NCBI RefSeq assembly: GCF_013466605.1
Contig: NZ_CP059162.1
Location: forward strand, 2,480,001 to 2,544,000
From: Pseudomonas chlororaphis subsp. aurantiaca
GTDB taxonomy: Bacteria; Pseudomonadota; Gammaproteobacteria; Pseudomonadales; Pseudomonadaceae
Reading direction: 5' to 3'
Length of the DNA: 64,000 nt
Positions 1 through 64,000 of the stretch are shown here, piece by piece. Numbering within the stretch: the stretch's first letter is position 1; every line of letters starts with the position of its first letter. The notes beneath the pieces were generated by a model that had not been told where the DNA came from, ran no database searches, and saw only the letters and a program-made list of their open reading frames with translations. The translations under genes were made by a program, and so were the position numbers.

Positions 1-175
1 CGGTGAGCACCTGGCCCATGATCACTTCATCGACCTGGGCGCCGTCCAGGCCGGTCTGGGCCAGCAGCTGGCGGATCACCGCGGCGCCGAGATCGACCGC
101 GGGGATATTGGCCAGCGAACCCTGGAAACTGCCGACCGCGGTGCGGGTGGCGGCAACGATTACGACGTCTTGCAT
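1..175 (-). CDS. atoB: Acetyl-CoA acetyltransferase, N-terminal part (cut by window edge)
   Basis: Thiolase that condenses or cleaves acetoacetyl-CoA. Only the first 58 codons are inside the window; the frame runs open off the left edge. The visible start (MQDVVIVAATRTAVGSFQG) is the canonical thiolase N-terminus. The active-site cysteine and histidines lie outside. It begins 14 bases after the stop of the CoA-transferase beta subunit, so the three genes (atoD, atoA, atoB order) read as one operon converting acetoacetate to acetoacetyl-CoA and then to acetyl-CoA. The family is clear from the N-terminus; substrate specificity is inferred from context. Confidence 0.85.
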   Translation of the reverse strand, partial: MQDVVIVAATRTAVGSFQGSLANIPAVDLGAAVIRQLLAQTGLDGAQVDEVIMGQVLT

Positions 176-189
176 GGTCTGGTTGCTCC

Positions 190-849
190 TCAGGCGAACT
201 GCATTTCAGGCACGTGGGCCGGCACGATCAGCTTGCCGGCGGTCTTGCTGACGATTTCCTCGACGCTCACGCCCGGGGCGCGCTCCTTGAGGATGAACGC
301 GCCGTTCTCGATCTCCAGGTAAGCCAGGTCGGTCAGCACGCGCTTGATGCAGTTGGCGCCGGTCAGCGGCAGGCTGCAGCGCGACAGCAGTTTCGACTCG
401 CCGTCCTTCGAGGCGTGGGTCATGGTGACGATGATGTTTTCCGCGCCGGCCACCAGGTCCATGGCGCCGCCCATGCCCTTGACCAGCTTGCCGGGGATCA
501 TCCACGAGGCGATGTTGCCTTGCACGTCGACCTCGAAGGCGCCGAGCACGGTGAGGTCGATATGGCCGCCACGGATCATCGCGAAGGATTCGGCGGAAGA
601 GAAAATCGACGCGCCGATGCGCGCGGTGACGGTCTGCTTGCCGGCGTTGATCATGTCCGCATCGACTTCGTCGTCGGTGGGGAAGGCGCCCATGCCGAGC
701 AGGCCGTTTTCCGATTGCAGCATCACTTCCATGCCGTCGGGGATGTAGTTGGCGACCAGGGTCGGGATGCCGATGCCGAGGTTCACGTAGAAGCCGTCCT
801 GCAGTTCACGGGCGACGCGTTGAGCCATTTGTTCGCGGGTAAGAGCCAT
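190..849 (-). CDS. atoA: 3-oxoacid CoA-transferase, subunit B
   Basis: Beta subunit of a two-subunit CoA-transferase that moves CoA from succinyl-CoA or acetyl-CoA to acetoacetate or a similar 3-oxoacid. 219 residues, normal for the family. The motif SENGLLGMG near residues 46-54 carries the glutamate that forms the acyl-CoA intermediate in this family. The last residues (VPEMQFA) are also typical. It lies 33 bases after the subunit A gene and 14 bases before the thiolase, consistent with one transcript. It could equally be named scoB; the exact substrate cannot be told from sequence. Confidence 0.93.
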   Translation of the reverse strand: MALTREQMAQRVARELQDGFYVNLGIGIPTLVANYIPDGMEVMLQSENGLLGMGAFPTDDEVDADMINAGKQTVTARIGASIFSSAESFAMIRGGHIDLTVLGAFEVDVQGNIASWMIPGKLVKGMGGAMDLVAGAENIIVTMTHASKDGESKLLSRCSLPLTGANCIKRVLTDLAYLEIENGAFILKERAPGVSVEEIVSKTAGKLIVPAHVPEMQFA

Positions 850-882
850 TTTTTTATTCTCCGTCAGTCGTTGGGCGGGCGA

Positions 883-1581
883 TTACTTGCGCACGGTGCG
901 CTGTTCGATGCGTTTTTCGAACGTGCCGCAAATGATCCGGTCGACGTAGATGCCGGGGGTGTGGATCTGCGTCGGGTCCAGTTCGCCCGGCTCGACGATC
1001 TCTTCGACCTCGACCACGGTGATCTTGCCGGCGGTGGCGGCCAGCGGGTTGAAGTTCTGGGCGGTGTGACGGTAGACCACGTTGCCGAAGTGGTCGGCTT
1101 TCCAGCCTTTGACGATGGCGAAGTCGCCGGTGATGGACTCTTCCATCAGGTAGGCGCGGCCGTTGAATTCACGGGTTTCCTTGCCGTCGGCGACCGGGGT
1201 GCCGACGCCGGTGGCGGTGAAGAAGGCCGGGATGCCGGCGCCGCCGGCGCGCATTTTTTCGGCCAGGGTGCCTTGGGGGGTCAGCACCACTTCGATTTCG
1301 CCGCTCAGCAGCTGCTTCTCGAACAGGGCGTTTTCACCGACGTAGGAGGCCACCACCTTGCTGATCTGCCGGTCTTCCAGCAGCACGCCGAGGCCGAAGC
1401 CGTCGACGCCGCAGTTGTTGGAGACCACGGTCAGGTCGCGGGTGCCGCGACGCTTGATCTCGGCGATCAGGTTTTCCGGAATGCCGCACAGGCCGAAGCC
1501 GCCGGAGATCACGGTCATGCCGTCCTTGAGACCTTCGAGGGCTTCCTCGTAGGACGCCACGCGCTTGTCGAAACCTGCCAT
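883..1581 (-). CDS. atoD: 3-oxoacid CoA-transferase, subunit A
   Basis: Alpha subunit partner of the preceding gene, 232 residues. The glycine-rich segment [13 protein letters not shown] near residues 27-39 is the conserved CoA-binding region of CoA-transferase subunit A. I start at the ATG giving MAGFDKRV because AGAGG lies about eight bases upstream. A GTG two codons earlier would sit almost on top of that ribosome binding site. It is first gene of the presumed atoDAB operon and is divergent from a LysR gene, the usual arrangement for an activator and its target. Confidence 0.93.
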
Positions 1582-1739
1582 CTGCACATCCTCTTGTTAT
1601 TGGTATTTGCATTGCCAGCCGGCTGGCCGGCCGTATGAATAGAGTGAGCGGCAGTGTTGCGTCACGGGATTGATTTGTTAAGTTGATTTTTAAGGTTGAT
1701 TGATAGATAAAACTCAACAGTCGATCCCGAGGGCAGAGC
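1582..1739. promoter_or_regulatory. Divergent promoter region of the CoA-transferase operon and its LysR gene
   Basis: 158 bases between two divergent starts. The half nearest the LysR gene (about 1670-1715) is strikingly AT-rich against the GC-rich surroundings, with TTGATTTGTTAAGTTGAT-type runs that can hold LysR boxes and a -10 element. I cannot assign exact hexamers. Divergent LysR gene pairs normally share one operator region here. Confidence 0.5.
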
Positions 1740-2645
1740 ATGACCGTCAAACAGATCCGCGCCTTCCTGGCCGTGGCCCAGAGCCTGAGTTTCGCTGTGG
1801 CCTGCGAGCGCCTGCACCTGTCGCAGTCGGCCCTGAGCCTGACCATCAAGGCCCTGGAGGACGGCCTGGGCGGGCGGCTGTTCAGCCGCAACACGCGCAA
1901 CGTCGCCCTGACCCCGGAAGGCGAGGCCCTGGTGCCCCTGGCGCGGCGCCTGATCGCCGACTGGGACAACGCCGAGGACGAACTGCGCCAGCGCTTCACC
2001 CTGCAGCGCGGGCGAGTGACCCTGGCGGCCATGCCGTCCTTTGCCGGTAACCTGCTGCCGCCGATCCTCAAGACCTTTCGCGCGCGTTATCCGCAGGTCA
2101 ATGTCACGGTCAACGACGTGATCAACGAGCAGGTGCTGGAAATGGTTCGCGACCGCCAGGTGGAACTGGGGGTGGCCTTCGAGCCGCAGCAAAGCGCGTC
2201 GCTGCAATTCACCCCGCTGTACATCGATCGTTTCGTCGCCGTGGTGCCCAGCGACTCCCCCCTGGCCGACCTGAAGGACATCGACTGGCAGTCGCTGCTG
2301 GAACAGCCCTTTATCACCCTGCAACGGCCGTCCACGGTACGGGTGATGCTCGAAGAACATTTGCTGGCGCGGCAGATGAAGTTGCCGGTGGAATTCGAAA
2401 GCCATCAGTTGGCGACGGTGGGGCGCATGGTCGCCAGCGGCCTTGGCGTCAGCGCGGTGCCGGCCCTGTGCGCCGGGCAGATGCGCGAGCTGGGTGCGCG
2501 CTGCATCACCCTGCGCGACCCGGTGGTGGAACGCGCCATCGGCGTGCTGACCAAGCCCGGGCATGAGCTGTCGAGCGCGGCCCAGGCGCTGTTCGACATT
2601 CTGCGCGGGGCCAATCTCGCCGAGCGCCTGGCGGTGCTTTCCTAG
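1740..2645 (+). CDS. LysR-family transcriptional regulator beside atoDAB
   Basis: 301 residues. An N-terminal winged helix-turn-helix (about residues 3-60, MTVKQIRAFLAVAQSLSFAV onward, with the SQSALSLTIKALE recognition helix) is followed by a LysR substrate-binding domain (about 90-295). The start has GAGGG seven bases upstream. It is divergent from the CoA-transferase operon, so it is probably the activator responding to a short-chain acid or ketone body; the effector is unknown. Its stop codon overlaps the stop of the convergent sirtuin gene by four bases. Confidence 0.9.
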   Translation: MTVKQIRAFLAVAQSLSFAVACERLHLSQSALSLTIKALEDGLGGRLFSRNTRNVALTPEGEALVPLARRLIADWDNAEDELRQRFTLQRGRVTLAAMPSFAGNLLPPILKTFRARYPQVNVTVNDVINEQVLEMVRDRQVELGVAFEPQQSASLQFTPLYIDRFVAVVPSDSPLADLKDIDWQSLLEQPFITLQRPSTVRVMLEEHLLARQMKLPVEFESHQLATVGRMVASGLGVSAVPALCAGQMRELGARCITLRDPVVERAIGVLTKPGHELSSAAQALFDILRGANLAERLAVLS

Positions 2646-3481
2646 GAGGTCAAGCGTTCGGCGAGCAGCGGCAACAGCTGCTCGCAGGAGGCGGCGATCT
2701 TCAGGTCCAGCAGCTCGTCGGCGCGGGTCTTGCCGAAGTTGATGGCGATCAGCGGCTTGCCCTGGCCGGCCATGACCTTGCACAGGCGAAAGGCCGAATA
2801 GGCCATCAGGGACGAGCCCACCACCAGCAGGCCAGCAGCCTGCTCGACGCTGTGCATGGCCTTGGCCGCGGTGGCCTGGGCCACGTTTTCGCCGAAGAAC
2901 ACCACATCCGGTTTCAGCCGTTCGCCATCGCAATGGGGGCAGCGGGGCACCTGGAAACGTTCTTCGAACACCGGGTCGAGCAGGGTATCGCCGTCGGGGG
3001 CCTGCACCGCATCGATGCCAGCCAGGTAGGGGTTGTGCAGTTCCAGCAACTGCTGGATCGCCTGCCGATCGCTGCGTTGCGTGCAATCGAGGCAGACCAC
3101 CCGGTGCAGGTTGCCGTGCAGTTCGATCACGTCGCGGCTGCCGGCCTGGTCGTGCAGGGTATCGACGTTCTGGGTGATCACCCCGGCGATCTTCTGTCGT
3201 GCCTGCAAATGCGCCAGGGCTTCGTGGGCCGCGTTCGGCCGGGCCTGGCGGATCCGCGGCCAGCCGAGCATGGCTCGCGCCCAGTAGCGGCGCCGGGCCT
3301 TGGGCTCGGCCAGGAACTCCTGGTACATCATCGGCTGGCTGCCGCGACGCACACCGTCATTGTCGCGGTAGTCGGGAATCCCCGAAGGGGTGCTGATGCC
3401 GGCGCCGGTGAGCACCATGAAGGGGCGCTCGGCCATCAGTCGCTGCAACTGCTCCAGAGGGGTGTCCAGGGTGTCGGTCAT
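2642..3481 (-). CDS. Sir2-family NAD-dependent protein deacetylase
   Basis: Sirtuin, 279 residues, removing acyl groups from protein lysines with NAD consumption. Visible family motifs are GAGIS and GIPDYRD in the NAD site, TQNVDTLHDQAG, and ELHG with the catalytic histidine. Two Cys-x2-Cys pairs (CLDC and CPHC) hold the structural zinc. I chose MTDTLDTP as the start because GAGG lies six bases upstream; the longer frame adds 26 residues with no homology look. The gene stands alone, convergent with the upstream LysR gene. Whether it is deacetylase or desuccinylase is not resolved. Confidence 0.92.
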   Translation of the reverse strand: MTDTLDTPLEQLQRLMAERPFMVLTGAGISTPSGIPDYRDNDGVRRGSQPMMYQEFLAEPKARRRYWARAMLGWPRIRQARPNAAHEALAHLQARQKIAGVITQNVDTLHDQAGSRDVIELHGNLHRVVCLDCTQRSDRQAIQQLLELHNPYLAGIDAVQAPDGDTLLDPVFEERFQVPRCPHCDGERLKPDVVFFGENVAQATAAKAMHSVEQAAGLLVVGSSLMAYSAFRLCKVMAGQGKPLIAINFGKTRADELLDLKIAASCEQLLPLLAERLTS

Positions 3482-3611
3482 GTGCGTCCTCATGCTCTGG
3501 CGGTGGCGCTGCGGACCGCAGCGAGGCCATACCTTGTGCCTGACGAGGAGTTTAGACAAGGGCGCGGAAGCTGGACGGTGGCGCCGCCATCCTGCTTCCC
3601 GGGGAGGACAT

Positions 3612-5837
3612 TCAGGAGGACTGCGCGCTGTCGTCCTGGGGGTCTTCGCTGCTTTCTTCTTGCCCCGGCAGTTCGGTGATCACGCTGAAGTCACTGACTT
3701 CCACCGCGCCCAGGCCGTAGCCCAGCAGGTGGAAGGAGAAGGCCTTGCGCGATTCCGGGTTGGCGAAGCTGAAGTCCATTTCCAGCGGCTGGTCGGGGGT
3801 GACCAGCATCTCTTCCGGCAGGCCCAGGGGCACGTCCTGCTCGCGCTCCTTGCCCTTGAGCAGAATGTAGGCGTTCTGCTGCGGGTCGGCCGAGCGCACG
3901 GTGAAGCGCACGCGGGTCAGCGAGCCCTTGGGCATTTCCAGGTACTGCGCGCCGATCAGGTTGTCGGCCCAGTCATCCTTGATCTGTGCTTGCAGCGGGA
4001 TGATCGCCGGGCTGCCGAACTGATAGTGCAGGTTCAGCGGCGATTGCAGCAGGGTGCGGTCCAGGCCTTCGGCCCGGGCGCTGATCTGGCGCGCGCGCAA
4101 GCCGCCGTACTGGCCCTTGAAGGTGGCGCTGTCGGCGATGAAACCGGTGCTAGCGTAGTAGCGGCAGCGCTGCTGGAAATCGCACTCGGTCAGGGTGCCC
4201 TGGCCATCGTGATAACGCAGCTTGCCGTTGGTGTAGGACATGATCTCCCGGCCCAGGGCGTAGTCGCGAAATAGCGAGCGACCGCTGAGGCTGTCCGGCA
4301 CCTGGAAACCGAAGTAGTCGAGCACCGAGGCGCTCAGGTCGACATGGCCGTAGGTCCCGGACTTGAGTCTGGGCAATTGTGCCTGTTCCGGGGCGAGCAT
4401 CAGGTTGAAGCCCCAGGACGACGCCAGCCGCACGCCATCGATGCCGTGGGACTCGTCCGAGGTGATCACCACCAGGGTGTCCTTCAACACGCCCTGGCGC
4501 TCCAGCTGGTCCATGAACTGGCCGATGGCGTCGTCCAGGTAGGCCACCGCGGCCTGCTTGGGCGTGTCGAAGCGGTTGAGGTATTCCTCGGGCGCGGAGT
4601 AGGGCTGGTGGGTGCCGACGGTCAGCAGGGTGAGCATCCACGGCTGCTTCTGCTTTTTCAGCTGGCCGACATAGTCCAGCGTGCCTTCGAAGAAGGCCTT
4701 GTCGTCCTTGCCCCAGGGGAAGTCCAGGTAGTTGGCATTGCTGAACCACTCCAGGCCGTGGGTCGAGTCGAAGCCGATGTGCGGCATGATCTTGTCTTTG
4801 GCCATGAAGCGCAGGCCGGCGCCTTGCAGGTAATGGGTGGTGAACCCTTGCTTGCGCAACTGGGCCGGCAGGCAGGCCTGGTTGCGCTGATTCTGGGTCA
4901 GCAGCTCGATGCCCTTGGGCGTACCGTTGTCGAGCTTGTCATAGTCGCCGCAGAGCATGGCGTACAGGCCGCGGATGGTCTGGTGGCTGTGCAGCACATA
5001 GTCCGGGGTGTTCATGCCGCGCTCGGCCCAGGCGCTGAGCTTGGGCATCAGGTTGTCCTGGTAGCGGCTGTGCAGGGCCTGGCGGTTGGTGCCGATGTAG
5101 GCGCCGGGAATGCCTTCCAGGGCGATCACCAGCACGTTGCGCGCCTGGCCCGGGGCGGCCAGCAGCGGCTCGCCGTCGAGGTCGAGCTGGGTCAGGCCGG
5201 CCATCTGCACCGGCAGTTCGGGCACATCGCCTTCCAGCCATTGTTCCAGCTGCACCTGGCCCTGGCCGGCCGCGGCCGCGAGCAACTGGTGCGGCAGGTT
5301 GAACAGGCGCCACTGGTCGGCTTCGCTGGGGTTCAGGTATTGCACGCCGCCATGGGCCAGCCACAGCAGCGCCGGGGCGGTCCAGGCATGGCGCGGCAAG
5401 CGCGGGGCGCGGGTGCCACGGGCGGCCCATTGCACGGCCAGCCACAGCCCCAGGCCGGACAGTAGCGCGGCGGCCAGCCAGGGGTGGGCCAGGCCGCCGC
5501 CGGTGGAGTTGCCGACGAACTGCGGGTCGAACAGATAATGCAGGTCGGCGGCATTGGGCAGGCGGCCCACGGCGCTGACCAGCTCGGCGCTGGCGATGCT
5601 CAGCAGCGTCCACACCAGCAGCACCGGCAAGGCCAGCCACCAGGGGCGGCGGTACAGCAGCAGGGTCAACAGGCCCGCGGTGCCCAGGTCCGAGAGATAG
5701 CCCAAAGGGTCGGACCAGCCGAGCAGCGCACGCGCCACCAGGGGCACGAGCAGTACCAGGCTCAGCAGTGCGCCGAGGGGAGCCAGGGGATGATGGAAAA
5801 CACGCCGGATGAAATTCACGAAAAACCTGCCAGTCAT
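3612..5837 (-). CDS. LTA synthase-like membrane sulfatase-fold protein
   Basis: 741 residues. The N-terminal 170 residues hold about five hydrophobic segments (for example PLGALLSLVLLVPLVARALL). A periplasmic alkaline phosphatase/sulfatase-fold domain follows from about residue 230. LVIALEGIPGAY carries the metal-ligand glutamate, SHQTIRG the candidate nucleophile threonine, and TSDESHG the Asp/His metal ligands. This matches the LtaS/OpgB-like phosphoglycerol or phosphoethanolamine transferase group. In Gram-negatives such proteins modify periplasmic glucans or lipid A-type acceptors; the acceptor here is unknown. The ATG start was preferred over an in-frame TTG five codons upstream. The last 15 residues are acidic and low-complexity. 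Confidence 0.82.
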   Translation of the reverse strand: MTGRFFVNFIRRVFHHPLAPLGALLSLVLLVPLVARALLGWSDPLGYLSDLGTAGLLTLLLYRRPWWLALPVLLVWTLLSIASAELVSAVGRLPNAADLHYLFDPQFVGNSTGGGLAHPWLAAALLSGLGLWLAVQWAARGTRAPRLPRHAWTAPALLWLAHGGVQYLNPSEADQWRLFNLPHQLLAAAAGQGQVQLEQWLEGDVPELPVQMAGLTQLDLDGEPLLAAPGQARNVLVIALEGIPGAYIGTNRQALHSRYQDNLMPKLSAWAERGMNTPDYVLHSHQTIRGLYAMLCGDYDKLDNGTPKGIELLTQNQRNQACLPAQLRKQGFTTHYLQGAGLRFMAKDKIMPHIGFDSTHGLEWFSNANYLDFPWGKDDKAFFEGTLDYVGQLKKQKQPWMLTLLTVGTHQPYSAPEEYLNRFDTPKQAAVAYLDDAIGQFMDQLERQGVLKDTLVVITSDESHGIDGVRLASSWGFNLMLAPEQAQLPRLKSGTYGHVDLSASVLDYFGFQVPDSLSGRSLFRDYALGREIMSYTNGKLRYHDGQGTLTECDFQQRCRYYASTGFIADSATFKGQYGGLRARQISARAEGLDRTLLQSPLNLHYQFGSPAIIPLQAQIKDDWADNLIGAQYLEMPKGSLTRVRFTVRSADPQQNAYILLKGKEREQDVPLGLPEEMLVTPDQPLEMDFSFANPESRKAFSFHLLGYGLGAVEVSDFSVITELPGQEESSEDPQDDSAQSS

Positions 5838-6059
5838 TAAATCGTCATGCAAATGTGCGCCATGGTAGCAACAGCCGGCGGCAAGACGTTTCTTATTCGA
5901 GAGAGAAATAAGCTCCCGGGCCGCTGCTGAAACGGCCCAGGGTGCTGCAGGACGGTGGCTTGAAGCCCGTATTCAGGCGCCTGGCGGCGGGGCCAGGAAA
6001 GGGGGGGTGGCGCTCGGATTTACTATTTCAGAGTGTTTAAAGACGCGCGGCTCCAGGGT

Positions 6060-7136
6060 TCAGCGCGACCACTTGATGATCAGCCGGGCGAAAAAAGCCC
6101 CGCTGACGATCACCGCGAACAGCCGCAGAGTCTGCATGGCCAGCACCAGGCCGACGTCGGCGTGGGTGTCCACCGCGATGATCGTCATGGCGTCCAGGCC
6201 GCCGGGGCTGGTGGCGAGGTAGACCGAGAGGAAATCCTTGTCCAGCCAGTGCGCCAGCAGCCAGGCCGACAGCGCGCAGAGGGCGATCAGCAGCACCGCG
6301 CCGAAGATCATCGCCGGTAGGCGGGTCCAGACGTAGCGCAGGGTCGGCCGGTCGAAGCGCAGGCCGATGTAGCAGCCGATGGCGCCGTAGGCCAGGGCCA
6401 GCAGCCAGCCGGGCAGGGTGATGTGCAGCAGCCCGGAGATCTGCAGCGCGCCGCCGATCAGCAGTGGCACCAGCAGGGCCCCGGCCGGTACCTGCGAACC
6501 AAGCAGCACGCCCAGCACTATGGTGCCCAGGGTCAAGCCGAGGTTGAGCAGGGTGAAGGTCTGCAGGACCACCTCGGTGCTGTGGGCCTGGCTGCCGCCG
6601 GCCGGGACGCCGATCCAGTGGCTGGCCAGGGCGCCGATCATCACCACGCAGACCACTCGCACGTACTGCATGGTGGCCACCACCCGTGAGTCGGCGCCGA
6701 AGTCGTCGGCCATCGCGACCATGGCCGAGGCCGCCCCCGGCGCGGTGCCCCAGGCCGCGGTGCTGGGTGGCAGGCCGCCGAGGCGTACCAGCGCCAGGCC
6801 GACCAGGGCGCTGAGGCAGACGGTGAGCAGGGTGGCGAACAGCATTACAGGCCAGGACTGGGCCATCGAGGCCAGCACCGCCATGGTCATGGAGTGGGCG
6901 GCCAGGACCCCGACCGAGCCCTGGCCGAGGCGGAAGGCCTGGCGCGGCACGCGGATGCTGGCGCCGCTGACGCCGAAACCGATGGCCACCAGCATCGGCC
7001 CGAGGAACTGCCCGGCAGGAACTTCGAAATGTTTCAGCAACTGCCCGGCGCTGCCGGCGAGGATCAGCAGCGCCAGCCATTGCAGGGCAAGGGGCCAGGC
7101 GGACAGGGATAAAGGCGAGGGACGAGGCAAGGGCAT
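6060..7136 (-). CDS. AbrB-family integral membrane protein
   Basis: 358 residues, strongly hydrophobic throughout, with about ten predicted membrane segments in two similar halves. The motifs FLGPMLVAIGFGVSG and WGTAPGAASAMVAMADDFGAD are typical of the AbrB membrane-protein family (often mislabelled ammonia monooxygenase, and unrelated to the AbrB DNA-binding protein). The function of the family is not firmly established; transport or regulation of an efflux activity is usually suggested. It is divergent from a LysR gene with 128 bases between starts, so that regulator probably controls it. Confidence 0.8.
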   Translation of the reverse strand: MPLPRPSPLSLSAWPLALQWLALLILAGSAGQLLKHFEVPAGQFLGPMLVAIGFGVSGASIRVPRQAFRLGQGSVGVLAAHSMTMAVLASMAQSWPVMLFATLLTVCLSALVGLALVRLGGLPPSTAAWGTAPGAASAMVAMADDFGADSRVVATMQYVRVVCVVMIGALASHWIGVPAGGSQAHSTEVVLQTFTLLNLGLTLGTIVLGVLLGSQVPAGALLVPLLIGGALQISGLLHITLPGWLLALAYGAIGCYIGLRFDRPTLRYVWTRLPAMIFGAVLLIALCALSAWLLAHWLDKDFLSVYLATSPGGLDAMTIIAVDTHADVGLVLAMQTLRLFAVIVSGAFFARLIIKWSR

Positions 7137-7264
7137 TCTCCAGCGCGCTGGCCGCTCCTGTTGCGGGACCGTTGCTACCAGCGCTTCGGAGCAAATTATT
7201 GATAGCGCAATTGATCAAGTCCAGTTTCTAATTGTGATCAACCAATAACTCTGGTTTATCGATC

Positions 7265-8167
7265 ATGGACCTGCGCGACCTGACCTATTTCGAAACCATC
7301 GCCGAGCTCGGTCACCTCGGGCGCGCGGCGCAGAAGCTCAACCGCAGCCAGCCGGCGCTGACCAAAAGCATCCAGCGCCTGGAGGAGTCCTTCGGCACCA
7401 AGCTGTTCGAGCGTGACGGGCGGCGGATCAAGCTGACGGCGGTGGGCCTGTTGCTGCAACAGCGCGCCCGGCAGTTGCAACAGAACATCGCCGAGACCCA
7501 TCGCGAGGTGCGCGATTTTGCCAGCGGCGTGCTCGGCAATATCCGCCTGGGGTGCGCCGCCAGCATGGCCGAGCACCTGCTGCCGCAGATGACCGCGACC
7601 TTGCTGGAGCGCGCCCCGGACATCACCCTGAACCTGGTGATCGGCCAGGACGACGTACTCCGCGAGTCCCTGCGCTCGGGGCGCCTGGACATGGTGATTT
7701 GCCCGCTGTTCGAGGGCGACCCGCACCTGAGCCACCACACCCTGTTCGAAGACCAGGCCGTGGTGGTGGCCAGCCGCGACCATCCGGTGTTCGACACGCC
7801 GATGCGCCTGCGCGACCTGTGCGACTACCGCTGGGTGCTGCCGGGAACCGGGGTCTCGGCCCGCCGCTGGATCGACAACGTGTTCCAGAGCCACAAGCTG
7901 CCGTTGCCCTCGGTGCAGATCGAGACCAACACCATCTCCCTGCTGCCGCGGCTGATCGCCAAGACCGGGCTGCTGAGCTTCCTGGCCCGGGAAACCCTGG
8001 ACGACTTCAAGGGCATCGCCCACCTGCGGGAAGTGCCGCTGGCGCAAACCCGCATGCATCGCAGCATCGTGGTGCTGGTACGGACCGAAGGCTACCTGTC
8101 GCCGGCAGCCCAGCTGCTGCTGGATCTGCTCAAGCGCGATGGGCGGCAGTTTTTCACCGCGGGTTAA
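7265..8167 (+). CDS. LysR-family transcriptional regulator beside the AbrB-type gene
   Basis: 300 residues with an N-terminal winged helix-turn-helix (MDLRDLTYFETIAELGHLGR onward, with SQPALTKSIQRLEE recognition region) and a LysR effector domain from about residue 90. It is divergent from the AbrB-family membrane gene, the obvious candidate target. The intergenic region from about 7195 to 7264 is AT-rich, with ATTGATAGCGCAATTGATCA-like repeats fit for LysR boxes. The effector is unknown. Confidence 0.9.
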   Translation: MDLRDLTYFETIAELGHLGRAAQKLNRSQPALTKSIQRLEESFGTKLFERDGRRIKLTAVGLLLQQRARQLQQNIAETHREVRDFASGVLGNIRLGCAASMAEHLLPQMTATLLERAPDITLNLVIGQDDVLRESLRSGRLDMVICPLFEGDPHLSHHTLFEDQAVVVASRDHPVFDTPMRLRDLCDYRWVLPGTGVSARRWIDNVFQSHKLPLPSVQIETNTISLLPRLIAKTGLLSFLARETLDDFKGIAHLREVPLAQTRMHRSIVVLVRTEGYLSPAAQLLLDLLKRDGRQFFTAG

Positions 8168-8194
8168 ACACCGACTGTTAACGGGCTACGCATT

Positions 8195-8235
8195 GCGGAG
8201 CGAAGCTTGCTCGCGATAGCCGGCAAAGCCGGCGC
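8195..8235. repeat. REP-like palindromes after the LysR gene
   Basis: Two small inverted repeats in tandem: GAGCGAAGCTTGCTC at 8198-8212 and GCCGGC-AAA-GCCGGC at 8219-8233. Both are the typical core words of extragenic palindromic repeats of fluorescent pseudomonads. It lies between the ends of two convergent genes (LysR and the toxin gene) and could help stop transcription or stabilise 3' ends. Confidence 0.55.
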
Positions 8236-8255
8236 AATTAAACGACGCTGGTCGT

Positions 8256-8585
8256 TCAGTGTGCGGGGCTTTCCGTCAGCGAGGCGGGAATGTCCCGCAT
8301 GGCGTGCAGGACGCGCCACACGTCAATATGGTCGTCGTGCCGGGCGTAGAACACCAGATAGGGATAGCGACTCAATGGCCAGTAGAGAAGCCCTGGCAAA
8401 TCGAGCTCATGGGTGTAGCGGGCAAGACCTGAGGCAGGATGCCGGGCGATATGGGCGTAGGCGGCTTGCAGATCGTCGATGAAGCCCAAGGCCGCCTGCT
8501 CGGCCTGTTGAGTCAGGTAGTAATCGATAGCGTCTTCTACATCCTGATTGGCCAGGGCCCTGGGAATGACCCGCTGTGCCTTCAT
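8256..8585 (-). CDS. parE: RelE/ParE-family toxin
   Basis: 109 residues. The layout matches ParE/RelE-fold toxins: a helical N-terminus (AIDYYLTQQAEQAALGFIDDLQAAYAHI, shown in part), then a beta-rich half with LPGLLYWPLSRYPYLVFY and a C-terminal arginine (WRVLH). ParE toxins poison DNA gyrase, whereas RelE members cleave mRNA; pairing with a ribbon-helix-helix antitoxin argues for the ParE type. The start ATG overlaps the antitoxin stop by four bases (ATGA), the usual translational coupling. Activity is inferred. Confidence 0.88.
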   Translation of the reverse strand: MKAQRVIPRALANQDVEDAIDYYLTQQAEQAALGFIDDLQAAYAHIARHPASGLARYTHELDLPGLLYWPLSRYPYLVFYARHDDHIDVWRVLHAMRDIPASLTESPAH

Positions 8586-8812
8586 TCCTTGCGGACCCTG
8601 GTGCGTAGAGCGTCGAAGTAACGATCATCCACAGGAGCGCCAGGCGCCGATTCAGCACCCGCCAGCAGCAGACCGCGCAGGTGCTGTCGATCCTGATCCT
8701 TGCGGATCAGCTCCCGGACGTACTCGCTGCTGGTGCTGTAGCCCCGCTGGCTGACCTGATCGTCGACGAAGGCCTTGAGCGCTTCTGGCAGGGAAATGTT
8801 CATGGTGCTCAT
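8582..8812 (-). CDS. parD: ParD-like ribbon-helix-helix antitoxin
   Basis: 76 residues from the ATG at 8812; the frame is open from a TTG seven codons earlier. The N-terminus MSTMNISLPEALKAFVDDQV is a ribbon-helix-helix DNA-binding domain, followed by SEYVRELIRKDQ, the ParD signature. The C-terminal half should wrap and neutralise the toxin. It is the first gene of the pair. Two TTTGnCAAA palindromes just upstream are likely the autorepression operator. Confidence 0.88.
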   Translation of the reverse strand: MSTMNISLPEALKAFVDDQVSQRGYSTSSEYVRELIRKDQDRQHLRGLLLAGAESAPGAPVDDRYFDALRTRVRKE

Positions 8813-8825
8813 GGTTTTGTCCACG

Positions 8826-8849
8826 TTTGACAAAATTTGCCAAAGTATA
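8826..8849 (-). promoter_or_regulatory. Candidate parDE operator and -10 element
   Basis: TTTGACAAA (8826-8834) and TTTGCCAAA (8836-8844) are two back-to-back copies of the same 9-base palindrome with one base between. On the minus strand they lie immediately downstream of TATACT (8844-8849), a good -10 hexamer for parD. Ribbon-helix-helix antitoxins typically bind short tandem palindromes at exactly this place, so this fits autorepression. Confidence 0.6.
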
Positions 8850-8935
8850 CGCCGCTAACCAGGCCTTGCCACAGTCGATGAAGCGGATCCCACTGTGCCC
8901 GATTGTGGCGAGCGAGTCGGCGGGATGTTTGCGAT

Positions 8936-8981
8936 GCAGGAGCCGGCTTGCGGGCCTCTTCGCCGGCAAGCCGGCTCCTGC
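8936..8981. repeat. REP-type inverted repeat
   Basis: Perfect 16-base arms (GCAGGAGCCGGCTTGC at 8936-8951 and its complement at 8966-8981) around a 14-base loop. The words GGAGCCGGCTTGC are a common extragenic palindrome of fluorescent pseudomonads. It sits downstream of the minus-strand CBS-protein gene and upstream of the parDE promoter, so it may insulate the two. Confidence 0.75.
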
Positions 8982-9004
8982 GGGGAGGGTATCGGGGAGA
9001 GGGC

Positions 9005-9445
9005 TTACTCGCCGCGAATGTACTGTTCCAGCTGGCGGATCAGGTCGGCCTGTTCGGCGATGGCTTCCTTGACCAGGTCGCCGATCGACAGCAGGCCCAG
9101 CAACTGGCCGTCTTCCACCACCGGCAGGTGCCGCAGGTGGCTGTCGGTCATGATGCCCATGCAGGTTTCCACGCTCTGGTGCGAGTCCACGGTGATCACC
9201 GGCGAACTCATGATCGCGCTGACCGGCGTGCCCACCGAGGAGCGGCCGTGCAGCACCAGCTTGCGCGCGTAGTCGCGTTCGCTGATCACCCCGACCACTT
9301 CGCCGTTCTGCATCACGGGCAGGGCGCCGACGTTCTTCTCGGCCATCAGCATCAGCGCCTCGAGCACCATCTGGTGGGGCGCGATGGTGTGCACTTGCTG
9401 GTTGTGCTTGGCCTTCAACTTCAGTACTTCAGCGACGCTCTTCAT
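9005..9445 (-). CDS. Two-CBS-domain protein
   Basis: 146 residues made almost only of a tandem CBS pair (about residues 12-65 and 77-132). The repeated signatures are GALPVMQNGEVVGVISERDY and HLPVVEDGQLLGLLSIGDLV. Such Bateman modules bind adenine nucleotides and report energy or redox state, but a stand-alone copy has no assigned target here. The start is supported by AGGAG six bases upstream. No operon partner. Confidence 0.88.
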   Translation of the reverse strand: MKSVAEVLKLKAKHNQQVHTIAPHQMVLEALMLMAEKNVGALPVMQNGEVVGVISERDYARKLVLHGRSSVGTPVSAIMSSPVITVDSHQSVETCMGIMTDSHLRHLPVVEDGQLLGLLSIGDLVKEAIAEQADLIRQLEQYIRGE

Positions 9446-9619
9446 GGGGCGCTCCTGTTGTTTTGCCTGGGACAGCCTGGCGCCGCCCCGCGGGGGTCTC
9501 TACAGAATCGTAGAGAGTGAACGAAGGGGCAAGGTTGAAAGCGGCGCCCACAGGAGGAAAAACGTCACTGAATCGTTTCTGCCTGGAAAGCGCCCCGTCA
9601 CAAGGCATCCAGGCACCGC

Positions 9620-10804
9620 TCAATGGCCGAAACGCGCCAGGGAAAACGCGCTCAAATCGATCTCGCTGCGTCCGTCCACCAGCCGCTGGGCCAGGGCTTC
9701 GCCAATCGCCGCCGAGTGCTTGAAGCCGTGGCCGGAACAGGCGCTGACCACCGTGACGCTGGCCAGGCGCGGGTGCTCGTCGATGATGAAGTGCGAGTCC
9801 GGGGTCACGGTGTAGGCGCAGACCGCGGACTTCACCAGTTGCGGCGTGACCCCGGCGATATTGGCCAGCACCAGGTCGCGGTACATCGCTTCGCTCTGCG
9901 CCGCGCTGACCTGGCGGTCCAGGTTGTCCGGCGTCGAGGTCTCGCTGTACTGCTCGGTGGCGATCTTCATGCTGCCTTCGCCGGGGATCGGCGGGAAGCC
10001 GTAGCAGGTCTGCTCGTCGCTGGCGCCGTGGACGATAAAGCTCGGCGAGTGCTCGGGGAAGATCAGCGGTTCCGCCAGCTGGTACCAGTACAAGGTCTGC
10101 CGGCACACCCGCAGCAACTTGTCGAACGGCGCGCCGAGCAATTGGCTGGACCACATGCCGGCGCAGACCACCACTTTGGCCGCGCTGATGCGCCGGTTCT
10201 GGCTGGTGATATGCACCAGATCCTGCTCGTTTTTGATATCCAGCACCGTCTCGCCGGTGATCAGCGTCGCGCCCAGCTGGCGGGCCAGGGTCAGCTGCGC
10301 ATCGATGCAACGCTCCGGCCGCACATAACCGCCGCCGGGTTCGAAGTAACCCACGGCGCTGTCGTGGATCGGCGCGAACTGTGGGAAGCGCTGGCGGATC
10401 TGCGCGGCGTCCAGCGCCTCATGCTCGATGCCGAACTGGCGAGCCAGGGCCAGGGTGTTTTCGGTGAAATCCGGTGTGGCGTCCTGTCCGCTCGGGGTGG
10501 CGCTGGAGGTCATCACCAGCACGCCGCACTGTTCGAACAACGGCTGCTCTGTCGGTACATCCAGCTGCGCTTCCAGCTCGCGCCAGATCTGCTGCGCGCG
10601 GATCGCCAGCGGCACATAGGCCGCGCCTTCGCCCACCGCCTGGCGCGTGATGCGGGTGTCGCCATGGCTCGAACCCTGGTCGTGGGGCGGGGCAAAACGG
10701 TCGATGCCGGCCACCTTCACGCCACGCTTGGCCAACTGGTACAGGGTCGCGGCGCCCATGGCGCCCAGGCCGACCACCACCACATCAAAATGCTGTTCTT
10801 GCAC
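9620..10804 (-). CDS. solA: N-methyl-L-tryptophan oxidase / monomeric sarcosine oxidase family
   Basis: 394 residues. FAD-dependent amine oxidase that demethylates N-methyl amino acids with release of formaldehyde and peroxide. The Rossmann FAD motif is VVVGLGAMGAATLYQLAKRG near residues 9-28. SSHGDTRITRQA follows, and VCAYTVTPDSHFIID holds the cysteine that in MSOX/MTOX links covalently to the flavin. I use a GTG start because AAGGA lies seven bases upstream; the longer frame opens with TTG and lacks a site. A DUF2867-like gene 26 bases upstream is probably cotranscribed. Whether the substrate is N-methyltryptophan or sarcosine is open. Confidence 0.85.
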   Translation of the reverse strand: MQEQHFDVVVVGLGAMGAATLYQLAKRGVKVAGIDRFAPPHDQGSSHGDTRITRQAVGEGAAYVPLAIRAQQIWRELEAQLDVPTEQPLFEQCGVLVMTSSATPSGQDATPDFTENTLALARQFGIEHEALDAAQIRQRFPQFAPIHDSAVGYFEPGGGYVRPERCIDAQLTLARQLGATLITGETVLDIKNEQDLVHITSQNRRISAAKVVVCAGMWSSQLLGAPFDKLLRVCRQTLYWYQLAEPLIFPEHSPSFIVHGASDEQTCYGFPPIPGEGSMKIATEQYSETSTPDNLDRQVSAAQSEAMYRDLVLANIAGVTPQLVKSAVCAYTVTPDSHFIIDEHPRLASVTVVSACSGHGFKHSAAIGEALAQRLVDGRSEIDLSAFSLARFGH

Positions 10805-10830
10805 GGTAAAGTCCTTGTCAGGCAACAACG

Positions 10831-11355
10831 TTAGCGCTGATTGAGCATGGCCAGCATGCGTGGCGCGATAAACCGGTGGAACGGCGCCACCGGCAGCATG
10901 TACAGGCGGCCCAGCCGGTTGTGCGGATGGACCAGGGTCGAGAGCACCACCGGCCGTTCGCCCTGCGCATCAAGCGGCAGGCGGTTGATGGCCAGGTACA
11001 CATCCAGATGCCGGTCCTGGTCGACCAGTAGCACTTCGTCAGGAGTTTGCGATACCAGGGTGAAAATCCCCACCCGATCGCCGGGCTGATAGTCGTCGTC
11101 CTGGCGCTCGAGATCAATGCGCGTCAGACGCCCCAGGTCCTTGAGCCCAAACGGCTGTACCAGCCGATTGCGCAGGCTCATCAGGTGGTCGATCCAGGCC
11201 GGAGTGCGGGCCATCAACCGCAGCGCATGACGCAGGGCGCTGCGCTCGCGGTCAACGGCCAGGGTGCGCTGGCAATCGATAAAGCTTGCGCCCGGCGCAT
11301 GGCGGGCAATGCTCGAACCAGGAGGCAAGGAACAGCGGCTGACGCTGGATTTCAT
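10831..11355 (-). CDS. DUF2867-like protein
   Basis: 174 residues, no signal peptide. The pattern of an N-terminal segment with IARHAPGASFIDCQ, a central PFGLKDLGR followed by GDRVGIFTLVSQTPDEVLL, a DVYLAINR strand and a C-terminal GRLYMLPVAPFHRFIAPRML matches DUF2867 proteins as I remember them. These often form a C-terminal part of NAD-epimerase-like proteins. The molecular role is unknown. It lies directly upstream of solA in the same direction, suggesting a two-gene transcript. Confidence 0.65.
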   Translation of the reverse strand: MKSSVSRCSLPPGSSIARHAPGASFIDCQRTLAVDRERSALRHALRLMARTPAWIDHLMSLRNRLVQPFGLKDLGRLTRIDLERQDDDYQPGDRVGIFTLVSQTPDEVLLVDQDRHLDVYLAINRLPLDAQGERPVVLSTLVHPHNRLGRLYMLPVAPFHRFIAPRMLAMLNQR

Positions 11356-11552
11356 AAGGCGAGTCCGAGGAGAAGGTTGCGACTCGTTTCCCTGACTGAG
11401 CCACGCAGGGGGTTGTGCTCAAAGGCCTTCGCGACACTTTGGGATTCGGCTATTTGTGCGGCCACTCTGGTGGTTACGTAGGCGGTCCAGGGGGGGTGTT
11501 TGGCTCATTGAACGCTGTCCTGTGTGGGCTGGCCGGCCTGGCCAAAGGTTGG

Positions 11553-12419
11553 TTATGGCGCGCGCAGTGGCCGCTCCGCCATCTCAACCAGTAACTGGCC
11601 GAACTGGCGCGCCGCCGGGGTCTTTTCGCCGGCGCTCCAGGCCAGCAGGAAGTGCGCCTTGGGCAGCGCGGGCAGGCCGTATTGGCCGTCGACGATGCGC
11701 ATGCCGGGTTTCAGGTCGCTGGCCATTTGCACTGTTGCGCCGAGGCCGCCGAGCACCGCCGTGCGGATACCTTCCTGGCTGGGTGAGGTGAATGCCACGT
11801 GCCAGTTGACGGGCGTACCCTGCAAGGCCTCGACGGCTACCTGGCGGTTAACGCAGGGTGCCGGCGCCAGTGCCAGCGGCAGCGATGCGCCGGGGGCGAG
11901 GTCGAAGTGCTCGGCCGCGACCCAGACGAACTGCGCCTCGCGCAGCAGCGTGCCACTGTCCGCCGCGAGCGGGTCCGCCAGCACCACTGCCAGGTCGAGT
12001 TCGCCGGCACCGAGCAGGGCGCGCAGGTCCAGATAGGTGCCGACATTCACATCCAGGCGTACGCCGGGGTAGGCCCGCGAGAACTGGCACAACAGGGGCG
12101 GCAGGCGCTCGCCCATGAAGGTCTCGGGCACTCCGAAGCGCACGATGCCCGATAGCGGCGACGGCTGGAAATGCCGGGTCAGGGCGTTCATTGCGCCGAG
12201 CACGGCGTGGGCGTGGCGCAGCAGTTCGTTGCCGTCTTCGGTCAAGGTCAGGTGCCGTGTGGTGCGGTACAGCAAGGGGCGGCCGATTTGCGCCTCGAGG
12301 CGCCGGATCTGATGGCTGACAGCCGACTGAGTGAGGTTCAGGCGTTCGGCTGCACGGGTGAAACCACCGGTTTCCTGCACGGCGACAAAGGCGCGGAGCA
12401 GGCTGGGGTCGATGTCCAT
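11553..12419 (-). CDS. LysR-family regulator divergent from the DHA2 exporter
   Basis: 288 residues from MDIDPSLLRAFVAVQETGGF; an ATG five codons earlier is also possible, and neither has a strong ribosome binding site. The helix-turn-helix spans about residues 3-60 (LTQSAVSHQIRRLEAQIG) and the effector domain starts near 88. It is divergent from a 14-helix MFS exporter with 154 bases between starts, so it probably regulates export of a toxic or self-made compound. The effector is unknown. Confidence 0.88.
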   Translation of the reverse strand: MDIDPSLLRAFVAVQETGGFTRAAERLNLTQSAVSHQIRRLEAQIGRPLLYRTTRHLTLTEDGNELLRHAHAVLGAMNALTRHFQPSPLSGIVRFGVPETFMGERLPPLLCQFSRAYPGVRLDVNVGTYLDLRALLGAGELDLAVVLADPLAADSGTLLREAQFVWVAAEHFDLAPGASLPLALAPAPCVNRQVAVEALQGTPVNWHVAFTSPSQEGIRTAVLGGLGATVQMASDLKPGMRIVDGQYGLPALPKAHFLLAWSAGEKTPAARQFGQLLVEMAERPLRAP

Positions 12420-12573
12420 GTGCGGTCTGTCCATGATGAGAATTACTGGATCCTACAAAATTAAATCATTTCCGTCATTGAACCGGCTTGCCCAGACTTG
12501 AGGTCTCAGCAAGCCCGGGGGTTGCCCGGGCCTTGGCTGGTTCCTGCCTACGAGCCCTTCGGAAACCCTCTCG

Positions 12574-14091
12574 ATGCCCAAGTCCGCCTCCCGTAACCCC
12601 CTGGCTTTGCTCGCCATCTGCCTGGCTTCGCTGATGTTCGGCCTGGAAATCTCCAGCGTGCCGGTGATTCTCCCGGCGCTGGAAAGCCGCTTGCAGGGCG
12701 ACTTCAAGAACCTGCAATGGATCATGAATGCCTACACCATCGCCTGCACCGTGGTGCTGATGGCCACTGGCGCCCTGGCAGATCGTTTCGGTCGCAAGCG
12801 GGTATTTCTCCTCAGTATCCTGGCGTTCGGCCTGGCTTCGTTGCTGTGCGGCCTGGCCGACAATCCCACCTTTCTGATCGCCAGCCGGGCGATTCAGGGC
12901 CTGGCCGGTGGCGCGATGCTGATCACTCAGGTGGCGATCCTGTCCCAGCAGTTTCGCGAGGGCCGGGAGCGCAGCCGGGCGTTCGCCGCCTGGGGCATGG
13001 TGTTCGGCATCGGCCTGGGCTTCGGGCCGATCATCGGCGGGGTGATCCTGGCGCTGTCCAGCTGGCCGTGGATCTTCCTGGTGCATGGTCCCCTGGCGTT
13101 GCTGACCCTGGGGCTGGCCATGGGAGGGGTGCAGGAGTCTCGCCAGGCCCGGGCCGGCAAGCTCGATGGCGCAGGCATTGTCCTGCTGTCCCTGGCGGTG
13201 TTCGGCCTGACGTTTCTGCTGACCCAGGGGCCGACCCTTGGCCGTTCGAGCGCCATGACTATCCTCCTGGCGACTGTGGTTTGCTTCATTGCCTTCATCA
13301 GGGCCGAAGCCCGCAGCCCGCAACCGATGTTCGACCTGCGGGTGCTCGGGAACCGGCGGTTTTCCGGGGCGCTGCTGGGGGCTGTGGGCATGAACTTCAG
13401 CTTCTGGCCGTTCATGATCTACCTGCCGATCTACTTCCACAGCGTCCTGGGTTACTCCAGCCTGCACAGCGGCCTGGCGCTGCTGGCCTATACCTTGCCG
13501 ACCCTGGTCTTTCCGCCGCTGGGCGAACGCCTGGCCCTGCGCTTCGAGCCGGGACGGGTGATTCCTTTGGGACTGTTCTGTATCGGCCTGGGCTTTGTGG
13601 CGATGTACGCCGCCAGCCAACTGAGCGCGGCCAATGGCCTGGCCATGCTGCCCGGCGCCCTGTTGGCGGGGATCGGCCTGGGTATCACCAATACACCGGT
13701 GACCAATACCACCACCGGCTCGGTGCCGGCAGACCGTGCCGGCATGGCCTCGGGCATCGACATGAGCGCGCGGATGATTTCCCTGGCTCTGAATATCGCC
13801 TTGATGGGGTTGATCCTGGTGGCTGGGATTGGCGCCTATCTACGGCGCAGTTTGAGTGGCGTCCTGGATGCCGGGCAGTTGCGCAACTGGGCGGAACAGA
13901 TTGCTGCCGGCCAAGGTCCGGCGCAGGGCATGCAGTGGCTGGTGGACTGTTCGGCACAGGTCGCGCTGGCCCATGGTTTCGGTTGGGTCATGCTGTATGG
14001 CGGGCTGAGTGTCTGGGGGCTGGCGCTGCTCAGCGCCATGACATTCGCCCCATGGCGGCGTCCGGAACGCAGTGCCCCTGCACCCCTGTAG
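12574..14091 (+). CDS. MFS drug exporter, DHA2 (14-helix) family
   Basis: 505 residues with about 14 hydrophobic segments, the size of the DHA2/EmrB-QacA group of proton antiporters. Motif A appears as GALADRFGRKRVF (about 66-78) in the loop after helix 2, and motif C-like glycines as FGIGLGFGPIIGGVI in helix 5, the antiporter hallmark. It likely exports hydrophobic drugs or a secondary metabolite. No fusion-protein (EmrA) gene is adjacent, so it probably acts alone. A divergent LysR gene likely controls it. Confidence 0.87.
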   Translation: MPKSASRNPLALLAICLASLMFGLEISSVPVILPALESRLQGDFKNLQWIMNAYTIACTVVLMATGALADRFGRKRVFLLSILAFGLASLLCGLADNPTFLIASRAIQGLAGGAMLITQVAILSQQFREGRERSRAFAAWGMVFGIGLGFGPIIGGVILALSSWPWIFLVHGPLALLTLGLAMGGVQESRQARAGKLDGAGIVLLSLAVFGLTFLLTQGPTLGRSSAMTILLATVVCFIAFIRAEARSPQPMFDLRVLGNRRFSGALLGAVGMNFSFWPFMIYLPIYFHSVLGYSSLHSGLALLAYTLPTLVFPPLGERLALRFEPGRVIPLGLFCIGLGFVAMYAASQLSAANGLAMLPGALLAGIGLGITNTPVTNTTTGSVPADRAGMASGIDMSARMISLALNIALMGLILVAGIGAYLRRSLSGVLDAGQLRNWAEQIAAGQGPAQGMQWLVDCSAQVALAHGFGWVMLYGGLSVWGLALLSAMTFAPWRRPERSAPAPL

Positions 14092-14172
14092 CTGCAGGCT
14101 GTGATAGGCCGGGATCGCGCTCGGCACGCAGGACCTTCCGGGCCTCCCAAGAGCGGCGCCTCCTTCGGAGCC

Positions 14173-14327
14173 GATCGCAGCCTGCGGCAGCGGCTACACG
14201 AAGCCAGACCCCGATCCTGTAGCCGCTGCCGAGCCCGCGAGGCTGCGACAAGGCCCGCAGGGCCTTCATCGGTCTCGAGATCGCCGCATCCCTTCGGGAC
14301 GTGCGCAGCCTGCGGCAGCGGCTACAG
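14173..14327. repeat. Cluster of three REP elements
   Basis: The non-coding stretch 14092-14495 holds three copies of the GCAGCCTGCGGCAGCGGCTACA-type palindrome (shown in part): at 14173-14198, inverted at 14219-14249, and at 14301-14327. A fourth copy of the same family lies at 24281-24305. They are extragenic palindromes common in fluorescent pseudomonads. The alternating orientation can fold into large cruciforms. No gene is seen in this stretch; a terminator follows at 14345-14373. Confidence 0.75.
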
Positions 14328-14344
14328 GGTTTTGTGCGGCCTGA

Positions 14345-14373
14345 AAGCAAAAAAGGCGCCCGAGGAGGGCGCC
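14345..14373 (-). terminator. Rho-independent terminator of the polyamine-transport genes
   Basis: Minus-strand hairpin GGCGCCC, TCCTC loop, GGGCGCC (14355-14373), followed by a run of six T on the transcript side (14349-14354). It lies about 120 bases after the potF stop, at the end of the potGHI-potF series. Confidence 0.85.
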
Positions 14374-14495
14374 AAGGAGTCACCTGAACCGAGGGAGCCA
14401 GGCGAGCCCGTTCGCAGGGGTGTCGCGGTGGTAAGGCGCGACTGAACGGAAGAGGGCAGCGGCGCCCGCCGCGATTACCGGGCGGGCGCGGGGTG

Positions 14496-15593
14496 TCATT
14501 TGCCGAGCTTGATCCGCGTCCAGCCGCGGTTCATCACGCGCTGGATGGCGATCGGCTGGTCCGGCACCGCGTACAGGGTGGCGAGCACCGCTTGCGGCGG
14601 GTACGAGGCCGGGTCGTTGCGGATGGCTTCGTCCACCAGCGGCGTGGCGGCGGCATTGGCGTTGCTGTAGCCGAGGCTGTTGGTGACCTCGGCGATGATG
14701 TCCGGGCGCATCAGGAAGTTCATGAACAGGTAGGCGTTGTCGACGTTGGCCGCGTCCTTGGGCATGGCCATCATGTCGTAGAAGCTGCCGGCGCCTTCCT
14801 TGGGAATGCTGAAGACGACCTTCTCCTGGTTGCCGGCCTCTTCGGCGCGCGAACGGGCCTGCAGCACGTCGCCGGAGTAACCCACGGCCACGCAGATGTT
14901 GCCGTTGGCCAGGTCGGAGATGTACTTGGAGGAATGGAAGTAGGTCACTGAAGGGCGGATCTTCATGAACAGCGCCTCGGCCTCGAGGATCTGCGCCTTG
15001 TCCTTGCTGGTCACCGGGTAGCCCAGGTAGTGCAGGGCGGCGGGGAGCATTTCCGTCGGCGAGTCGAGGAAGCTGATGCCGCAGGCCTTGAGCTTCTCGG
15101 CGTTCTCCGGCTTGAACAGCAGGTCCCAGGAGTTGGTCGGCGCATCGCTACCCAGCACCGCCTTGACCTTGTCCGGGTTGTAGCCGATGCCGATCGAGCC
15201 CCACATGTACGGGAAGGCGTGGGCGTTGCCCGGGTCGCTGGCGGCGGCGTTCTGCAACAGCACCGGATTGAGGTTCTTCCAGTTCGGCAGCCGCGACTTG
15301 TCCAGCTCCTGATAGACCCCGGCCTTGATCTGCTTGGCCAAAAAGCTGTTGGACGGCACCACGATGTCATAGCCGGACTTGCCGGTGAGCAGGCGCGCTT
15401 CCAGGGTTTCGTTGCTGTCGAAGACATCGTAGGTGACGTGGATGCCGGTCTCGGCCTCGAACTTTTTCAGGGTGTCGGGGGCGATATAGTCCGACCAGTT
15501 GTAGACACGCAGCTCCTTGTCGCTGGCTTGAGCGCCGGTCACCATTGCGCCCATCAAGGACAGTGTTAGCAGAGTCCTGCCAAGCATTTTCAT
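14496..15593 (-). CDS. potF: Polyamine ABC transporter, periplasmic binding protein
   Basis: 365 residues. Start at [20 protein letters not shown], a clear signal peptide cleaved near AQASDKELR, with GGAG nine bases upstream. The mature protein starts with [19 protein letters not shown], the characteristic opening of PotD/PotF/SpuD-type putrescine and spermidine binders. It delivers substrate to the potGHI complex encoded just upstream. The separating 161 bases contain a long REP hairpin, so potF may be made at a different level from the membrane parts. Putrescine is favoured because puu catabolic genes are adjacent. Confidence 0.92.
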
Positions 15594-15661
15594 CACTACA
15601 ACTCCATTTCTTATTGTGCAGAATTGCTGCATTCGCAATGCGGTGTGCCAGGGCGGACGCC

Positions 15662-15720
15662 ATCGCCCGCAAGCGGGTTTCTACAGAGATTGCCCCTGTA
15701 GGAGTCCGCTTGCGGGCGAT
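15662..15720. repeat. REP hairpin between potI and potF
   Basis: Outer arms ATCGCCCGCAAGCGG (15662-15676) and CCGCTTGCGGGCGAT (15706-15720) are perfect complements, with an inner CTACAG/CTGTAG pair. It sits between potI and potF in an otherwise tight operon. Such intercistronic REP hairpins are known to shape mRNA decay, here possibly giving the binding protein a different abundance from the permease. Confidence 0.8.
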
Positions 15721-15754
15721 CCGGGCGTCGCGGTGTATCGTGAAACATGACGAC

Positions 15755-16639
15755 TCAGGCCGTCGCTTGCATCCGTGGGGAGCTCGCCGGTTGATAGGCT
15801 TCGTTGGCGGTGTATTCCATGGCTTCCTGGATCGCCCGCTTGCGGGCCGCTTCGGCGCGACGGCCGAAGTACCAGACCAGGAAAGTCACCAGCGACACCG
15901 CCAGCAGGATCAGGCTGGCCACCGCATTGATCTCCGGCTTCACGCCGAGGCGCACCGCCGAGAACACTTCCATCGGCAGGGTGGTGGAACCCGGACCGGA
16001 GACGAAGCTCGCCAGCACCAGGTCGTCCAGGGACAGGGCGAAGGACATCATGCCGCCGGCCGCCAGCGACGGCGCGATCATCGGGATGGTGATCAGGAAA
16101 AACACCTTCCACGGCCGCGCCCCCAGGTCCATGGCCGCCTCTTCGATGGACAGGTCCAGCTCACGCAAGCGCGCGGAGACTACCACGGCCACATAGGCGG
16201 CGCAGAATGTGGTGTGGGCGATCCAGATGGTGACGATGCCACGCTCCTGCGGCCAGCCGATCATCTGCGCCATGGCCACGAACAGCAGCAACAGCGACAG
16301 GCCGGTGATCACCTCCGGCATCACCAGCGGCGCGGTGACCAGGCCACCGAACAACGTGCGGCCCTTGAAGCGGGTCACCCGGGTCAGCACAAAGGCCGCG
16401 AGGGTGCCCAGGGCCACCGCGGCAATCGCGGTGTAGCAGGCGATCTCCAGGGAACGCACCACCGAGCCCATCAACTGCTGGTTGTCCAGCAGGCCGACGT
16501 ACCACTTCACCGACCAGCCGCCCCAGACCGTCACCAGCTTGGAGGCGTTGAACGAGTAGATCACCAGGATCAGCATCGGCAGGTAAATGAACGCCAGGCC
16601 GAGCACCAGCATCAGGCTGGAAAATCCGAAACGTTTCAT
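15755..16639 (-). CDS. potI: Polyamine ABC transporter permease PotI
   Basis: 294 residues, six membrane segments beginning with GFSSLMLVLGLAFIYLPMLI. The inner-membrane permease loop EEAAMDLGARPWKVFFLITIP (shown in part, about residues 165-190) contains the EAA motif that docks on the ATPase. Its ATG overlaps the potH stop (ATGA), showing translational coupling. It forms the heterodimeric channel with PotH. Confidence 0.92.
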   Translation of the reverse strand: MKRFGFSSLMLVLGLAFIYLPMLILVIYSFNASKLVTVWGGWSVKWYVGLLDNQQLMGSVVRSLEIACYTAIAAVALGTLAAFVLTRVTRFKGRTLFGGLVTAPLVMPEVITGLSLLLLFVAMAQMIGWPQERGIVTIWIAHTTFCAAYVAVVVSARLRELDLSIEEAAMDLGARPWKVFFLITIPMIAPSLAAGGMMSFALSLDDLVLASFVSGPGSTTLPMEVFSAVRLGVKPEINAVASLILLAVSLVTFLVWYFGRRAEAARKRAIQEAMEYTANEAYQPASSPRMQATA

Positions 16640-17562
16640 GCCCGTCCCTCCATCTCTTTGGCCTGGCTGCGGTTGAACAGCAGGATCGGAATAATCAGGA
16701 TCGCCAGCATCACCACCGCCAGGGCGGAGGCCACCGGCCAGTCACGGTTGTTGAAGAACTCCTGCCACAGCACGCGGCCGATCATCAGGGTCTCCGGGCC
16801 ACCCAGCAGTTCGGGGATCACGAACTCGCCGACCACCGGGATGAACACCAGCATTGCTCCTGCGATGATGCCGTTCTTGGCCAGGGGCACGGTGATTTTC
16901 CAGAAGTTGTTGAAGTTGCTCGAACCCAGGTCCGACGCCGCTTCCAGCAGGCTCTGGTCGTGCTTGACCAGGTTGGCGTACAGCGGCAGCACCATGAACG
17001 GCAGGTAGGCGTAGACCACCCCTATATAGACCGCGGTGTTGGTGTTGAGGATTTCGATCGGCTCCGAGGTCAGGCCGCTCCACATCAGGAAGCCGTTGAG
17101 CAAGCCGTTGTTGCTGAGGATGCCCATCCAGGCATAGACGCGGATCAGGATCGCGGTCCAGGTCGGCATCATGATCAACAGCAGCAAGACGTTCTGCGTT
17201 TCCTTGCTGGCCTTGGTGATCGCGTAGGCCATGGGGAAGCCGATCACCAGACACATCAGGGTGCTGAGCAGGGCGACTTTCAGCGAGCCGAGGTAGGCCG
17301 AGATATACAGCTCGTCACCCACCAGCAATGCATAGTTGCCGACGTTGAGCAGCAGCTGGAATTTCTGTTCGGCGAAGCTGTAGATCTCCGAGTAGGGGGG
17401 AATGGCCAGGGCCGCTTCCGAGAAGCTGATCTTCATCACCAGGAAAAACGGCAGCATGAAGAACAGGAACAGCCAGAGGAAGGGAATGCCGATCACCAGC
17501 TTGCGACCGCTGGGCAGCACACGGGTCAAACGCTGATTGAGAGTCATGGTGGAAGTACTCAT
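16636..17562 (-). CDS. potH: Polyamine ABC transporter permease PotH
   Basis: 308 residues from MSTSTMTLNQRL. Six membrane segments, the first being KLVIGIPFLWLFLFFMLPFF. The EAA loop is visible as LLEAASDLGSSNFNNFWKIT near residues 210-229. The start was chosen because its ATG overlaps the potG stop as ATGA; an upstream extension of 12 residues lies inside potG. The stop in turn overlaps potI. Partner of PotI in polyamine import. Confidence 0.92.
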   Translation of the reverse strand: MSTSTMTLNQRLTRVLPSGRKLVIGIPFLWLFLFFMLPFFLVMKISFSEAALAIPPYSEIYSFAEQKFQLLLNVGNYALLVGDELYISAYLGSLKVALLSTLMCLVIGFPMAYAITKASKETQNVLLLLIMMPTWTAILIRVYAWMGILSNNGLLNGFLMWSGLTSEPIEILNTNTAVYIGVVYAYLPFMVLPLYANLVKHDQSLLEAASDLGSSNFNNFWKITVPLAKNGIIAGAMLVFIPVVGEFVIPELLGGPETLMIGRVLWQEFFNNRDWPVASALAVVMLAILIIPILLFNRSQAKEMEGRA

Positions 17563-18701
17563 GTGCGCAGTACCACGCCGCTGTCGTCTTCCCACCACAC
17601 GTACACCTGGTCGTCCCAGGTCGGCCGCGCGCCACGGCGTTCGGCGTTGGCCATGAACGACTGGACGATCTTGCCGCCAGGCAGTTCGACGTAGAACACC
17701 GAATGCCCGCCGAGGTAGGCGATGTCATGCACCTTGCCCTGGGACCAGTTGTAGCGGTGCTCGGGCCGGGTGGTGCTGACCAGCATCTTTTCCGGGCGGA
17801 TGGCGTAGGTCACCGACTTGTCCTGCACCGAGGTGCTGACACCGTGGCCGACGTAGATCTTCTGTTCCAGCTCCGGGCAGTGGATCACCGCGTGGCCTTC
17901 CAGGTCTTCGATGACGGTGCCGTCGAAGGCGTTAACGTTGCCGATGAACTCGCAGACCATGCGGCTGACCGGGGCCTCGTAGATGTCCACCGGGCTGCCG
18001 ATCTGGGCGATCCAGCCCAGGTGCATGATGGCGATGCGCTGGGCCATGGTCATGGCCTCTTCCTGGTCGTGAGTCACCATCACGCAGGTCACGCCGACGC
18101 GCTCGATGATCTCCACCAGCTCCAGTTGCATCTGCGAGCGCAGCTTTTTATCCAGGGCGCCCATGGGTTCGTCGAGCAGCAGCAGCTTCGGTCGCTTGGC
18201 CAGGGAGCGGGCCAGGGCCACGCGCTGGCGCTGGCCGCCGGACAGCTGGTGCGGCTTACGCTTGGCGTACTGGGTCATGTGCACCAGCTTGAGCATTTCG
18301 CCGACCCGGGCCTCGATCTCGTCCGCCGGCAGGCGATCCTGCTTGAGGCCGAAGGCGATGTTCTGGGCCACGGTCATGTGCGGGAACAGCGCATAGGACT
18401 GGAACATCATGTTGATCGGCCGCTCGTAAGGCGGCATGTCGGTGATGTCCACACCGTCCAGGTAGATACGCCCCTCCGTCGGCCGCTCGAAACCCGCCAG
18501 CATGCGCAGCAGGGTGGACTTGCCGGAACCCGAGCCACCGAGCAGGGCGAAGATCTCGCCCTGGTGAATGTCCAGGGACACATCGTCCACGGCCACGGTT
18601 TCATCGAACTTCTTGGTCACGCGGTCGACTCTCACCAGCACCTTCTGCGGTTGCGGGTGACCTTCCAGAGCCTTTCTGTACGTGCTGGAGGCGTTTGCCA
18701 T
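17559..18701 (-). CDS. potG: Polyamine ABC transporter ATP-binding protein
   Basis: 380 residues from MANASSTYRKALEG, with GGGAG six bases upstream. Walker A GGSGSGKST (about 55-63), signature LSGGQRQRVALARS, and Walker B LLLLDEPMGALD are all intact. A C-terminal TOBE-like domain (after about residue 290) is typical of PotA/PotG. It energises import through PotH/PotI. First gene of the potGHI(F) transcription unit; 236 bases without a gene separate it from puuD on the same strand. Confidence 0.93.
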   Translation of the reverse strand: MANASSTYRKALEGHPQPQKVLVRVDRVTKKFDETVAVDDVSLDIHQGEIFALLGGSGSGKSTLLRMLAGFERPTEGRIYLDGVDITDMPPYERPINMMFQSYALFPHMTVAQNIAFGLKQDRLPADEIEARVGEMLKLVHMTQYAKRKPHQLSGGQRQRVALARSLAKRPKLLLLDEPMGALDKKLRSQMQLELVEIIERVGVTCVMVTHDQEEAMTMAQRIAIMHLGWIAQIGSPVDIYEAPVSRMVCEFIGNVNAFDGTVIEDLEGHAVIHCPELEQKIYVGHGVSTSVQDKSVTYAIRPEKMLVSTTRPEHRYNWSQGKVHDIAYLGGHSVFYVELPGGKIVQSFMANAERRGARPTWDDQVYVWWEDDSGVVLRT

Positions 18702-18937
18702 GTGGAACTCCCAACAGATGTCAGTCGTCGGGCCAAAACGGCCCGGCTTAATAGATGGATGACAAACCCGTGGTGGCGGGTTTATTCGGCGCTGCCGTCC
18801 TGGCGGCCTGACGCTGGTTCTTGTTCTTTGTGTTGCTGGGTGTGGCTTGAACCGCCCCACGGGCCAAGGCGGGCGCACAAGGGCGCACCGCCGCCGGCCG
18901 GGGGCGTGGCAGTCAATTTCGCGGGTGAAGCTTTGAA

Positions 18938-19699
18938 TCAGTGGCCGTTGCGCTGCGCCGCCCGTTGCCGGCAGGCGTCGCCGAAGGCCTGGAAGATCCG
19001 CAGGTAGACCGGGTTCGACAGCACCTGCCATTCAGGATGCCACTGCACGCCCAGGGCAAAGGCCGTGCTGTGTTCGACCGACACCGCTTCGATCAGGCCG
19101 TCCGGCGCCAGGGCCTCGGCGCGCAGGCCGGGGGCCAGGCGGTCGATGCCCTGGCTGTGGATCGAGTTGACCTGGAATTCCTGTGGCAGATCCAGGGCCT
19201 GGAACACGCCGCCCGGTTGTACCCTGACGGCATGGGCGGGGGCGTATTGCACGGCCAGGTCCGGGTGGTCGGCCTCGCGGTGATCGAGATAGCCCGGCAG
19301 TTCATGCACCTTCTGGTGCAGGCTGCCGCCGAAGGCCACGTTCATTTCCTGGAAGCCGCGGCAGATGCCCAGCACCGGCACGCCGGCGGCAATCGCCGCG
19401 CGCAGCAGGGGCAGGGTGGTGGCATCGCGCTGGGGATCGTGGGCGGTGCCCGGTTCGCTGGCCGGGCCCTGATAGTGGAAGGGCTCCACATTCGATGGCG
19501 AGCCGGTGAACAGCAGGCCGTCCAGGTTCTGCAGCAGAGCCTCGGTATCGATGAGGTCCGCCAGGGAAGGAATGATCAGGGGCAGGCCCTCGGCCGCGCT
19601 GCTGACAGCACGCAAGTACTTGTCGCCGCTGACGTGGTAGGGGTGCAGCCCGATCTCTTTGACGCACGCAGTAACGCCGATCAATGGCTTGAATGCCAT
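18938..19699 (-). CDS. puuD: Gamma-glutamyl-gamma-aminobutyrate hydrolase (class I amidotransferase fold)
   Basis: 253 residues. Hydrolyses gamma-Glu-GABA to glutamate and GABA, the last step of the gamma-glutamylated putrescine pathway. The catalytic cysteine sits in VPVLGICRGFQEMNVAFGG (about 105-123) and the His/Glu pair in VQWHPEWQV near residue 220. The start MAFKPLIGVTACVK has GAGGTGA about five bases upstream. It lies between the transporter genes and the divergent puuA, confirming its role. Equivalent to SpuA of P. aeruginosa. Confidence 0.9.
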   Translation of the reverse strand: MAFKPLIGVTACVKEIGLHPYHVSGDKYLRAVSSAAEGLPLIIPSLADLIDTEALLQNLDGLLFTGSPSNVEPFHYQGPASEPGTAHDPQRDATTLPLLRAAIAAGVPVLGICRGFQEMNVAFGGSLHQKVHELPGYLDHREADHPDLAVQYAPAHAVRVQPGGVFQALDLPQEFQVNSIHSQGIDRLAPGLRAEALAPDGLIEAVSVEHSTAFALGVQWHPEWQVLSNPVYLRIFQAFGDACRQRAAQRNGH

Positions 19700-19964
19700 T
19701 TTTATCACCTCGAAATTCACGCTGGAACGAGTTTTTCGAGAGCTTATCCTCGTTGATTTTAATTAACAACTTCCGTGTAAAAAATTCTAAACGCAATTCG
19801 TCGGATGCTCAGTATCTGTGGGTGTTTTTCCTGCTGTGGCGACCATAAGGGGCAAAATATTTAACGATCAGGGCCCTCTGTTCGCTATTGACTTCACTTT
19901 TTCTTTCGGATTGACTGCTGCCACGAAATCGCTTTGAACATAATAATTAACACATAGGTGCATC
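19700..19964. promoter_or_regulatory. Divergent puuD/puuA promoter region
   Basis: 265 bases with no gene, clearly AT-rich compared with both sides, especially 19745-19800 and 19850-19960. It must hold the promoters for puuD (and perhaps the transporter genes) and for puuA-puuC-puuB, and is the likely binding place of the PuuR-like regulator encoded downstream. I cannot define the operator from this one sequence. Confidence 0.5.
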
Positions 19965-21341
19965 ATGTCGGTCCCACTGCGTGCCGTTCAGCTCAACGAA
20001 GCCAACTCCTTCCTGAAGAACCATCCCGAGATCCTCTACGTCGACTTGCTGATTGCCGACATGAACGGCGTGGTGCGCGGCAAGCGCATCGAACGCACCG
20101 CCCTGCACAAGGTGTACGAGAAGGGCATCAACCTGCCGGCCTCGCTGTTCGCCCTGGACATCAACGGCTCCACCGTGGAAAGCACCGGCCTGGGCCTGGA
20201 CATCGGCGACGCCGACCGCATCTGCTACCCGATCCCCGGCACCCTGAGCGTCGAGCCCTGGCAGAAGCGCCCGACCGCGCAACTGCTGATGACCATGCAC
20301 GAGATCGAAGGCGAGCCTTTCTTCGCCGACCCGCGCGAAGTGCTGCGGCAGGTGGTGAGTAAATTCGACGCCCTGGGCCTGACCATCTGCGCGGCTTTCG
20401 AGCTGGAGTTCTACCTGATCGACCAGGACAACGTGAACGGTCGCCCGCAGTCGCCACGTTCGCCGATTTCCGGCAAGCGTCCGCAGTCGACCCAGGTCTA
20501 CCTGATCGACGACCTGGACGAATACGTCGACTGCCTGCAAGACATCCTCGAAGGGGCGAAAGAGCAGGGCATCCCCGCCGACGCCATCGTCAAGGAAAGC
20601 GCCCCGGCGCAGTTCGAGGTCAACCTGCACCACGTCTCCGACCCGATCAAGGCCTGCGACTACGCGGTGCTGCTCAAGCGCCTGGTGAAGAACATCGCCT
20701 ACGACCATGAGATGGACACCACCTTCATGGCCAAGCCGTACCCGGGCCAGGCCGGTAACGGCCTGCACGTGCACATCTCGATTCTCGACAAGCAAGGCAA
20801 CAACATCTTCGCCAGCGACGACCCGGAAACCAACGACGCCCTGCGCCACGCCATCGGCGGCGTATTGGAGACCCTGCCGGCGCAGATGGCCTTCCTCTGC
20901 CCGAACGTCAACTCCTACCGCCGCTTCGGCGCGCAGTTCTACGTGCCGAACTCGCCGAGCTGGGGCATCGACAACCGCACCGTGGCCGTGCGCGTGCCGA
21001 CCGGTTCGGCGGATGCGGTGCGCATCGAACACCGCGTGGCCGGCGCCGACGCCAACCCCTACCTGCTGATGGCTTCGGTACTGGCCGGTATTCACCACGG
21101 CCTGACCAACAAGATCGAGCCCGGCGCGCCGGTGGAAGGCAACTCCTACGAGCAGAACGAACAGAGCCTGCCGACCAACCTGCGCGACGCCCTGCGGGTG
21201 CTGGACGACAGCGAGGTGATGGCCAGGTACATCGACCCGATGTACATCGACGTGTTCGTCGCCTGTAAGGAGAGCGAGCTGGCCGAGTTCGAAAACTCGA
21301 TCTCCGACCTCGAATACAACTGGTACCTGCACACGGTCTGA
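19965..21341 (+). CDS. puuA: Gamma-glutamylputrescine synthetase (glutamine synthetase family)
   Basis: 458 residues. ATP-dependent ligase joining glutamate to putrescine or another polyamine, first step of the Puu pathway. Glutamine-synthetase fold with FELEFYLID (metal site, about residue 142), NGLHVHISIL (ammonia/ATP region, about 265) and NRTVAVRVP. It lacks the adenylylation loop of true GlnA. AGGTG lies four bases before the start. Heads an operon with puuC and puuB; P. aeruginosa calls such genes spuB or spuI, each with different amine preference, so the exact amine is uncertain. Confidence 0.9.
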   Translation: MSVPLRAVQLNEANSFLKNHPEILYVDLLIADMNGVVRGKRIERTALHKVYEKGINLPASLFALDINGSTVESTGLGLDIGDADRICYPIPGTLSVEPWQKRPTAQLLMTMHEIEGEPFFADPREVLRQVVSKFDALGLTICAAFELEFYLIDQDNVNGRPQSPRSPISGKRPQSTQVYLIDDLDEYVDCLQDILEGAKEQGIPADAIVKESAPAQFEVNLHHVSDPIKACDYAVLLKRLVKNIAYDHEMDTTFMAKPYPGQAGNGLHVHISILDKQGNNIFASDDPETNDALRHAIGGVLETLPAQMAFLCPNVNSYRRFGAQFYVPNSPSWGIDNRTVAVRVPTGSADAVRIEHRVAGADANPYLLMASVLAGIHHGLTNKIEPGAPVEGNSYEQNEQSLPTNLRDALRVLDDSEVMARYIDPMYIDVFVACKESELAEFENSISDLEYNWYLHTV

Positions 21342-21374
21342 CGGCCGTTCCTTTTCCTGCGTTGAGTATTTGCC

Positions 21375-22865
21375 ATGACTAAATCCCGCAGCGACTGGGA
21401 GCAGCGCTTCCAGTCCTTGACCCTCGAAGGGCGCGCCTTTATCGACGGCCAGTATTGCCACGCCGCCAGCGCGGCCACCTTCGAATGCATCAGCCCGGTG
21501 GACGGGCGTTTCCTGGCCAACGTCGCCAGCACCGACGAGGCCGACGCCGACCGCGCAGTGCAGGTGGCGCGCCAGGCATTCGAGTCCGGCGTCTGGTCGC
21601 GCAAGGCCCCGGCCGAGCGCAAGCGCGTGCTGATCCGCTTCGCCGATTCGATCCTCGAGCACCAGGACGAACTGGCGCTCCTGGAAACCCTGGACATGGG
21701 CAAGCCCATCGGCGACTCCCTGAGCATCGACGTGCCGGCCACCGCCAACGCGATCCGCTGGAGCGCCGAGGCCATCGACAAAATCTACGACGAAGTGGCG
21801 GCCACGCCCCACGATCAGCTGGGCCTGGTGACGCGGGAGGCCTCCGGCGTGGTGGCGGCCATCGTGCCGTGGAACTTCCCGCTGATCATGGCCAGCTGGA
21901 AATTCGCCCCGGCCCTGGCGGCGGGCAACTCGTTCATCCTCAAGCCTTCGGAAAAGTCGCCGCTGACCGCGATCCGCATTGCCCAGCTGGCGCTGGATGC
22001 CGGCATCCCCAAAGGCGTGTTCAACGTGCTGCCGGGCTACGGCCACACCGTCGGCAAGGCCCTGGCCCTGCATATGGACGTGGACGTGCTGGCCTTCACC
22101 GGCTCCACCGCGGTGGGCAAGCAACTGCTGGTGTACTCCGGGCAGAGCAACATGAAGCGCGTCTGGCTGGAGGCGGGCGGCAAGAGCCCCAACGTGGTGT
22201 TCGCCGACGCGCCGGACCTGCGCGCGGCAGCGGAGGCGGCGGCCAGCGCCATTGCCTTCAACCAGGGCGAAGTCTGCACCGCCGGCTCGCGCCTGCTGGT
22301 GGAGCGCTCGATCCGCGACCAGTTCATTCCGTTGCTGGTGGACGCCATCAAGGCCTGGAAACCCGGGCATGCCCTCGATCCACAGACCCGCGTTGGCGCA
22401 CTGGTGGATCAGCGCCAGCTGGACAACGTGCTGCGTTACATCGGCATCGGCAAGGAGCAGGGCGGCCAACTGCTGGCCGGCGGCGCGCGGACCCTGGAAA
22501 GCACCGGCGGGCTGTATGTCGAGCCGACCATTTTCGACGGCGTGACCAACGCTATGGCCATCGCCCGTGAAGAGATCTTCGGCCCGGTGCTGTCGGTGAT
22601 CAGCTTCGACACCGAAGAAGAAGCGCTGACGATCGCCAACGACAGCATCTTCGGCCTCGCCGCCGGAGTCTGGACCAGCAACCTCAGCCGCGCCCACCGC
22701 TTCGCCCGTGGCCTGCGCGCCGGCAGCGTGTGGGTCAACCAGTACGATGGCGGCGACATGACCGCGCCGTTCGGCGGCTTCAAACAGTCGGGCAATGGTC
22801 GCGACAAGTCGCTGCACGCCTTTGACAAGTACACCGAGCTGAAAGCGACCTGGATCAAGCTCTGA
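21375..22865 (+). CDS. puuC: Gamma-glutamyl-gamma-aminobutyraldehyde dehydrogenase
   Basis: 496 residues, NAD(P)-dependent aldehyde dehydrogenase. Motifs are VVAAIVPWNFPLIMASWK (oxyanion asparagine), FTGSTAVGK (cofactor loop), LEAGGKSPNVVF (general-base glutamate) and FNQGEVCTAGSR (catalytic cysteine near residue 302). It oxidises the aldehyde made by PuuB. Second gene of the puu operon, 33 bases after puuA. Confidence 0.9.
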   Translation: MTKSRSDWEQRFQSLTLEGRAFIDGQYCHAASAATFECISPVDGRFLANVASTDEADADRAVQVARQAFESGVWSRKAPAERKRVLIRFADSILEHQDELALLETLDMGKPIGDSLSIDVPATANAIRWSAEAIDKIYDEVAATPHDQLGLVTREASGVVAAIVPWNFPLIMASWKFAPALAAGNSFILKPSEKSPLTAIRIAQLALDAGIPKGVFNVLPGYGHTVGKALALHMDVDVLAFTGSTAVGKQLLVYSGQSNMKRVWLEAGGKSPNVVFADAPDLRAAAEAAASAIAFNQGEVCTAGSRLLVERSIRDQFIPLLVDAIKAWKPGHALDPQTRVGALVDQRQLDNVLRYIGIGKEQGGQLLAGGARTLESTGGLYVEPTIFDGVTNAMAIAREEIFGPVLSVISFDTEEEALTIANDSIFGLAAGVWTSNLSRAHRFARGLRAGSVWVNQYDGGDMTAPFGGFKQSGNGRDKSLHAFDKYTELKATWIKL

Positions 22866-22920
22866 CTCTGATAACAACGGCGGGGCTGGCTGCAGCTGGC
22901 ACCTGCTGGGGAATTCGATA

Positions 22921-24201
22921 ATGCAAACCTACGTAAACAGCTACTACGCCGCGACCCGCAACCAGACCAGCGACTTTCCGGTATTGGAAGAAATGGTCGA
23001 CTGCGACGTCTGCGTGATCGGCGCCGGCTACACCGGCCTGTCCTCGGCGCTGTTCCTCGCCGAGGCGGGCTACAGCGTCGCCGTGCTTGAAGCGGCCAAG
23101 GTCGGCTTCGGCGCCAGCGGGCGCAACGGCGGGCAACTGGTCAACTCCTACAGCCGCGACGTCGATGTGATCGAGTCGCGCTACGGCGAGAAAAGCGCCG
23201 AAGTGCTGGGCAGCATGATCTTCGAAGGCGCCGACATCATTCGCCAGCGCATCCAGCACTACGACATCCAGTGCGACTACCGCCCGGGTGGCATCTTCGC
23301 CGCCATGAACAAGAAGCAGTTCAAGGGCCTGGCCGAGCAGAAGGCCAGCTGGGAGCGCTACGGCAACAACAACTTGAAGCTGCTGGACCAGGCGCAGATC
23401 GCCCGGGAAGTCGGCTCCGACGCCTACGTCGGCGGCCTGCTGGACATGCAAGGCGGGCACATCCACCCGCTGAACCTGGCCCTGGGCGAAGCCAGCGCCA
23501 TCATTGGCCTGGGCGGCAAGATCTTCGAGCAGTCGGCGGCGGTGGAAATCACCTACGGCGAACCGAATATTGTGCGCACCGCCAAGGGCGTGGTCCGCGC
23601 CAAGTACCTGCTGATCGCCGGCAACGCCTACCTGCAGCAGGACCTCGACCCACGGGTGACGCGCAAGAGCATGCCGTGCGGCTCGCAGATCGTGGTCACC
23701 GAACCGCTGCCTGCACAAATGGCTCGCAGCCTGATCCGCAACAACTACTGCGTCGAAGACTGCAACTACCTGCTGGACTACTACCGCCTCACCGCCGACA
23801 ACCGCCTGCTGTACGGCGGCGGCGTGGTCTACGGCGCCCGTGAGCCGAACGACATCGAGCAACTGATCCGGCCGAAGATCCTCAAGACCTTCCCCCAGCT
23901 CAAGGACGTGAAGATCGACTACCGCTGGACCGGCAACTTCCTGCTGACCATGTCGCGCATGCCGCAGTTCGGCCGCATCGAAAAGAACGCCTACTACATG
24001 CAGGGCTACAGCGGCCACGGCGTCACCTGCTCGCACCTGGCCGGCAAACTGATCGCCGAGATGATCCGCGGCGACGCCGAACGCTTCGACGCCTTCGCCT
24101 CGCTACCGCACATGCCGATGATCGGCGGCCGTACCTTCCAGGCCCCGCTGACCGCCATGGGCGCCGCGTACTACGCGTTGCGCGACCGCTTCGGCATCTG
24201 A
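22921..24201 (+). CDS. puuB: Gamma-glutamylputrescine oxidoreductase (FAD)
   Basis: 426 residues, DAO-family flavoprotein. The FAD-binding motif is VCVIGAGYTGLSSALFLAEAG (about 30-50; 20 of these residues are diagnostic), followed by GFGASGRNGGQ. The C-terminal YYMQGYSGHGVTCSHLAGKL is also typical of PuuB. It oxidises gamma-glutamylputrescine to the aldehyde with peroxide release. Third gene of the operon, 55 bases after puuC, and followed by a strong terminator. Confidence 0.9.
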   Translation: MQTYVNSYYAATRNQTSDFPVLEEMVDCDVCVIGAGYTGLSSALFLAEAGYSVAVLEAAKVGFGASGRNGGQLVNSYSRDVDVIESRYGEKSAEVLGSMIFEGADIIRQRIQHYDIQCDYRPGGIFAAMNKKQFKGLAEQKASWERYGNNNLKLLDQAQIAREVGSDAYVGGLLDMQGGHIHPLNLALGEASAIIGLGGKIFEQSAAVEITYGEPNIVRTAKGVVRAKYLLIAGNAYLQQDLDPRVTRKSMPCGSQIVVTEPLPAQMARSLIRNNYCVEDCNYLLDYYRLTADNRLLYGGGVVYGAREPNDIEQLIRPKILKTFPQLKDVKIDYRWTGNFLLTMSRMPQFGRIEKNAYYMQGYSGHGVTCSHLAGKLIAEMIRGDAERFDAFASLPHMPMIGGRTFQAPLTAMGAAYYALRDRFGI

Positions 24202-24223
24202 TCCCGATACGTTTCCTGCGTTT

Positions 24224-24247
24224 GCCCGCGCTTGCGCGGGCTTTTTT
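24224..24247 (+). terminator. Rho-independent terminator after puuB
   Basis: Perfect 8-base stem GCCCGCGC-TT-GCGCGGGC at 24224-24241 followed by six T. It ends the puuA-puuC-puuB transcript, so the downstream regulator gene must have its own promoter. Confidence 0.92.
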
Positions 24248-24280
24248 CAGCCCCGAAACCCACATCCGAACCCGCAAACC

Positions 24281-24305
24281 TGTAGCCGCTGCCGCAGGCT
24301 GCGAT
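24281..24305. repeat. Single REP element
   Basis: TGTAGCCGCTGCCGCAGGCT continues to GCGAT, a copy of the same palindrome family as the cluster near 14.2 kb. It lies in the 353-base gap between puuB and the regulator gene. The rest of that gap (24306-24554) holds no gene that I can support; it must contain the promoter of the regulator. Confidence 0.7.
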
Positions 24306-24554
24306 GAGGGGCGCAGGCCCTCCCGGGGCCCGAAAAAACACCGCCGGTTTTCAACGCCTGGCACACGCCACGACAAGGCCAATTACCACCATCGGCCACC
24401 GCTACAGCTCCACCCACAAACGTGATTTAATAGCCGCCTTTCAGGTTCCGGGGCCACTGGATCGGCGAACTTCGCAACTAAACTTCGCAACTAAAAGTCA
24501 CCGGCCGCACTCCAACTTGCAACACCCCCCACGTACACCTCACACAAGGCTGCT

Positions 24555-25103
24555 ATGGACACGGGCACTCGACTCAAACTCGTTCGCGAAAGCTACAAAC
24601 TGTCCCAGCGCGAGCTGGCCCGGCGCAGCGGCGTAACCAACGCCACCATCTCCCTGATCGAACAGAACCGCGTCAGCCCCTCGGTCAGCTCCCTGAAAAA
24701 ACTCCTCGAAGGCATCCCCATGTCCCTGGCGGACTTCTTCACCTTCGACCAGCCCCCGCGCGAACACCAATACGTCTTCCGCGCCAACGAACAACCCGAC
24801 CTCGGCCGCGACGGCGCCCGCCTGCTGCTGATCGGCGCCGCCCTGCCAACCCGCCAGATGCGCTTTCTGCGCGAACAATACGCCCCCGGCGCCAGCTCCG
24901 GCGACGAACCCATAGTGCACAGCGAAGGGGAGGAGTGCGGCCTTGTGACTCGTGGCACCGTGGAGTTGACCGTGGACGGGCAGGTGAGCGTGTTGAACCC
25001 GGGGGATGGGTATTATTTTCCGACGACCTTGCCGCATAAGTTTCGCAATATTGGGCAGGATGAGGCGGAGATTATTAGTGCGAATACGCCGGCGAACTTC
25101 TGA
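24555..25103 (+). CDS. puuR: XRE-cupin transcriptional regulator, PuuR-like
   Basis: 182 residues. N-terminal helix-turn-helix (residues about 6-60: LSQRELARRSGVTNATISLI) and C-terminal cupin (about 110-178) with HSEGEECGLVTRGTVELTVD and GDGYYFPTTLPHKF. This two-domain form is that of E. coli PuuR and pseudomonad PauR, repressors released by putrescine or its products. Its place at the end of the puu genes supports that job. The effector-binding residues were not examined. Confidence 0.88.
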   Translation: MDTGTRLKLVRESYKLSQRELARRSGVTNATISLIEQNRVSPSVSSLKKLLEGIPMSLADFFTFDQPPREHQYVFRANEQPDLGRDGARLLLIGAALPTRQMRFLREQYAPGASSGDEPIVHSEGEECGLVTRGTVELTVDGQVSVLNPGDGYYFPTTLPHKFRNIGQDEAEIISANTPANF

Positions 25104-25265
25104 GGCGGGCAATCCCTGAAACTTTCTCTTGATCCTGAGCGGCTATCGATAGCCGCTTAGCGCTCATCGCGACTGTGATTTTAAGGAGCGCTTTTGAGCT
25201 ATCTCTCGATTCTTGAATACTTACGAGTTATGTAGACATCTGCTTGGTTGAGGAGCGTCCGCTTT

Positions 25266-26503
25266 CGGCTGTGGATTCAACCGGTCGATGCAACAGATTG
25301 GCTAAATCGTTCAGCGGGCGTTTCGTAGTTTAGGGTTTTCCGAGGACGGCTGTTCAGCTGCCTTGCTACTTCATTGAGCGTGGCTTGCGAGTGCTCCGCA
25401 AGGTCGGTCCCTTTCGGGAAGTACTGTCTTAACAACCCGTTGGTGTTCTCATTTGATCCCCGTTGCCAGGGACGATGAGGGTCGCAGAAGTAGACTTTGA
25501 TGTCGGTAGCCACCGTAAAACGTTTATGGTCCGCCATCTCTTTGCCGCGATCCCACGTCAGCGATTGGTAGAGTTCCTCGGGGAGTTCGCGGGCGTTTTC
25601 GATCAGGGCGCTGATGACCGTCTCGGTGTCCTTACCGGCCAACTTCACCAGCATTACGTAACGGGTATGACGCTCCACAAGAGTGGCAATTTGGCTGTTC
25701 CTGCTACCGCACAGCAGGTCACCCTCCCAGTGACCTGGCACCGCCCGATCCTCAGCCGTGGCCGGGCGTTCGCGGATCGATACCGCGTCTGTGATTCGAC
25801 CGTGATTTTCTTTCTTCTGCGTGTGATGGCGCGAGCGACGCATGGCTCGTGTTCGCCGTAAATGCTCAAGCAACTCCTTCTTCAGAGCCCCGCGAGCCTG
25901 TATGAAGAGGGTGCGATAGATCGTCTCGTGTGACACCTGATAGCTCGTATCGTCCGGGTAGGTGCGCTTCAGCCAGCCGGCAATTTGTTCCGGTGACCAC
26001 TGCAATTGAAGCTTGCCTGCAACAATTTGCGCCACCGCTCGGTTCTCAACAAGCTTGCAGACCTTGGGTCGATGTGCCCGATCCCAAGCCGCCTGATCAG
26101 CCTGATTTGCCCGGTAGCATCCTTGGCCACCGTTGCGTCTGATCTCACGGCTGATGGTCGAGGCTGCTCGCCCTAGCTGCGTTGCTATGGAACGGATCGA
26201 GTTACCTGCCACTACTGAACGCGAAATCTCTTCGCGTTCAGCCAACGTCAGCGCCAATCTGGACCTGCGCCGTACAGCGGGTCTGATCCCCCCGGTCTCC
26301 GCCAAGATGCGCTGTATCGATGAGTGGTTTCGATCAAATAGTTGGGCGATCTGCTGGAGAGAGTCGCCTTTCCGCCAGTGATCCCACATCAGTTTTTTCT
26401 GGCTTTCGGTGTAATAGATCCGAGGTCTCTGCTTCATCTGCAACACTCCTTCTGCTCACACAGAATTTAGTTGTGTTGCGTCGACCGGTTGAATCCACAG
26501 CCG
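25266..26503 (-). mobile_element. IS30-family insertion sequence, apparently intact
   Basis: About 1.24 kb, bounded by inverted repeats of roughly 28 bases: the left end reads CGGCTGTGGATTCAACCGGT and continues to the internal GCAACA, and the right end is its complement with one mismatch inside. One transposase gene fills the element. The ends match to the base at 25266 and 26503, but I see no clear short target duplication, so the exact borders may be a base or two off. It separates the puu block from the low-GC toxin block. Confidence 0.88.
25277..26437 (-). CDS. IS30-family transposase
   Basis: 386 residues from MKQRPRIYYTESQKK, with AAGGAG eight bases upstream. N-terminal helix-turn-helix segments (TLAEREEISRSVVAGNSIRS and following) are followed by the DDE integrase-fold domain. 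The first Asp is in PGHWEGDLLCG, the second in TWDRGKEMADHKRF, and the Glu in SNENTNGLLRQYFPKGTDL. The stop codon lies inside the left inverted repeat. All catalytic residues are present, so it may be active. Confidence 0.95.
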   Translation of the reverse strand: MKQRPRIYYTESQKKLMWDHWRKGDSLQQIAQLFDRNHSSIQRILAETGGIRPAVRRRSRLALTLAEREEISRSVVAGNSIRSIATQLGRAASTISREIRRNGGQGCYRANQADQAAWDRAHRPKVCKLVENRAVAQIVAGKLQLQWSPEQIAGWLKRTYPDDTSYQVSHETIYRTLFIQARGALKKELLEHLRRTRAMRRSRHHTQKKENHGRITDAVSIRERPATAEDRAVPGHWEGDLLCGSRNSQIATLVERHTRYVMLVKLAGKDTETVISALIENARELPEELYQSLTWDRGKEMADHKRFTVATDIKVYFCDPHRPWQRGSNENTNGLLRQYFPKGTDLAEHSQATLNEVARQLNSRPRKTLNYETPAERFSQSVASTG

Positions 26504-26737
26504 TAAGCAGCCATTCACAAGTTGCTCACGGCACATCTTTGAAACGAAAAAACGAACAACCTTCGACCTAAAAGCTGTCCCCAAGAGAACACAGCTTCTA
26601 TAGTTCAACACGTCATTGCTGACTAATGACTGGTCATCGCGGGCCAAAAACTATGTGCATAGCACCTCACTCATCAACCGATTCTCTATTCGGTTGGATG
26701 ACGGAGGCAGGGCTTAAATACTCATGGAGCTTCACCA

Positions 26738-27010
26738 ATGACCCGCACAGAAATTTGCAACCTCGTTCCTCTCACCCGCAACGACACCGACCACCCCGTC
26801 CTCTATCTGGATGCTAACGCTACACTCTCCGATCTCTACACTTGCGCCCAACAACGCATCGGCGCTGCCCGCAATCTGCTGGAAATCCTCGACTGCGCTT
26901 CCGGTACTCAAGATGTCGCCCAGATACGTTTTGCTATCGGCCTGCTGCTCAGCGACGGCTGTGATCTGTTGCGTACTTTGGGTGATAAGTCTCAGGCGCT
27001 GAGCGCTTAA
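26738..27010 (+). CDS. Small conserved protein (possibly DUF3077)
   Basis: 90 residues, acidic, no membrane segment. The middle (YLDANATLSDLYTCAQQRIG, then ARNLLEILDCA) and the C-terminal helix resemble short Pseudomonas proteins of the DUF3077 type, many copies of which occur per genome; this assignment is from memory of the pattern only. GGAG lies eight bases before the ATG. Function unknown. It sits between the IS30 element and the PAAR effector gene; a terminator lies 180 bases downstream. Confidence 0.7.
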   Translation: MTRTEICNLVPLTRNDTDHPVLYLDANATLSDLYTCAQQRIGAARNLLEILDCASGTQDVAQIRFAIGLLLSDGCDLLRTLGDKSQALSA

Positions 27011-27190
27011 TCCGACAAGCAACGACTGGGCAGTGCAGGTCCGGTCGTAACCTGCATTGTCGGAAGAAAGCCAGGACGAGGCGCGTTAGTCATCGATAAG
27101 TGAACCGGCCTTCATCATTTTCAGATGTTCCCTACAGACCATCTCCAACCGCATGCAGTAACGTCCCGAAGCCAACTGCAAATGCTATTC

Positions 27191-27214
27191 GCCCCCATGA
27201 CGGGGGCTTTTTTA
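27191..27214 (+). terminator. Rho-independent terminator upstream of the PAAR gene
   Basis: GCCCCC-ATGAC-GGGGGC (27191-27207) followed by six T. It lies 22 bases before the PAAR start codon, so it separates upstream transcription from the effector gene. Either the effector promoter lies within this short space or expression depends on read-through. Confidence 0.85.
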
Positions 27215-27235
27215 TGCACGGAATAAGGACGGAGC

Positions 27236-28393
27236 ATGATTTCTTCTGCACGATTGGGTGACAAGCATGTTTGCCCAATGCCCGGTCACGGCATTACCCC
27301 GATTGCTTCTGCCAGTGCTGACGCCCATATCAATTTCATGGGTGCCGCTCGTGTCGGTGACACTTGCGGTTGCGGTGCAGTCATCACCACGGGCTTTCCC
27401 TCGATCCTAATCAATTACCGCCCCTTGGCTCATATGGGCAGCCCTACCAGTCACGGTGGAACAATCATCACTGGATCAGGTGATACCTTCGGCGGGTTCG
27501 TGATGGGAGTTGCACCAGGGGCAGTCATTATCAACTTCGCAGCGCTAGGGGCATTCCGGCCAGATGGCTCTGTAGATGATGAAAAGATGGCTACCCTGCT
27601 AGCTGATCCGAATCTCAAAGAAAAGGCCGTTGCTGCAAATGCTCTGGTAGATCCCGGCGATTCGCCCAAAACACAGGATACGGGGGCAGCGGAGCCGGTT
27701 GTATGTAACCATCCCGACCAGATGGAGCAACTGGCCACCTACATCGCTGACGAGATGAATCGCAATATTCACGACCCGGCTGTGTTGAAGATGAGAAATC
27801 TTATTGGCTACGATCCCGAGGTTGCGGCGAAGCGGTTCACAGCGCTACCGCTGTTTGCGCGCATAGGCGGACGGCCAAACTTTGGCGATATTGCAAAAGC
27901 CCGGAAAGCTGCGGCAGCGGCGATCTGGACTAAAAAAGTGGGTCAGAATCAAGAGTGGGATCACAAGCCCAAGTTGAAAGCGCTGTTTAACGGCACCTTC
28001 TGGCACAAGCAAGGGAAGTACATGTACTTCTACGACATTTGGTCGAATATCCATTACGGGTATGTTGGAATTATTGGCGGACTATCCGAAAGCGTGCTGC
28101 TGGATGGCGCAGGAGCTGAACAGATTGTCTCGGACACCCTAAGGAAGGGGGAGGAGTGGGTCAAAAAGCCGCAAAAGGATTGGAGACTCCCCGGCCCCCA
28201 CCCAACAGCCAGCCCATGGACAGAGTTGCGATCATGGGACGACGTTGCTGATAGGGTGGCGATCAGTATCGGTGTGAAGCTCGCCAACCAGCACCCCAAC
28301 GGAGGGATAACAGCGAAGATGGTCATGGACGAAGTATTAGCAGTACCGCCAGAAAACTGGGGAGAAGGGATTGACGACCACAAATGTGAATAA
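27236..28393 (+). CDS. PAAR-tipped type VI secretion effector with toxin-44-like C-terminus
   Basis: 385 residues. Residues 1-105 form a PAAR domain (ARLGDKHVCPMPGHGI, ARVGDTCGCGAVITTG, GSPTSHGGTIITGSGDT), the sharp tip that caps a VgrG spike. A linker (about 106-160) leads to a C-terminal domain (about 165-375) with WDHKPKL (241-247) and YDIWSNIHYGYVG (266-278), which I recognise as polymorphic toxin type 44. It is presumably delivered into competitors by a type VI system encoded elsewhere. AAGGA precedes the ATG by six bases. The mode of killing is not known to me. Base composition is lower-GC than the flanks, suggesting acquisition. The gene overlaps its candidate immunity gene. Confidence 0.82.
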   Translation: MISSARLGDKHVCPMPGHGITPIASASADAHINFMGAARVGDTCGCGAVITTGFPSILINYRPLAHMGSPTSHGGTIITGSGDTFGGFVMGVAPGAVIINFAALGAFRPDGSVDDEKMATLLADPNLKEKAVAANALVDPGDSPKTQDTGAAEPVVCNHPDQMEQLATYIADEMNRNIHDPAVLKMRNLIGYDPEVAAKRFTALPLFARIGGRPNFGDIAKARKAAAAAIWTKKVGQNQEWDHKPKLKALFNGTFWHKQGKYMYFYDIWSNIHYGYVGIIGGLSESVLLDGAGAEQIVSDTLRKGEEWVKKPQKDWRLPGPHPTASPWTELRSWDDVADRVAISIGVKLANQHPNGGITAKMVMDEVLAVPPENWGEGIDDHKCE

Positions 28394-28793
28394 GGGACGA
28401 TCTGGATGCGCTTGGCTGCTGTTGATTCCATTACTACCGGTATTGTTTTTTATAGGACAGAGCATTCTTGAACCGACAGTAACCGTTCACTATGCCGAAA
28501 ACGGCAAGGAAGAGCTGAAGTACATCTGGAACGTGCAGAACCGGATATATAAAGGACGGATGCAACCCGGAGGCGGAACATCAGATAACGGCTTTATATT
28601 CCCAGACGAAGACTTTTTCATGCAGTTGGATTGGTGGAGTGAAGAGGGCCGCCATCATTGCGTCAGCATCACCCCAAAATGGCCAAACACCAATATCTAT
28701 CTCGACCTGAATGGGAATATCGACACAGAGAAAGGCGTTGGGACTGATGAGGACCGATTGGATCAGTGCAAAGGAGGCTGGGCAAAGCCATAA
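28371..28793 (+). CDS. Candidate immunity protein, membrane-anchored, for the PAAR toxin
   Basis: 140 residues from a TTG start that has GGAG six bases upstream, inside the effector gene (23-base overlap). An in-frame GTG at 28386 has no such site. One hydrophobic segment (GCAWLLLIPLLPVLFFIGQS, about 12-31) is preceded by positive charge, so the remaining hundred residues should face the periplasm. The soluble part has FPDEDFFMQLDWWSEEGRHH and two cysteines. I know no named family. Immunity is inferred from position and coupling; periplasmic orientation would mean the toxin acts in that compartment. Confidence 0.7.
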   Translation: MTTTNVNKGRSGCAWLLLIPLLPVLFFIGQSILEPTVTVHYAENGKEELKYIWNVQNRIYKGRMQPGGGTSDNGFIFPDEDFFMQLDWWSEEGRHHCVSITPKWPNTNIYLDLNGNIDTEKGVGTDEDRLDQCKGGWAKP

Positions 28794-28959
28794 GACGATA
28801 TTTCCAACCGGGCAGTGCAAGCCCGGTTGGGACTTGGATAGGGGCATTGGGAGCAGCGGAGGTTGAGCTTACTTTCTTTTGCATTCCTCAATGCTTGTTT
28901 TGGTATTGAGAAAAACCAGAGACCTGATTGTGTGAAACCTAGCAATCTCCTGGCAGATC

Positions 28960-28996
28960 AAAACAAAAGCCCCGACAAGTCGGGGCCTTTTGTTTT
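28960..28996. terminator. Bidirectional terminator
   Basis: Near-perfect inverted repeat: AAAACAAAAGCCCCGAC on the left, complement GTCGGGGCCTTTTGTTTT on the right, with A-rich and T-rich outer arms. It works for both the plus-strand immunity gene and the minus-strand lipoprotein gene. Confidence 0.9.
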
Positions 28997-29013
28997 AAGC
29001 CGCTACAGCCAGC

Positions 29014-29316
29014 TCAGTTAGTACAAGTAAGCCGTGAATAAGTCGGCGGATCGAGCAGTATCCCCGGGGTCATGAAGGTCGAGCAGTTGAACACGCGGCC
29101 CTTGGCGGTGGTGGCCTTGAAGTTCAGTTCCGCGCCGCCGAGAAAGTCTTCTTTGCTTTTGGTGACGGGCCCCATGGTGAGTTCGTCGGTCGAGGCCAGG
29201 CCAATGGTTTCCGAGGTGACCTTGTGTATTTGCAAGACATTGGGAGTGGTCGAGCAACCCGCCAAGGTACCCGCCAGAAGCAGTAACGCGGGGGCAAAGA
29301 TGTAGTTTTTGTTCAT
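29014..29316 (-). CDS. Small lipoprotein of unknown function
   Basis: 100 residues. Signal peptide with lipobox LAGC: MNKNYIFAPALLLLAGTLAG then the lipidated cysteine at residue 21. The mature part is about 80 residues with no family I can name, and ends in SRLTCTN; two further cysteines (about 77 and 98) may pair. AAGGA lies nine bases before the ATG. It stands alone. Confidence 0.82.
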   Translation of the reverse strand: MNKNYIFAPALLLLAGTLAGCSTTPNVLQIHKVTSETIGLASTDELTMGPVTKSKEDFLGGAELNFKATTAKGRVFNCSTFMTPGILLDPPTYSRLTCTN

Positions 29317-29537
29317 GGCATATTTTCCTTAATAGTGTTTCGCCCTGGTTATCCTCGATCCTCGACAGGGGGGCACGTCGGAAGACGTAAAGCAGGGGAT
29401 TCTGACCAGCCACCCCCTCTTGAATCTGACTCGGTAGAGTGACTCATTTCAGCATGGCGCCGGGGGGGGCGCCTATAGGTCATATGTGCTATTCAGGAGG
29501 CCTTCCCAAGCCCAAGGGGCTGACCGGTAGCCGTCTG

Positions 29538-30479
29538 TCACAGGGAAGGGCTAGCGGCCAGGTCGCCGTCAGCTAGCGGCGCCAGCCCCGTGACCAGGGC
29601 CTCCAGCAGGACCCTGACCTTGGGCAGCGTTTCCCGGCTTTTGACCCAGGCCAGGTTGATCGGCATCCCCTCGGTTGCCCGATGGGCAAGCACCTCCACC
29701 AATGTTCCTTCGTCCAGCTGCTGCTGGACGAGCCATGATGGCAACTGCGCGATACCGCAACCCGCCATGACCGCCATGACGATGCCCTCGCCATTGCCCA
29801 CGACGAGCTGGGCGGCGACCTGCCGGCGTATCGTTGCGCCCTGGTCGTCGGCGAAGTTCCAGGGGGTGACTCTTCCATCCACCCAGCCATAGGCGATGCA
29901 CTGATGATGCTGCAGCTCGCGATCGGTCAGGGGCATGCCTTGCCTGGCCAGATAGGCGGGGGAGGCGCACAAGATATGGCGTTCACGGGCCAGGCAACGC
30001 TGCCCCACTGTATCGGGCCAGGCATCCGCGCCGCCAATACGCACAACGATGTCCACGCCTTCCTTGAACGGGTCGACGAAACCGTCGGAGAAGGAAATAT
30101 GCGGAGTCAGGGCCGGATGATCCTGAGCAAGGCGCAGGAGGATCGGCAGCACCTGGGCGCGGCCAAAAGCCCCTGGCAGGTCTATGCGAACGCTGCCCCG
30201 GACCTCGCTGGCTTCGGCCTGGAGTGCAAGCTCGGCCTCTTCCAGGTCGGCCAGCACGCCGGTGCAGGTGCGATAGAAGGTCATTCCCGCGTCGGTAAGC
30301 GCCACGCGTCGTGTGGTCCGATGCAACAGGCGAGTGCCCAGTCGGCCCTCCAGGCGCGCGATGCTTTTACTGATGGCAGAGCCTGTCAGGTGCATTTTCT
30401 CGGCGGCGGCCGTGAAGCTGCCGGACTCGGCCACGCAGACAAATACATCGATGCCCTTCAGGCGCTCGGAGGAAAACAT
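29538..30479 (-). CDS. LysR-family regulator divergent from an MFS gene
   Basis: 313 residues from MFSSERLKGIDVFVCVAESG; AAGGA lies six bases upstream of this ATG, while the ATG two codons earlier touches it. Helix-turn-helix about residues 5-62 (LTGSAISKSIARLEGRLG); effector domain follows. Closest in style to the CrgA/aaeR-like LysR subgroup. Divergent from an MFS transporter gene 156 bases away, the likely target. Confidence 0.88.
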   Translation of the reverse strand: MFSSERLKGIDVFVCVAESGSFTAAAEKMHLTGSAISKSIARLEGRLGTRLLHRTTRRVALTDAGMTFYRTCTGVLADLEEAELALQAEASEVRGSVRIDLPGAFGRAQVLPILLRLAQDHPALTPHISFSDGFVDPFKEGVDIVVRIGGADAWPDTVGQRCLARERHILCASPAYLARQGMPLTDRELQHHQCIAYGWVDGRVTPWNFADDQGATIRRQVAAQLVVGNGEGIVMAVMAGCGIAQLPSWLVQQQLDEGTLVEVLAHRATEGMPINLAWVKSRETLPKVRVLLEALVTGLAPLADGDLAASPSL

Positions 30480-30635
30480 AGACATTCCTTATTCGTGAAT
30501 CTGGCTCCATGCACCCGGTAAAAACCATCAGCAATGAGAATTGGGTTCAGCAGTATGCTTGATCCGCGCCGGCTTTCCAGTGAGTGCCGCAGCGCGACCC
30601 CGACAAAAAATGATGGCGATAACGATGAGGCAAGG

Positions 30636-31841
30636 ATGCTGGCCACACTAAGAAACTATCCGACCACGGTAAACCTGCTGCTTTCAGCGTCCCTGATCCT
30701 GACCCTCGCCCGCGCGGTCACCCTGCCTTATCTGGTCATTTATTTATCGGGCAACTTCCACTTGAGCATCGCCGATGTCGGCCTGGTCATCGGCAGCACG
30801 CTGATCATCGGGTCGCTGTTGAGCCTGTATGGCGGGTTTCTGGTGGACCGGATGTCCGGCTACAGGCTGATCCTGGTCTGCGGTGGCGTGTTCACAACAG
30901 GTTTCCTCGGGACCTTTGTCGCGCGCGATCTCTGGCTGTTTTACCTGTGCCTGGTGTCGATCAACCTGGCCTACGCGGTCATCGATATCGCCGTGAAATC
31001 AGGCTTTGGCAGCCTGCTCCCCGTCGTTGGTCGGGGCGAAGTGTTTTCGATCAAATACACGCTGACCAATATCGGTTATGCCGTCGGTCCTTTTCTCGGC
31101 GCGGGTCTGGCCGGGCTGGATATCAGCCTGCCTTTTCTGTTGTCCGCAGGGCTGGGCGCAGGGTTCTTTTTTATCTACTTCGTGTGGGGCGACAGGGGCT
31201 TGGCTGGCGGCGAGGCACGCCAGCCCCGCGCGCCGTTCCTGGCCGTGGGCAAACGGTTGCTGCGCGATCGCCGGCTGGTGTGCTTTACCCTGGGCGGGCT
31301 GCTCAGCGCCGTGGTCTTCGGCCAGTTCACCGCCTATCTCTCGCAGTACCTGGTGGTGACCACCACAGCCGAAACCACCTACCGGATGATCAGCAGCATC
31401 GTGGCGACCAATGCCCTGACGGTGATCAGCCTGCAATACCTCATCGGCAGAAGAATCTCCCAGCAACACTTGAGCCTGTGGCTCGCCGGTGGGCTGGTTA
31501 TGTTTGTCCTGGGGTTGGCGGGCTTCGCCCTGTCGACCACCCTGGTGTTCTGGGTCTGCGCCATGGTCATTTTCACGCTCGGCGAGATTATCGTGTTTCC
31601 CGCCGAATACATGTTCATCGACCACATCGCCCCCAGCCATCTGCGGGGCATGTACTACGGCGCCCAGAACCTGAACAACCTGGGGGCGGCACTGGGGCCT
31701 GTGCTGTGCGGGGCGGTATTGGCGGCGCAGCCTGCCCACTACATCTTCTACATGCTGATGCTGTTCATCATCGCGGGCGGGATGCTGTATTTCCTGGGCG
31801 CTTCCATTGCGGGTGATACAGCGGCAGGGAAGGGGGGGTGA
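30636..31841 (+). CDS. MFS transporter, 12-helix
   Basis: 401 residues from MLATLRNYPTTVNLLLSASL, with GAGG five bases upstream; the frame is open 34 codons further but that part is polar and lacks a site. About 12 hydrophobic segments. GGFLVDRMSGYRL after helix 2 is a motif A variant. Resembles the MdtH-like efflux group. Substrate unknown; the divergent LysR gene probably controls it. Nothing recognisable lies in the 186 bases to the next gene. Confidence 0.82.
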   Translation: MLATLRNYPTTVNLLLSASLILTLARAVTLPYLVIYLSGNFHLSIADVGLVIGSTLIIGSLLSLYGGFLVDRMSGYRLILVCGGVFTTGFLGTFVARDLWLFYLCLVSINLAYAVIDIAVKSGFGSLLPVVGRGEVFSIKYTLTNIGYAVGPFLGAGLAGLDISLPFLLSAGLGAGFFFIYFVWGDRGLAGGEARQPRAPFLAVGKRLLRDRRLVCFTLGGLLSAVVFGQFTAYLSQYLVVTTTAETTYRMISSIVATNALTVISLQYLIGRRISQQHLSLWLAGGLVMFVLGLAGFALSTTLVFWVCAMVIFTLGEIIVFPAEYMFIDHIAPSHLRGMYYGAQNLNNLGAALGPVLCGAVLAAQPAHYIFYMLMLFIIAGGMLYFLGASIAGDTAAGKGG

Positions 31842-32027
31842 AGGTGTCGCTGGCGGTCAGCAGGCCCACGCCGGCAACTCGCTGATCCAGCGGACCTGTC
31901 GGGTGAGGTCCTGGATTTTCCCAGGCATGGCGGGCCGCTGTGATCCGAACCGATATCGGCCAGGCGCGCAAGACGCCAGGCCAATATCCGTTCGTTCAAC
32001 GGCAGGCGTTTTTCTCTGGCCCGGCCA

Positions 32028-34229
32028 TCAGTTGGCTTGAGCCGTCACCTTGGCCCGCGCCGCGTGCAGCTTCTTGTAGCTGTCGATCAGGCGCAGGTGG
32101 CGGTCGATCCCTTCCAGCTTCATGCTGGTCGGCGTCAGGCCATAGAAGCGCACGCTGCCATTCACCGAGCCAATCACCGCATCCATCCGCTCGTTGCCAA
32201 ACATGCGACGGAAATTGGCTTCGTAATCCGCCAGGTCCAGATCTTCGTCGAGTTCCATCTCCAGCACCGCATTCATCGCCTGGTAAAACAGGCCACGCTC
32301 GGCGGTGTTGTCGTTGTACTGCAGGAACATCTCCACGCACTCCTTGGCTTCTTCATATTGCTGCAAGGCCAGGAAGATCAGCAGCTTCAACTCCAGGATG
32401 GTCAGTTGGCCCCAGGCGGTGTTGTCGTCGAACTCGATGCCGATCAGGGTGGTGATATCGGTGTAGTCGTCCAGCTCGCTTTCTATCAGGCGCTCGAGCA
32501 ACGCCTGCAACTCATCCTCGTCGAGGCTGTGCAGGTTGAGGATGTCGGAGCGGAAGAACAGTGCCTTGTTGGTGTTGTCCCAGATCAGGTCTTCCACCGG
32601 GTAGATTTCCGAGTAGTCCGGCACCAGGATGCGGCAGGCGGTGGCACCCAGGTGCTCGTACACGGCCATGTAGGACTCTTTGCCCATGCCTTTGAGAATG
32701 CCGAACAAGGTCGCGGCTTCCTGGGCGTTGGAGTCTTCGCCTTGGCCTGAGAAGTCCCACTCGACGAATTCATAATCCGACCGGGCGCTGAAGAAGCGCC
32801 ACGACACCACGCCGCTGGAGTCGATGAAGTGCTCGACGAAGTTGTTCGGCTCGGTGACCGCCTGGCCTTCGAACGTCGGCGGCGGCAAATCGTTCAAGCC
32901 CTCGAAACTGCGGCCTTGCAGCAGTTCGGTGAGGCTGCGCTCCAGCGCCACTTCCATGCTTGGGTGAGCGCCGAACGAGGCAAACACGCCACCGGTACGC
33001 GGGTTCATCAGGGTCACGCACATCACCGGGAACTCACCGCCCAGCGACGCATCCTTGACCAGTACCGGAAAGCCCTGGGCTTCCAGGCCCTGGATGCCGG
33101 CGAGAATCCCCGGGTATTTGGCCAATACGTGCGCCGGTACATCCGGCAGGGCGAATTCGCCCTCGATGATTTCGCGTTTGACGGCGCGCTCGAAGATCTC
33201 CGACAGGCACTGCACCTGGGCTTCGGCCAGGGTGTTGCCGGCGCTCATGCCGTTGCTGAGGTAGAGGTTTTCGATCAGGTTGGATGGGAAGTACACCACT
33301 TCTCCGTCCGACTGGCGCACGAACGGCAGCGAAACAATGCCGCGCTCTTCATTGCCGGAATTGGTGTCGAACAGGTGCGAGCCGCGCAGTTCGCCATCGC
33401 GGTTGTAGATTTTCAGGCAGTAGGGGTCGAGGATTTCGCTGGGCAGCTCATCATTGCGGCCAGGCTTGAACCAGCGCTCGTCCGGGTAATGCACGAACGG
33501 CGCGTTGGCGATTTCCTCGCCCCAGAACTGATCGTTGTAGAAGAAGTTGCAGTTCAGGCGCTCGATGAACTCGCCCAGCGCCGAGGCCAGCGCGCTTTCC
33601 TTGGTCGCGCCCTTGCCGTTGGTGAAGCACATCGGCGACTGCGCGTCGCGGATATGCAGCGACCAGACGTTGGGCACGATATTGCGCCACGACGCGATCT
33701 CGATCTTCATGCCCAGGCCGGCCAGGATGCCGGACATGTTGGCGATGGTCTGTTCCAGCGGCAGGTCCTTGCCGGCGATATAGGTGCTGTGCGAACCCGT
33801 GCTCGGCATCAACAGGGCCTGGGCATCGGCGTCGAGGTTTTCCACCTCTTCAATCACAAACTCAGGTCCGGCCTGTACCACTTTCTTGACGGTGCAACGG
33901 TCGATGGAGCGCAGGATGCCCTGGCGGTCCTTGTCGGAGATATCCGCCGGCAACTCGACCTGGATCTTGAAGATCTGGTTGTAGCGGTTTTCCGGATCGA
34001 CAATGTTGTTCTGCGACAGGCGAATGTTATCGGTGGGGATATTGCGGGTGTCGCAGTACAACTTCACGAAGTACGCCGCGCACAACGCCGATGACGCCAG
34101 GAAATAGTCGAACGGTCCCGGTGCCGAGCCATCGCCCTTGTAGCGGATGGGCTGGTCGGCCACCACCGTGAAGTCATCGAACTTGGCTTCAAGTCGGAGG
34201 TTGTCGAGAAAGTTGACCTTGATTTCCAT
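32028..34229 (-). CDS. ycaO: OsmC-YcaO fusion protein with C-terminal helical repeat
   Basis: 733 residues. Residues about 1-140 are OsmC-like (GPFDYFLASSALCAAYFVKL, with DRCTVKKV), residues about 150-560 a YcaO domain, and the last 170 a helical, TPR-like tail. YcaO ATP/magnesium motifs are visible as SALASALGEFIERL (SxxxExxER) and QCLSEIFERAVK (QxxxExxER). E. coli YcaO supports beta-methylthiolation of ribosomal protein S12; other members activate amide backbones. No peptide-precursor or partner gene is adjacent, which favours the housekeeping type. The ATG start has no clear ribosome site. Confidence 0.88.
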   Translation of the reverse strand: MEIKVNFLDNLRLEAKFDDFTVVADQPIRYKGDGSAPGPFDYFLASSALCAAYFVKLYCDTRNIPTDNIRLSQNNIVDPENRYNQIFKIQVELPADISDKDRQGILRSIDRCTVKKVVQAGPEFVIEEVENLDADAQALLMPSTGSHSTYIAGKDLPLEQTIANMSGILAGLGMKIEIASWRNIVPNVWSLHIRDAQSPMCFTNGKGATKESALASALGEFIERLNCNFFYNDQFWGEEIANAPFVHYPDERWFKPGRNDELPSEILDPYCLKIYNRDGELRGSHLFDTNSGNEERGIVSLPFVRQSDGEVVYFPSNLIENLYLSNGMSAGNTLAEAQVQCLSEIFERAVKREIIEGEFALPDVPAHVLAKYPGILAGIQGLEAQGFPVLVKDASLGGEFPVMCVTLMNPRTGGVFASFGAHPSMEVALERSLTELLQGRSFEGLNDLPPPTFEGQAVTEPNNFVEHFIDSSGVVSWRFFSARSDYEFVEWDFSGQGEDSNAQEAATLFGILKGMGKESYMAVYEHLGATACRILVPDYSEIYPVEDLIWDNTNKALFFRSDILNLHSLDEDELQALLERLIESELDDYTDITTLIGIEFDDNTAWGQLTILELKLLIFLALQQYEEAKECVEMFLQYNDNTAERGLFYQAMNAVLEMELDEDLDLADYEANFRRMFGNERMDAVIGSVNGSVRFYGLTPTSMKLEGIDRHLRLIDSYKKLHAARAKVTAQAN

Positions 34230-34533
34230 GGGGAACACCGAATAACGAGCAAAACGAAATGGCGGCCATTATCCGGTTTTTCAGCGCGAAGTCTTGCGCT
34301 TTTCGGCAAGCGGGGCAGGTCGCTGGGGCGCGTGGGGTGGCAGGGCGTTGGCTTGCGCGGGGGGAGGGGGTAGGGGCTTTGGATGTGGGGATCGATCATC
34401 GAATGCGCTTTCAGGTGCTGCGCCTTCCTCGGGCCAGCGGATTTGCTATGTAGGTTTCCCCGACCTCAGCCTGCCCGCCTGTTCGCTGGTGTTTTCTCAG
34501 CCGCCCTGAAGAGGCATTCGGAACGGTCGATTT

Positions 34534-34557
34534 GTGACTATATATCTTATCGGTCAC
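34534..34557. promoter_or_regulatory. 24-bp inverted repeat, copy A (tetR promoter)
   Basis: GTGAC-N14-GTCAC: GTGACTATATAT then CTTATCGGTCAC. It ends 38 bases before the TetR start codon and contains TATATAT, usable as a -10 element. Same length and arms as three further copies at the porin and efflux promoters, so autorepression is likely. The 366 bases between ycaO and tetR hold nothing else I can identify. Confidence 0.8.
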
Positions 34558-34595
34558 AAGTTGTCAGTCCGCCATAGGGTGAGTAAGCTGTTCCC

Positions 34596-35216
34596 ATGAA
34601 TCAGCCATCGATATCTTCGCCCAGCGCCCGCGGCCCAGCCGATCACGACATTCGAAACCAGATTGTCGCGGCGGCCAACGAACACTTCAGCCAGTACGGC
34701 TATGGCAAAACCACGGTCTCCGACCTGGCTAAAGCCATCGGCTTTTCCAAGGCCTATATCTACAAGTTTTTTGATTCCAAGCAGGCGATCGGTGAAGCCA
34801 TCTGTACAAATTGTCTGGCAGAAATCGTTGCGGCTGTCGAGCAGGCCATCAATGTCGAGACCCTTTCGCCAACGGAGCGCTTTCGACGCTTGGTCAAAAC
34901 GGTGATCGCCACAGGGGTGAACCTGTTCTTCAATGACCGGAAACTCTATGACATCGCCGCGTTTTCTGTGTCGGAGCGTTGGCCCAGCTCGCAAATTTAT
35001 GACGCCCAGATCAAGCAATTCATTTTGCAAATTGTGCGTGAAGGGCGAGAGGTAGGTGAGTTCGAACGCAAGACTCCCCTGGACGAGACAGTAGAGGCGA
35101 TACATCTTGCTCTGCGGCCATTCGTCAATCCGCTACTGCTGCAGTACAACCTCGATTTCGTCGAAGAGGCGCCCACGCTCACTTCCAACCTCATCTTGCG
35201 TAGCCTCATGCCTTGA
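34596..35216 (+). CDS. TetR-family repressor of the porin/RND cluster
   Basis: 206 residues. N-terminal helix-turn-helix (about 25-70: IVAAANEHFSQYGYGKTTVS, then DLAKAIGFSKAYIYKFFDSK). The ligand-binding C-terminal domain is of the TetR type seen next to RND pumps. The putative operator overlaps its own promoter and recurs in front of the FadL-type porin, the outer membrane factor gene and the pump operon, so it probably represses all four units until a hydrophobic ligand binds. The ligand is unknown. Confidence 0.9.
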   Translation: MNQPSISSPSARGPADHDIRNQIVAAANEHFSQYGYGKTTVSDLAKAIGFSKAYIYKFFDSKQAIGEAICTNCLAEIVAAVEQAINVETLSPTERFRRLVKTVIATGVNLFFNDRKLYDIAAFSVSERWPSSQIYDAQIKQFILQIVREGREVGEFERKTPLDETVEAIHLALRPFVNPLLLQYNLDFVEEAPTLTSNLILRSLMP

Positions 35217-35323
35217 CCTTCGGCTAACGGTCGCACGCCTACCAGGCTAAGCGACATATCACTCAATCAGCTTTTCACTTTGCCCTTCCTCCCACCGTCG
35301 AAGGGCATTTATTTATCCGTAAT

Positions 35324-35347
35324 GTGACTGTTGACTGAAATGGTCAC
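35324..35347. promoter_or_regulatory. 24-bp inverted repeat, copy B (porin promoter)
   Basis: GTGACTGTTGAC then TGAAATGGTCAC. Its core holds TTGACT (35331-35336), which with TAAATA at 35353-35358 makes a -35/-10 pair spaced by 16 bases. A bound repressor would cover the -35. It ends 66 bases before the porin ATG. Confidence 0.8.
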
Positions 35348-35413
35348 GTGAATAAATATGGTCGTCCGTTGTTTCTACCCTTTCATCTCGGCGATAACCA
35401 TAGAGTTCCAATA

Positions 35414-36685
35414 ATGAAAAAAATATTGCTCAAGAGCCCACTTGGCCTCGCTGTTGTGCTCGCATCTTCCCATGTGTTTGCGAGCGGTTTCGCTCTCAAT
35501 GAACAGAGCGTCAGTGGGATGGGCTCTGGATTTGCCGGTCGCTCTTCCTCTGCTGAAGATGCGAGCACGGTCTTCGGCAATCCGGCGGGCATGTCTCGTC
35601 TGAAAAGAGAACAAGCCAGCGTAGGGGCGGCGACTCTTTTCGCGAAGTCCGACATAAGCCAGACCCGCGGTACATTCGGAGGCCAGGAAGACGGCGACAT
35701 GGTGCCTGCGACTACGGTGCCTATGGGGTACTACGTCAAACCCATTGATGAGCATTGGGCGTTCGGTGTTGGGTTTTATGTGCCTTTTGGCCTGATCACC
35801 GATTATGGCAGCGGCTTTGCGGGGCGTTACTACGCCAACAAAAGCGAGGTCACGACCCTTACGTTCCAACCCACCATCAGCTATGCCTTTAACGACACAG
35901 TTTCGATCGGGTTCGGCCCCACCATCAACCGTATCAGCGGCGAGTTGTCCGGGATGGTGCCCAATCCGCTCAGCCCTGGTCGCAACGACGGAAAACTCAA
36001 AAGCACGGGCGACGACACGGCCCTCGGTTTCAACGCCGGCATTCTGGTGCAGGCTACAGATCGAACTCGCCTCGGCTTGACCTACCACTCCAAGGTTAGT
36101 TACCACCTGGATGCCAAGACCAAGGTCACCGACGGCATCTTTAGCGTGTTGGGGGTCAGTGGCCGAAGCTATGACGCGTCGCTGGATGTGGATACGCCGG
36201 AATCAGTGGATTTCTCGGTGACTCATCAGCTCAATAATGACTGGACCCTGTATCTGGGGAGCACCTGGACCCGCTGGAGTCGCTTCAAGGAACTGACCAT
36301 CGAGAACACGGGTTTGCCCCCTTTGTTGAGCGGCTCGCTGGGCACTGTTACCGAAGAACAGAATTGGCGTGATACGTGGGCTCACGCTATCGGTACGTCG
36401 TACCAACTGAACAACCATTGGGTTCTTCGGGCAGGCTTGTCAGTCGACCAGTCGCCCGCCAACAACACCAATCGTGGACCACGTATTCCAACGGGCGACC
36501 GAACGGTTATCAGCTTCGGTGCAGGCTGGACCCCGGTGGACAATGTCACGATCGACGTTGCTTATTCCTATCTGTGGGAAGAGAGCGTGCAGGTCAACGA
36601 TACTTCCGCAAGCCGGGGCGCATACAGTGCCAAGTATAAGAACAGTGCGAGCGGGCTCGGCACTTCCGTCAGCTATCGTTTCTGA
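35414..36685 (+). CDS. FadL/TodX-type outer membrane transporter
   Basis: 423 residues from MKKILLKSPLGLAVVLASSH, a signal peptide cleaved about ASG-F. The mature start SGFALNEQSVSGMGSGFAGR and the NPA motif in TVFGNPAGMS are family hallmarks, and the C-terminus ends in aromatic F (VSYRF) as expected for a beta-barrel. FadL homologues import long-chain fatty acids or aromatic and terpenoid hydrophobics across the outer membrane. It is placed with a repressor and an efflux pump rather than with degradative genes. An in-frame start 22 codons earlier is less likely because it would displace the signal peptide. Confidence 0.9.
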   Translation: MKKILLKSPLGLAVVLASSHVFASGFALNEQSVSGMGSGFAGRSSSAEDASTVFGNPAGMSRLKREQASVGAATLFAKSDISQTRGTFGGQEDGDMVPATTVPMGYYVKPIDEHWAFGVGFYVPFGLITDYGSGFAGRYYANKSEVTTLTFQPTISYAFNDTVSIGFGPTINRISGELSGMVPNPLSPGRNDGKLKSTGDDTALGFNAGILVQATDRTRLGLTYHSKVSYHLDAKTKVTDGIFSVLGVSGRSYDASLDVDTPESVDFSVTHQLNNDWTLYLGSTWTRWSRFKELTIENTGLPPLLSGSLGTVTEEQNWRDTWAHAIGTSYQLNNHWVLRAGLSVDQSPANNTNRGPRIPTGDRTVISFGAGWTPVDNVTIDVAYSYLWEESVQVNDTSASRGAYSAKYKNSASGLGTSVSYRF

Positions 36686-36817
36686 TAGATAGAGCACCGT
36701 TCTACGATAATTGTCCGGTCGGGAGCGCTCGTTACGCCCCGGCCTTGTAAAGCACATCCCTGGCATTTCCCCTTGGAGGGAAGCGGTTTCGTCGGAGCGC
36801 CACGTCGCCTGGTCAAG

Positions 36818-38278
36818 TCATCGAGCCGCTACGGACCGGGTCTCAGGAGGTTGCCAGCCACCACCGAGCGCCTTGAATGCCGCGACCGCCGCCCGTGCCG
36901 ATTCCGTCCGCGCCTGCGCTCGGGCATCGGAAGCCTGCAGCATCGTTTCGTCGGCGTGCAGAACATCAATCAGACTGGCCGTGCCTTTTTCGTAGGCAAT
37001 GAACGACGATTGGCGAGCCTGTGCCAGAGATGCCTCGCCTCCAGTCAGAGTGGCTGCCTGAGCGTCCCGGTTCACCAGGGCGGAGAAGGCATTCTCGACA
37101 TCCTCGGTGGCGCGTAATACCGACTGACGGTAAGCGGCCAGGGCTTCGGCTTCTTGTCCCTTGGCTTGATCGATTTGAGCGTTTATGCGGCCAAAGTCGA
37201 AAAGTCTCCAGCGCAGCCCCAGTACACCCGCCGACTGATTGGCGCCGCCGGTGAAAAGGTTGCCGCCGGATACAGCCGTGGCGCTACCGAGCAATGCGCT
37301 GAGGGAGAATTTCGGGTAGTACTCAGCGATCGCCACCCCGATGCGTGCATTGGAGGCTGCCAGGCGGCGCTCAGCCACAATGAGATCCGGCCTGCGGCGC
37401 AGCAGATCGGCCGGCGTTCCCGTGGCCTTTATCTGCGGCGCAAGAGGAATACTCCCGGCATTTGCCAGTTGCGTGCGATGGGTGCCTGGCGGTGTACCGA
37501 GCATTACATCCAGTGCATTCATGGCAGCATCCAGGCCGGTCTGCAGGACTGGCACTGTCGCTTGGACCTGCGATAGCGCTCCCTCAGTCTGGTGAACCTG
37601 ATAGTGGGCAGCGAGGCCCTTGCCGTAGAGCAAGCGGACTTTCTCCAGCAGTCCCTGCTGGGTTTTGACTTGTCGGTTGGCAATGTCCAGCCGGGCCTGC
37701 AATCCGCGGATGGTGATGTAGATATCGGCGGTTTGCGCGGCGATGGCCAGTCGTGTGGCAGCGGCGCCCGCCTCGGAGGCCTGGTACTCGGCGAGTGCGG
37801 CTTCGCGTCCGCGTCGCAGGCCGCCAAAGACATCAATCTCCCAGCCAGCACCGAGGTTAACCTCGTAGGCGCTTCCGTACCGATCATAGCCAGGCGTTGA
37901 GTTCAACACCTGGCCGAGTGGAGTCTCGATTGATTGGTAGGAGCGCGCGGCCTGACCACTGATGTTCCCCGAGGGCAGCAAGGCGGCATTTGCGGCACCC
38001 AATCCTGCCCGTGCCTGCGTAACTCGCGCCGACGCCTGCGCCAGATCCAGGTTCTGTTCAAGAGCCTTGGAGACGAAGTCGGCTAGCACCGGATCACCAA
38101 AACCTTCCCACCAGGCCACAAGACTGGCCGGCGTCGCTACAGGTCTCAGCTCGACAGCGGACTGACCCAGGTAACGATCCGAAAGAGGAGCGTCCGGACG
38201 TTGATAGTCCGGACCGACCGCGCAGCCTGCCATCAAGCTGGCGCTCACCAAAAGAGCAAGGGGGCGAAGGGAAGGCAT
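36818..38278 (-). CDS. RND efflux outer membrane factor (OprM/NodT family lipoprotein)
   Basis: 486 residues. Lipobox LMAGC with the cysteine near residue 19, then AVGPDYQRPDAP, the standard opening of OprM-type channels. Two internally similar halves of long helices plus barrel strands (AWWEGFGDPVLADFVSKAL; YYPKFSLSALLGSA; LDVMLG; DLLRRRPDLI) are visible. It forms the TolC-like tunnel for the divergent membrane-fusion protein and RND pump. Unusually, it is encoded divergently rather than as the third gene of the pump operon. Confidence 0.92.
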   Translation of the reverse strand: MPSLRPLALLVSASLMAGCAVGPDYQRPDAPLSDRYLGQSAVELRPVATPASLVAWWEGFGDPVLADFVSKALEQNLDLAQASARVTQARAGLGAANAALLPSGNISGQAARSYQSIETPLGQVLNSTPGYDRYGSAYEVNLGAGWEIDVFGGLRRGREAALAEYQASEAGAAATRLAIAAQTADIYITIRGLQARLDIANRQVKTQQGLLEKVRLLYGKGLAAHYQVHQTEGALSQVQATVPVLQTGLDAAMNALDVMLGTPPGTHRTQLANAGSIPLAPQIKATGTPADLLRRRPDLIVAERRLAASNARIGVAIAEYYPKFSLSALLGSATAVSGGNLFTGGANQSAGVLGLRWRLFDFGRINAQIDQAKGQEAEALAAYRQSVLRATEDVENAFSALVNRDAQAATLTGGEASLAQARQSSFIAYEKGTASLIDVLHADETMLQASDARAQARTESARAAVAAFKALGGGWQPPETRSVAAR

Positions 38279-38304
38279 TAAGGTTCCTTCAATCGAGGAT
38301 GTTT

Positions 38305-38328
38305 GTGACTATATTACGTTATGGTCAC
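38305..38328. promoter_or_regulatory. 24-bp inverted repeat, copy C (outer membrane factor promoter)
   Basis: GTGACTATATTA then CGTTATGGTCAC. Reading on the minus strand, TTGACA (38333-38338) and TAATAT (38311-38316) form a -35/-10 pair with 16-base spacing, and the -10 lies inside the repeat. It is 26 bases before the outer membrane factor ATG. Confidence 0.82.
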
Positions 38329-38426
38329 GAGCTGTCAATCAACGGTATTGGCCAGTATTTCAAAAAATACTCAATGAATACGGTATTTTTCGCGTAGTCG
38401 CGGGCAGTCTCAATGGATGATTATTT

Positions 38427-38450
38427 GTGACTATTGACAGATATGGTCAC
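38427..38450. promoter_or_regulatory. 24-bp inverted repeat, copy D (pump operon promoter)
   Basis: GTGACTATTGAC then AGATATGGTCAC. It contains TTGACA (38434-38439); GAGAAT 17 bases on could serve as -10. It ends 46 bases before the membrane-fusion ATG and lies 98 bases from copy C, so one divergent control region serves both halves of the efflux system. Confidence 0.82.
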
Positions 38451-38496
38451 TGTGCTGAGAATGTGGGGCATGTCCTATTGTTCAGTAAGGGAACCT

Positions 38497-39606
38497 ATGC
38501 GCCGGCCTCGACCTGTCCCCATTGCCGCTTGCTTGTTGCCTCTAGTCCTGGCGGCGTGTGGCGACTCATCCACCGTTGAAGATCCCCGCACCCATGCCCC
38601 TCTGGTGAGGGCCTCTGCGGTTCAGGGGGCGTCCGACGTTTCACGCTCCTTCACTGGCGTCGTGGCGGCCCGCGTCCAGGGCGACCTGGGCTTTCGGGTA
38701 TCAGGCAAGATACTTGAGCGCTTGGTCGATACGGGGCAGACCGTCAAGCGAGGTCAGCCGCTCATGCGTCTCGACCCAATCGACCTGGGGTTGCAGGCGC
38801 GAGCACAGCAAGAGTCGGTCATGGCTGCTCGGGCCCGAGCCAGGCAGACAGCTGATGATGAGGCCCGATATCGCGACCTGGTCGGCGCAGGTGCTATTTC
38901 TGCATCGGCGTACGATCAGATCAAAGCCGCGGCTGATACCGCAAAGGCGCAGCTCAGCGCAGCTCAAGCGCAGGCCGACGTGGCTCGCAATGCTTCCGGT
39001 TATGCGGTGCTGTTTGCCGATTCCGACGGCGTTGTGGTGGAGACGCTCGCCGAGCCCGGGCAAGTCGTCAGCCCAGGGCAGCCTGTGGTTCGACTGGCGC
39101 GGGCCGGGCAGCGTGAAGCCATCGTGCACCTGCCCGAGACACTACGCCCGGCAGCAGGATCCACTGCACAGGCGACGCTTTACGGCAACACCGCGGATGC
39201 TGTTACAGCGAAGCTGAGGCTGCTGTCTGACTCGGCCGACCGTATGACGCGCACCTTTGAGGCGCGGTATGTGCTTGAGGGTGCGTTGGCCAATGCGCCG
39301 TTAGGTTCGACCGTCACGCTTCGGATCGCCGAAGGCGCCGCACATGGACAGGTGCTGCAAGTGCCGATCGCTGCTGTTTATGACCCGGGCAAAGGCACTG
39401 GCGTGTGGGTCATCGCTGGCGAACCAGCGAAGGTGACCTGGCGACCTGTCCGGGTCCTGGGTTTGAGCGACGACGCAGCGCGAGTTACAGGCGATCTCAA
39501 GGCCGGCGAGCAGATTGTAGCCTTAGGTGCACATCTGCTGCGCGATGGTGAGGAGGTGAGACTGGCTCGACAGGGTGACGTCAAAGTTGCCGGGAGCCAT
39601 CCATGA
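38497..39606 (+). CDS. RND efflux membrane-fusion lipoprotein
   Basis: 369 residues from MRRPRPVPIAACLLPLVLAA, lipobox LAAC; AAGGG precedes the ATG by about five bases. The adaptor architecture is in order: first lipoyl/barrel half (GDLGFRVSGKILERLVDTGQ), helical hairpin (about 100-155), second lipoyl half (SDGVVVETLAEPGQVV), beta-barrel and membrane-proximal domains. It bridges the pump and the outer membrane channel. The stop overlaps the pump start (ATGA), so the two are coupled. Confidence 0.93.
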   Translation: MRRPRPVPIAACLLPLVLAACGDSSTVEDPRTHAPLVRASAVQGASDVSRSFTGVVAARVQGDLGFRVSGKILERLVDTGQTVKRGQPLMRLDPIDLGLQARAQQESVMAARARARQTADDEARYRDLVGAGAISASAYDQIKAAADTAKAQLSAAQAQADVARNASGYAVLFADSDGVVVETLAEPGQVVSPGQPVVRLARAGQREAIVHLPETLRPAAGSTAQATLYGNTADAVTAKLRLLSDSADRMTRTFEARYVLEGALANAPLGSTVTLRIAEGAAHGQVLQVPIAAVYDPGKGTGVWVIAGEPAKVTWRPVRVLGLSDDAARVTGDLKAGEQIVALGAHLLRDGEEVRLARQGDVKVAGSHP

Positions 39607-42600
39607 GCCAGGGGCGCTTCAATCTTTCGGCGATCGCTGTTCGCGAGCGCTCGATCACGGTATTCCTGATCTTCTTGCTCGCTGTGGCAGGGATCCTGTC
39701 GTTTTTCCAGCTGGGGCGTGCCGAAGACCCGCCGTTTACGGTCAAGCAGCTGACGGTCATTACCGCGTGGCCGGGCGCCACGGCGCAGGAGATGCAGGAC
39801 CAGGTTGCAGAGCCACTTGAAAAACGCCTGCAAGAACTGAAATGGTACGACCGCACGGAAACCTACACCCGTCCAGGTCTCGCCTTCACCATGGTGACGC
39901 TGCTCGATCGCACACCGCCTTCTCAAGTGCAGGAGGAGTTCTATCAGGCGCGTAAAAAGCTCGACGATGAGGCCATCAAGTTACCGGCGGGTGTGGTTGG
40001 CCCGATGGTCAACGACGAGTTTGCAGATGTGACATTTGCGCTTTTCGCCTTGAAAGCCAAAGGCGAGCCGCAGCGACTGTTGGTGCGTGATGCGGAATCG
40101 TTGCGCCAGCGCCTGTTGCACGTGCCGGGCGTGAAGAAGGTCAGCATCATTGGTGAGCAGGCCGAACGCATCTTTGTTTCCTTCTCCCATGATCGGTTGG
40201 CCACGCTGGGCGTATCTCCCCAGGACATTTTTGCCGCGCTGAACAATCAGAACGCGCTCACGCCTGCCGGCTCAATTGAAACCGATGGGCCGCAAGTCTT
40301 CCTCCGCCTCGACGGTGCCTTCGATAAGGTGCAGAAGATTCGTGACACACCTCTTGCGGTCCAAGGTCGAACACTGAAGCTCTCGGACGTGGCGACGGTC
40401 GAGCGGGGTTATGAAGATCCGGCAACCTTCCTCGTGCGTAACAACGGTGAAGAGGCCCTGTTACTGGGCGTCGTGATGCGTGAGGGCTGGAACGGCCTTG
40501 ACCTGGGCAAGGCATTGGACGCGGAGACGACGAAGATCAATGACGGCATGCCGCTGGGCATGACGCTCACCAAGGTCACCGACCAGTCTGTGAATATCAG
40601 TTCGGCCGTCGACGAGTTCATGGTCAAGTTCTTCGTCGCCCTGCTGGTGGTCATGCTTGTCTGCTTTCTCAGCATGGGCTGGCATGTAGGTATTGTGGTG
40701 GCGGCGGCTGTGCCGCTGACGCTGGCCGTGGTGTTTGTGGTGATGGCGGCCACTGGAAAGAACTTTGACCGCATTACCCTCGGGTCGCTGATTCTGGCGC
40801 TTGGACTGCTGGTGGACGACGCCATCATTGCTATCGAGATGATGGTGGTGAAAATGGAGGAGGGCTACGACCGCATCAAGGCTTCCGCCTATGCCTGGAG
40901 TCATACGGCCGCACCGATGCTTTCCGGTACGCTGGTGACCGCTATCGGCTTTTTGCCCAATGGCTTCGCCCAGTCGACGGCCGGCGAGTACACCAGCAAC
41001 ATGTTCTGGATCGTGGGCATTGCCCTGATTGCATCATGGGTAGTGGCGGTGGCCTTCACTCCCTATCTGGGTGTGAAGCTGTTGCCGAAGATCAAGACGG
41101 TCGAAGGGGGTCACGCGGCCATCTACAACACCCCTGGCTACAACCGCTTCCGCCGGATCTTGACGCGCGTCATCGCCCGTAAATGGCTGGTGGCCGGTGC
41201 CGTTATCGCTACGTTTGTCGTGGCGATTCTCGGCATGGGCCTGGTCAAGAAGCAGTTCTTCCCCACCTCGGACCGTCCAGAAGTGTTGGTCGAAGTGCAA
41301 ATGCCCTATGGAACCTCCATCGAGCAGACCAGCGCCACCACCGCCAAGATTGAGGCCTGGCTGCAAAAGCAGGCTGAAGCCAAAATCGTCACGGCCTATA
41401 TCGGGCAAGGTGCGCCGCGCTTCTACCTGGCGATGGCGCCGGAACTCCCGGATCCATCATTCGCCAAGGTTGTGGTGCTGACGGATAGTCAGGAGGCACG
41501 TGAGGCCCTCAAGTTCCGTATTCGTGAGGCAGTTGCTCAAGGGCTTGCCCCAGAAGCGCGTGTCAGGGTTACGCAGCTGGTGTTCGGTCCGTATTCGCCA
41601 TTTCCTGTGGCATATCGGGTGATGGGGCCTGACCCATCAAAATTGCGCGAGATCGCCGACCAGGTACAGAAAGTGATGCAGGCGAGTCCCATGATGAGAA
41701 CCGTCAACACTGACTGGGGCCCGCTAACGCCGACGCTGCATTTCACCCTGGATCAGGATCGCTTGCAGGCGGTGGGGCTGACGTCCAGCGCTGTCGCGCA
41801 GCAGCTGCAGTTCCTGCTCGCGGGAGTACCGATCACGGCAGTTCGTGAGGACATTCGTTCGGTGCAGGTGATCGGGCGTGCTGCGGGTGATATCCGGCTC
41901 GACCCTGCAAAAATAGAAGGCTTTACGCTCGTGGGCACGGCGGGCCAGCGGATTCCGTTGTCCCAGGTAGGGGAAGTCGGCGTGCGTATGGAGGATCCGA
42001 TCCTTCGGCGTCGTGACCGCACCCCGACCATTACCGTGCGCGGCGACATTGCCGAAGGCTTGCAGCCACCGGACGTCTCGAGCGTGATCATGAAGGCGCT
42101 GCAGCCGGTCATCGACAAGCTGCCTGATGGGTATCGTATCGAGCAGTCGGGGGCCATTGAGGAGTCGGGCAAGGCCGGCCAGGCGATATTGCCGCTGCTC
42201 CCGATCATGATTGCCATCACGCTGCTGATCATCATCCTGCAGGTACGCTCGACCTCGGCGATGATCATGGTGTTTCTCACCGCGCCGCTGGGATTGATTG
42301 GCGTGGTACCGACATTGCTCATCTTCCAGCAACCGTTTGGTATCAACGCCCTGGTCGGCCTGATCGCACTTTCGGGCATTCTGATGCGTAATACGCTGAT
42401 TCTGATTGGACAAATCCATCACAACGCACAAGAAGGACTGGATCCGTTCCACGCAGTGATCGAAGCCACAGTACAGCGTGCTCGCCCGGTGTTGCTGACA
42501 GCGCTGGCGGCCATCCTGGCGTTCATCCCCCTGACACACTCCGTCTTCTGGGGGACCCTGGCTTACACCTTGATCGGAGGCACGTTCGTCGGAACCATCA

Positions 42601-42692
42601 TGACGCTGGTGTTCCTGCCGGCGATGTACTCCATCTGGTTCAAGATCAGTCATGTCAGTCAAAGGCAAACTGAAACAGCAGAACTGGCGTAA
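39603..42692 (+). CDS. RND-family efflux pump, AcrB-type
   Basis: 1029 residues, proton-driven inner membrane exporter. First helix SITVFLIFLLAVAGILSFF, then the large periplasmic porter domain with AWPGATAQEMQDQVAEPLEK. The helix 4 proton-relay pair is in ALGLLVDDAIIAIEMM, and a second helix set starts near residue 870 (LPIMIAITLLIIILQVRS). The sequence looks closest to the TriC/VexF-like HAE1 branch rather than MexB; I cannot confirm the branch. Substrates are likely hydrophobic compounds sensed by the neighbouring TetR protein. Confidence 0.93.
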   Translation: MSQGRFNLSAIAVRERSITVFLIFLLAVAGILSFFQLGRAEDPPFTVKQLTVITAWPGATAQEMQDQVAEPLEKRLQELKWYDRTETYTRPGLAFTMVTLLDRTPPSQVQEEFYQARKKLDDEAIKLPAGVVGPMVNDEFADVTFALFALKAKGEPQRLLVRDAESLRQRLLHVPGVKKVSIIGEQAERIFVSFSHDRLATLGVSPQDIFAALNNQNALTPAGSIETDGPQVFLRLDGAFDKVQKIRDTPLAVQGRTLKLSDVATVERGYEDPATFLVRNNGEEALLLGVVMREGWNGLDLGKALDAETTKINDGMPLGMTLTKVTDQSVNISSAVDEFMVKFFVALLVVMLVCFLSMGWHVGIVVAAAVPLTLAVVFVVMAATGKNFDRITLGSLILALGLLVDDAIIAIEMMVVKMEEGYDRIKASAYAWSHTAAPMLSGTLVTAIGFLPNGFAQSTAGEYTSNMFWIVGIALIASWVVAVAFTPYLGVKLLPKIKTVEGGHAAIYNTPGYNRFRRILTRVIARKWLVAGAVIATFVVAILGMGLVKKQFFPTSDRPEVLVEVQMPYGTSIEQTSATTAKIEAWLQKQAEAKIVTAYIGQGAPRFYLAMAPELPDPSFAKVVVLTDSQEAREALKFRIREAVAQGLAPEARVRVTQLVFGPYSPFPVAYRVMGPDPSKLREIADQVQKVMQASPMMRTVNTDWGPLTPTLHFTLDQDRLQAVGLTSSAVAQQLQFLLAGVPITAVREDIRSVQVIGRAAGDIRLDPAKIEGFTLVGTAGQRIPLSQVGEVGVRMEDPILRRRDRTPTITVRGDIAEGLQPPDVSSVIMKALQPVIDKLPDGYRIEQSGAIEESGKAGQAILPLLPIMIAITLLIIILQVRSTSAMIMVFLTAPLGLIGVVPTLLIFQQPFGINALVGLIALSGILMRNTLILIGQIHHNAQEGLDPFHAVIEATVQRARPVLLTALAAILAFIPLTHSVFWGTLAYTLIGGTFVGTIMTLVFLPAMYSIWFKISHVSQRQTETAELA

Positions 42693-42706
42693 GCACGCGA
42701 ACTTAC

Positions 42707-42735
42707 CAAAAGAGAGGACGCCACCCCGTCCTCTC
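42707..42735 (-). terminator. Terminator of the 206-residue unknown gene
   Basis: Stem GAGAGGACG (42712-42720) and CGTCCTCTC (42727-42735) with a 6-base loop. On the minus strand it is followed by TTTTGG, so it best serves the gene ending at 42790; it may also slow transcription leaving the pump gene. Confidence 0.6.
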
Positions 42736-42789
42736 GTCGTGCACCTCACTACAAAGCTGGGTTCTCAATACCCAGCCTGCAAGCTTTTC

Positions 42790-43410
42790 TCACTCATCAC
42801 CTATTAATGCCAGGCTGGCAGCCCACTCTTGCGTGGCAGTGTAGCGGGCGTAATAAGCCCGCTTCTCTACCTCGCTCAAACCGGTAAAGAACGGCAGGAA
42901 GTACTGGTCGTTGTAGTAGCCCTGGGCACCTTGCAACTGCGTTCCCCACCATGCCGGGTTGTAACCCTCGAAGGCTATCCAGGGCGGCGGAACGGCGAAA
43001 CGCTGGCGCTGAACGGCCTCGAGGAAGTCAGTGCTGTTGGTTACCAGGCGCACCGTGACGGCGTTGAATTCCCGGGTGGATATAAAGCAAATCAGGCGCT
43101 GGTTGTTCTGGGCGTTTTCATACTGCCTGACAGGAAGCTCGTTGAAGCTTCGCTCGTGGACCAGGGTGAAACTGGACTCGATAAGGGCCTGGAAAGAATC
43201 CCTATCGCTTCCATCGATCAGCAAGGCCCGGTAATAAGCCGACACGCCTGTGCCTTCCAAAGAAACCGCGTGCAGTGGAAGGGGTAGGGCAGGCGTAGTG
43301 TGTTGCAGAGGTACGGTGAAAACCGCTTGGAGTTCTGACAGGGAATAGCCCGCAATTTGCTCCTTGGGGCCCCGGTCAAAAAGACCTGCGATACGGCTGA
43401 AAAAATTCAT
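42790..43410 (-). CDS. Unknown protein downstream of a pyocin-domain fragment
   Basis: 206 residues, soluble, no signal peptide, start supported by AAGGA four to five bases upstream. I do not recognise a family. It has an N-terminal MNFFSRIAGLFDRG, a Ser/Leu-rich SLSELQAVFTVPL, a central ICFISTREFNAVTVRLVT and an aromatic C-terminal third (YNPAWWGT, YNDQYFLPFF, RAYYARYTATQEW). It lies 57 bases after a truncated S-type pyocin-domain gene on the same strand, the place of an immunity gene, but the killing domain is missing so this cannot be confirmed. Confidence 0.7.
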   Translation of the reverse strand: MNFFSRIAGLFDRGPKEQIAGYSLSELQAVFTVPLQHTTPALPLPLHAVSLEGTGVSAYYRALLIDGSDRDSFQALIESSFTLVHERSFNELPVRQYENAQNNQRLICFISTREFNAVTVRLVTNSTDFLEAVQRQRFAVPPPWIAFEGYNPAWWGTQLQGAQGYYNDQYFLPFFTGLSEVEKRAYYARYTATQEWAASLALIGDE

Positions 43411-43467
43411 ATCGTCCTTGATTCAGCTTTGGTGGGTTTAGTGGAGTGGCTCTTCAAGGCCATTGAT

Positions 43468-43965
43468 TTAGGGTTCCTTGAAACCTGGAAAACCGTTGGC
43501 CAGCCACGCTGGCTTTTGCGTGTTGTAGCCGTAGCCCTTCAGCGTGCCGTCGGGTAGCTGTTCGATGTGCAAGCGCACGCGGGTGCGGCCTTCTTTAGGG
43601 GCGTCGAGTTGCTCGGGCGTGTACAAGGCGCTTTCGCCCAGGCTCGACGGCCAGAGCATGGCCACCACGCCAGCCAGGGCACCCGCGATGACTCCGCCGG
43701 TTGCCACGCCAGCCCCGGTGGGCGCCAATCCCTTGCCACCCAGCGCCAGGTTGCCCAGGGCGGCGGGAAGGGCGCCGCCGCTGATTTTCTTGAGCGGGAT
43801 ATTCCCCGTCGCGTCGGCTCCACGACCACCCAGCACGACAAGCTCGCCATAGTCCTTGATGGCATCGGTGGGGATTGCCCCGGATGGGCTGAGGTAGTCC
43901 ATGACCCCGTCGGGCAGCTTGCAGGATTTGGTCTTGCCGCTGCTCGGGCTGGCGTTGAACGGCAC
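43468..43965 (-). CDS. Truncated S-type pyocin-domain protein
   Basis: Up to 165 residues; the pyocin-like part starts near the ATG at 43902 (MDYLSPSGAIPTDAIKDYG). It contains GELVVLGGRGAD, a glycine/alanine-rich hydrophobic stretch (GGVIAGALAGVVAMLWPSSL) and YTPEQLDAPKEGRTRVRLHI then DGTLKGYGYNT. That order is the translocation/S-type domain of many Pseudomonas bacteriocin-like proteins. Full-length relatives are several hundred residues with an N-terminal receptor or PAAR part and a C-terminal nuclease or other toxin. Here both are absent, and the 5' codons (43903-43965) lie in antisense MFS sequence, so it is probably a remnant. Confidence 0.6.
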   Translation of the reverse strand: MPFNASPSSGKTKSCKLPDGVMDYLSPSGAIPTDAIKDYGELVVLGGRGADATGNIPLKKISGGALPAALGNLALGGKGLAPTGAGVATGGVIAGALAGVVAMLWPSSLGESALYTPEQLDAPKEGRTRVRLHIEQLPDGTLKGYGYNTQKPAWLANGFPGFKEP

Positions 43966-44208
43966 CTCGTCGGTGCTCTATGGCGCGGTGCCGGACCTGG
44001 CGGGGGCGCGCAAGCGCGAGCAGGCGTTTGCGATCTTCTATACCGGCACCATCGGCGGTGGGGCGCTGGCGCCGGTGCTGTTCGGCAGCCTGGGTGATGT
44101 CACTGGCGTGCCCATCGCGGTGATGGTGCAGGCGGCTCCTTGCTGCTGACGTTGCCGCTGTCCTGGTTCGTGCAGCGCGGCCTGGACGCGGATGCCCGGC
44201 TGGCCTGA
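43920..44208 (+). pseudogene. 3' remnant of an MFS transporter gene, frameshifted
   Basis: The plus strand reads LVLPLLGLALNGTSSVLYGA, then PDLAGARKREQAFAIFYTGT, GGALAPVLFGSLGDVTGVPI and AVMVQA, a typical MFS second-half sequence. At about 44132-44136 one base is missing and the frame shifts into SLLLTLPLSWFVQRGLDADA ending RLA and TGA at 44208. There is no MFS sequence upstream of about 43920; the adjoining DNA belongs to the pyocin-domain fragment. So the first 300 or so codons were lost at a rearrangement junction. Confidence 0.75.
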
Positions 44209-44709
44209 GCCGGCTCGGGCTTCCCGCCCGTGGGCCGCCGCGGCCAGTTGCTCGGTATCGACCCGCACGAAGATCGAGTCGCCGATCGCCGTCAGCACAT
44301 CGCCGGCGTAGACCTCGCAGATCACCCGGCTCTTGCGGCCGAGTTCGCCTTCGACCTTGGCGCGCAAGGTCAGGGGCACGCCCATCGGCGTCGGCTTGAT
44401 GAATTTGATGCCGAGGTTGCCGGTCACGCAGTTGATCCGCGGCAGGCTGTCCAGGGCGCGTCTTTCGGCGCGGTAGTGGTAGGCCATGGCGGTCCAGTTC
44501 GAGTGGCAGTCCACCAGCATGGCGATCAGGCCGCCGTACACCAACTCGGGCCAGCCGCAGTATTGGCTGTCCGGCAGGTGTTCGGCCATCACATGCACCC
44601 CATCTTCATGCCAGTGGCTCTTGATGTGCAGGCCATGGGGGTTGCTGCTGCCGCAACCAAAACAAACGCCGTCCGGCGCGGTGCTGTCTTGCAGGGAGAG
44701 TGGGTGCAT
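44038..44709 (-). CDS. PaaI-family hotdog thioesterase with an abnormal C-terminal extension
   Basis: 223 residues as read. Residues about 1-160 are a hotdog-fold thioesterase: CFGCGSSNPHGLHIKSHW, WPELVYGGLIAMLVDCHSNW and GNLGIKFIKPTPMGVPLTLR are typical, with the catalytic-region HG replaced by YGG. After about residue 165 the frame is read antisense to the MFS remnant and becomes Pro/Gly/Gln/Arg-rich with no family look, so the natural stop was probably lost or displaced. AAGG lies nine bases before the ATG. Confidence 0.75.
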   Translation of the reverse strand: MHPLSLQDSTAPDGVCFGCGSSNPHGLHIKSHWHEDGVHVMAEHLPDSQYCGWPELVYGGLIAMLVDCHSNWTAMAYHYRAERRALDSLPRINCVTGNLGIKFIKPTPMGVPLTLRAKVEGELGRKSRVICEVYAGDVLTAIGDSIFVRVDTEQLAAAAHGREARAGSGQPGIRVQAALHEPGQRQRQQQGAACTITAMGTPVTSPRLPNSTGASAPPPMVPV

Positions 44710-44754
44710 GTGTCTTTACCTTTTTTATTGTTGGAGAGGGCCCTGGCGAAGCCC

Positions 44755-45192
44755 TCAGGCCGCCGCTTGTGCCTGTATCTGCAGGTCGCCTTCGACCTCC
44801 TTGACCAGCCCGCTGGCCAGCAGCAGCGGCAGCAGGCGCTTGTGCAACTGCGGCTCGACGAACTCCTTGACGGTGTCCAGCGCCAGGTTGCCGCTGGTTT
44901 CCAGCTCGGCCTTGGTGTAGGACAGCCAGGCCTTCTTCAACACCAGCAGCACGTCGCTGCCGGCGGTGGTGGCGAAGCGGCGGTGGGTCACCCGGCCGTC
45001 GAAGTCGAAGCTGTGCTGGTAGGCATAACCGCTCTCGTCACCCGCGCTGGCGACACAACGACCGCAGGTGCATGCGCCGTCGCCGAAGGCCGTGCGCAGA
45101 TAGGTGTTGAAGTCCACCACGGGCTTGAGCCCCAGGCGCTTGTCGACTTCGAACAGATCCCCGGTCATTTTTGCTTCACTGCTCAAGGTCAT
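44755..45192 (-). CDS. Conserved protein of unknown function
   Basis: 145 residues from MTLSSEAKMTGDLFEVDKRL; GAGG lies three to four bases upstream, and an ATG three codons earlier is possible. The notable feature is a cysteine cluster CTCGRCVAS near residues 38-46, which could bind a metal. The rest is helical with a C-terminal QIQAQAAA tail. No signal peptide or membrane segment. I do not recognise a family. It lies upstream of the thioesterase gene on the same strand (45 bases), so the two may be cotranscribed. Confidence 0.72.
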   Translation of the reverse strand: MTLSSEAKMTGDLFEVDKRLGLKPVVDFNTYLRTAFGDGACTCGRCVASAGDESGYAYQHSFDFDGRVTHRRFATTAGSDVLLVLKKAWLSYTKAELETSGNLALDTVKEFVEPQLHKRLLPLLLASGLVKEVEGDLQIQAQAAA

Positions 45193-45369
45193 TTTCCTCA
45201 TGTTCAGGCGGTGTATTGCTTCAGGGGCGCACCTTAACAGCCAGATCGGCGGACGGGTACTTTTCTGCTGTCATCGGGGCCGGATCGCCATCTGCTAGGA
45301 TTCTCGGCGCGCTGCCCCCGGGCGCGCTGCCTGCGCCTTGTCCACCGCTGATTCCTGCGAGGAGAAAGT

Positions 45370-45882
45370 ATGTCGATCTATGCCATGACCGTCCCCTGTT
45401 TCGCCCAGATGCTGCGGGCGTTGAACAGCTTCTTGAGCAAGGGCGAGGAACATGCTCGCGAACGGCGCTTCGACCCGCAGGTCCTGCTGCAGGCGCGCCT
45501 GGCGCCGGACATGTATGACCTGGCGGCGCAGGTACGCTTTACCTGCACCCAGGCCCGGGAAGCGGTCCAGCGCCTCAGCGGCTTGCCGGCGCCGGCCAGC
45601 ATGGCCGAGGCCAAGGCACTGATCGAGCAGACCCTGGCGTTCCTCGCCGAGGCGGATCAAGGGCTGATCGAAAGCAGCGGCCAACGCGCCGTGGCCATCG
45701 AGTTGCCCAACGCCATCGCCTTCGACATGACCGGCGAAGAGTACGCCCGCAACTGGGCGACGCCGCAGTTCTATTTCCACCTGGTCACGGCCTACGACAT
45801 CCTGCGGCATAACGGCGTGCCGCTGGGCAAGGCCGAGTACGCGCAGCATATGTTTGCCTATCTGCGCCAGCCGCAGGGCTAG
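45370..45882 (+). CDS. DUF1993 protein
   Basis: 170 residues, all-helical, starting MSIYAMTVPCFAQMLRALNS; AGGAG five bases upstream. The pattern (LSKGEEHA, LAPDMYDLAAQVRFTCTQA, FHLVTAYDILRHNGVPLGKA) is DUF1993, a DinB-like four-helix bundle of unknown function. It stands alone. The next 270 bases (45883-46152) contain no gene I can support. Confidence 0.85.
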   Translation: MSIYAMTVPCFAQMLRALNSFLSKGEEHARERRFDPQVLLQARLAPDMYDLAAQVRFTCTQAREAVQRLSGLPAPASMAEAKALIEQTLAFLAEADQGLIESSGQRAVAIELPNAIAFDMTGEEYARNWATPQFYFHLVTAYDILRHNGVPLGKAEYAQHMFAYLRQPQG

Positions 45883-46152
45883 CGCCGGCTATCGACCGGA
45901 TATCCCTGCCGAGGAAACTGTCGCGGCCCACCGGCGTTTCCCGGGGCCGGACAAAACGCTTGAGCAGGCGGCCGAATGTCGCGGCGCTGCGCCAGTGGTT
46001 GCCGTCCGAGGCTGGCCGCGGCACGAGTAGTGAATAGGTGGCCATTAAAAGAGCGGCACATTGCCTTCTCCGACAAGGCATCGTGCTGGCCCCGCAAGCG
46101 CCGAATCGTCGCCAAAATCACTTTAATTTCAGGTGGTTAGGTAGATCGAAAA

Positions 46153-46482
46153 ATGCGCAATGTGTGGATGACGCTGACCTCGTTCGCCTTGGTCAGCATG
46201 GCTGTCGCGGCCGAGGGCAAGGAGTTGCCGGCCAATGACCGGTATGTGTGCAGTTGGGGCGCGGGGACGGCGGCGCGGGCGCAGGAGCTGAAACTGTCGG
46301 GCGTTTCGCTGTATGCCGCGCGGCAGAAGCTGCAGACCTACAAGTTCAGCAAGGGCTGGATGCGCATGCTGGCCCTGGGCATTACCGAGCAGACCTACGA
46401 CAGCCCCTCGCGGGCCAAGCCGGCGACGGTGCGGCAGAGCTTTTACGACGATTGCGTGCGCTACAAGCTGGCGGGCAAATAA
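46153..46482 (+). CDS. Small exported protein of unknown function
   Basis: 109 residues. N-terminal signal peptide MRNVWMTLTSFALVSMAVAA, with a mature start near AEGKELPANDRYVCSWG. Two cysteines (about 33 and 102) could form a disulfide in the periplasm. The rest is basic (AARQKLQTYKFSKGWMRMLA) without a known family. No strong ribosome site is visible. Confidence 0.75.
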   Translation: MRNVWMTLTSFALVSMAVAAEGKELPANDRYVCSWGAGTAARAQELKLSGVSLYAARQKLQTYKFSKGWMRMLALGITEQTYDSPSRAKPATVRQSFYDDCVRYKLAGK

Positions 46483-46691
46483 CCCGAGGGGGAGGCGTGC
46501 GCAATGGCCGGTTGTCCGGGCTGCCATGCTGGTGCGGGCGCCGACGATACTGGGGCGAGGCATATCGGCCTTGTCTCATGTCCTCGGAGCGTTGGCCCAT
46601 GAAGCGACAGAACCCGTCGCCATCTGATCCGTATTTTTCTTTGGCACCTGCGTCTGTATCGGGATCAGATCTGGCCTGACAATAACGCACC

Positions 46692-46727
46692 CCTCAGGCG
46701 CACCGGCCTGCCGGCTGGAGCCTGAGG
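46692..46727. repeat. Hairpin before the small membrane peptide gene
   Basis: CCTCAGGC (46692-46699) and GCCTGAGG (46720-46727) are perfect complements around a 20-base loop. It has no T-run, so it is more likely an RNA structure or operator than a terminator. It lies 50 bases before the 27-residue gene. Nothing else is clear between 46483 and 46777. Confidence 0.45.
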
Positions 46728-46777
46728 CGGCGTTCTGCTTTTCGCGCTGGCGAAAACCTATTGTTCAGGAGGCCTTT

Positions 46778-46861
46778 ATGGCGAAGATGGCGATTTTCTT
46801 GTTTGGATTCTTGGCGCTGACCATCGCGATTGGTCTGTTGGCGACCATCTCCCCGGTCTGA
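46778..46861 (+). CDS. 27-residue single-span membrane peptide
   Basis: ATG to TGA, 27 residues: MAKMAIFLFGFLALTIAIGL then LATISPV. Almost the whole peptide is one hydrophobic helix, with a lysine at position 3 setting N-in orientation. AGGAGG, a perfect ribosome binding site, lies five bases upstream, which is the strongest reason to call it real. Such peptides often attach to transporters or oxidases or act as stress peptides; no partner is evident here. The EamA gene is convergent 46 bases away. Confidence 0.7.
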   Translation: MAKMAIFLFGFLALTIAIGLLATISPV

Positions 46862-46907
46862 GGGGAAACCTCAGGCCAGCCCAGTCTCTCCGAGGCGGGC
46901 CGAACCG

Positions 46908-47804
46908 CTATTTCGAAAACTTCCTCGCCCCGGCCACGCACAAGATCACTGCCACGGTCACTCCCAGCATGCCCAGGCTGACCTGTTCATGCAGCAGGGT
47001 GGCGGCCAGGGCCAGGCCAAAGAACGGTTGCAGCAATTGCAACTGGCCGACGGCGGCGATCCCTCCCTGGGCCAGCCCGCGATACCAGAAGACAAAGCCG
47101 ATCAGCATGCTGAACAGCGCGACGTACGCCAGGCTCAGCCAGGCGGGCAGGGTGAAGCCGCTAAACGAAGATGGGGCACGCAACAGCGTCAGCAGCGCCA
47201 TCACCGGCAGCGCCAGCACCAAAGCCCAGGAGATCACCTGCCAGCCGCCCAGAGTCCGGGAGAGCTTGGCGCCTTCCGCGTAACCCAGGCCGCAGACCAG
47301 AATCGCCAGCAGCATGAGGACATCTCCGGCCGGCGCGGCGCTCAGCCCCTGGGACGCGGCAAACCCCACCACCAGCAGGCTGCCCAGCACCGAGAACAGC
47401 CAGAACACCGGCCGCGGCCGCTCGCCGCCGCGCAGCACACCGAACACCGCGGTGGCCAGGGGCAGCAGGCCGAGGAAGACGATGGAGTGGGCCGAGGTCA
47501 CGTACTGCAAGGCCAGCGCGGTCAGCAGGGGAAAGCCCACCACCACGCCCAGGGCCACTATCGCCAAAGGCCACAGCTGGTTTCTGCTCGGGCGTTGTTC
47601 CTTGAACAGCAGCAACAGGCACAAGGCCAGGACGCCGGCGATGCTGGCGCGGGCCACGGTCAGGAACAGCGGGTCGAACTCCAGCACGGCCACCCGGGTG
47701 GCCGGCAGCGAGCCGCTGAAAATCAGCACGCCGATAAAGCCGTTGAGCCAGCCGCTCGCGGCTTTTTGCGTGGTGGGGTGTGGCAGGGATGATGTCCGTT
47801 CCAT
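46908..47804 (-). CDS. EamA-family transporter (drug/metabolite transporter superfamily)
   Basis: 298 residues, ten hydrophobic segments in two EamA repeats (about 18-145 and 155-290). Typical end-of-repeat motifs are TSAHSIVFLGLLPLATAVFG and AVGQLQLLQPFFGLALAATL. Probably exports an amino acid or other small metabolite. It is divergent from a MocR-type regulator (110 bases between starts), suggesting control by an amine or pyridoxal-linked signal. Confidence 0.88.
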   Translation of the reverse strand: MERTSSLPHPTTQKAASGWLNGFIGVLIFSGSLPATRVAVLEFDPLFLTVARASIAGVLALCLLLLFKEQRPSRNQLWPLAIVALGVVVGFPLLTALALQYVTSAHSIVFLGLLPLATAVFGVLRGGERPRPVFWLFSVLGSLLVVGFAASQGLSAAPAGDVLMLLAILVCGLGYAEGAKLSRTLGGWQVISWALVLALPVMALLTLLRAPSSFSGFTLPAWLSLAYVALFSMLIGFVFWYRGLAQGGIAAVGQLQLLQPFFGLALAATLLHEQVSLGMLGVTVAVILCVAGARKFSK

Positions 47805-47897
47805 TCAGGGCTCAGCTCTGTCCAAGGGTAAGCGCTGCGCTCCAGGGCGAGATTGCGCCTGGGCTGTTCAGGCCCCATCCTAGGAGTGCCAAGCAAT

Positions 47898-47913
47898 ACA
47901 ATCAAAACATTGT
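47898..47913. promoter_or_regulatory. Palindrome at the MocR gene start
   Basis: ACAATCAAAACATTGT, arms ACAAT/ATTGT, ending one base before the MocR gene ATG at 47915; ACATTG recurs just inside the gene. MocR regulators usually bind near their own start and control the divergent gene, so this is a plausible operator. Confidence 0.45.
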
Positions 47914-47914
47914 C

Positions 47915-49264
47915 ATGGATACATTGCCTATGGCCCGTGCCCGCTACAAACAACTGGTCGATGGTTTTGCCGCCGATATCCGTGGCGGTGCATTGCCGCC
48001 CGGCACCCGCCTGCCGACCCACCGCGAACTGGCCGCCAGGGAAGGGCTGGCTCTGGTGACTGCCTCGCGGGTGTATGCCGAGCTAGAGGCCATGGGCCTG
48101 ATCAGTGGCGAAACCGGGCGCGGCACCTTTGTCCGCGAGACCGCGTTGCCGCCGGGGCAGGGCATCGACCAGCAGGCGACCGCGGCGGGCACCCTCGATC
48201 TCAATTTCAACTACCCGGCGTTGCCCGGGCAGGCCGAAGTGTTGCGCAGTGGCCTGCGACAGCTGGCGGCTGCCGGTGACCTGGAGGCGCTGCTGCGCTA
48301 CCAGCCCCACAGTGGCCGCAGCCATGAGCGGGCCACCGTGGCCCGGCACCTGGCGTGTCGCGGGTTGCAGGTGGAAGCGGACCGGGTGTCGATCGTCAGC
48401 GGCGCCCAGCACGGCCTGGCGACCACGGTCATGGCGCTGCTCAAGCCCGGCGATGTGGTGGCTACCGATGCCCTGACCTACCCGGGGTTCAAGGTGGTGG
48501 CCGAGGCCCACGGCGTGGAACTGGTGTCGATTGCCCTGACCGAGCACGGTCCCGACCTGCAGGCTTTCGAGCGGTTGTGCCGCAGCCGGCGGGTGCGGGC
48601 GGTGTATGCCATGCCGACCCTGCACAACCCCATGGGCTGGGTGCTGGACCTGGCGTGGCGCGAGCGTCTGGTGCACATAGCCCGGGAGCACCGGCTGCTG
48701 ATTATCGAGGACGCCGCCTATGCCTTCCTCGCCGAGGATCCACCCGCGCCGCTGGCGGCCCTGGCGCCGGAGCTGACGGTGTATGTGTCGGGGTTTTCCA
48801 AGAATGTCGCCACCGGGCTGCGGGTCGGTTTTGTGGTCGCGCCGCCGGCCTGGGTGCCGCTGATCGAACGGGTGATCCGCGCGACCACCTGGAACACTCC
48901 CGGGGTGATGACGGCGCTGGTCTGCAACTGGATCGACGACGGCACGGTGCAGCGCCTGGAAGCCGAGAAACGCCAGGACGCGACCGCCCGGCAGGCCCTG
49001 GCCAGGGAAGTGCTGGCCGGCCTGGCGTACATCGGGCATCCGGCGTCCTATTTCCTCTGGCTGCCGCTGCCCGAGGAGGTGCGCGCCGATCAGGTGGCGA
49101 TGGCCTTGCTGCGGGAGAACGTCTCGGTGTCCACCGCCGAGCCCTTTGTCAGCGCCGCGCCGGTGCCCCATGCCATCCGCCTGGCCCTGGGCTCGGTGGA
49201 ACTGGATCAGTTGCGGGTGGCGTTGGAAAGGGTGCGCCAGGTGATTGGCCAATACGCCTATTGA
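47915..49264 (+). CDS. MocR-family regulator (GntR helix-turn-helix fused to aminotransferase fold)
   Basis: 449 residues from MDTLPMARARYKQLVDGFAA. N-terminal winged helix of the GntR type (about 10-75: GTRLPTHRELAAREGLALVT), linker, then a type I PLP fold (about 95-445). The PLP lysine is in YVSGFSKNVATGLRVGFV and the cofactor aspartate in IIEDAAYAF. MocR proteins sense an amine or PLP itself and normally have no catalytic role. The divergent EamA transporter is the likely target. The longer frame upstream overlaps the promoter and was not used. Confidence 0.9.
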   Translation: MDTLPMARARYKQLVDGFAADIRGGALPPGTRLPTHRELAAREGLALVTASRVYAELEAMGLISGETGRGTFVRETALPPGQGIDQQATAAGTLDLNFNYPALPGQAEVLRSGLRQLAAAGDLEALLRYQPHSGRSHERATVARHLACRGLQVEADRVSIVSGAQHGLATTVMALLKPGDVVATDALTYPGFKVVAEAHGVELVSIALTEHGPDLQAFERLCRSRRVRAVYAMPTLHNPMGWVLDLAWRERLVHIAREHRLLIIEDAAYAFLAEDPPAPLAALAPELTVYVSGFSKNVATGLRVGFVVAPPAWVPLIERVIRATTWNTPGVMTALVCNWIDDGTVQRLEAEKRQDATARQALAREVLAGLAYIGHPASYFLWLPLPEEVRADQVAMALLRENVSVSTAEPFVSAAPVPHAIRLALGSVELDQLRVALERVRQVIGQYAY

Positions 49265-49265
49265 A

Positions 49266-49293
49266 GGCTCCCGCGTGGCAAGGCACGGGAGCC
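49266..49293. terminator. Hairpin between convergent MocR and chemoreceptor genes
   Basis: GGCTCCCG (49266-49273) pairs with CGGGAGCC (49286-49293). It begins one base after the MocR stop and ends eight bases before the chemoreceptor stop. No T-run, so it may be a weak bidirectional terminator or 3'-end stabiliser. Confidence 0.45.
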
Positions 49294-49301
49294 TGTGGCC
49301 C

Positions 49302-50930
49302 TCAGACCTTGAACTGGGTCACCAGGCCGTTGAGTTCCACCGCCAGGCGTGACAGGTCCTGGCTGGCGGCGTTGCTCTGGTTGGCCCCGGCCGAGGTCTG
49401 GGTCGCCAGGTCGCGGATGTTCACCAGGTTGCGGTCCACCTCGCGGGCGACCTGGGCCTGCTCTTCGCTGGCGCTGGCGATCACCAGGTTGCGTTCGTTG
49501 ATCGAGGTGATGGCCTGGGTGATCTGGTCCAGGGCCAGGCCCGAAGCGCGGGCGGCTTCCAGGGTCAGGTGGGCGCGTTCGTTGCTGTGGCGCATGGCGC
49601 TCACTGCGCCTTCGGTGCCTTCTTCGATGGTGTTGATCATGCTTTCGATTTCCTGGGTCGACTGCTGGGTGCGATGGGCGAGGGCCCGCACCTCGTCGGC
49701 GACCACGGCGAAACCGCGTCCGGCGTCGCCGGCCCGGGCGGCCTCGATGGCCGCGTTGAGGGCCAGCAGGTTGGTCTGCTCGGCGATCGAGCGGATCACC
49801 TCCAGGACCTGGCCGATATTGCGCACATCCACCGCCAGGTGTTCGACCTGCTCGCAGGTGCGGGTCACCTCGTCGGCCAGGTCGCCGATGGAGTCGACGG
49901 TGTGTTGCACCTGTTGCCGGCCGTGATGGGCGGTGGCGTCGGTTTCCCGGGACGCCTCGGAGGTGCTGACGGCATTGCGCGCCACTTCTTCCACCGCCGC
50001 GGTCATCTCGTTGACCGCGGTGGCGGCCTGCTCCAGCTCGTTGCTCTGCTGGTGCAGGGTCTTGCTGGAATCCTCGGTCACCGCATGCAGCTCTTCGGCG
50101 GCCGAAGCCAGTTGGCTGGAGGAATCGGCGATTTTCTGCAGGGTGCCGCGCAGGCTGTTCTGCATGCGTTGCAAGGCGTGCAGCAGGCGCGCCGGTTCAT
50201 CGTTGCCGGTCACGCTGATGGCATGGCACAGGTCGCCGCTGGCGATGGTCTCGGCGACTTCCACGGCCTGGCCCAGCGGCCGCACGATGCTGCGGGTCAG
50301 TACGATGGCCAGGCCGACGGTGAGCACCAGCACCAGGGCCAGGATCGCCAGCACCAGGCCGACGGCGCTGTGGAACACCTCGTTGCTGCGCGCGGCCGCC
50401 GCTTCGCCACCGTGGGTGTTGACCTCGACCATGGTCAGCAGCTCCTTGAGCATGGCGTCGGCATTGGCCAGGAACGGGCCGCCGTCGACAATGGCCACGG
50501 CCTCGGCCTTGCGGCCTTCGCGTATCAGGTCCACGACCCGTTGCTGATCCCGCAGGTACAACGCCTTGGCCTGGACAAAACGCTCGTAGGCGGCTTTTTC
50601 CTCGGGGTCGCTGATCAGCGTTTCGTAGACCTTCTGTTGCGCCGACAGCTGTTCGTCGAGCTGCACGACCCGGGGCAGCAGTTCGGCTACATCGTTGCTG
50701 TCACGGATCACCAGCAGGCGCAGGGTCAGGGTGCGGATCTGGGTGCTGGTCAGGGCCATGGCGTTGGCCGCGACGATCGAGGGCAGCCAGTTCCTGTCGA
50801 CCTCGAGCGACTGCTCGTTCATGCGGCGCATTTCCAGCAGGGAGAAGGTTCCGAGCGCAACCGCCAGCAGCGCGATCAGGGCAAAACTGAGGCCTGCACG
50901 GCGGGAAATGTTCATCGATCGTAAAAGCAT
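49302..50930 (-). CDS. Methyl-accepting chemotaxis protein with four-helix-bundle sensor
   Basis: 542 residues. Start [20 protein letters not shown], with AAGGA eight bases upstream. First membrane helix about 12-32, periplasmic four-helix-bundle ligand domain (about 33-190), second membrane helix ([20 protein letters not shown]), HAMP (about 215-265), then the cytoplasmic signalling rod. The hairpin tip [20 protein letters not shown], then [20 protein letters not shown], is intact and should dock CheA/CheW. The ligand is unknown. The extra upstream frame is not used. Confidence 0.93.
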
Positions 50931-51131
50931 GACTGTGTTCCTTGTGGCGGCAAAAGGCACAACCTGCGCGGCATCCGGCAGGTTCGCAGCAAAGCGGCGC
51001 GCGCTCGGAAGGCTCCGGGGCGTCGTCGGTTCTTGCAGGCAAGGCAGGCGGGAGGCGCATCGTGGCGCCTTCTTTATGGGGGCTTCCGGTGTGGACGGGG
51101 TTGCGCGGGCCCTGGCCGGAAAGGTGGCGAT

Positions 51132-51148
51132 GATATCACAGTGATATC
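51132..51148. promoter_or_regulatory. Perfect 17-bp palindrome upstream of the chemoreceptor gene
   Basis: GATATCACAGTGATATC, perfect 8-base arms around a single A. It lies in the 262-base gap between the SulP gene end and the chemoreceptor start, about 200 bases from the latter. A GAGGTGGAG/CTCCACCTC hairpin at 51161-51185 just after the SulP stop may end that transcript. The binding protein is unknown. Confidence 0.5.
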
Positions 51149-51192
51149 TATGGCGTCGGCGAGGTGGAGTGTGCAGCTCCACCTCGAAGGGT

Positions 51193-52638
51193 TCAGCCGT
51201 GCTGGATGCCCGCGCGTTTGAGCAACTGCTTGCAGCGCTCGGACAGGTGCGTCACCCGCAGGTGCTTGCCGGCCTTGCCGTAGCGTTCGCGCAGGGTTTT
51301 CAGGGCGGCGATGGCCGAGTAGTCGACGAAGCTCAGGTGGCGGCAGTCGAGGGTCACCAGGGCCGGGTCGCCCGCCGGGTCGAAGTGGTTGAGGAAGGAG
51401 GTGGTCGAGGCGAAGAACAGAGTGCCGTGGACCCGGTACAGCTTGCTGCCGTCGGCTTCCTCGTGGCTGTCGGCGTAGAGCTCGCGCGAGTGCTGCCAGG
51501 CGAAGTTGAGGGCGGCGATGACGATGCCGCACAGCACCGCGATGGCGAGGTCTGTGAAGACCGTAATGATGGTCACCGCGACTATCACCAGCATGTCGTT
51601 CAACGGCACTTTGTGCAGCACCCGCAACGAGCCCCAGGCGAAGGTCTGCTGGGCCACCACGAACATCACCCCGACCAGCGCCGCCAGCGGAATGCGCTCG
51701 ATCAAGGGCGAGAGGAACAGCACGAACAGCAGGATCATCGTCCCGGCGACCACCCCGGACAGCCGGCCGCGGCCGCCGGAGCCGAGGTTGATCACGGTCT
51801 GGCCGATCATCGCGCAACCGCCCATGCCGCCGAACAGGCCGGAGGCGATATTGGCCGCGCCCAGGGCCACGCACTCGCGGTCCGGGAAGCTGCGGCTCTC
51901 GGTGATTTCGTCGGTGAGGTTGAGGGTCAGCAGGGTTTCCAGCAGGCCGACCATGGCCATCAGGAAGGCGTAGGGGGCGATGATGCCCAGGGTTTCCAGG
52001 TTCCACTGGATATCCGGCAGCACCAGGCGCGGCAGGCCGCCGGCGATATGGGCCATGTCGCCCAGGGTGCGGGTCGGCAGGCCCAGCAGGTAGACCAGCA
52101 GGCCGACTCCGAGGATCGCCACCAGCGCCGGCGGCACCGCGCGGCTCAGGCGCGGCAGCCAGTGGACGATCGCCATGGTCAGTGCCACCAGCCCGAGCAT
52201 CAGCCACAGGGGCGTACCGCTGAGCCAGCGTTCATCGGCCTTGAAGTGTTCCAGCTGGGCCAGGGCGATGATGATCGCCAGGCCGTTGACGAAGCCGAGC
52301 ATCACCGGATACGGCACGATCCGCACCAGCTTGCCCAGGCGCAGCAGGCCGAAGGCGATCATGACCAGGCCGCCCAGTAGCACTGTGGCCAGCAGGTACT
52401 GCACGCCGTGCTGCACCACCAGCGCGACGATCACCACCGCCATCGACCCTGCGGCGCCGGAAATCATCCCCGGGCGGCCGCCGAACAGCGCGGTCAGGGT
52501 ACAGATGATAAAGGCGCCATACAGGCCCATCAGCGGGTTGAGGTGGGCGACCAGGGCGAAGGCGATGCACTCGGGCACCAGCGCGAAAGAGGTGGTGAGT
52601 CCGGCCAGGACGTCGGCGCGAAGGCGAGCGGGTTTCAT
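51193..52638 (-). CDS. SulP-family anion transporter with STAS domain
   Basis: 481 residues. About 10-14 membrane segments (residues 10-400), with the SulP signature region [20 protein letters not shown] near the N-terminus. A short C-terminal STAS domain (about 400-475, [20 protein letters not shown]) follows. It could carry sulfate, bicarbonate or a dicarboxylate; no carbonic anhydrase gene is next to it. AGG lies six bases before the ATG. Confidence 0.9.
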
Positions 52639-52815
52639 GATTTACCTGAGAGGGCGGCCAGGAGCGGCCGGGGTTGCGAGGGATTGTCGAAAGGCGGCGA
52701 ATGTTACGGAATAACCGCCGCGCCGGCCACCGGGGCTTGTATTGGCGGGCGCTGGCGGCAAGACTGCGCAGCCGCACAGCCCCGGCGATCAATGTCGGGT
52801 CGCCAAGGAGCCTTC

Positions 52816-53175
52816 ATGCCATCAAGCAAACGCGAGCAGGTGCGTCTCGAACGCCGCCTGGTCGCCAGCCTCACCGACGCCTGCGAAACCGCCAAGGCGG
52901 AAATCGTCGGGTTTTCCTGGCTGACCCATGTGGCCGATTACGCGGCGTTTCCCGCCAGCCTGAGGGTGGTGTGGGTCTTCGACACCCAGGTCAGCAAGGC
53001 CCAAGCCCTGGCCAGCGGGCAGGGCGAACGCATGCTCGAACTGACAGCCATGGCCCTGCATGACGTCGGCCTGGAGTTGCAGGCGCCGGCGGCCCACGTG
53101 CGGTACGACAGCGAAGAACAATGCCAGCGCATCAACGGCGGCAACTGGCAAAAGCGCCTGGCGCGGCTCGGCTGA
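52816..53175 (+). CDS. Conserved small protein of unknown function
   Basis: 119 residues, AAGGAG six bases before the ATG. Starts MPSSKREQVRLERRLVASLT; contains FSWLTHVADYAAFPASLRVV and WVFDT. In Pseudomonas genomes such proteins are often labelled Fis-family regulator, but I see no Fis helix-turn-helix, so that name is not supported. Alone between a divergent SulP gene and the copper genes; the 168-base gap to the next gene holds nothing clear. Confidence 0.75.
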   Translation: MPSSKREQVRLERRLVASLTDACETAKAEIVGFSWLTHVADYAAFPASLRVVWVFDTQVSKAQALASGQGERMLELTAMALHDVGLELQAPAAHVRYDSEEQCQRINGGNWQKRLARLG

Positions 53176-53343
53176 GAGCCGCTGGAAAGCGCGGCTAAAC
53201 GCCGCACCCGACCATGGTCGCACACAACCTGTCATCCATTTGGCAGGAAGCGGGGCGCCTCGTTTTGCTACCATGCGTGGCTTTTACGGATGAGCCGCCC
53301 GGCGGGTCGTCTGGATTTTCGGCTCCTCAAAGGGCGGTAACGA

Positions 53344-53949
53344 ATGAGTGTTTTGTTGAGTCGCCGCGAGGTGATTGCAGGTATGGGGGTGTTGGGGCTC
53401 GGTCTTCTGGCCGGCTGCGATACCCGGGGCCAGCTGTCGTACAAATACGGCAAGGACCTGAGCGACAAGATCATGGGCCGTACCTTCAAGCTGAAGGACA
53501 CCGAGGGCAACGTCAGGACGCTCTCAAGCTATAGCGGCCTGATGCCGATGGTGTTCTTCGGTTTCACCCAGTGCCCGGCCATCTGCCCCACGACGCTGGC
53601 GCGCGCGGCCCAGGCCAAGAAACTGATGGGCCGAGACGGCGACCGCCTGCAGGTGATCTTCATCACCCTGGACCCCGAGCGGGATACCCCGGAGGTCCTC
53701 GACGCCTACGTCAAGGCCTTCGACCCGAGCTTCGTCGCGCTGTACGGCACGCTGGAGCAGACCGCGGCCACGGCCAAGGAATTCGACGTGTTCTACGAGA
53801 AGATCCCCAGCGGTTCGACCTACACCCTGTCCCACACCGCGACCAGTTTTGTCTACGACTCCCGGGGCACGTTGCGCCTTGGCTTGTCCCAATCGCTTAC
53901 CGCGCAAGAGTGCGCGGAAGATCTACTGACCGTCATGGAGGTCTGCTGA
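53344..53949 (+). CDS. SCO-family copper chaperone/thiol protein
   Basis: 201 residues. Signal-like N-terminus with twin-residue start and lipobox-like LLAGC (about residue 25). Thioredoxin-fold domain with the copper-binding CPAICP motif (CxxxC, about 79-83) and the distant histidine in TLSHTATSF. SCO proteins deliver copper to the CuA centre of cytochrome c oxidase. Stop overlaps the next start by one base (TGATG), pairing it with PCu(A)C. Confidence 0.92.
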   Translation: MSVLLSRREVIAGMGVLGLGLLAGCDTRGQLSYKYGKDLSDKIMGRTFKLKDTEGNVRTLSSYSGLMPMVFFGFTQCPAICPTTLARAAQAKKLMGRDGDRLQVIFITLDPERDTPEVLDAYVKAFDPSFVALYGTLEQTAATAKEFDVFYEKIPSGSTYTLSHTATSFVYDSRGTLRLGLSQSLTAQECAEDLLTVMEVC

Positions 53950-54440
53950 TGTACCCGGCCCTGAACCCATCCACAATCGCCCAACGCGCCAAACACCTGC
54001 TGCTGGGCCTGTCCCTGCTGGGCCTGGCTGGCCAGGCCGCGGCCCAGACCCAGGTCGATGACGCCTGGGTGCGCGCCACCGTCGCCGGGCAACAGGCGAC
54101 CGGGGCCTTCATGACCCTGACCGCCAGCGACGACAGCAAGCTGCTCAGCGTCGAGTCGCCGGTGGCCAAGATCGTGCAGATTCACCAGTCGAGCATGCAC
54201 AACGATGTGATGAGCATGCGCCCGGCGGACTTCGTCGCGTTGCCGGCCGGCAAGGCCGTCGCCCTGGATCCCCACGGTTATCACGTGATGCTGATCGACC
54301 TGGTCGCCCAGGTGAAGGAAGGCGACAAGGTGCCGCTGACCCTGGTGGTGGAAAACGCCAAGGGCGAGAAAGAGTCGATCAAGGTCGAGGCCCAGGCCCG
54401 CGCGCTGAACATGCCCGACCACAGCAAGATGCAGCATTGA
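53949..54440 (+). CDS. PCu(A)C-type periplasmic copper chaperone
   Basis: 163 residues. Signal peptide (KHLLLGLSLLGLAGQAAAQT), then the cupredoxin-like PCu(A)C domain with IHQSSMHNDVMSM and HGYHVMLI, which supply the His/Met copper ligands. The C-terminus MPDHSKMQH adds further His/Met. It works with the SCO protein encoded immediately upstream in loading CuA of cytochrome oxidase or in periplasmic copper handling. Confidence 0.92.
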   Translation: MYPALNPSTIAQRAKHLLLGLSLLGLAGQAAAQTQVDDAWVRATVAGQQATGAFMTLTASDDSKLLSVESPVAKIVQIHQSSMHNDVMSMRPADFVALPAGKAVALDPHGYHVMLIDLVAQVKEGDKVPLTLVVENAKGEKESIKVEAQARALNMPDHSKMQH

Positions 54441-54481
54441 TGGTTCGCGGCGCCCGCGACGACCGACGGCCAGGCTGAAGC

Positions 54482-54676
54482 ATGGCCAAGGAAATCGACA
54501 ACCCCTGCATCGCCGTTTGCCAGTTGAGCGGCGACCTGTGCCTGAGTTGCGGGCGCAGCAAGGACGACATCCGCCAATGGAAGCGCATGAAGCGTCCGGA
54601 AAAGATGGCGGCGGTGCAGCGGGCGAGCCAGCGCTTGAAGGCGCTGCGCAAGAAAGGCGGCGGCGCCAGCCGCTGA
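54482..54676 (+). CDS. DUF1289 small cysteine-rich protein
   Basis: 64 residues. CIAVCQLSGDLCLSCGRSKD holds the four cysteines of DUF1289, probably a metal site, followed by IRQWKRMKRPEKM and a basic tail. Function unknown. It lies 41 bases after the copper chaperone gene and may share its transcript. Confidence 0.88.
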   Translation: MAKEIDNPCIAVCQLSGDLCLSCGRSKDDIRQWKRMKRPEKMAAVQRASQRLKALRKKGGGASR

Positions 54677-54707
54677 TTTTCCCCAGCCGGCCATTGCGCG
54701 CCGGCCT

Positions 54708-55655
54708 TCAGACTCCCGGCGTTTGCGCCGCGCACTCCTGCAACCAGGCGATACAGGCCGAGACCCGTCGTGGCAGGGCCTCCAGGGTCGGATGGACGAT
54801 GTAGTAATCGTATTCGCCGCTGCGGGTAAACCCGGTGAACGGCAGCACCAGCCGGCCTTGCCCGAGCGCCTCGCTGACCAGATGCTCGCGCCCGATCGCC
54901 ACGCCGGCATGGTGGATGGCGGCGGTGACGCAAAGGTCCGAGCGATCGAAGGTCACCCCGCGTTTTGGCATGGGCACGCCAGCGCCGTGCTGGCGAATCC
55001 ACAGCGCCCATTCGGAGTCGAAGGTGGCGTGGTCCCAGGCCAGCGAGTCATGCAGCAGGGTGCACTGCTGCAGTTGCTCCACCTCTCCGGTCAATCCATG
55101 GCGCTCGGCGTATTGCGGGCTGCACACCGGCGCGACCCGCTCCTGCATCAGCTTGTGCGCCACCAGCCCATGGAACTCGCCATTGCCGTAATACAGCGCC
55201 AGGTCGATCTGCCGGGTGCGGAAGTCGATGCGGTCGTTGCCCACCCGCAGGTCCAGCCTGACCCCGGGGAAGCGCAGGCCGAACTCGGCCAGGCGCGGCA
55301 CCAGCCAGGAATGGGCGATGGACGGGTGGGCATAGAGGGTCAGCGGCCCGGCCAGGTCGGCATCGACCGGCTGGGCCAGGACTTCGGACAGGTCGCCCAG
55401 GGTCTGCTGGAGGATCGCGAAAATCCGTTCGCCGGCCTCGGTCAGTTCAACCCGTCGGGTCAGCCGGCGGAACAGCTGGATCGACAGCTCCGCCTCCAGC
55501 CGGGCGATGCGATGGCTGACCGCGCTGGCGGTCAGGCACAACTCATCGGCGGCCTTGCTGAAGCTCAGGTGGCGGGCCGCGACCTGGAAGGTGAACAGGT
55601 TCGAGAACTGGCTGCTGTTGAGCTTGGCGTCCAGTCGGGGCGGTAGGTTGTACAA
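54708..55655 (-). CDS. dsdC: LysR-family regulator of D-serine use
   Basis: 315 residues. Begins at TTG, with AGGAG about ten bases upstream; no ATG or GTG lies before the helix-turn-helix (about 15-75, SSQFSNLFTFQVAARHLSFS), so TTG is the credible start. Effector domain from about 105. It follows dsdA by 24 bases on the same strand, so it is the last gene of the dsdX-dsdA-dsdC series, whereas in E. coli dsdC is divergent. D-serine is the expected inducer. Confidence 0.88.
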   Translation of the reverse strand: MYNLPPRLDAKLNSSQFSNLFTFQVAARHLSFSKAADELCLTASAVSHRIARLEAELSIQLFRRLTRRVELTEAGERIFAILQQTLGDLSEVLAQPVDADLAGPLTLYAHPSIAHSWLVPRLAEFGLRFPGVRLDLRVGNDRIDFRTRQIDLALYYGNGEFHGLVAHKLMQERVAPVCSPQYAERHGLTGEVEQLQQCTLLHDSLAWDHATFDSEWALWIRQHGAGVPMPKRGVTFDRSDLCVTAAIHHAGVAIGREHLVSEALGQGRLVLPFTGFTRSGEYDYYIVHPTLEALPRRVSACIAWLQECAAQTPGV

Positions 55656-55679
55656 GCCGGCGCTTCTCCTGTCGGTCTG

Positions 55680-57032
55680 TTATGAGCCTTGCAGCACCCG
55701 GGCACCTTGCGCCAGATAAGCCTGCATCTCGGTGTCCGGGACCATGCTGCCGCCCGTGGCCCAGACCAGGTGGGTGGCCCGGGCGTACGCCTCGGCGCTC
55801 ATGCCGCTGCGCCGCAGGTACTGGTCCTGTTGCGCGTGCACGCGGGCGATACCCGGGACACCGGCCACCGCCGAGGGCTCCAGGTGCAGCTGTTGGTGCC
55901 TGGCCATCAGCCAGACCAGGGCATGCAGTTCGTCATCGCTGACCGTGTAGTAACCCTCGATCAGCCGCTGCATGGCGCGGCCGACAAACCCCGAGGCGCG
56001 GCCGACGGCCAGGCCGTCGGCGGCGGTGAGGTTGTCGATGCCGAAGTCCTGCACCGACACCTCGTCATGCAGCCCGGTGTGCACCCCGAGCAGCATGCAC
56101 GGCGAATGGGTGGGCTCGGCAAATATACAGTGAACGGCGTCGCCGAACGCCAGCTTCAAGCCGAACGCCACGCCGCCAGGGCCGCCGCCGACGCCGCAGG
56201 GCAGGTAGACGAACAGCGGGTGCTGGGCATCGACCCGGACCCCGGCCTGTGCCAGTTGCCGGCTCAGGCGCTCGGCGGCCACGGCGTAGCCGAGGAACAG
56301 GTCGGTGGAGTTCTCGTCATCGACGAAATGACAGGCCGGATCGGCGCTGGCCTGCTGCCGCCCCTGGGCCACCGCTATGCTGTAGTCGCTCTGGTATTCC
56401 ATGACATTCACGCCGTGGGCGCGCAGCTTGTCCTTCTTCCATTGGCGGGCATCGGCGGACATGTGCACCGTGACCTGGAACCCCAGCCGGGCGCCCATCA
56501 GGCCGATGGACAGGCCCAGGTTGCCGGTGGAACCCACGGCGATCCGGTAGCGGCTGAAGAGCGCCCGGGCCTCGGGCGAGTCGAGCACGCTGTAGTCCTG
56601 GTCCAGGCGCAGCAGGCCGGCTTCCAGGGCCAGGCGTTCGGCGCGCTTGAGTACTTCATAGATACCGCCGCGGGCCTTGATCGACCCGGAGATCGGCAGG
56701 TGGCTGTCCTGCTTGACCCACAGCACGCCGGGCAGGGCTTGGCCGTAACGACTGGCCAGCACCGCCTGCAAGGCTGGCAGCGGCTGGATCGGCGATTCGA
56801 GAATGCCGTTGTTGGCCAAGGTCTCGGGAAAAGCCACGCGAAAATACGCGGCGAAGCGCTCGAGGCGCGCGCTGGCGTCGGCCACGTCGGCGGCGCTCAG
56901 CGCCAGGTCGCTCAGGCCATCGGCCAGGGGCGCGCGGATGGGGGTGAACCAGGTGGTTTCGCGCAGCGCCATCAGCTCTTCGAGCAGCGGGTAGCGGCGG
57001 GTCCAGGTAGCGAGTGGCTGGCCTGCGATCAT
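55680..57032 (-). CDS. dsdA: D-serine dehydratase (ammonia-lyase)
   Basis: 450 residues from [25 protein letters not shown] about ten bases upstream. PLP fold-type II enzyme turning D-serine into pyruvate and ammonia. The PLP lysine is in [20 protein letters not shown], the asparagine-type substrate loop in [12 protein letters not shown] and the phosphate-binding glycines in [15 protein letters not shown]. The length matches E. coli DsdA (442). The open frame continues far upstream through dsdX in another phase, a high-GC artefact. It follows dsdX by 26 bases. Confidence 0.94.
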
Positions 57033-57058
57033 GGGGGATGACTCCTGTGACAAAGGTT

Positions 57059-58399
57059 TTAAATGAAATGAGCGAGGCTCAGGGTCAGCAGCAGGGCGAC
57101 CACCGAAGCCAGGACCGTGGCACTGGTGAAGGTCTTGAGCGCATCGGCCAGCGACACCCCGAGGTATTCCTTGACCACCCAGAAGGCCGAGTCGGTGACG
57201 TGGGTCCAGCCGATGGCTCCGGCGCCGATGGCGACCACGATGATCTCCTTGCTGTAGCCGGAGTCGACGCCCAGGGTCGGCAGCACGATGGCGGCGGCGC
57301 TCATCATGGCCACGGTCGCCGAGCCCACCGCGAAGTGCATCAGGCCCGCCACCAGCCAGGCCAGCACCACCGGGTTGATGTCCAGCCGGGTCAGGGAATC
57401 GGCCAGCACCGTGCCTACGCCGCTGTCGATCAGGATGCCGTTGAAGGCGCCGCCGGCACCGATGATCAGCAGGATGCTGGCCAGCGGCGGCAGGCTCTTC
57501 TGGGTGTGCCCCAGCAGGTCCTGCATGCACAGGCCGCGGCGCAGGCCCAGGGACCAGTAGGCGAAGGCCACGGCGATCACCAGTGCCACCAGCGGGTTGC
57601 CGAAGAACGACAGCAGCACCGACAGCGTCGAACCGGCGGGCAGGGTGCTGGCGAAGGTCTTGCCGATCATCAGCAGCAGTGGCAGCAAAATGGTCAGCAG
57701 GGTCAGCCAGAAGCCCGGCAGCACTCGCGCGCCACGGGCCTGGCAACGCTCCTCGAGGAAGGCCGCCTGCCAGGGGTCGGCCTGGCGGCGCGCCACCAGG
57801 CGGATCCACAGCGGCCCGGCGATCATGGCGGTGGGCAGGCCGACGATCAGCCCGTAGAGGATCACCTTGCCGACATCGGCCCCCAGCAAATGGGTAATGG
57901 CCATGGCCGCGGGGTGGGGCGGCAGCATGCAGTGCACGCACATCAGCGACACTGCCAGGGGCACGCCGAGGTACAGCAGGTTGAGCCGGGTTTCCTTGGC
58001 CACCACGTACACCAGGGGAATCAGCAGGATATAGCCGACCTCGAAGAACACCGGGATACCGGCGATGAACCCCACCAGCATCATCACCCAGGACGCGCGC
58101 TGCTCGCCCAGGGTGTCGAGCAGGGTCTGGGCGATGCGTTCGGCGCCGCCCGATTCCTCGAGCATCTTGCCGAGAATGCTGCCCAGCCCGATGATCGCGG
58201 CGAGAAACCCCAGGGTATCGCCCAGGCCCTTCTGGAACGACTCGAGCATGGCGTTCAAGGGCATCCCCGAGCCCACCCCGACCAGGCCGCAGGCGGCGAT
58301 CAGCGCCAGAAAGGCATGCACCCTGAACCTGACAATCAACACCACGATCATCACGATCGCGGCCAACAACACCCACAGCAACGCGCCACTGCTTTGCAT
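57059..58399 (-). CDS. dsdX: D-serine permease, GntP family
   Basis: 446 residues, about 12 membrane segments, matching E. coli DsdX (445). [40 protein letters not shown] and [19 protein letters not shown] are GntP-family landmarks. Proton-coupled uptake of D-serine is inferred from the adjacent dsdA; related family members carry gluconate. First gene of the dsd series. Confidence 0.9.
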
Positions 58400-58598
58400 C
58401 GGCCAACCCTCTTATTGATTTTGTGACGGGGTCCGTCAAAGGACTTCGCGGGGCGAGAGTTAACTATCGGGCGCGCGGGGCTGACAAAAGATCATTGGTC
58501 AGCAGATGGGTGATGCTGGGTCAGGCGTGGGCAAGGCTGATCTGCCCGGCGGCCGTGGAATCCCGGGTCACGGCCGCGACCCGGTCGAGAGGCGTGAA

Positions 58599-59003
58599 TC
58601 AGCCGGCGGTGCTTTCCGGCAGCCTGGCGATGACCTTGATCTCGAAGTCGAAGCCATAGAGCCAGGTCACGCCTACGGCGGTCAGCGTCGGGTGCGGCGC
58701 CTGGCCCCAGAATTCCGGCACCACCTTCCAGATGGTTTCGAAGCGGGTTTCGGGATCGACGATAAACACCGTGACATCGATCACGTCGTCGAAGGAGCTG
58801 CCGGCGGCCGCCAGGATTGCGTTGAGGTTGGTGAACGCGAGGCGCACCTGGGCCTCGAGGTCCGGCTCGGGCGAGCCATCGGCGCTGCTGCCGACCTGCC
58901 CCGAAACGAACAAAAAGCCATTGGAGCGGATCGCCGGCGAGTAGCGGTTGCGCTCGTAAAGCGCCTGGCGTCCGGGTGGAAAAACCACGTCGCGTTGAGT
59001 CAT
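58599..59003 (-). CDS. RidA-family protein (non-canonical subgroup)
   Basis: 134 residues, trimeric YjgF/RidA fold: YSPAIRSNGFLFVSGQVGSS and LNAILAAAGSSFDDVIDVTV are family signatures. GGAGG six bases before the ATG is a strong start. Canonical RidA hydrolyses 2-aminoacrylate released by serine dehydratases, which would fit the neighbouring dsdA. However, the segment holding its essential arginine (PARSCVEV in E. coli) reads HPTLTAVGV here, so it belongs to another subgroup and its reaction is unknown. Confidence 0.88.
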   Translation of the reverse strand: MTQRDVVFPPGRQALYERNRYSPAIRSNGFLFVSGQVGSSADGSPEPDLEAQVRLAFTNLNAILAAAGSSFDDVIDVTVFIVDPETRFETIWKVVPEFWGQAPHPTLTAVGVTWLYGFDFEIKVIARLPESTAG

Positions 59004-59150
59004 GTGTTGCCTCCATCGATAAGGGTCGAAGCCGACCTGGAATGAACGATGAAGCTGACTCTAGGCACTTGTGCCTGGCCGATAAACGAGCAACCGTAGC
59101 CATCACTGTTTGTGGAATCCAAACAATCCAATGGTTAGCCGGGGGTGGAA

Positions 59151-60077
59151 ATGGACCGATTTGATGCGATGCAGGCCTTTGCCCGGGTGGTGGAGGCGGG
59201 CAGCTTCACCAGGGCTGCCGATACGCTGCACATGAGCAAGACCAGCGTGACGCAATTGGTGCAGCAGCTGGAGGCGCGCCTGCGGGTCAAGTTGCTCAAC
59301 CGCACCACGCGCCGGGTCCACCTGACGGCCGATGGCGCGGTGTATTACGAGCGCGTGGTGCGCCTGCTGGCCGACCTCGACGATGCCGAGACCAGCCTGT
59401 CCAGCGCCTCGGCGGTGCCCAGGGGGCGTTTGCGGGTGGATGTACCCAGCCCGCTGGCGAGCATGATCCTGGTCCCGGCGCTGCCCGGGTTTCACGCCCG
59501 CTACCCGGACATCCAGATCGACCTGGGCGTCAGCGACCGCATCGTCGATGTGCTGGGTGAGAATGTGGATTGCGTGGTGCGCGGCGGCGAGCTGACGGAC
59601 CAATCGCTGATGGCGCGGCGGATCGGCGATCTCCAGCTGGGCGTGTATGCGGCGCCCAGCTACCTGGAGCGTCTCGGCACTCCCGCGCATCCGCGCGAGC
59701 TGGAGGACTCCTTGCATCGTATCGTCGGTTTTCTCTGGGCGCGCACCGGCAAGGCCCTGCCGTATGCCATGCGCGGCCACGGCGAGAGTCTGCAGATCAA
59801 GGGGCGCTACGTGCTGGCGGTCGACGATGGCAATGCCTACCTCGCCGCCGGCCTGGCGGGCCTGGGCGTGCTCTGGCTGCCGGACTACATGGCCAGGGCG
59901 CACCAGGAGCGGGGCGAACTGCTGCGTCTGTTCGAGGACTGGCAGCTCGATCCGATGCCGATCTACGTGGCGTTCCCACCCAATCGACATATCAGCATCA
60001 AGCTGCGGGTGTTCATCGACTGGGTCGCCGAACTGATGGCCCGGCACGCGCCGGTCGCCAGCCGGGCGGGGGTGTGA
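59151..60077 (+). CDS. LysR-family regulator
   Basis: 308 residues from MDRFDAMQAFARVVEAGSFT; an in-frame GTG two codons earlier is possible. Helix-turn-helix about 1-60 (MSKTSVTQLVQQLEARLRVK); effector domain from about 85. Resembles the CrgA/DmlR-like subgroup. Divergent from the RidA-family gene (147 bases between starts), which it may control. The 287 bases after it hold only the presumed promoter of the next gene and a C-run at about 60100. Confidence 0.9.
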   Translation: MDRFDAMQAFARVVEAGSFTRAADTLHMSKTSVTQLVQQLEARLRVKLLNRTTRRVHLTADGAVYYERVVRLLADLDDAETSLSSASAVPRGRLRVDVPSPLASMILVPALPGFHARYPDIQIDLGVSDRIVDVLGENVDCVVRGGELTDQSLMARRIGDLQLGVYAAPSYLERLGTPAHPRELEDSLHRIVGFLWARTGKALPYAMRGHGESLQIKGRYVLAVDDGNAYLAAGLAGLGVLWLPDYMARAHQERGELLRLFEDWQLDPMPIYVAFPPNRHISIKLRVFIDWVAELMARHAPVASRAGV

Positions 60078-60364
60078 GGCGGTTGGCTATATAAATTTCT
60101 GCCGCCCCCCCCCGAAATCCGCCGGAGCAGCTTTACTTGTCCAGGCAAGTCGCGCCTGTAGATGGCCGTTCGGCCGCCGCATTCTGCCCGGGACCGGCAT
60201 TGCGAGAAGGACACGGAGTGTCGTTCAACCCCGTACAAGACCCTTGTCGCCCCCCTGACATGAACGCCTGCTGGAGCAGTCGTTTGCTGGCCAGTACCTC
60301 ACCGCAGTCTGGTCGCACCCGCGCCATCGCAGCCCGGGCGCCGCCTCTTTAAAGGAGTAAAGAA

Positions 60365-61783
60365 ATGACTCAGTACGACAAACAGCTCAACAACCCCAAA
60401 CAGCCTTCGCGGCAGGCGCGCCTGGAAAGCACCGGCGCCGAGCGCCTCACGCTGGCCAACGCCGGACCGATCCAGATGGGCTTCTGGGTGCCCAACCGGG
60501 TATGGGCCACGGCCAGGTTCCTGGTGCCGCTGCGCAACCTGATCGCCGAGAAGAAAAAGGCCGGCACCCTGACGCCGATGCGCGCGGAAATCATCGAGTT
60601 CAAGACCTGGGTCACCCACAACAGCGTGTACCGCATGTGGGTCAACTCGATGATCGAACAGTCGAACGCTTACGTGGCGACCCTGGACGAAGCGACCAAG
60701 GAACAGATCAAGGATTCGGACGGCGATGCGCTGTGGATCGCCGGCTACGACAGCTTCTTCGAGATCCTCAACGAGATCATCAGCACCTCATCGTCGTTCA
60801 ACGCCACGGCCCAGGTCGGCACGCCGATGAACGCCTTCCTGGCGGTGTCGATGGGCACCGAGGCGGGCGTCGCGCTGTTCCACGACACGACCTTCAACCA
60901 GCAGTTCAAGAAGGTGCTCAACGCCTGGAACAGCTTCCTCAAGAGCAGCGCGTCCCTCGACAAGCTGGATATCAACGACCCGGAAAAAGAAGGTTCGTGG
61001 ATTTCCAAGGCGGCCCACGAGGCCGGGGTCTGGACGCAGATGGAGCATGATCCGAACCTGCCCGGCTACGGCTTCGATTCCTGGAATGCGTTTTTCATCC
61101 GCAAGTTCGTGCCCGGTGCGCGGCCGTTCCTGGGCAATGCGCTCACCCAGGTCAATATCGGCTGCGAGACCACGCCCTGGCAGTACGAAAACAACGTGGC
61201 GTTCGAGACCGAGTTCTGGATCAAGGACGTCAATTACTCGCTGCTGGACCTGTTCGGCGGTCAGGAGCAGTGGGCCGCTCCGTTCCAGGGTGGGCAGGCT
61301 TACCAGGGCTTCCTGTCGGCGACCCACTATCACCGCTGGAACGCGCCGCTCGATGGCAAGCTGGTGCGTTCCTGGGTACAGCCGGGCACCTATTTCGCCC
61401 AGCGTCCGGCCCAGGGTGAAGGCGAGGGCACCTGGGAGGGCACCGAGTCGCAGCCGTACCTGGGGCATGTCGCCGCCCGGGCGATCTTTGTCTTCGAGCA
61501 CCCGACCTGTGGGTATGTCGCGCTGATCTGCATCGGCATGGTCGAGGTCTCGACCTGCGTGATCGAACCCCAGTTCATCGTCGATCAGGGCGCCGCCCCG
61601 GTGAGCATCACTCGTGGCACCGAGATCGGGCATTTCGAGTTCGGCGGTTCGACCCACATGATGATCTTCCAGAAGGACCGGGTGCAGCTGGAGGCCTGGG
61701 CGCTGAACGCGGTGCAGCACCAGAACGACCCGCAACCGACGCCCATGGGCACGGTGATCGCCACGGCGTTGCTGAAGGAGTGA
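60365..61783 (+). CDS. Phosphatidylserine-decarboxylase-like pyruvoyl enzyme (PsiD-like)
   Basis: 472 residues, no signal peptide or membrane anchor, AAGGAG seven bases before the ATG. An N-terminal accessory domain (about 30-200) precedes the decarboxylase core. FLSATHYHRWNAPLDGKLVR holds the catalytic histidine region, VAARAIFVFEHP follows, and HFEFGGSTHMMIF carries the GGST cleavage site where autoproteolysis should create the pyruvoyl group. Membrane Psd is about 290 residues; this long soluble form resembles fungal amino-acid decarboxylases of the PsiD type. Substrate unknown: aromatic amino acids are a guess from that resemblance. Confidence 0.8.
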   Translation: MTQYDKQLNNPKQPSRQARLESTGAERLTLANAGPIQMGFWVPNRVWATARFLVPLRNLIAEKKKAGTLTPMRAEIIEFKTWVTHNSVYRMWVNSMIEQSNAYVATLDEATKEQIKDSDGDALWIAGYDSFFEILNEIISTSSSFNATAQVGTPMNAFLAVSMGTEAGVALFHDTTFNQQFKKVLNAWNSFLKSSASLDKLDINDPEKEGSWISKAAHEAGVWTQMEHDPNLPGYGFDSWNAFFIRKFVPGARPFLGNALTQVNIGCETTPWQYENNVAFETEFWIKDVNYSLLDLFGGQEQWAAPFQGGQAYQGFLSATHYHRWNAPLDGKLVRSWVQPGTYFAQRPAQGEGEGTWEGTESQPYLGHVAARAIFVFEHPTCGYVALICIGMVEVSTCVIEPQFIVDQGAAPVSITRGTEIGHFEFGGSTHMMIFQKDRVQLEAWALNAVQHQNDPQPTPMGTVIATALLKE

Positions 61784-61845
61784 GCCGTTGAGTACAAGCG
61801 ACGGCGCGCTCGCGCCGTCGCCTGCAAACCGCTGCCAGCCGCTGG

Positions 61846-62733
61846 CTAGACCAGGTATTTGCGAAACCACGCCAGCGTCCGGTCCCAGGCCAGGGTGGCG
61901 GCTGCCTCGTCGTAGCGCGGGGTCGAGTCGTTGTGAAAACCGTGGCTCACCCCGGGGTAGATATAGGCCTCGTAAGTCTTGCCCGCGGCTTTCAACGCCT
62001 GCTCATAGGCCGGCCAGCCTTCGTTGATGCGCGTGTCCAGTTCGGCGTAGTGCAGCAGCAGGGGCGCCTGGATTCGTTCGACCTCCGCGCTGTCCGGCTG
62101 GCGTCCGTAGAAGGGCACGGCCGCCGCCAGCTCCGGGTAGGCCACGGCCGCGGCATTGGCCACCCCGCCGCCATAGCAGAAGCCGGTGATGCCGACCTTG
62201 CCGGTGCTGGCGTCGTGCTTGAGCAGCCATTCGATAGCGGCGAAAAAGTCGTTCATCAGCTTTTCCGGATTGACCTTCTGTTGCAGCTCGCGGCCCTTGT
62301 CGTCGTTGCCCGGGTAGCCGCCGACCGACGTCAGGCCGTCGGGAGCCAGGGCGATGAAGCCGGCCTTGGCCAGGCGCCGCGCGACGTCCTCGATATAGGG
62401 GTTGAGCCCGCGGTTTTCATGGGCCACCACTACCGCCGGCAACTTGCCTTCGGCTTTCGCCGGGCGCACCAGGTAACCCCGGACCTGTTCGTGGCCCTTG
62501 GGCGAGGGGTAGGTGATGTATTCGGCGACGATCTGCGGGTCGGTGAACGACACCTGTTCGGCCAGGGCGTAGTTCGGCGTCAGGGCGGCGAGGGTGGCGC
62601 TGGCGGCCAGCCCGACCAGGGTGAAGGCCGCCGCCCGGTCGAGGAACTCGCGGCGGCTGATCTTGCCGTGGGCGTAGTAGTCGTAGAGTTCGAGCAACTC
62701 GGGGGCGAAGTCTTTGGCACTGAGACGTTCCAT
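61846..62733 (-). CDS. Dienelactone hydrolase family protein (YghX-like)
   Basis: 295 residues, GAGG nine bases upstream. N-terminal twin-arginine-like region [20 protein letters not shown] suggests export, then an alpha/beta-hydrolase (about 70-295). The nucleophile is the cysteine in [13 protein letters not shown], with the acid in [10 protein letters not shown] and the histidine in GVSHGFHND, the Cys-Asp-His triad of dienelactone hydrolases. The substrate is unknown. Convergent with the decarboxylase-like gene 62 bases away. Confidence 0.88.
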
Positions 62734-62891
62734 CGCGCGCTACCTCTTCAATCATGGGGGACGTCCTGGTGCCGCACGGCCTGTGGGGCGGGACAGGTTC
62801 GACCTGAGATTGAATCAGTAAAGCAAGCCTGGGCCCCGGCAGCCAATGCGCAGGGTGAGCGTTGTGTTTGGACGGGGCCTTGGCTAATCTC

Positions 62892-62931
62892 GCATAAACA
62901 CGCAAAAACAGGCATAACCATGCAAAACCAG
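62892..62931 (+). promoter_or_regulatory. Four phased 10-bp direct repeats at the DeoR gene start
   Basis: GCATAAACAC, GCAAAAACAG, GCATAACCAT and GCAAAACCAG run back to back with a 10-base period, about one DNA turn, and the last repeat overlaps the first codons. Consensus GCAwAAmCAn. DeoR/GlpR regulators often bind direct repeats, so this looks like an autoregulatory operator. Confidence 0.6.
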
Positions 62932-63708
62932 CATTCAGTCGCCGAGCTGCCCCATGTGCGCCGGCAGAAGATCCTGTTACTGCTCGAACGCGACGGCAAG
63001 GTCATGGCTTCCGAGCTTGGCCAGCATTTCGCGGTCTCGGAGGACACCATCCGCCGCGACCTGGCGGAGCTGGCCGACGCCGGGCTGCTGCAGCGGGTCC
63101 ATGGCGGCGCGCTGCCACGGCCCAAGGACACCGGCAAGGATGTGTTCACCCGCCTGGGCGAAAGCAGCGAGGTCAAGCGCCACCTGGCCAGGCTCGGCGC
63201 GCAGCGGGTGCAGGAAGGGCAGATCGTGATGTTCGACTCGGGCTCGACCACGCTGCTGATCGCCCAGTCGCTACCTGCCGATATCGGCATCACCGCGGTC
63301 ACCGCTTCGCCGCTGATCGCCATCGCCCTGGCCGAATACCCGCGCAGCCAGGTGATCCTCGCCGGCGGCCGGCTCAACCCGGCGACCCTGTCCTCCGGCG
63401 GCCATGAGGCGGTACGCCTGATCCAGGGGATCCGCGCCGATCTGCTGTTCACCGGGGTGTGCGCGATTCACCCGGAAGTCGGCATCACCTCGCTGCACTT
63501 CGACGAGGTGCCGGTGAAACAGGCCCTGCTCGACAGTGCTTCGCAGGTGGTCGCGGTCACCACCGCCGACAAGCTTGGCGCGGTGGAGCCCTTTGCCGTG
63601 GCGCCGTGCAATCGCCTGCATACGCTGATCACCGAGCAGCACCTGGCCTCGGGCAGCATCGAGGACTACCGGCGCCTGGGTATCGAGGTGGTGCAGGCGC
63701 CGGTGTGA
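62920..63708 (+). CDS. DeoR/GlpR-family transcriptional regulator
   Basis: 262 residues. DeoR helix-turn-helix (about 12-68: RRQKILLLLERDGKVMASEL, SEDTIRRDLAELADAGLLQR) and DeoR C-terminal sugar-phosphate-sensing domain (about 85-245) with MFDSGSTTLLIAQSL and the TADKLG motif. The ATG was chosen at MQNQHSVAEL; the longer open frame runs antisense through the hydrolase gene. Target genes are not evident; the divergent dienelactone hydrolase (186 bases between starts) is the nearest candidate. Confidence 0.9.
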   Translation: MQNQHSVAELPHVRRQKILLLLERDGKVMASELGQHFAVSEDTIRRDLAELADAGLLQRVHGGALPRPKDTGKDVFTRLGESSEVKRHLARLGAQRVQEGQIVMFDSGSTTLLIAQSLPADIGITAVTASPLIAIALAEYPRSQVILAGGRLNPATLSSGGHEAVRLIQGIRADLLFTGVCAIHPEVGITSLHFDEVPVKQALLDSASQVVAVTTADKLGAVEPFAVAPCNRLHTLITEQHLASGSIEDYRRLGIEVVQAPV

Positions 63709-63805
63709 CGGCGGCGGGAGGTGCCGGTTGTTATCAAGGTGCTGGCCTGGGTCGGTGGATTGCGGGTGCGGATCTGTGGCAAGCCCGGCCTGAGCCGCCG
63801 CGCGC

Positions 63806-64000
63806 TTATTCGACCCGGCGGAACACCAGGGCCTTCAGGCCGCTTTCGATATCGGTATCGGGAAACTCCGGCGGGTTGTCCAGGCGTTGCTCGAAGCGCA
63901 GGCCCGGGGCTTCGCGGGTGACGCCGTCGATCAGGAAGTCCGAGGCGACGGCCGGGTCGTTCATGCAGGCCAGTACGCAGCCGTCGGCGGTGAGCAATTC
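63806..64000 (-). CDS. SAM-dependent methyltransferase, C-terminal end (cut by window edge)
   Basis: The last 64 codons before the stop are visible: ELLTADGCVLACMNDPAVAS, then FLIDGVTREAPGLRFEQRLD, then NPPEFPDTDIESGLKALVF. This matches the end of a class I SAM methyltransferase related to the YccW/RlmI-type rRNA enzymes, with NDP near the substrate site. The frame is open to the right edge, so the protein start lies outside. Exact target unknown. Confidence 0.7.
   Translation of the reverse strand, partial: ELLTADGCVLACMNDPAVASDFLIDGVTREAPGLRFEQRLDNPPEFPDTDIESGLKALVFRRVE

Follow-up and report, generated by a model that had tools for sequence, protein, structure and literature searches.

The TetR-type repressor MexL is encoded beside the MexJK pump of Pseudomonas aeruginosa. 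A cluster with a related pump lies in the 64-kb stretch of DNA analysed here (the whole of which is called the window): compared with solved chains, its RND permease is nearest to MexK (851.6 bits), followed by 6vej, which we take to be TriC (761 bits), and by a next chain at 208.6 bits. Unlike MexJK, the window cluster has its own outer-membrane channel (OMF) and FadL genes. Two further permeases of the same genome, 42% and 38% identical to the window RND, are closer by score, so that the window permease need not be the MexK of this genome. In P. putida KT2440, the neighbouring locus tags PP_3302 and PP_3303 denote an RND transporter and a putative KAS II; deleting PP_3302 affected the growth of a siderophore test strain only slightly and, for comparison with the window, the passages on this pair describe no regulator or operator. 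In P. putida F1, a TetR gene, the pump genes and fabF2 form the operon Pput_2425-Pput_2424-Pput_2423-fabF2 (PMC8319022). According to the sections of that report used here, lacZ fusions to the 200-bp regions preceding Pput_2425 and Pput_2424 were expressed much more strongly once Pput_2425 was lost, and the cotranscribed fabF2 then replaced fabB. The words 'operator' and 'palindrom-' are absent from its main text.

The initial annotation of the window knew of no described system with this layout; judged by those sections on strain F1, its TetR-pump core is of the kind already studied as the Pput_2425 operon, the nearest published case that was found. As in F1, where Pput_2425 represses its own and the pump promoters (PMC8319022), the window TetR gene adjoins the pump. 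The window differs in having what is termed below an A-type repressor, four predicted operators (op1 to op4, Table 1), a FadL gene and an operator at its OMF gene; behind its RND gene, the place of fabF2 as last gene of the F1 operon, there is no FabF gene. With the repressor-pump operon itself already studied in P. putida, what is new here is a likely operator and a likely origin of its four copies.

Table 1. Genes and predicted operators of the window cluster (window coordinates).
Feature	Coordinates	Strand	Remarks
OsmC-YcaO gene	32031..34229	-	minus-strand element at op1 points to this gene
Operator 1 (op1), predicted	34534..34557	+	before tetR; sequence GTGACTATATATCTTATCGGTCAC; matrix (PWM) score 28.3
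TetR-family repressor gene, A-type, 206 aa	34596..35216	+	TetR_N 48.6 bits, TetR_C_27 35 bits, both above Pfam cut-offs
Operator 2 (op2), predicted	35324..35347	+	before fadL; contains -35 TTGACT
FadL/TodX-type outer-membrane transporter gene, 423 aa from ATG	35414..36685	+	Toluene_X 398.7 bits
Outer-membrane efflux channel gene (OMF, NodT subfamily)	36818..38278	-	OEP 140.6 bits; TIGR01845 313 bits, above cut-off
Operator 3 (op3), predicted	38305..38328	+	contains OMF -10 TAATAT of minus strand
op3-op4 spacer, 98 bp	38329..38426	.	position of B-type tetR gene in some relatives (L054, L105, L126, L130)
Operator 4 (op4), predicted	38427..38450	+	before MFP-RND; contains -35 TTGACA
RND periplasmic adaptor (MFP) gene	38497..39606	+	TIGR01730 RND_mfp 199.7 bits, above cut-off
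RND permease gene, 1029 aa	39603..42692	+	ACR_tran 492.6 bits

The window TetR has both a TetR_N DNA-binding domain and a TetR-type ligand domain (Pfam), and its predicted model shows a TetR-type fold (pLDDT 90.8). Structure comparison of this model leaves FadR and QacR tied, so the fold does not choose between them. The porin scores 202.3 bits with the NCBI equivalog FadL profile, below the cut-off of 585, and has a 64% paralogue elsewhere in the same genome. The pump set consists of a MexK-subfamily RND permease with MFP and OMF, the OMF gene being divergent from MFP-RND.

The repeat GTGAC-N14-GTCAC, with the half-site GTGACYAT, matches the window four times, each match being exact, 24 bp long and at the start that the initial annotation had given. 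The chance level over 100 dinucleotide shuffles is a mean of 0.06 with a maximum of 2; the four sites are genuine and chance is excluded. Each copy precedes a different transcription unit, as had been described: tetR, fadL and the MFP-RND operon on the plus strand and the OMF gene on the minus strand. The whole genome, a single 6.95-Mb contig, contains six exact places, four of which are this cluster. On a scoring matrix built from the distinct exact sites of the collected loci, the window's own four included, cluster sites have a lowest score of 10.7, a 5% point of 19.8 and a median of 31.4; op2, op3 and op4 reach 32.5, 31.7 and 35.2. The two exact places outside the cluster score 10.1 and 6.7, and the open frames around them are 245 and 583 codons long. 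The proposed scan for GTGACT-N12-GGTCAC, with one mismatch allowed, returns nine further matches with a top score of 11.7, slightly above the lowest cluster site. All eleven non-cluster matches fall within open frames of at least 157 codons, against frames of only 38-124 codons at op1 to op4. The view of the repeat as the mark of a local regulon, and not as a common genomic word, is supported.

The sites coincide with candidate promoter elements. At site position 8, op2 contains the -35 TTGACT (35331-35336) of the fadL promoter, followed after a 17 bp spacer by AAATAT (35354-35359), and op4 contains, also at position 8, the -35 TTGACA (38434-38439) of the MFP promoter, followed at the same spacing by GAGAAT (38457-38462). 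The OMF promoter has its -10 TAATAT (38311-38316, minus strand) inside op3 and its -35 TTGACA (38333-38338) just beyond it. The palindromic site of the tetR promoter itself, op1, lies 38 bp upstream of the gene, the same distance at which a site precedes the TetR match in many relatives. The arrangement is conserved: over all loci, TTGAC stands at position 8 in 169 of 215 exact sites preceding MFP, FadL or TesB genes, sites for which the best mean TATAAT fit (3.38 of 6) is 17 bp downstream (runner-up 3.00 at 14), and on the OMF side an exact TTGACA lies ten bases upstream of 94 of 108 sites, the -10 being within the site. Since the sites overlap a -35 or a -10 box, a repressor on them would cover the promoter in each case. 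The promoter overlap noticed earlier for the second, third and fourth copies therefore holds, and the expectation that this placement should block RNA polymerase is supported. At op1, a minus-strand CTGACA-N16-ATATAT (34540-34567) has the geometry of the OMF promoter at op3 and faces the OsmC-YcaO gene. The OMF-type promoter element persists in op1 flanks (TTGTCA in 29 of 45 distinct flanks), and the minus-strand element may be a vestige or may place the OsmC-YcaO gene under the repressor.

Of the 249 genomes sampled in the genus, 81 encode relatives of the TetR (E <=1e-30), among them this genome itself and three distant ones (38-46% identity). The strict motif GTGACYATN9TRGTCAC is present in 72 of the 249; with the two genome lists compared by hand, it is found in 70 of the 81 genomes with a TetR versus 2 of the 168 without (G012 and G029), and the motif read backwards, as a control, in 4 of 249. 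The 11 TetR genomes missing the strict motif comprise three outgroup-like ones and several others with looser sites. The locus set combines 63 wide stretches, taken from 62 of the remaining 80 TetR-bearing genomes (those omitted, 18 in number, all had close TetRs), with 80 named loci, the best 80 of at least 492 confirmed matches; with the window it totals 144 loci, or 130 distinct ones after removal of identical TetR and RND proteins. Exact sites number 341, spread over 141 of the 144 loci. Among the loci fetched, related clusters are seen in many Pseudomonas, betaproteobacteria and Halomonadaceae, and in 12 of 12 loci from the latter two groups tetR has an exact site within 150 bp in both directions. 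No such site is present in three outgroup clusters, whose TetRs match that of the window at 16 of 22 recognition-region residues. The outgroup loci L106 and L107 have the same gene order, with a different sequence between OMF and TetR (GTTTACAG...GTTAC) and GTAACCTGTAAAC upstream of MFP; this may be an operator that has diverged.

Because the sites are non-chance, cluster-specific, linked to the TetR across genomes and overlapping with promoters, it is very probable that one TetR represses its own gene and controls fadL, the OMF gene and the MFP-RND operon as well. The assignment of the sites to this protein is read from sequence, which leaves some room for another regulator as the binder, with the neighbouring TetR incidental; such a coincidence is very improbable, given that the motif follows the TetR over the 249 genomes, that sites stand on both sides of tetR in the betaproteobacterial and Halomonadaceae loci, and that the homologue Pput_2425, in the sections of the report used here, represses the two promoters concerned (PMC8319022). 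The TetR of the window would thus bind all four repeats as operators. One or more dimers on GTGACYAT-N8-ATRGTCAC would shut the tetR, fadL, OMF and MFP-RND promoters through their -35 and -10 boxes, and a hydrophobic, perhaps acyl- or lipid-like ligand would release the repressor, turning importer and pump on together. The sites, their placement, the promoter overlap, the co-occurrence with TetR, a conserved recognition region, a conflict between gene trees and loci with two repressors are computed directly; the whole model, in which TetR binding, joint repression, ligand release and an origin from two merged clusters are put forward together, is considered probable.

The evidence on origin comes from a sorting of the distinct loci by identity to the window. 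A loci (TetR >=64%, RND 70-85%; n=36) and B loci (TetR >=50%, RND >=70%; n=27, including the hand-assigned L081 with its two TetRs in tandem) are accompanied by hybrids (TetR >=73%, RND >=85%; n=51), dual-repressor loci (n=8) and others (n=8). Counting intergenic sites with at most one mismatch, two sites per cluster are found in 34 of 36 A loci and 26 of 27 B loci; hybrids have four sites in 33 of 51 cases, two in 12, three in 3 and five in 3, and six of the eight dual-repressor loci have four. The sites equivalent to op3 and op4 flank a tetR_B gene in L105 and in three of the dual loci (L054, L126 and L130). In reduced trees of 40 TetR and 38 RND rows, from which L075, L077, L083, L088, L103, L128 and the outgroups were left out, the B-type TetRs fall on one side of a branch that excludes that of the window (100/99), and the window RND groups with the B-type RNDs (100/100). 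AU tests against swapped histories gave p values of 0.025 for TetR, a modest result, and 0.0006 for RND. The fuller trees recover a B-type TetR group (92/76) and a B-plus-hybrid RND group (100/99). By these trees, the window pairs an A-type repressor with a B-type pump; the direction of events is not fixed by them.

The likeliest account of the four copies is that two related two-operator clusters merged. An A-type unit (op1-tetR_A-op2) would have supplied fadL or acquired it. The other partner, a B-type pump cluster (OMF-op3-tetR_B-op4-MFP-RND), would have lost its own tetR_B; the merger would give four operators. This account, in which the merger and the order of events are reconstructed, is preferred because of the tree conflict and the dual-repressor loci. 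The same operators and repressor would also result if an operator had been duplicated locally in a single cluster and fadL inserted, without any merger, and in favour of this no convincing scar of tetR_B was found in the spacer of the window or, past the shared promoter and by a gap-tolerant test, in those of six relatives. In the window's op3-op4 spacer, neither a shuffle test nor the gap-tolerant test detected a significant tetR_B remnant. The L064 spacer scores 52 against the start region of L054 tetR_B (shuffle maximum 33), part of which is the shared promoter; once the initial 30 bases are set aside, an equal or better score is reached by 4 of 300 shuffles with L054 and by 156 of 300 with L105, and in the gap-tolerant test by 42-130 of 400. 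In that test of seven spacers, L046 alone stands out, against L054 only (1/400); the L047 spacer, which had stood out in the first test (0 and 2 of 300 shuffles), was not borne out. No OMF_A gene remnant was found left of op1 in 69 flanks, and an A-type cluster with fadL is a single case, L160. Duplication is nevertheless unlikely: both repressor types are carried by eight distinct loci, most of them with four sites, the TetR and RND trees conflict, and the op3-op4 pair occupies the place of tetR_B in other loci.

A merger with loss of tetR_B asks that one repressor serve the sites of another, and the region presumed to contact DNA is consistent with this. Over residues 45-66, which include the predicted second short helix of the DNA-binding part (52-56 in the model), the window TetR shares 21-22 of 22 residues with six of the eight B-type proteins compared, and 20 and 18 with the other two; over residues 67-206, identity is only 63-80 of 140. 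Both repressor types would read the same operator, and on this proposal a swap of repressors becomes possible. If true, this would provide a clear example from nature in which a regulon passed from one repressor to another because the DNA site and the recognition region were conserved as the ligand domain diverged.

The genes near the operators, hinting at an acyl or lipid theme without proving it, include FadL in 39 of the 130 distinct loci (some of which are clipped by contig ends), a FabF-type ketosynthase in 48, an SDR in 37 and an acyl-CoA thioesterase in 13; at least one of FabF, TesB, SDR and FadL is nearby in 82. Where FadL genes lie on the plus strand, a site stands within 260 bp upstream in 27 of 39. 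The window cluster keeps FadL alone among these genes. Of the regulon initially proposed, a shared repressor over tetR, a FadL-type porin and an RND pump is supported, with FadL an optional part of the layout. A fabF2-like ketosynthase (G000:C1:2327222-2328481) shares 73% identity with the FabF of the L063 cluster; it is 187 kb away from the window cluster and has no exact operator near it in the genome-wide list.

Balancing the uptake and export of one hydrophobic signal, as first suggested, is one possibility for what the regulon does. A more elaborate reading, rather unlikely as a whole, takes the 24-bp operator as portable and used by two diverged repressors, one of which replaced the other in the pump cluster, with FadL, TesB, SDR and FabF2 forming an acyl-lipid emergency regulon. 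The ligand would be a natural inhibitor of fatty-acid synthesis or a toxic acyl compound; the pump would export it, FabF2 would by-pass the blocked condensing enzyme and FadL would import replacement fatty acid. In strain F1, as far as the sections used here describe it, deletion of the pump genes left the phenotype of a fabB mutant unchanged, and deletion of fabF2 raised resistance to three antibiotics (PMC8319022), results that do not favour a pump-FabF2 partnership. Ordinary drug-efflux regulation, with an unrelated drug or biocide as ligand and the acyl genes as passengers, is quite possible, if short of an even chance; it has to accommodate the acyl-type genes close by in so many loci, some directly behind an operator, and the finding that loss of Pput_2425 yields enough FabF2 to replace FabB (same source, same sections).

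The F1 operon probably belongs to this family. Its gene order is that of the compact B-type loci L094, L099 and L100 (TetR-MFP-RND-FabF), which have a site before TetR and another before MFP, positions to which the two 200-bp regions tested in F1 correspond, as these are described in the sections used here. The TetRs of these compact clusters, homologous to that of the window (about 55-62%), likewise stand beside MFP-RND, and the P. putida-labelled TetRs P0032 and P0036 are 86% identical to the B-type query from L100. On the basis of this gene order and of these labelled homologues, and not of its own sequence, Pput_2425 may be of the B type. The P. putida-labelled homologues have 204 aa, and the five 204-aa frames listed carry TAC-A at nucleotides 157-160 and GCC at codon 44, fitting two published mutations; of 5 positions tested, any single locus agrees at 3 at most. 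A likely operator can now be proposed for a repressor family present in about a third of the sampled genomes, one that probably includes the F1 repressor of the silent fabF2/pump operon. Given the likely operator sites, the ligand of that operon is therefore directly testable by reporter.

Some loci show further arrangements. In L059, an A-type tetR lies between two sites, without pump genes in the stretch fetched, and the genome that holds it (G101) also has a B-type cluster elsewhere (L105). The tandem TetR genes of the B-type cluster L081 each have a site on either side. Among B-type TetR relatives at 73-77%, the labels Pectobacterium, Serratia, Rouxiella and Mangrovibacter are met.
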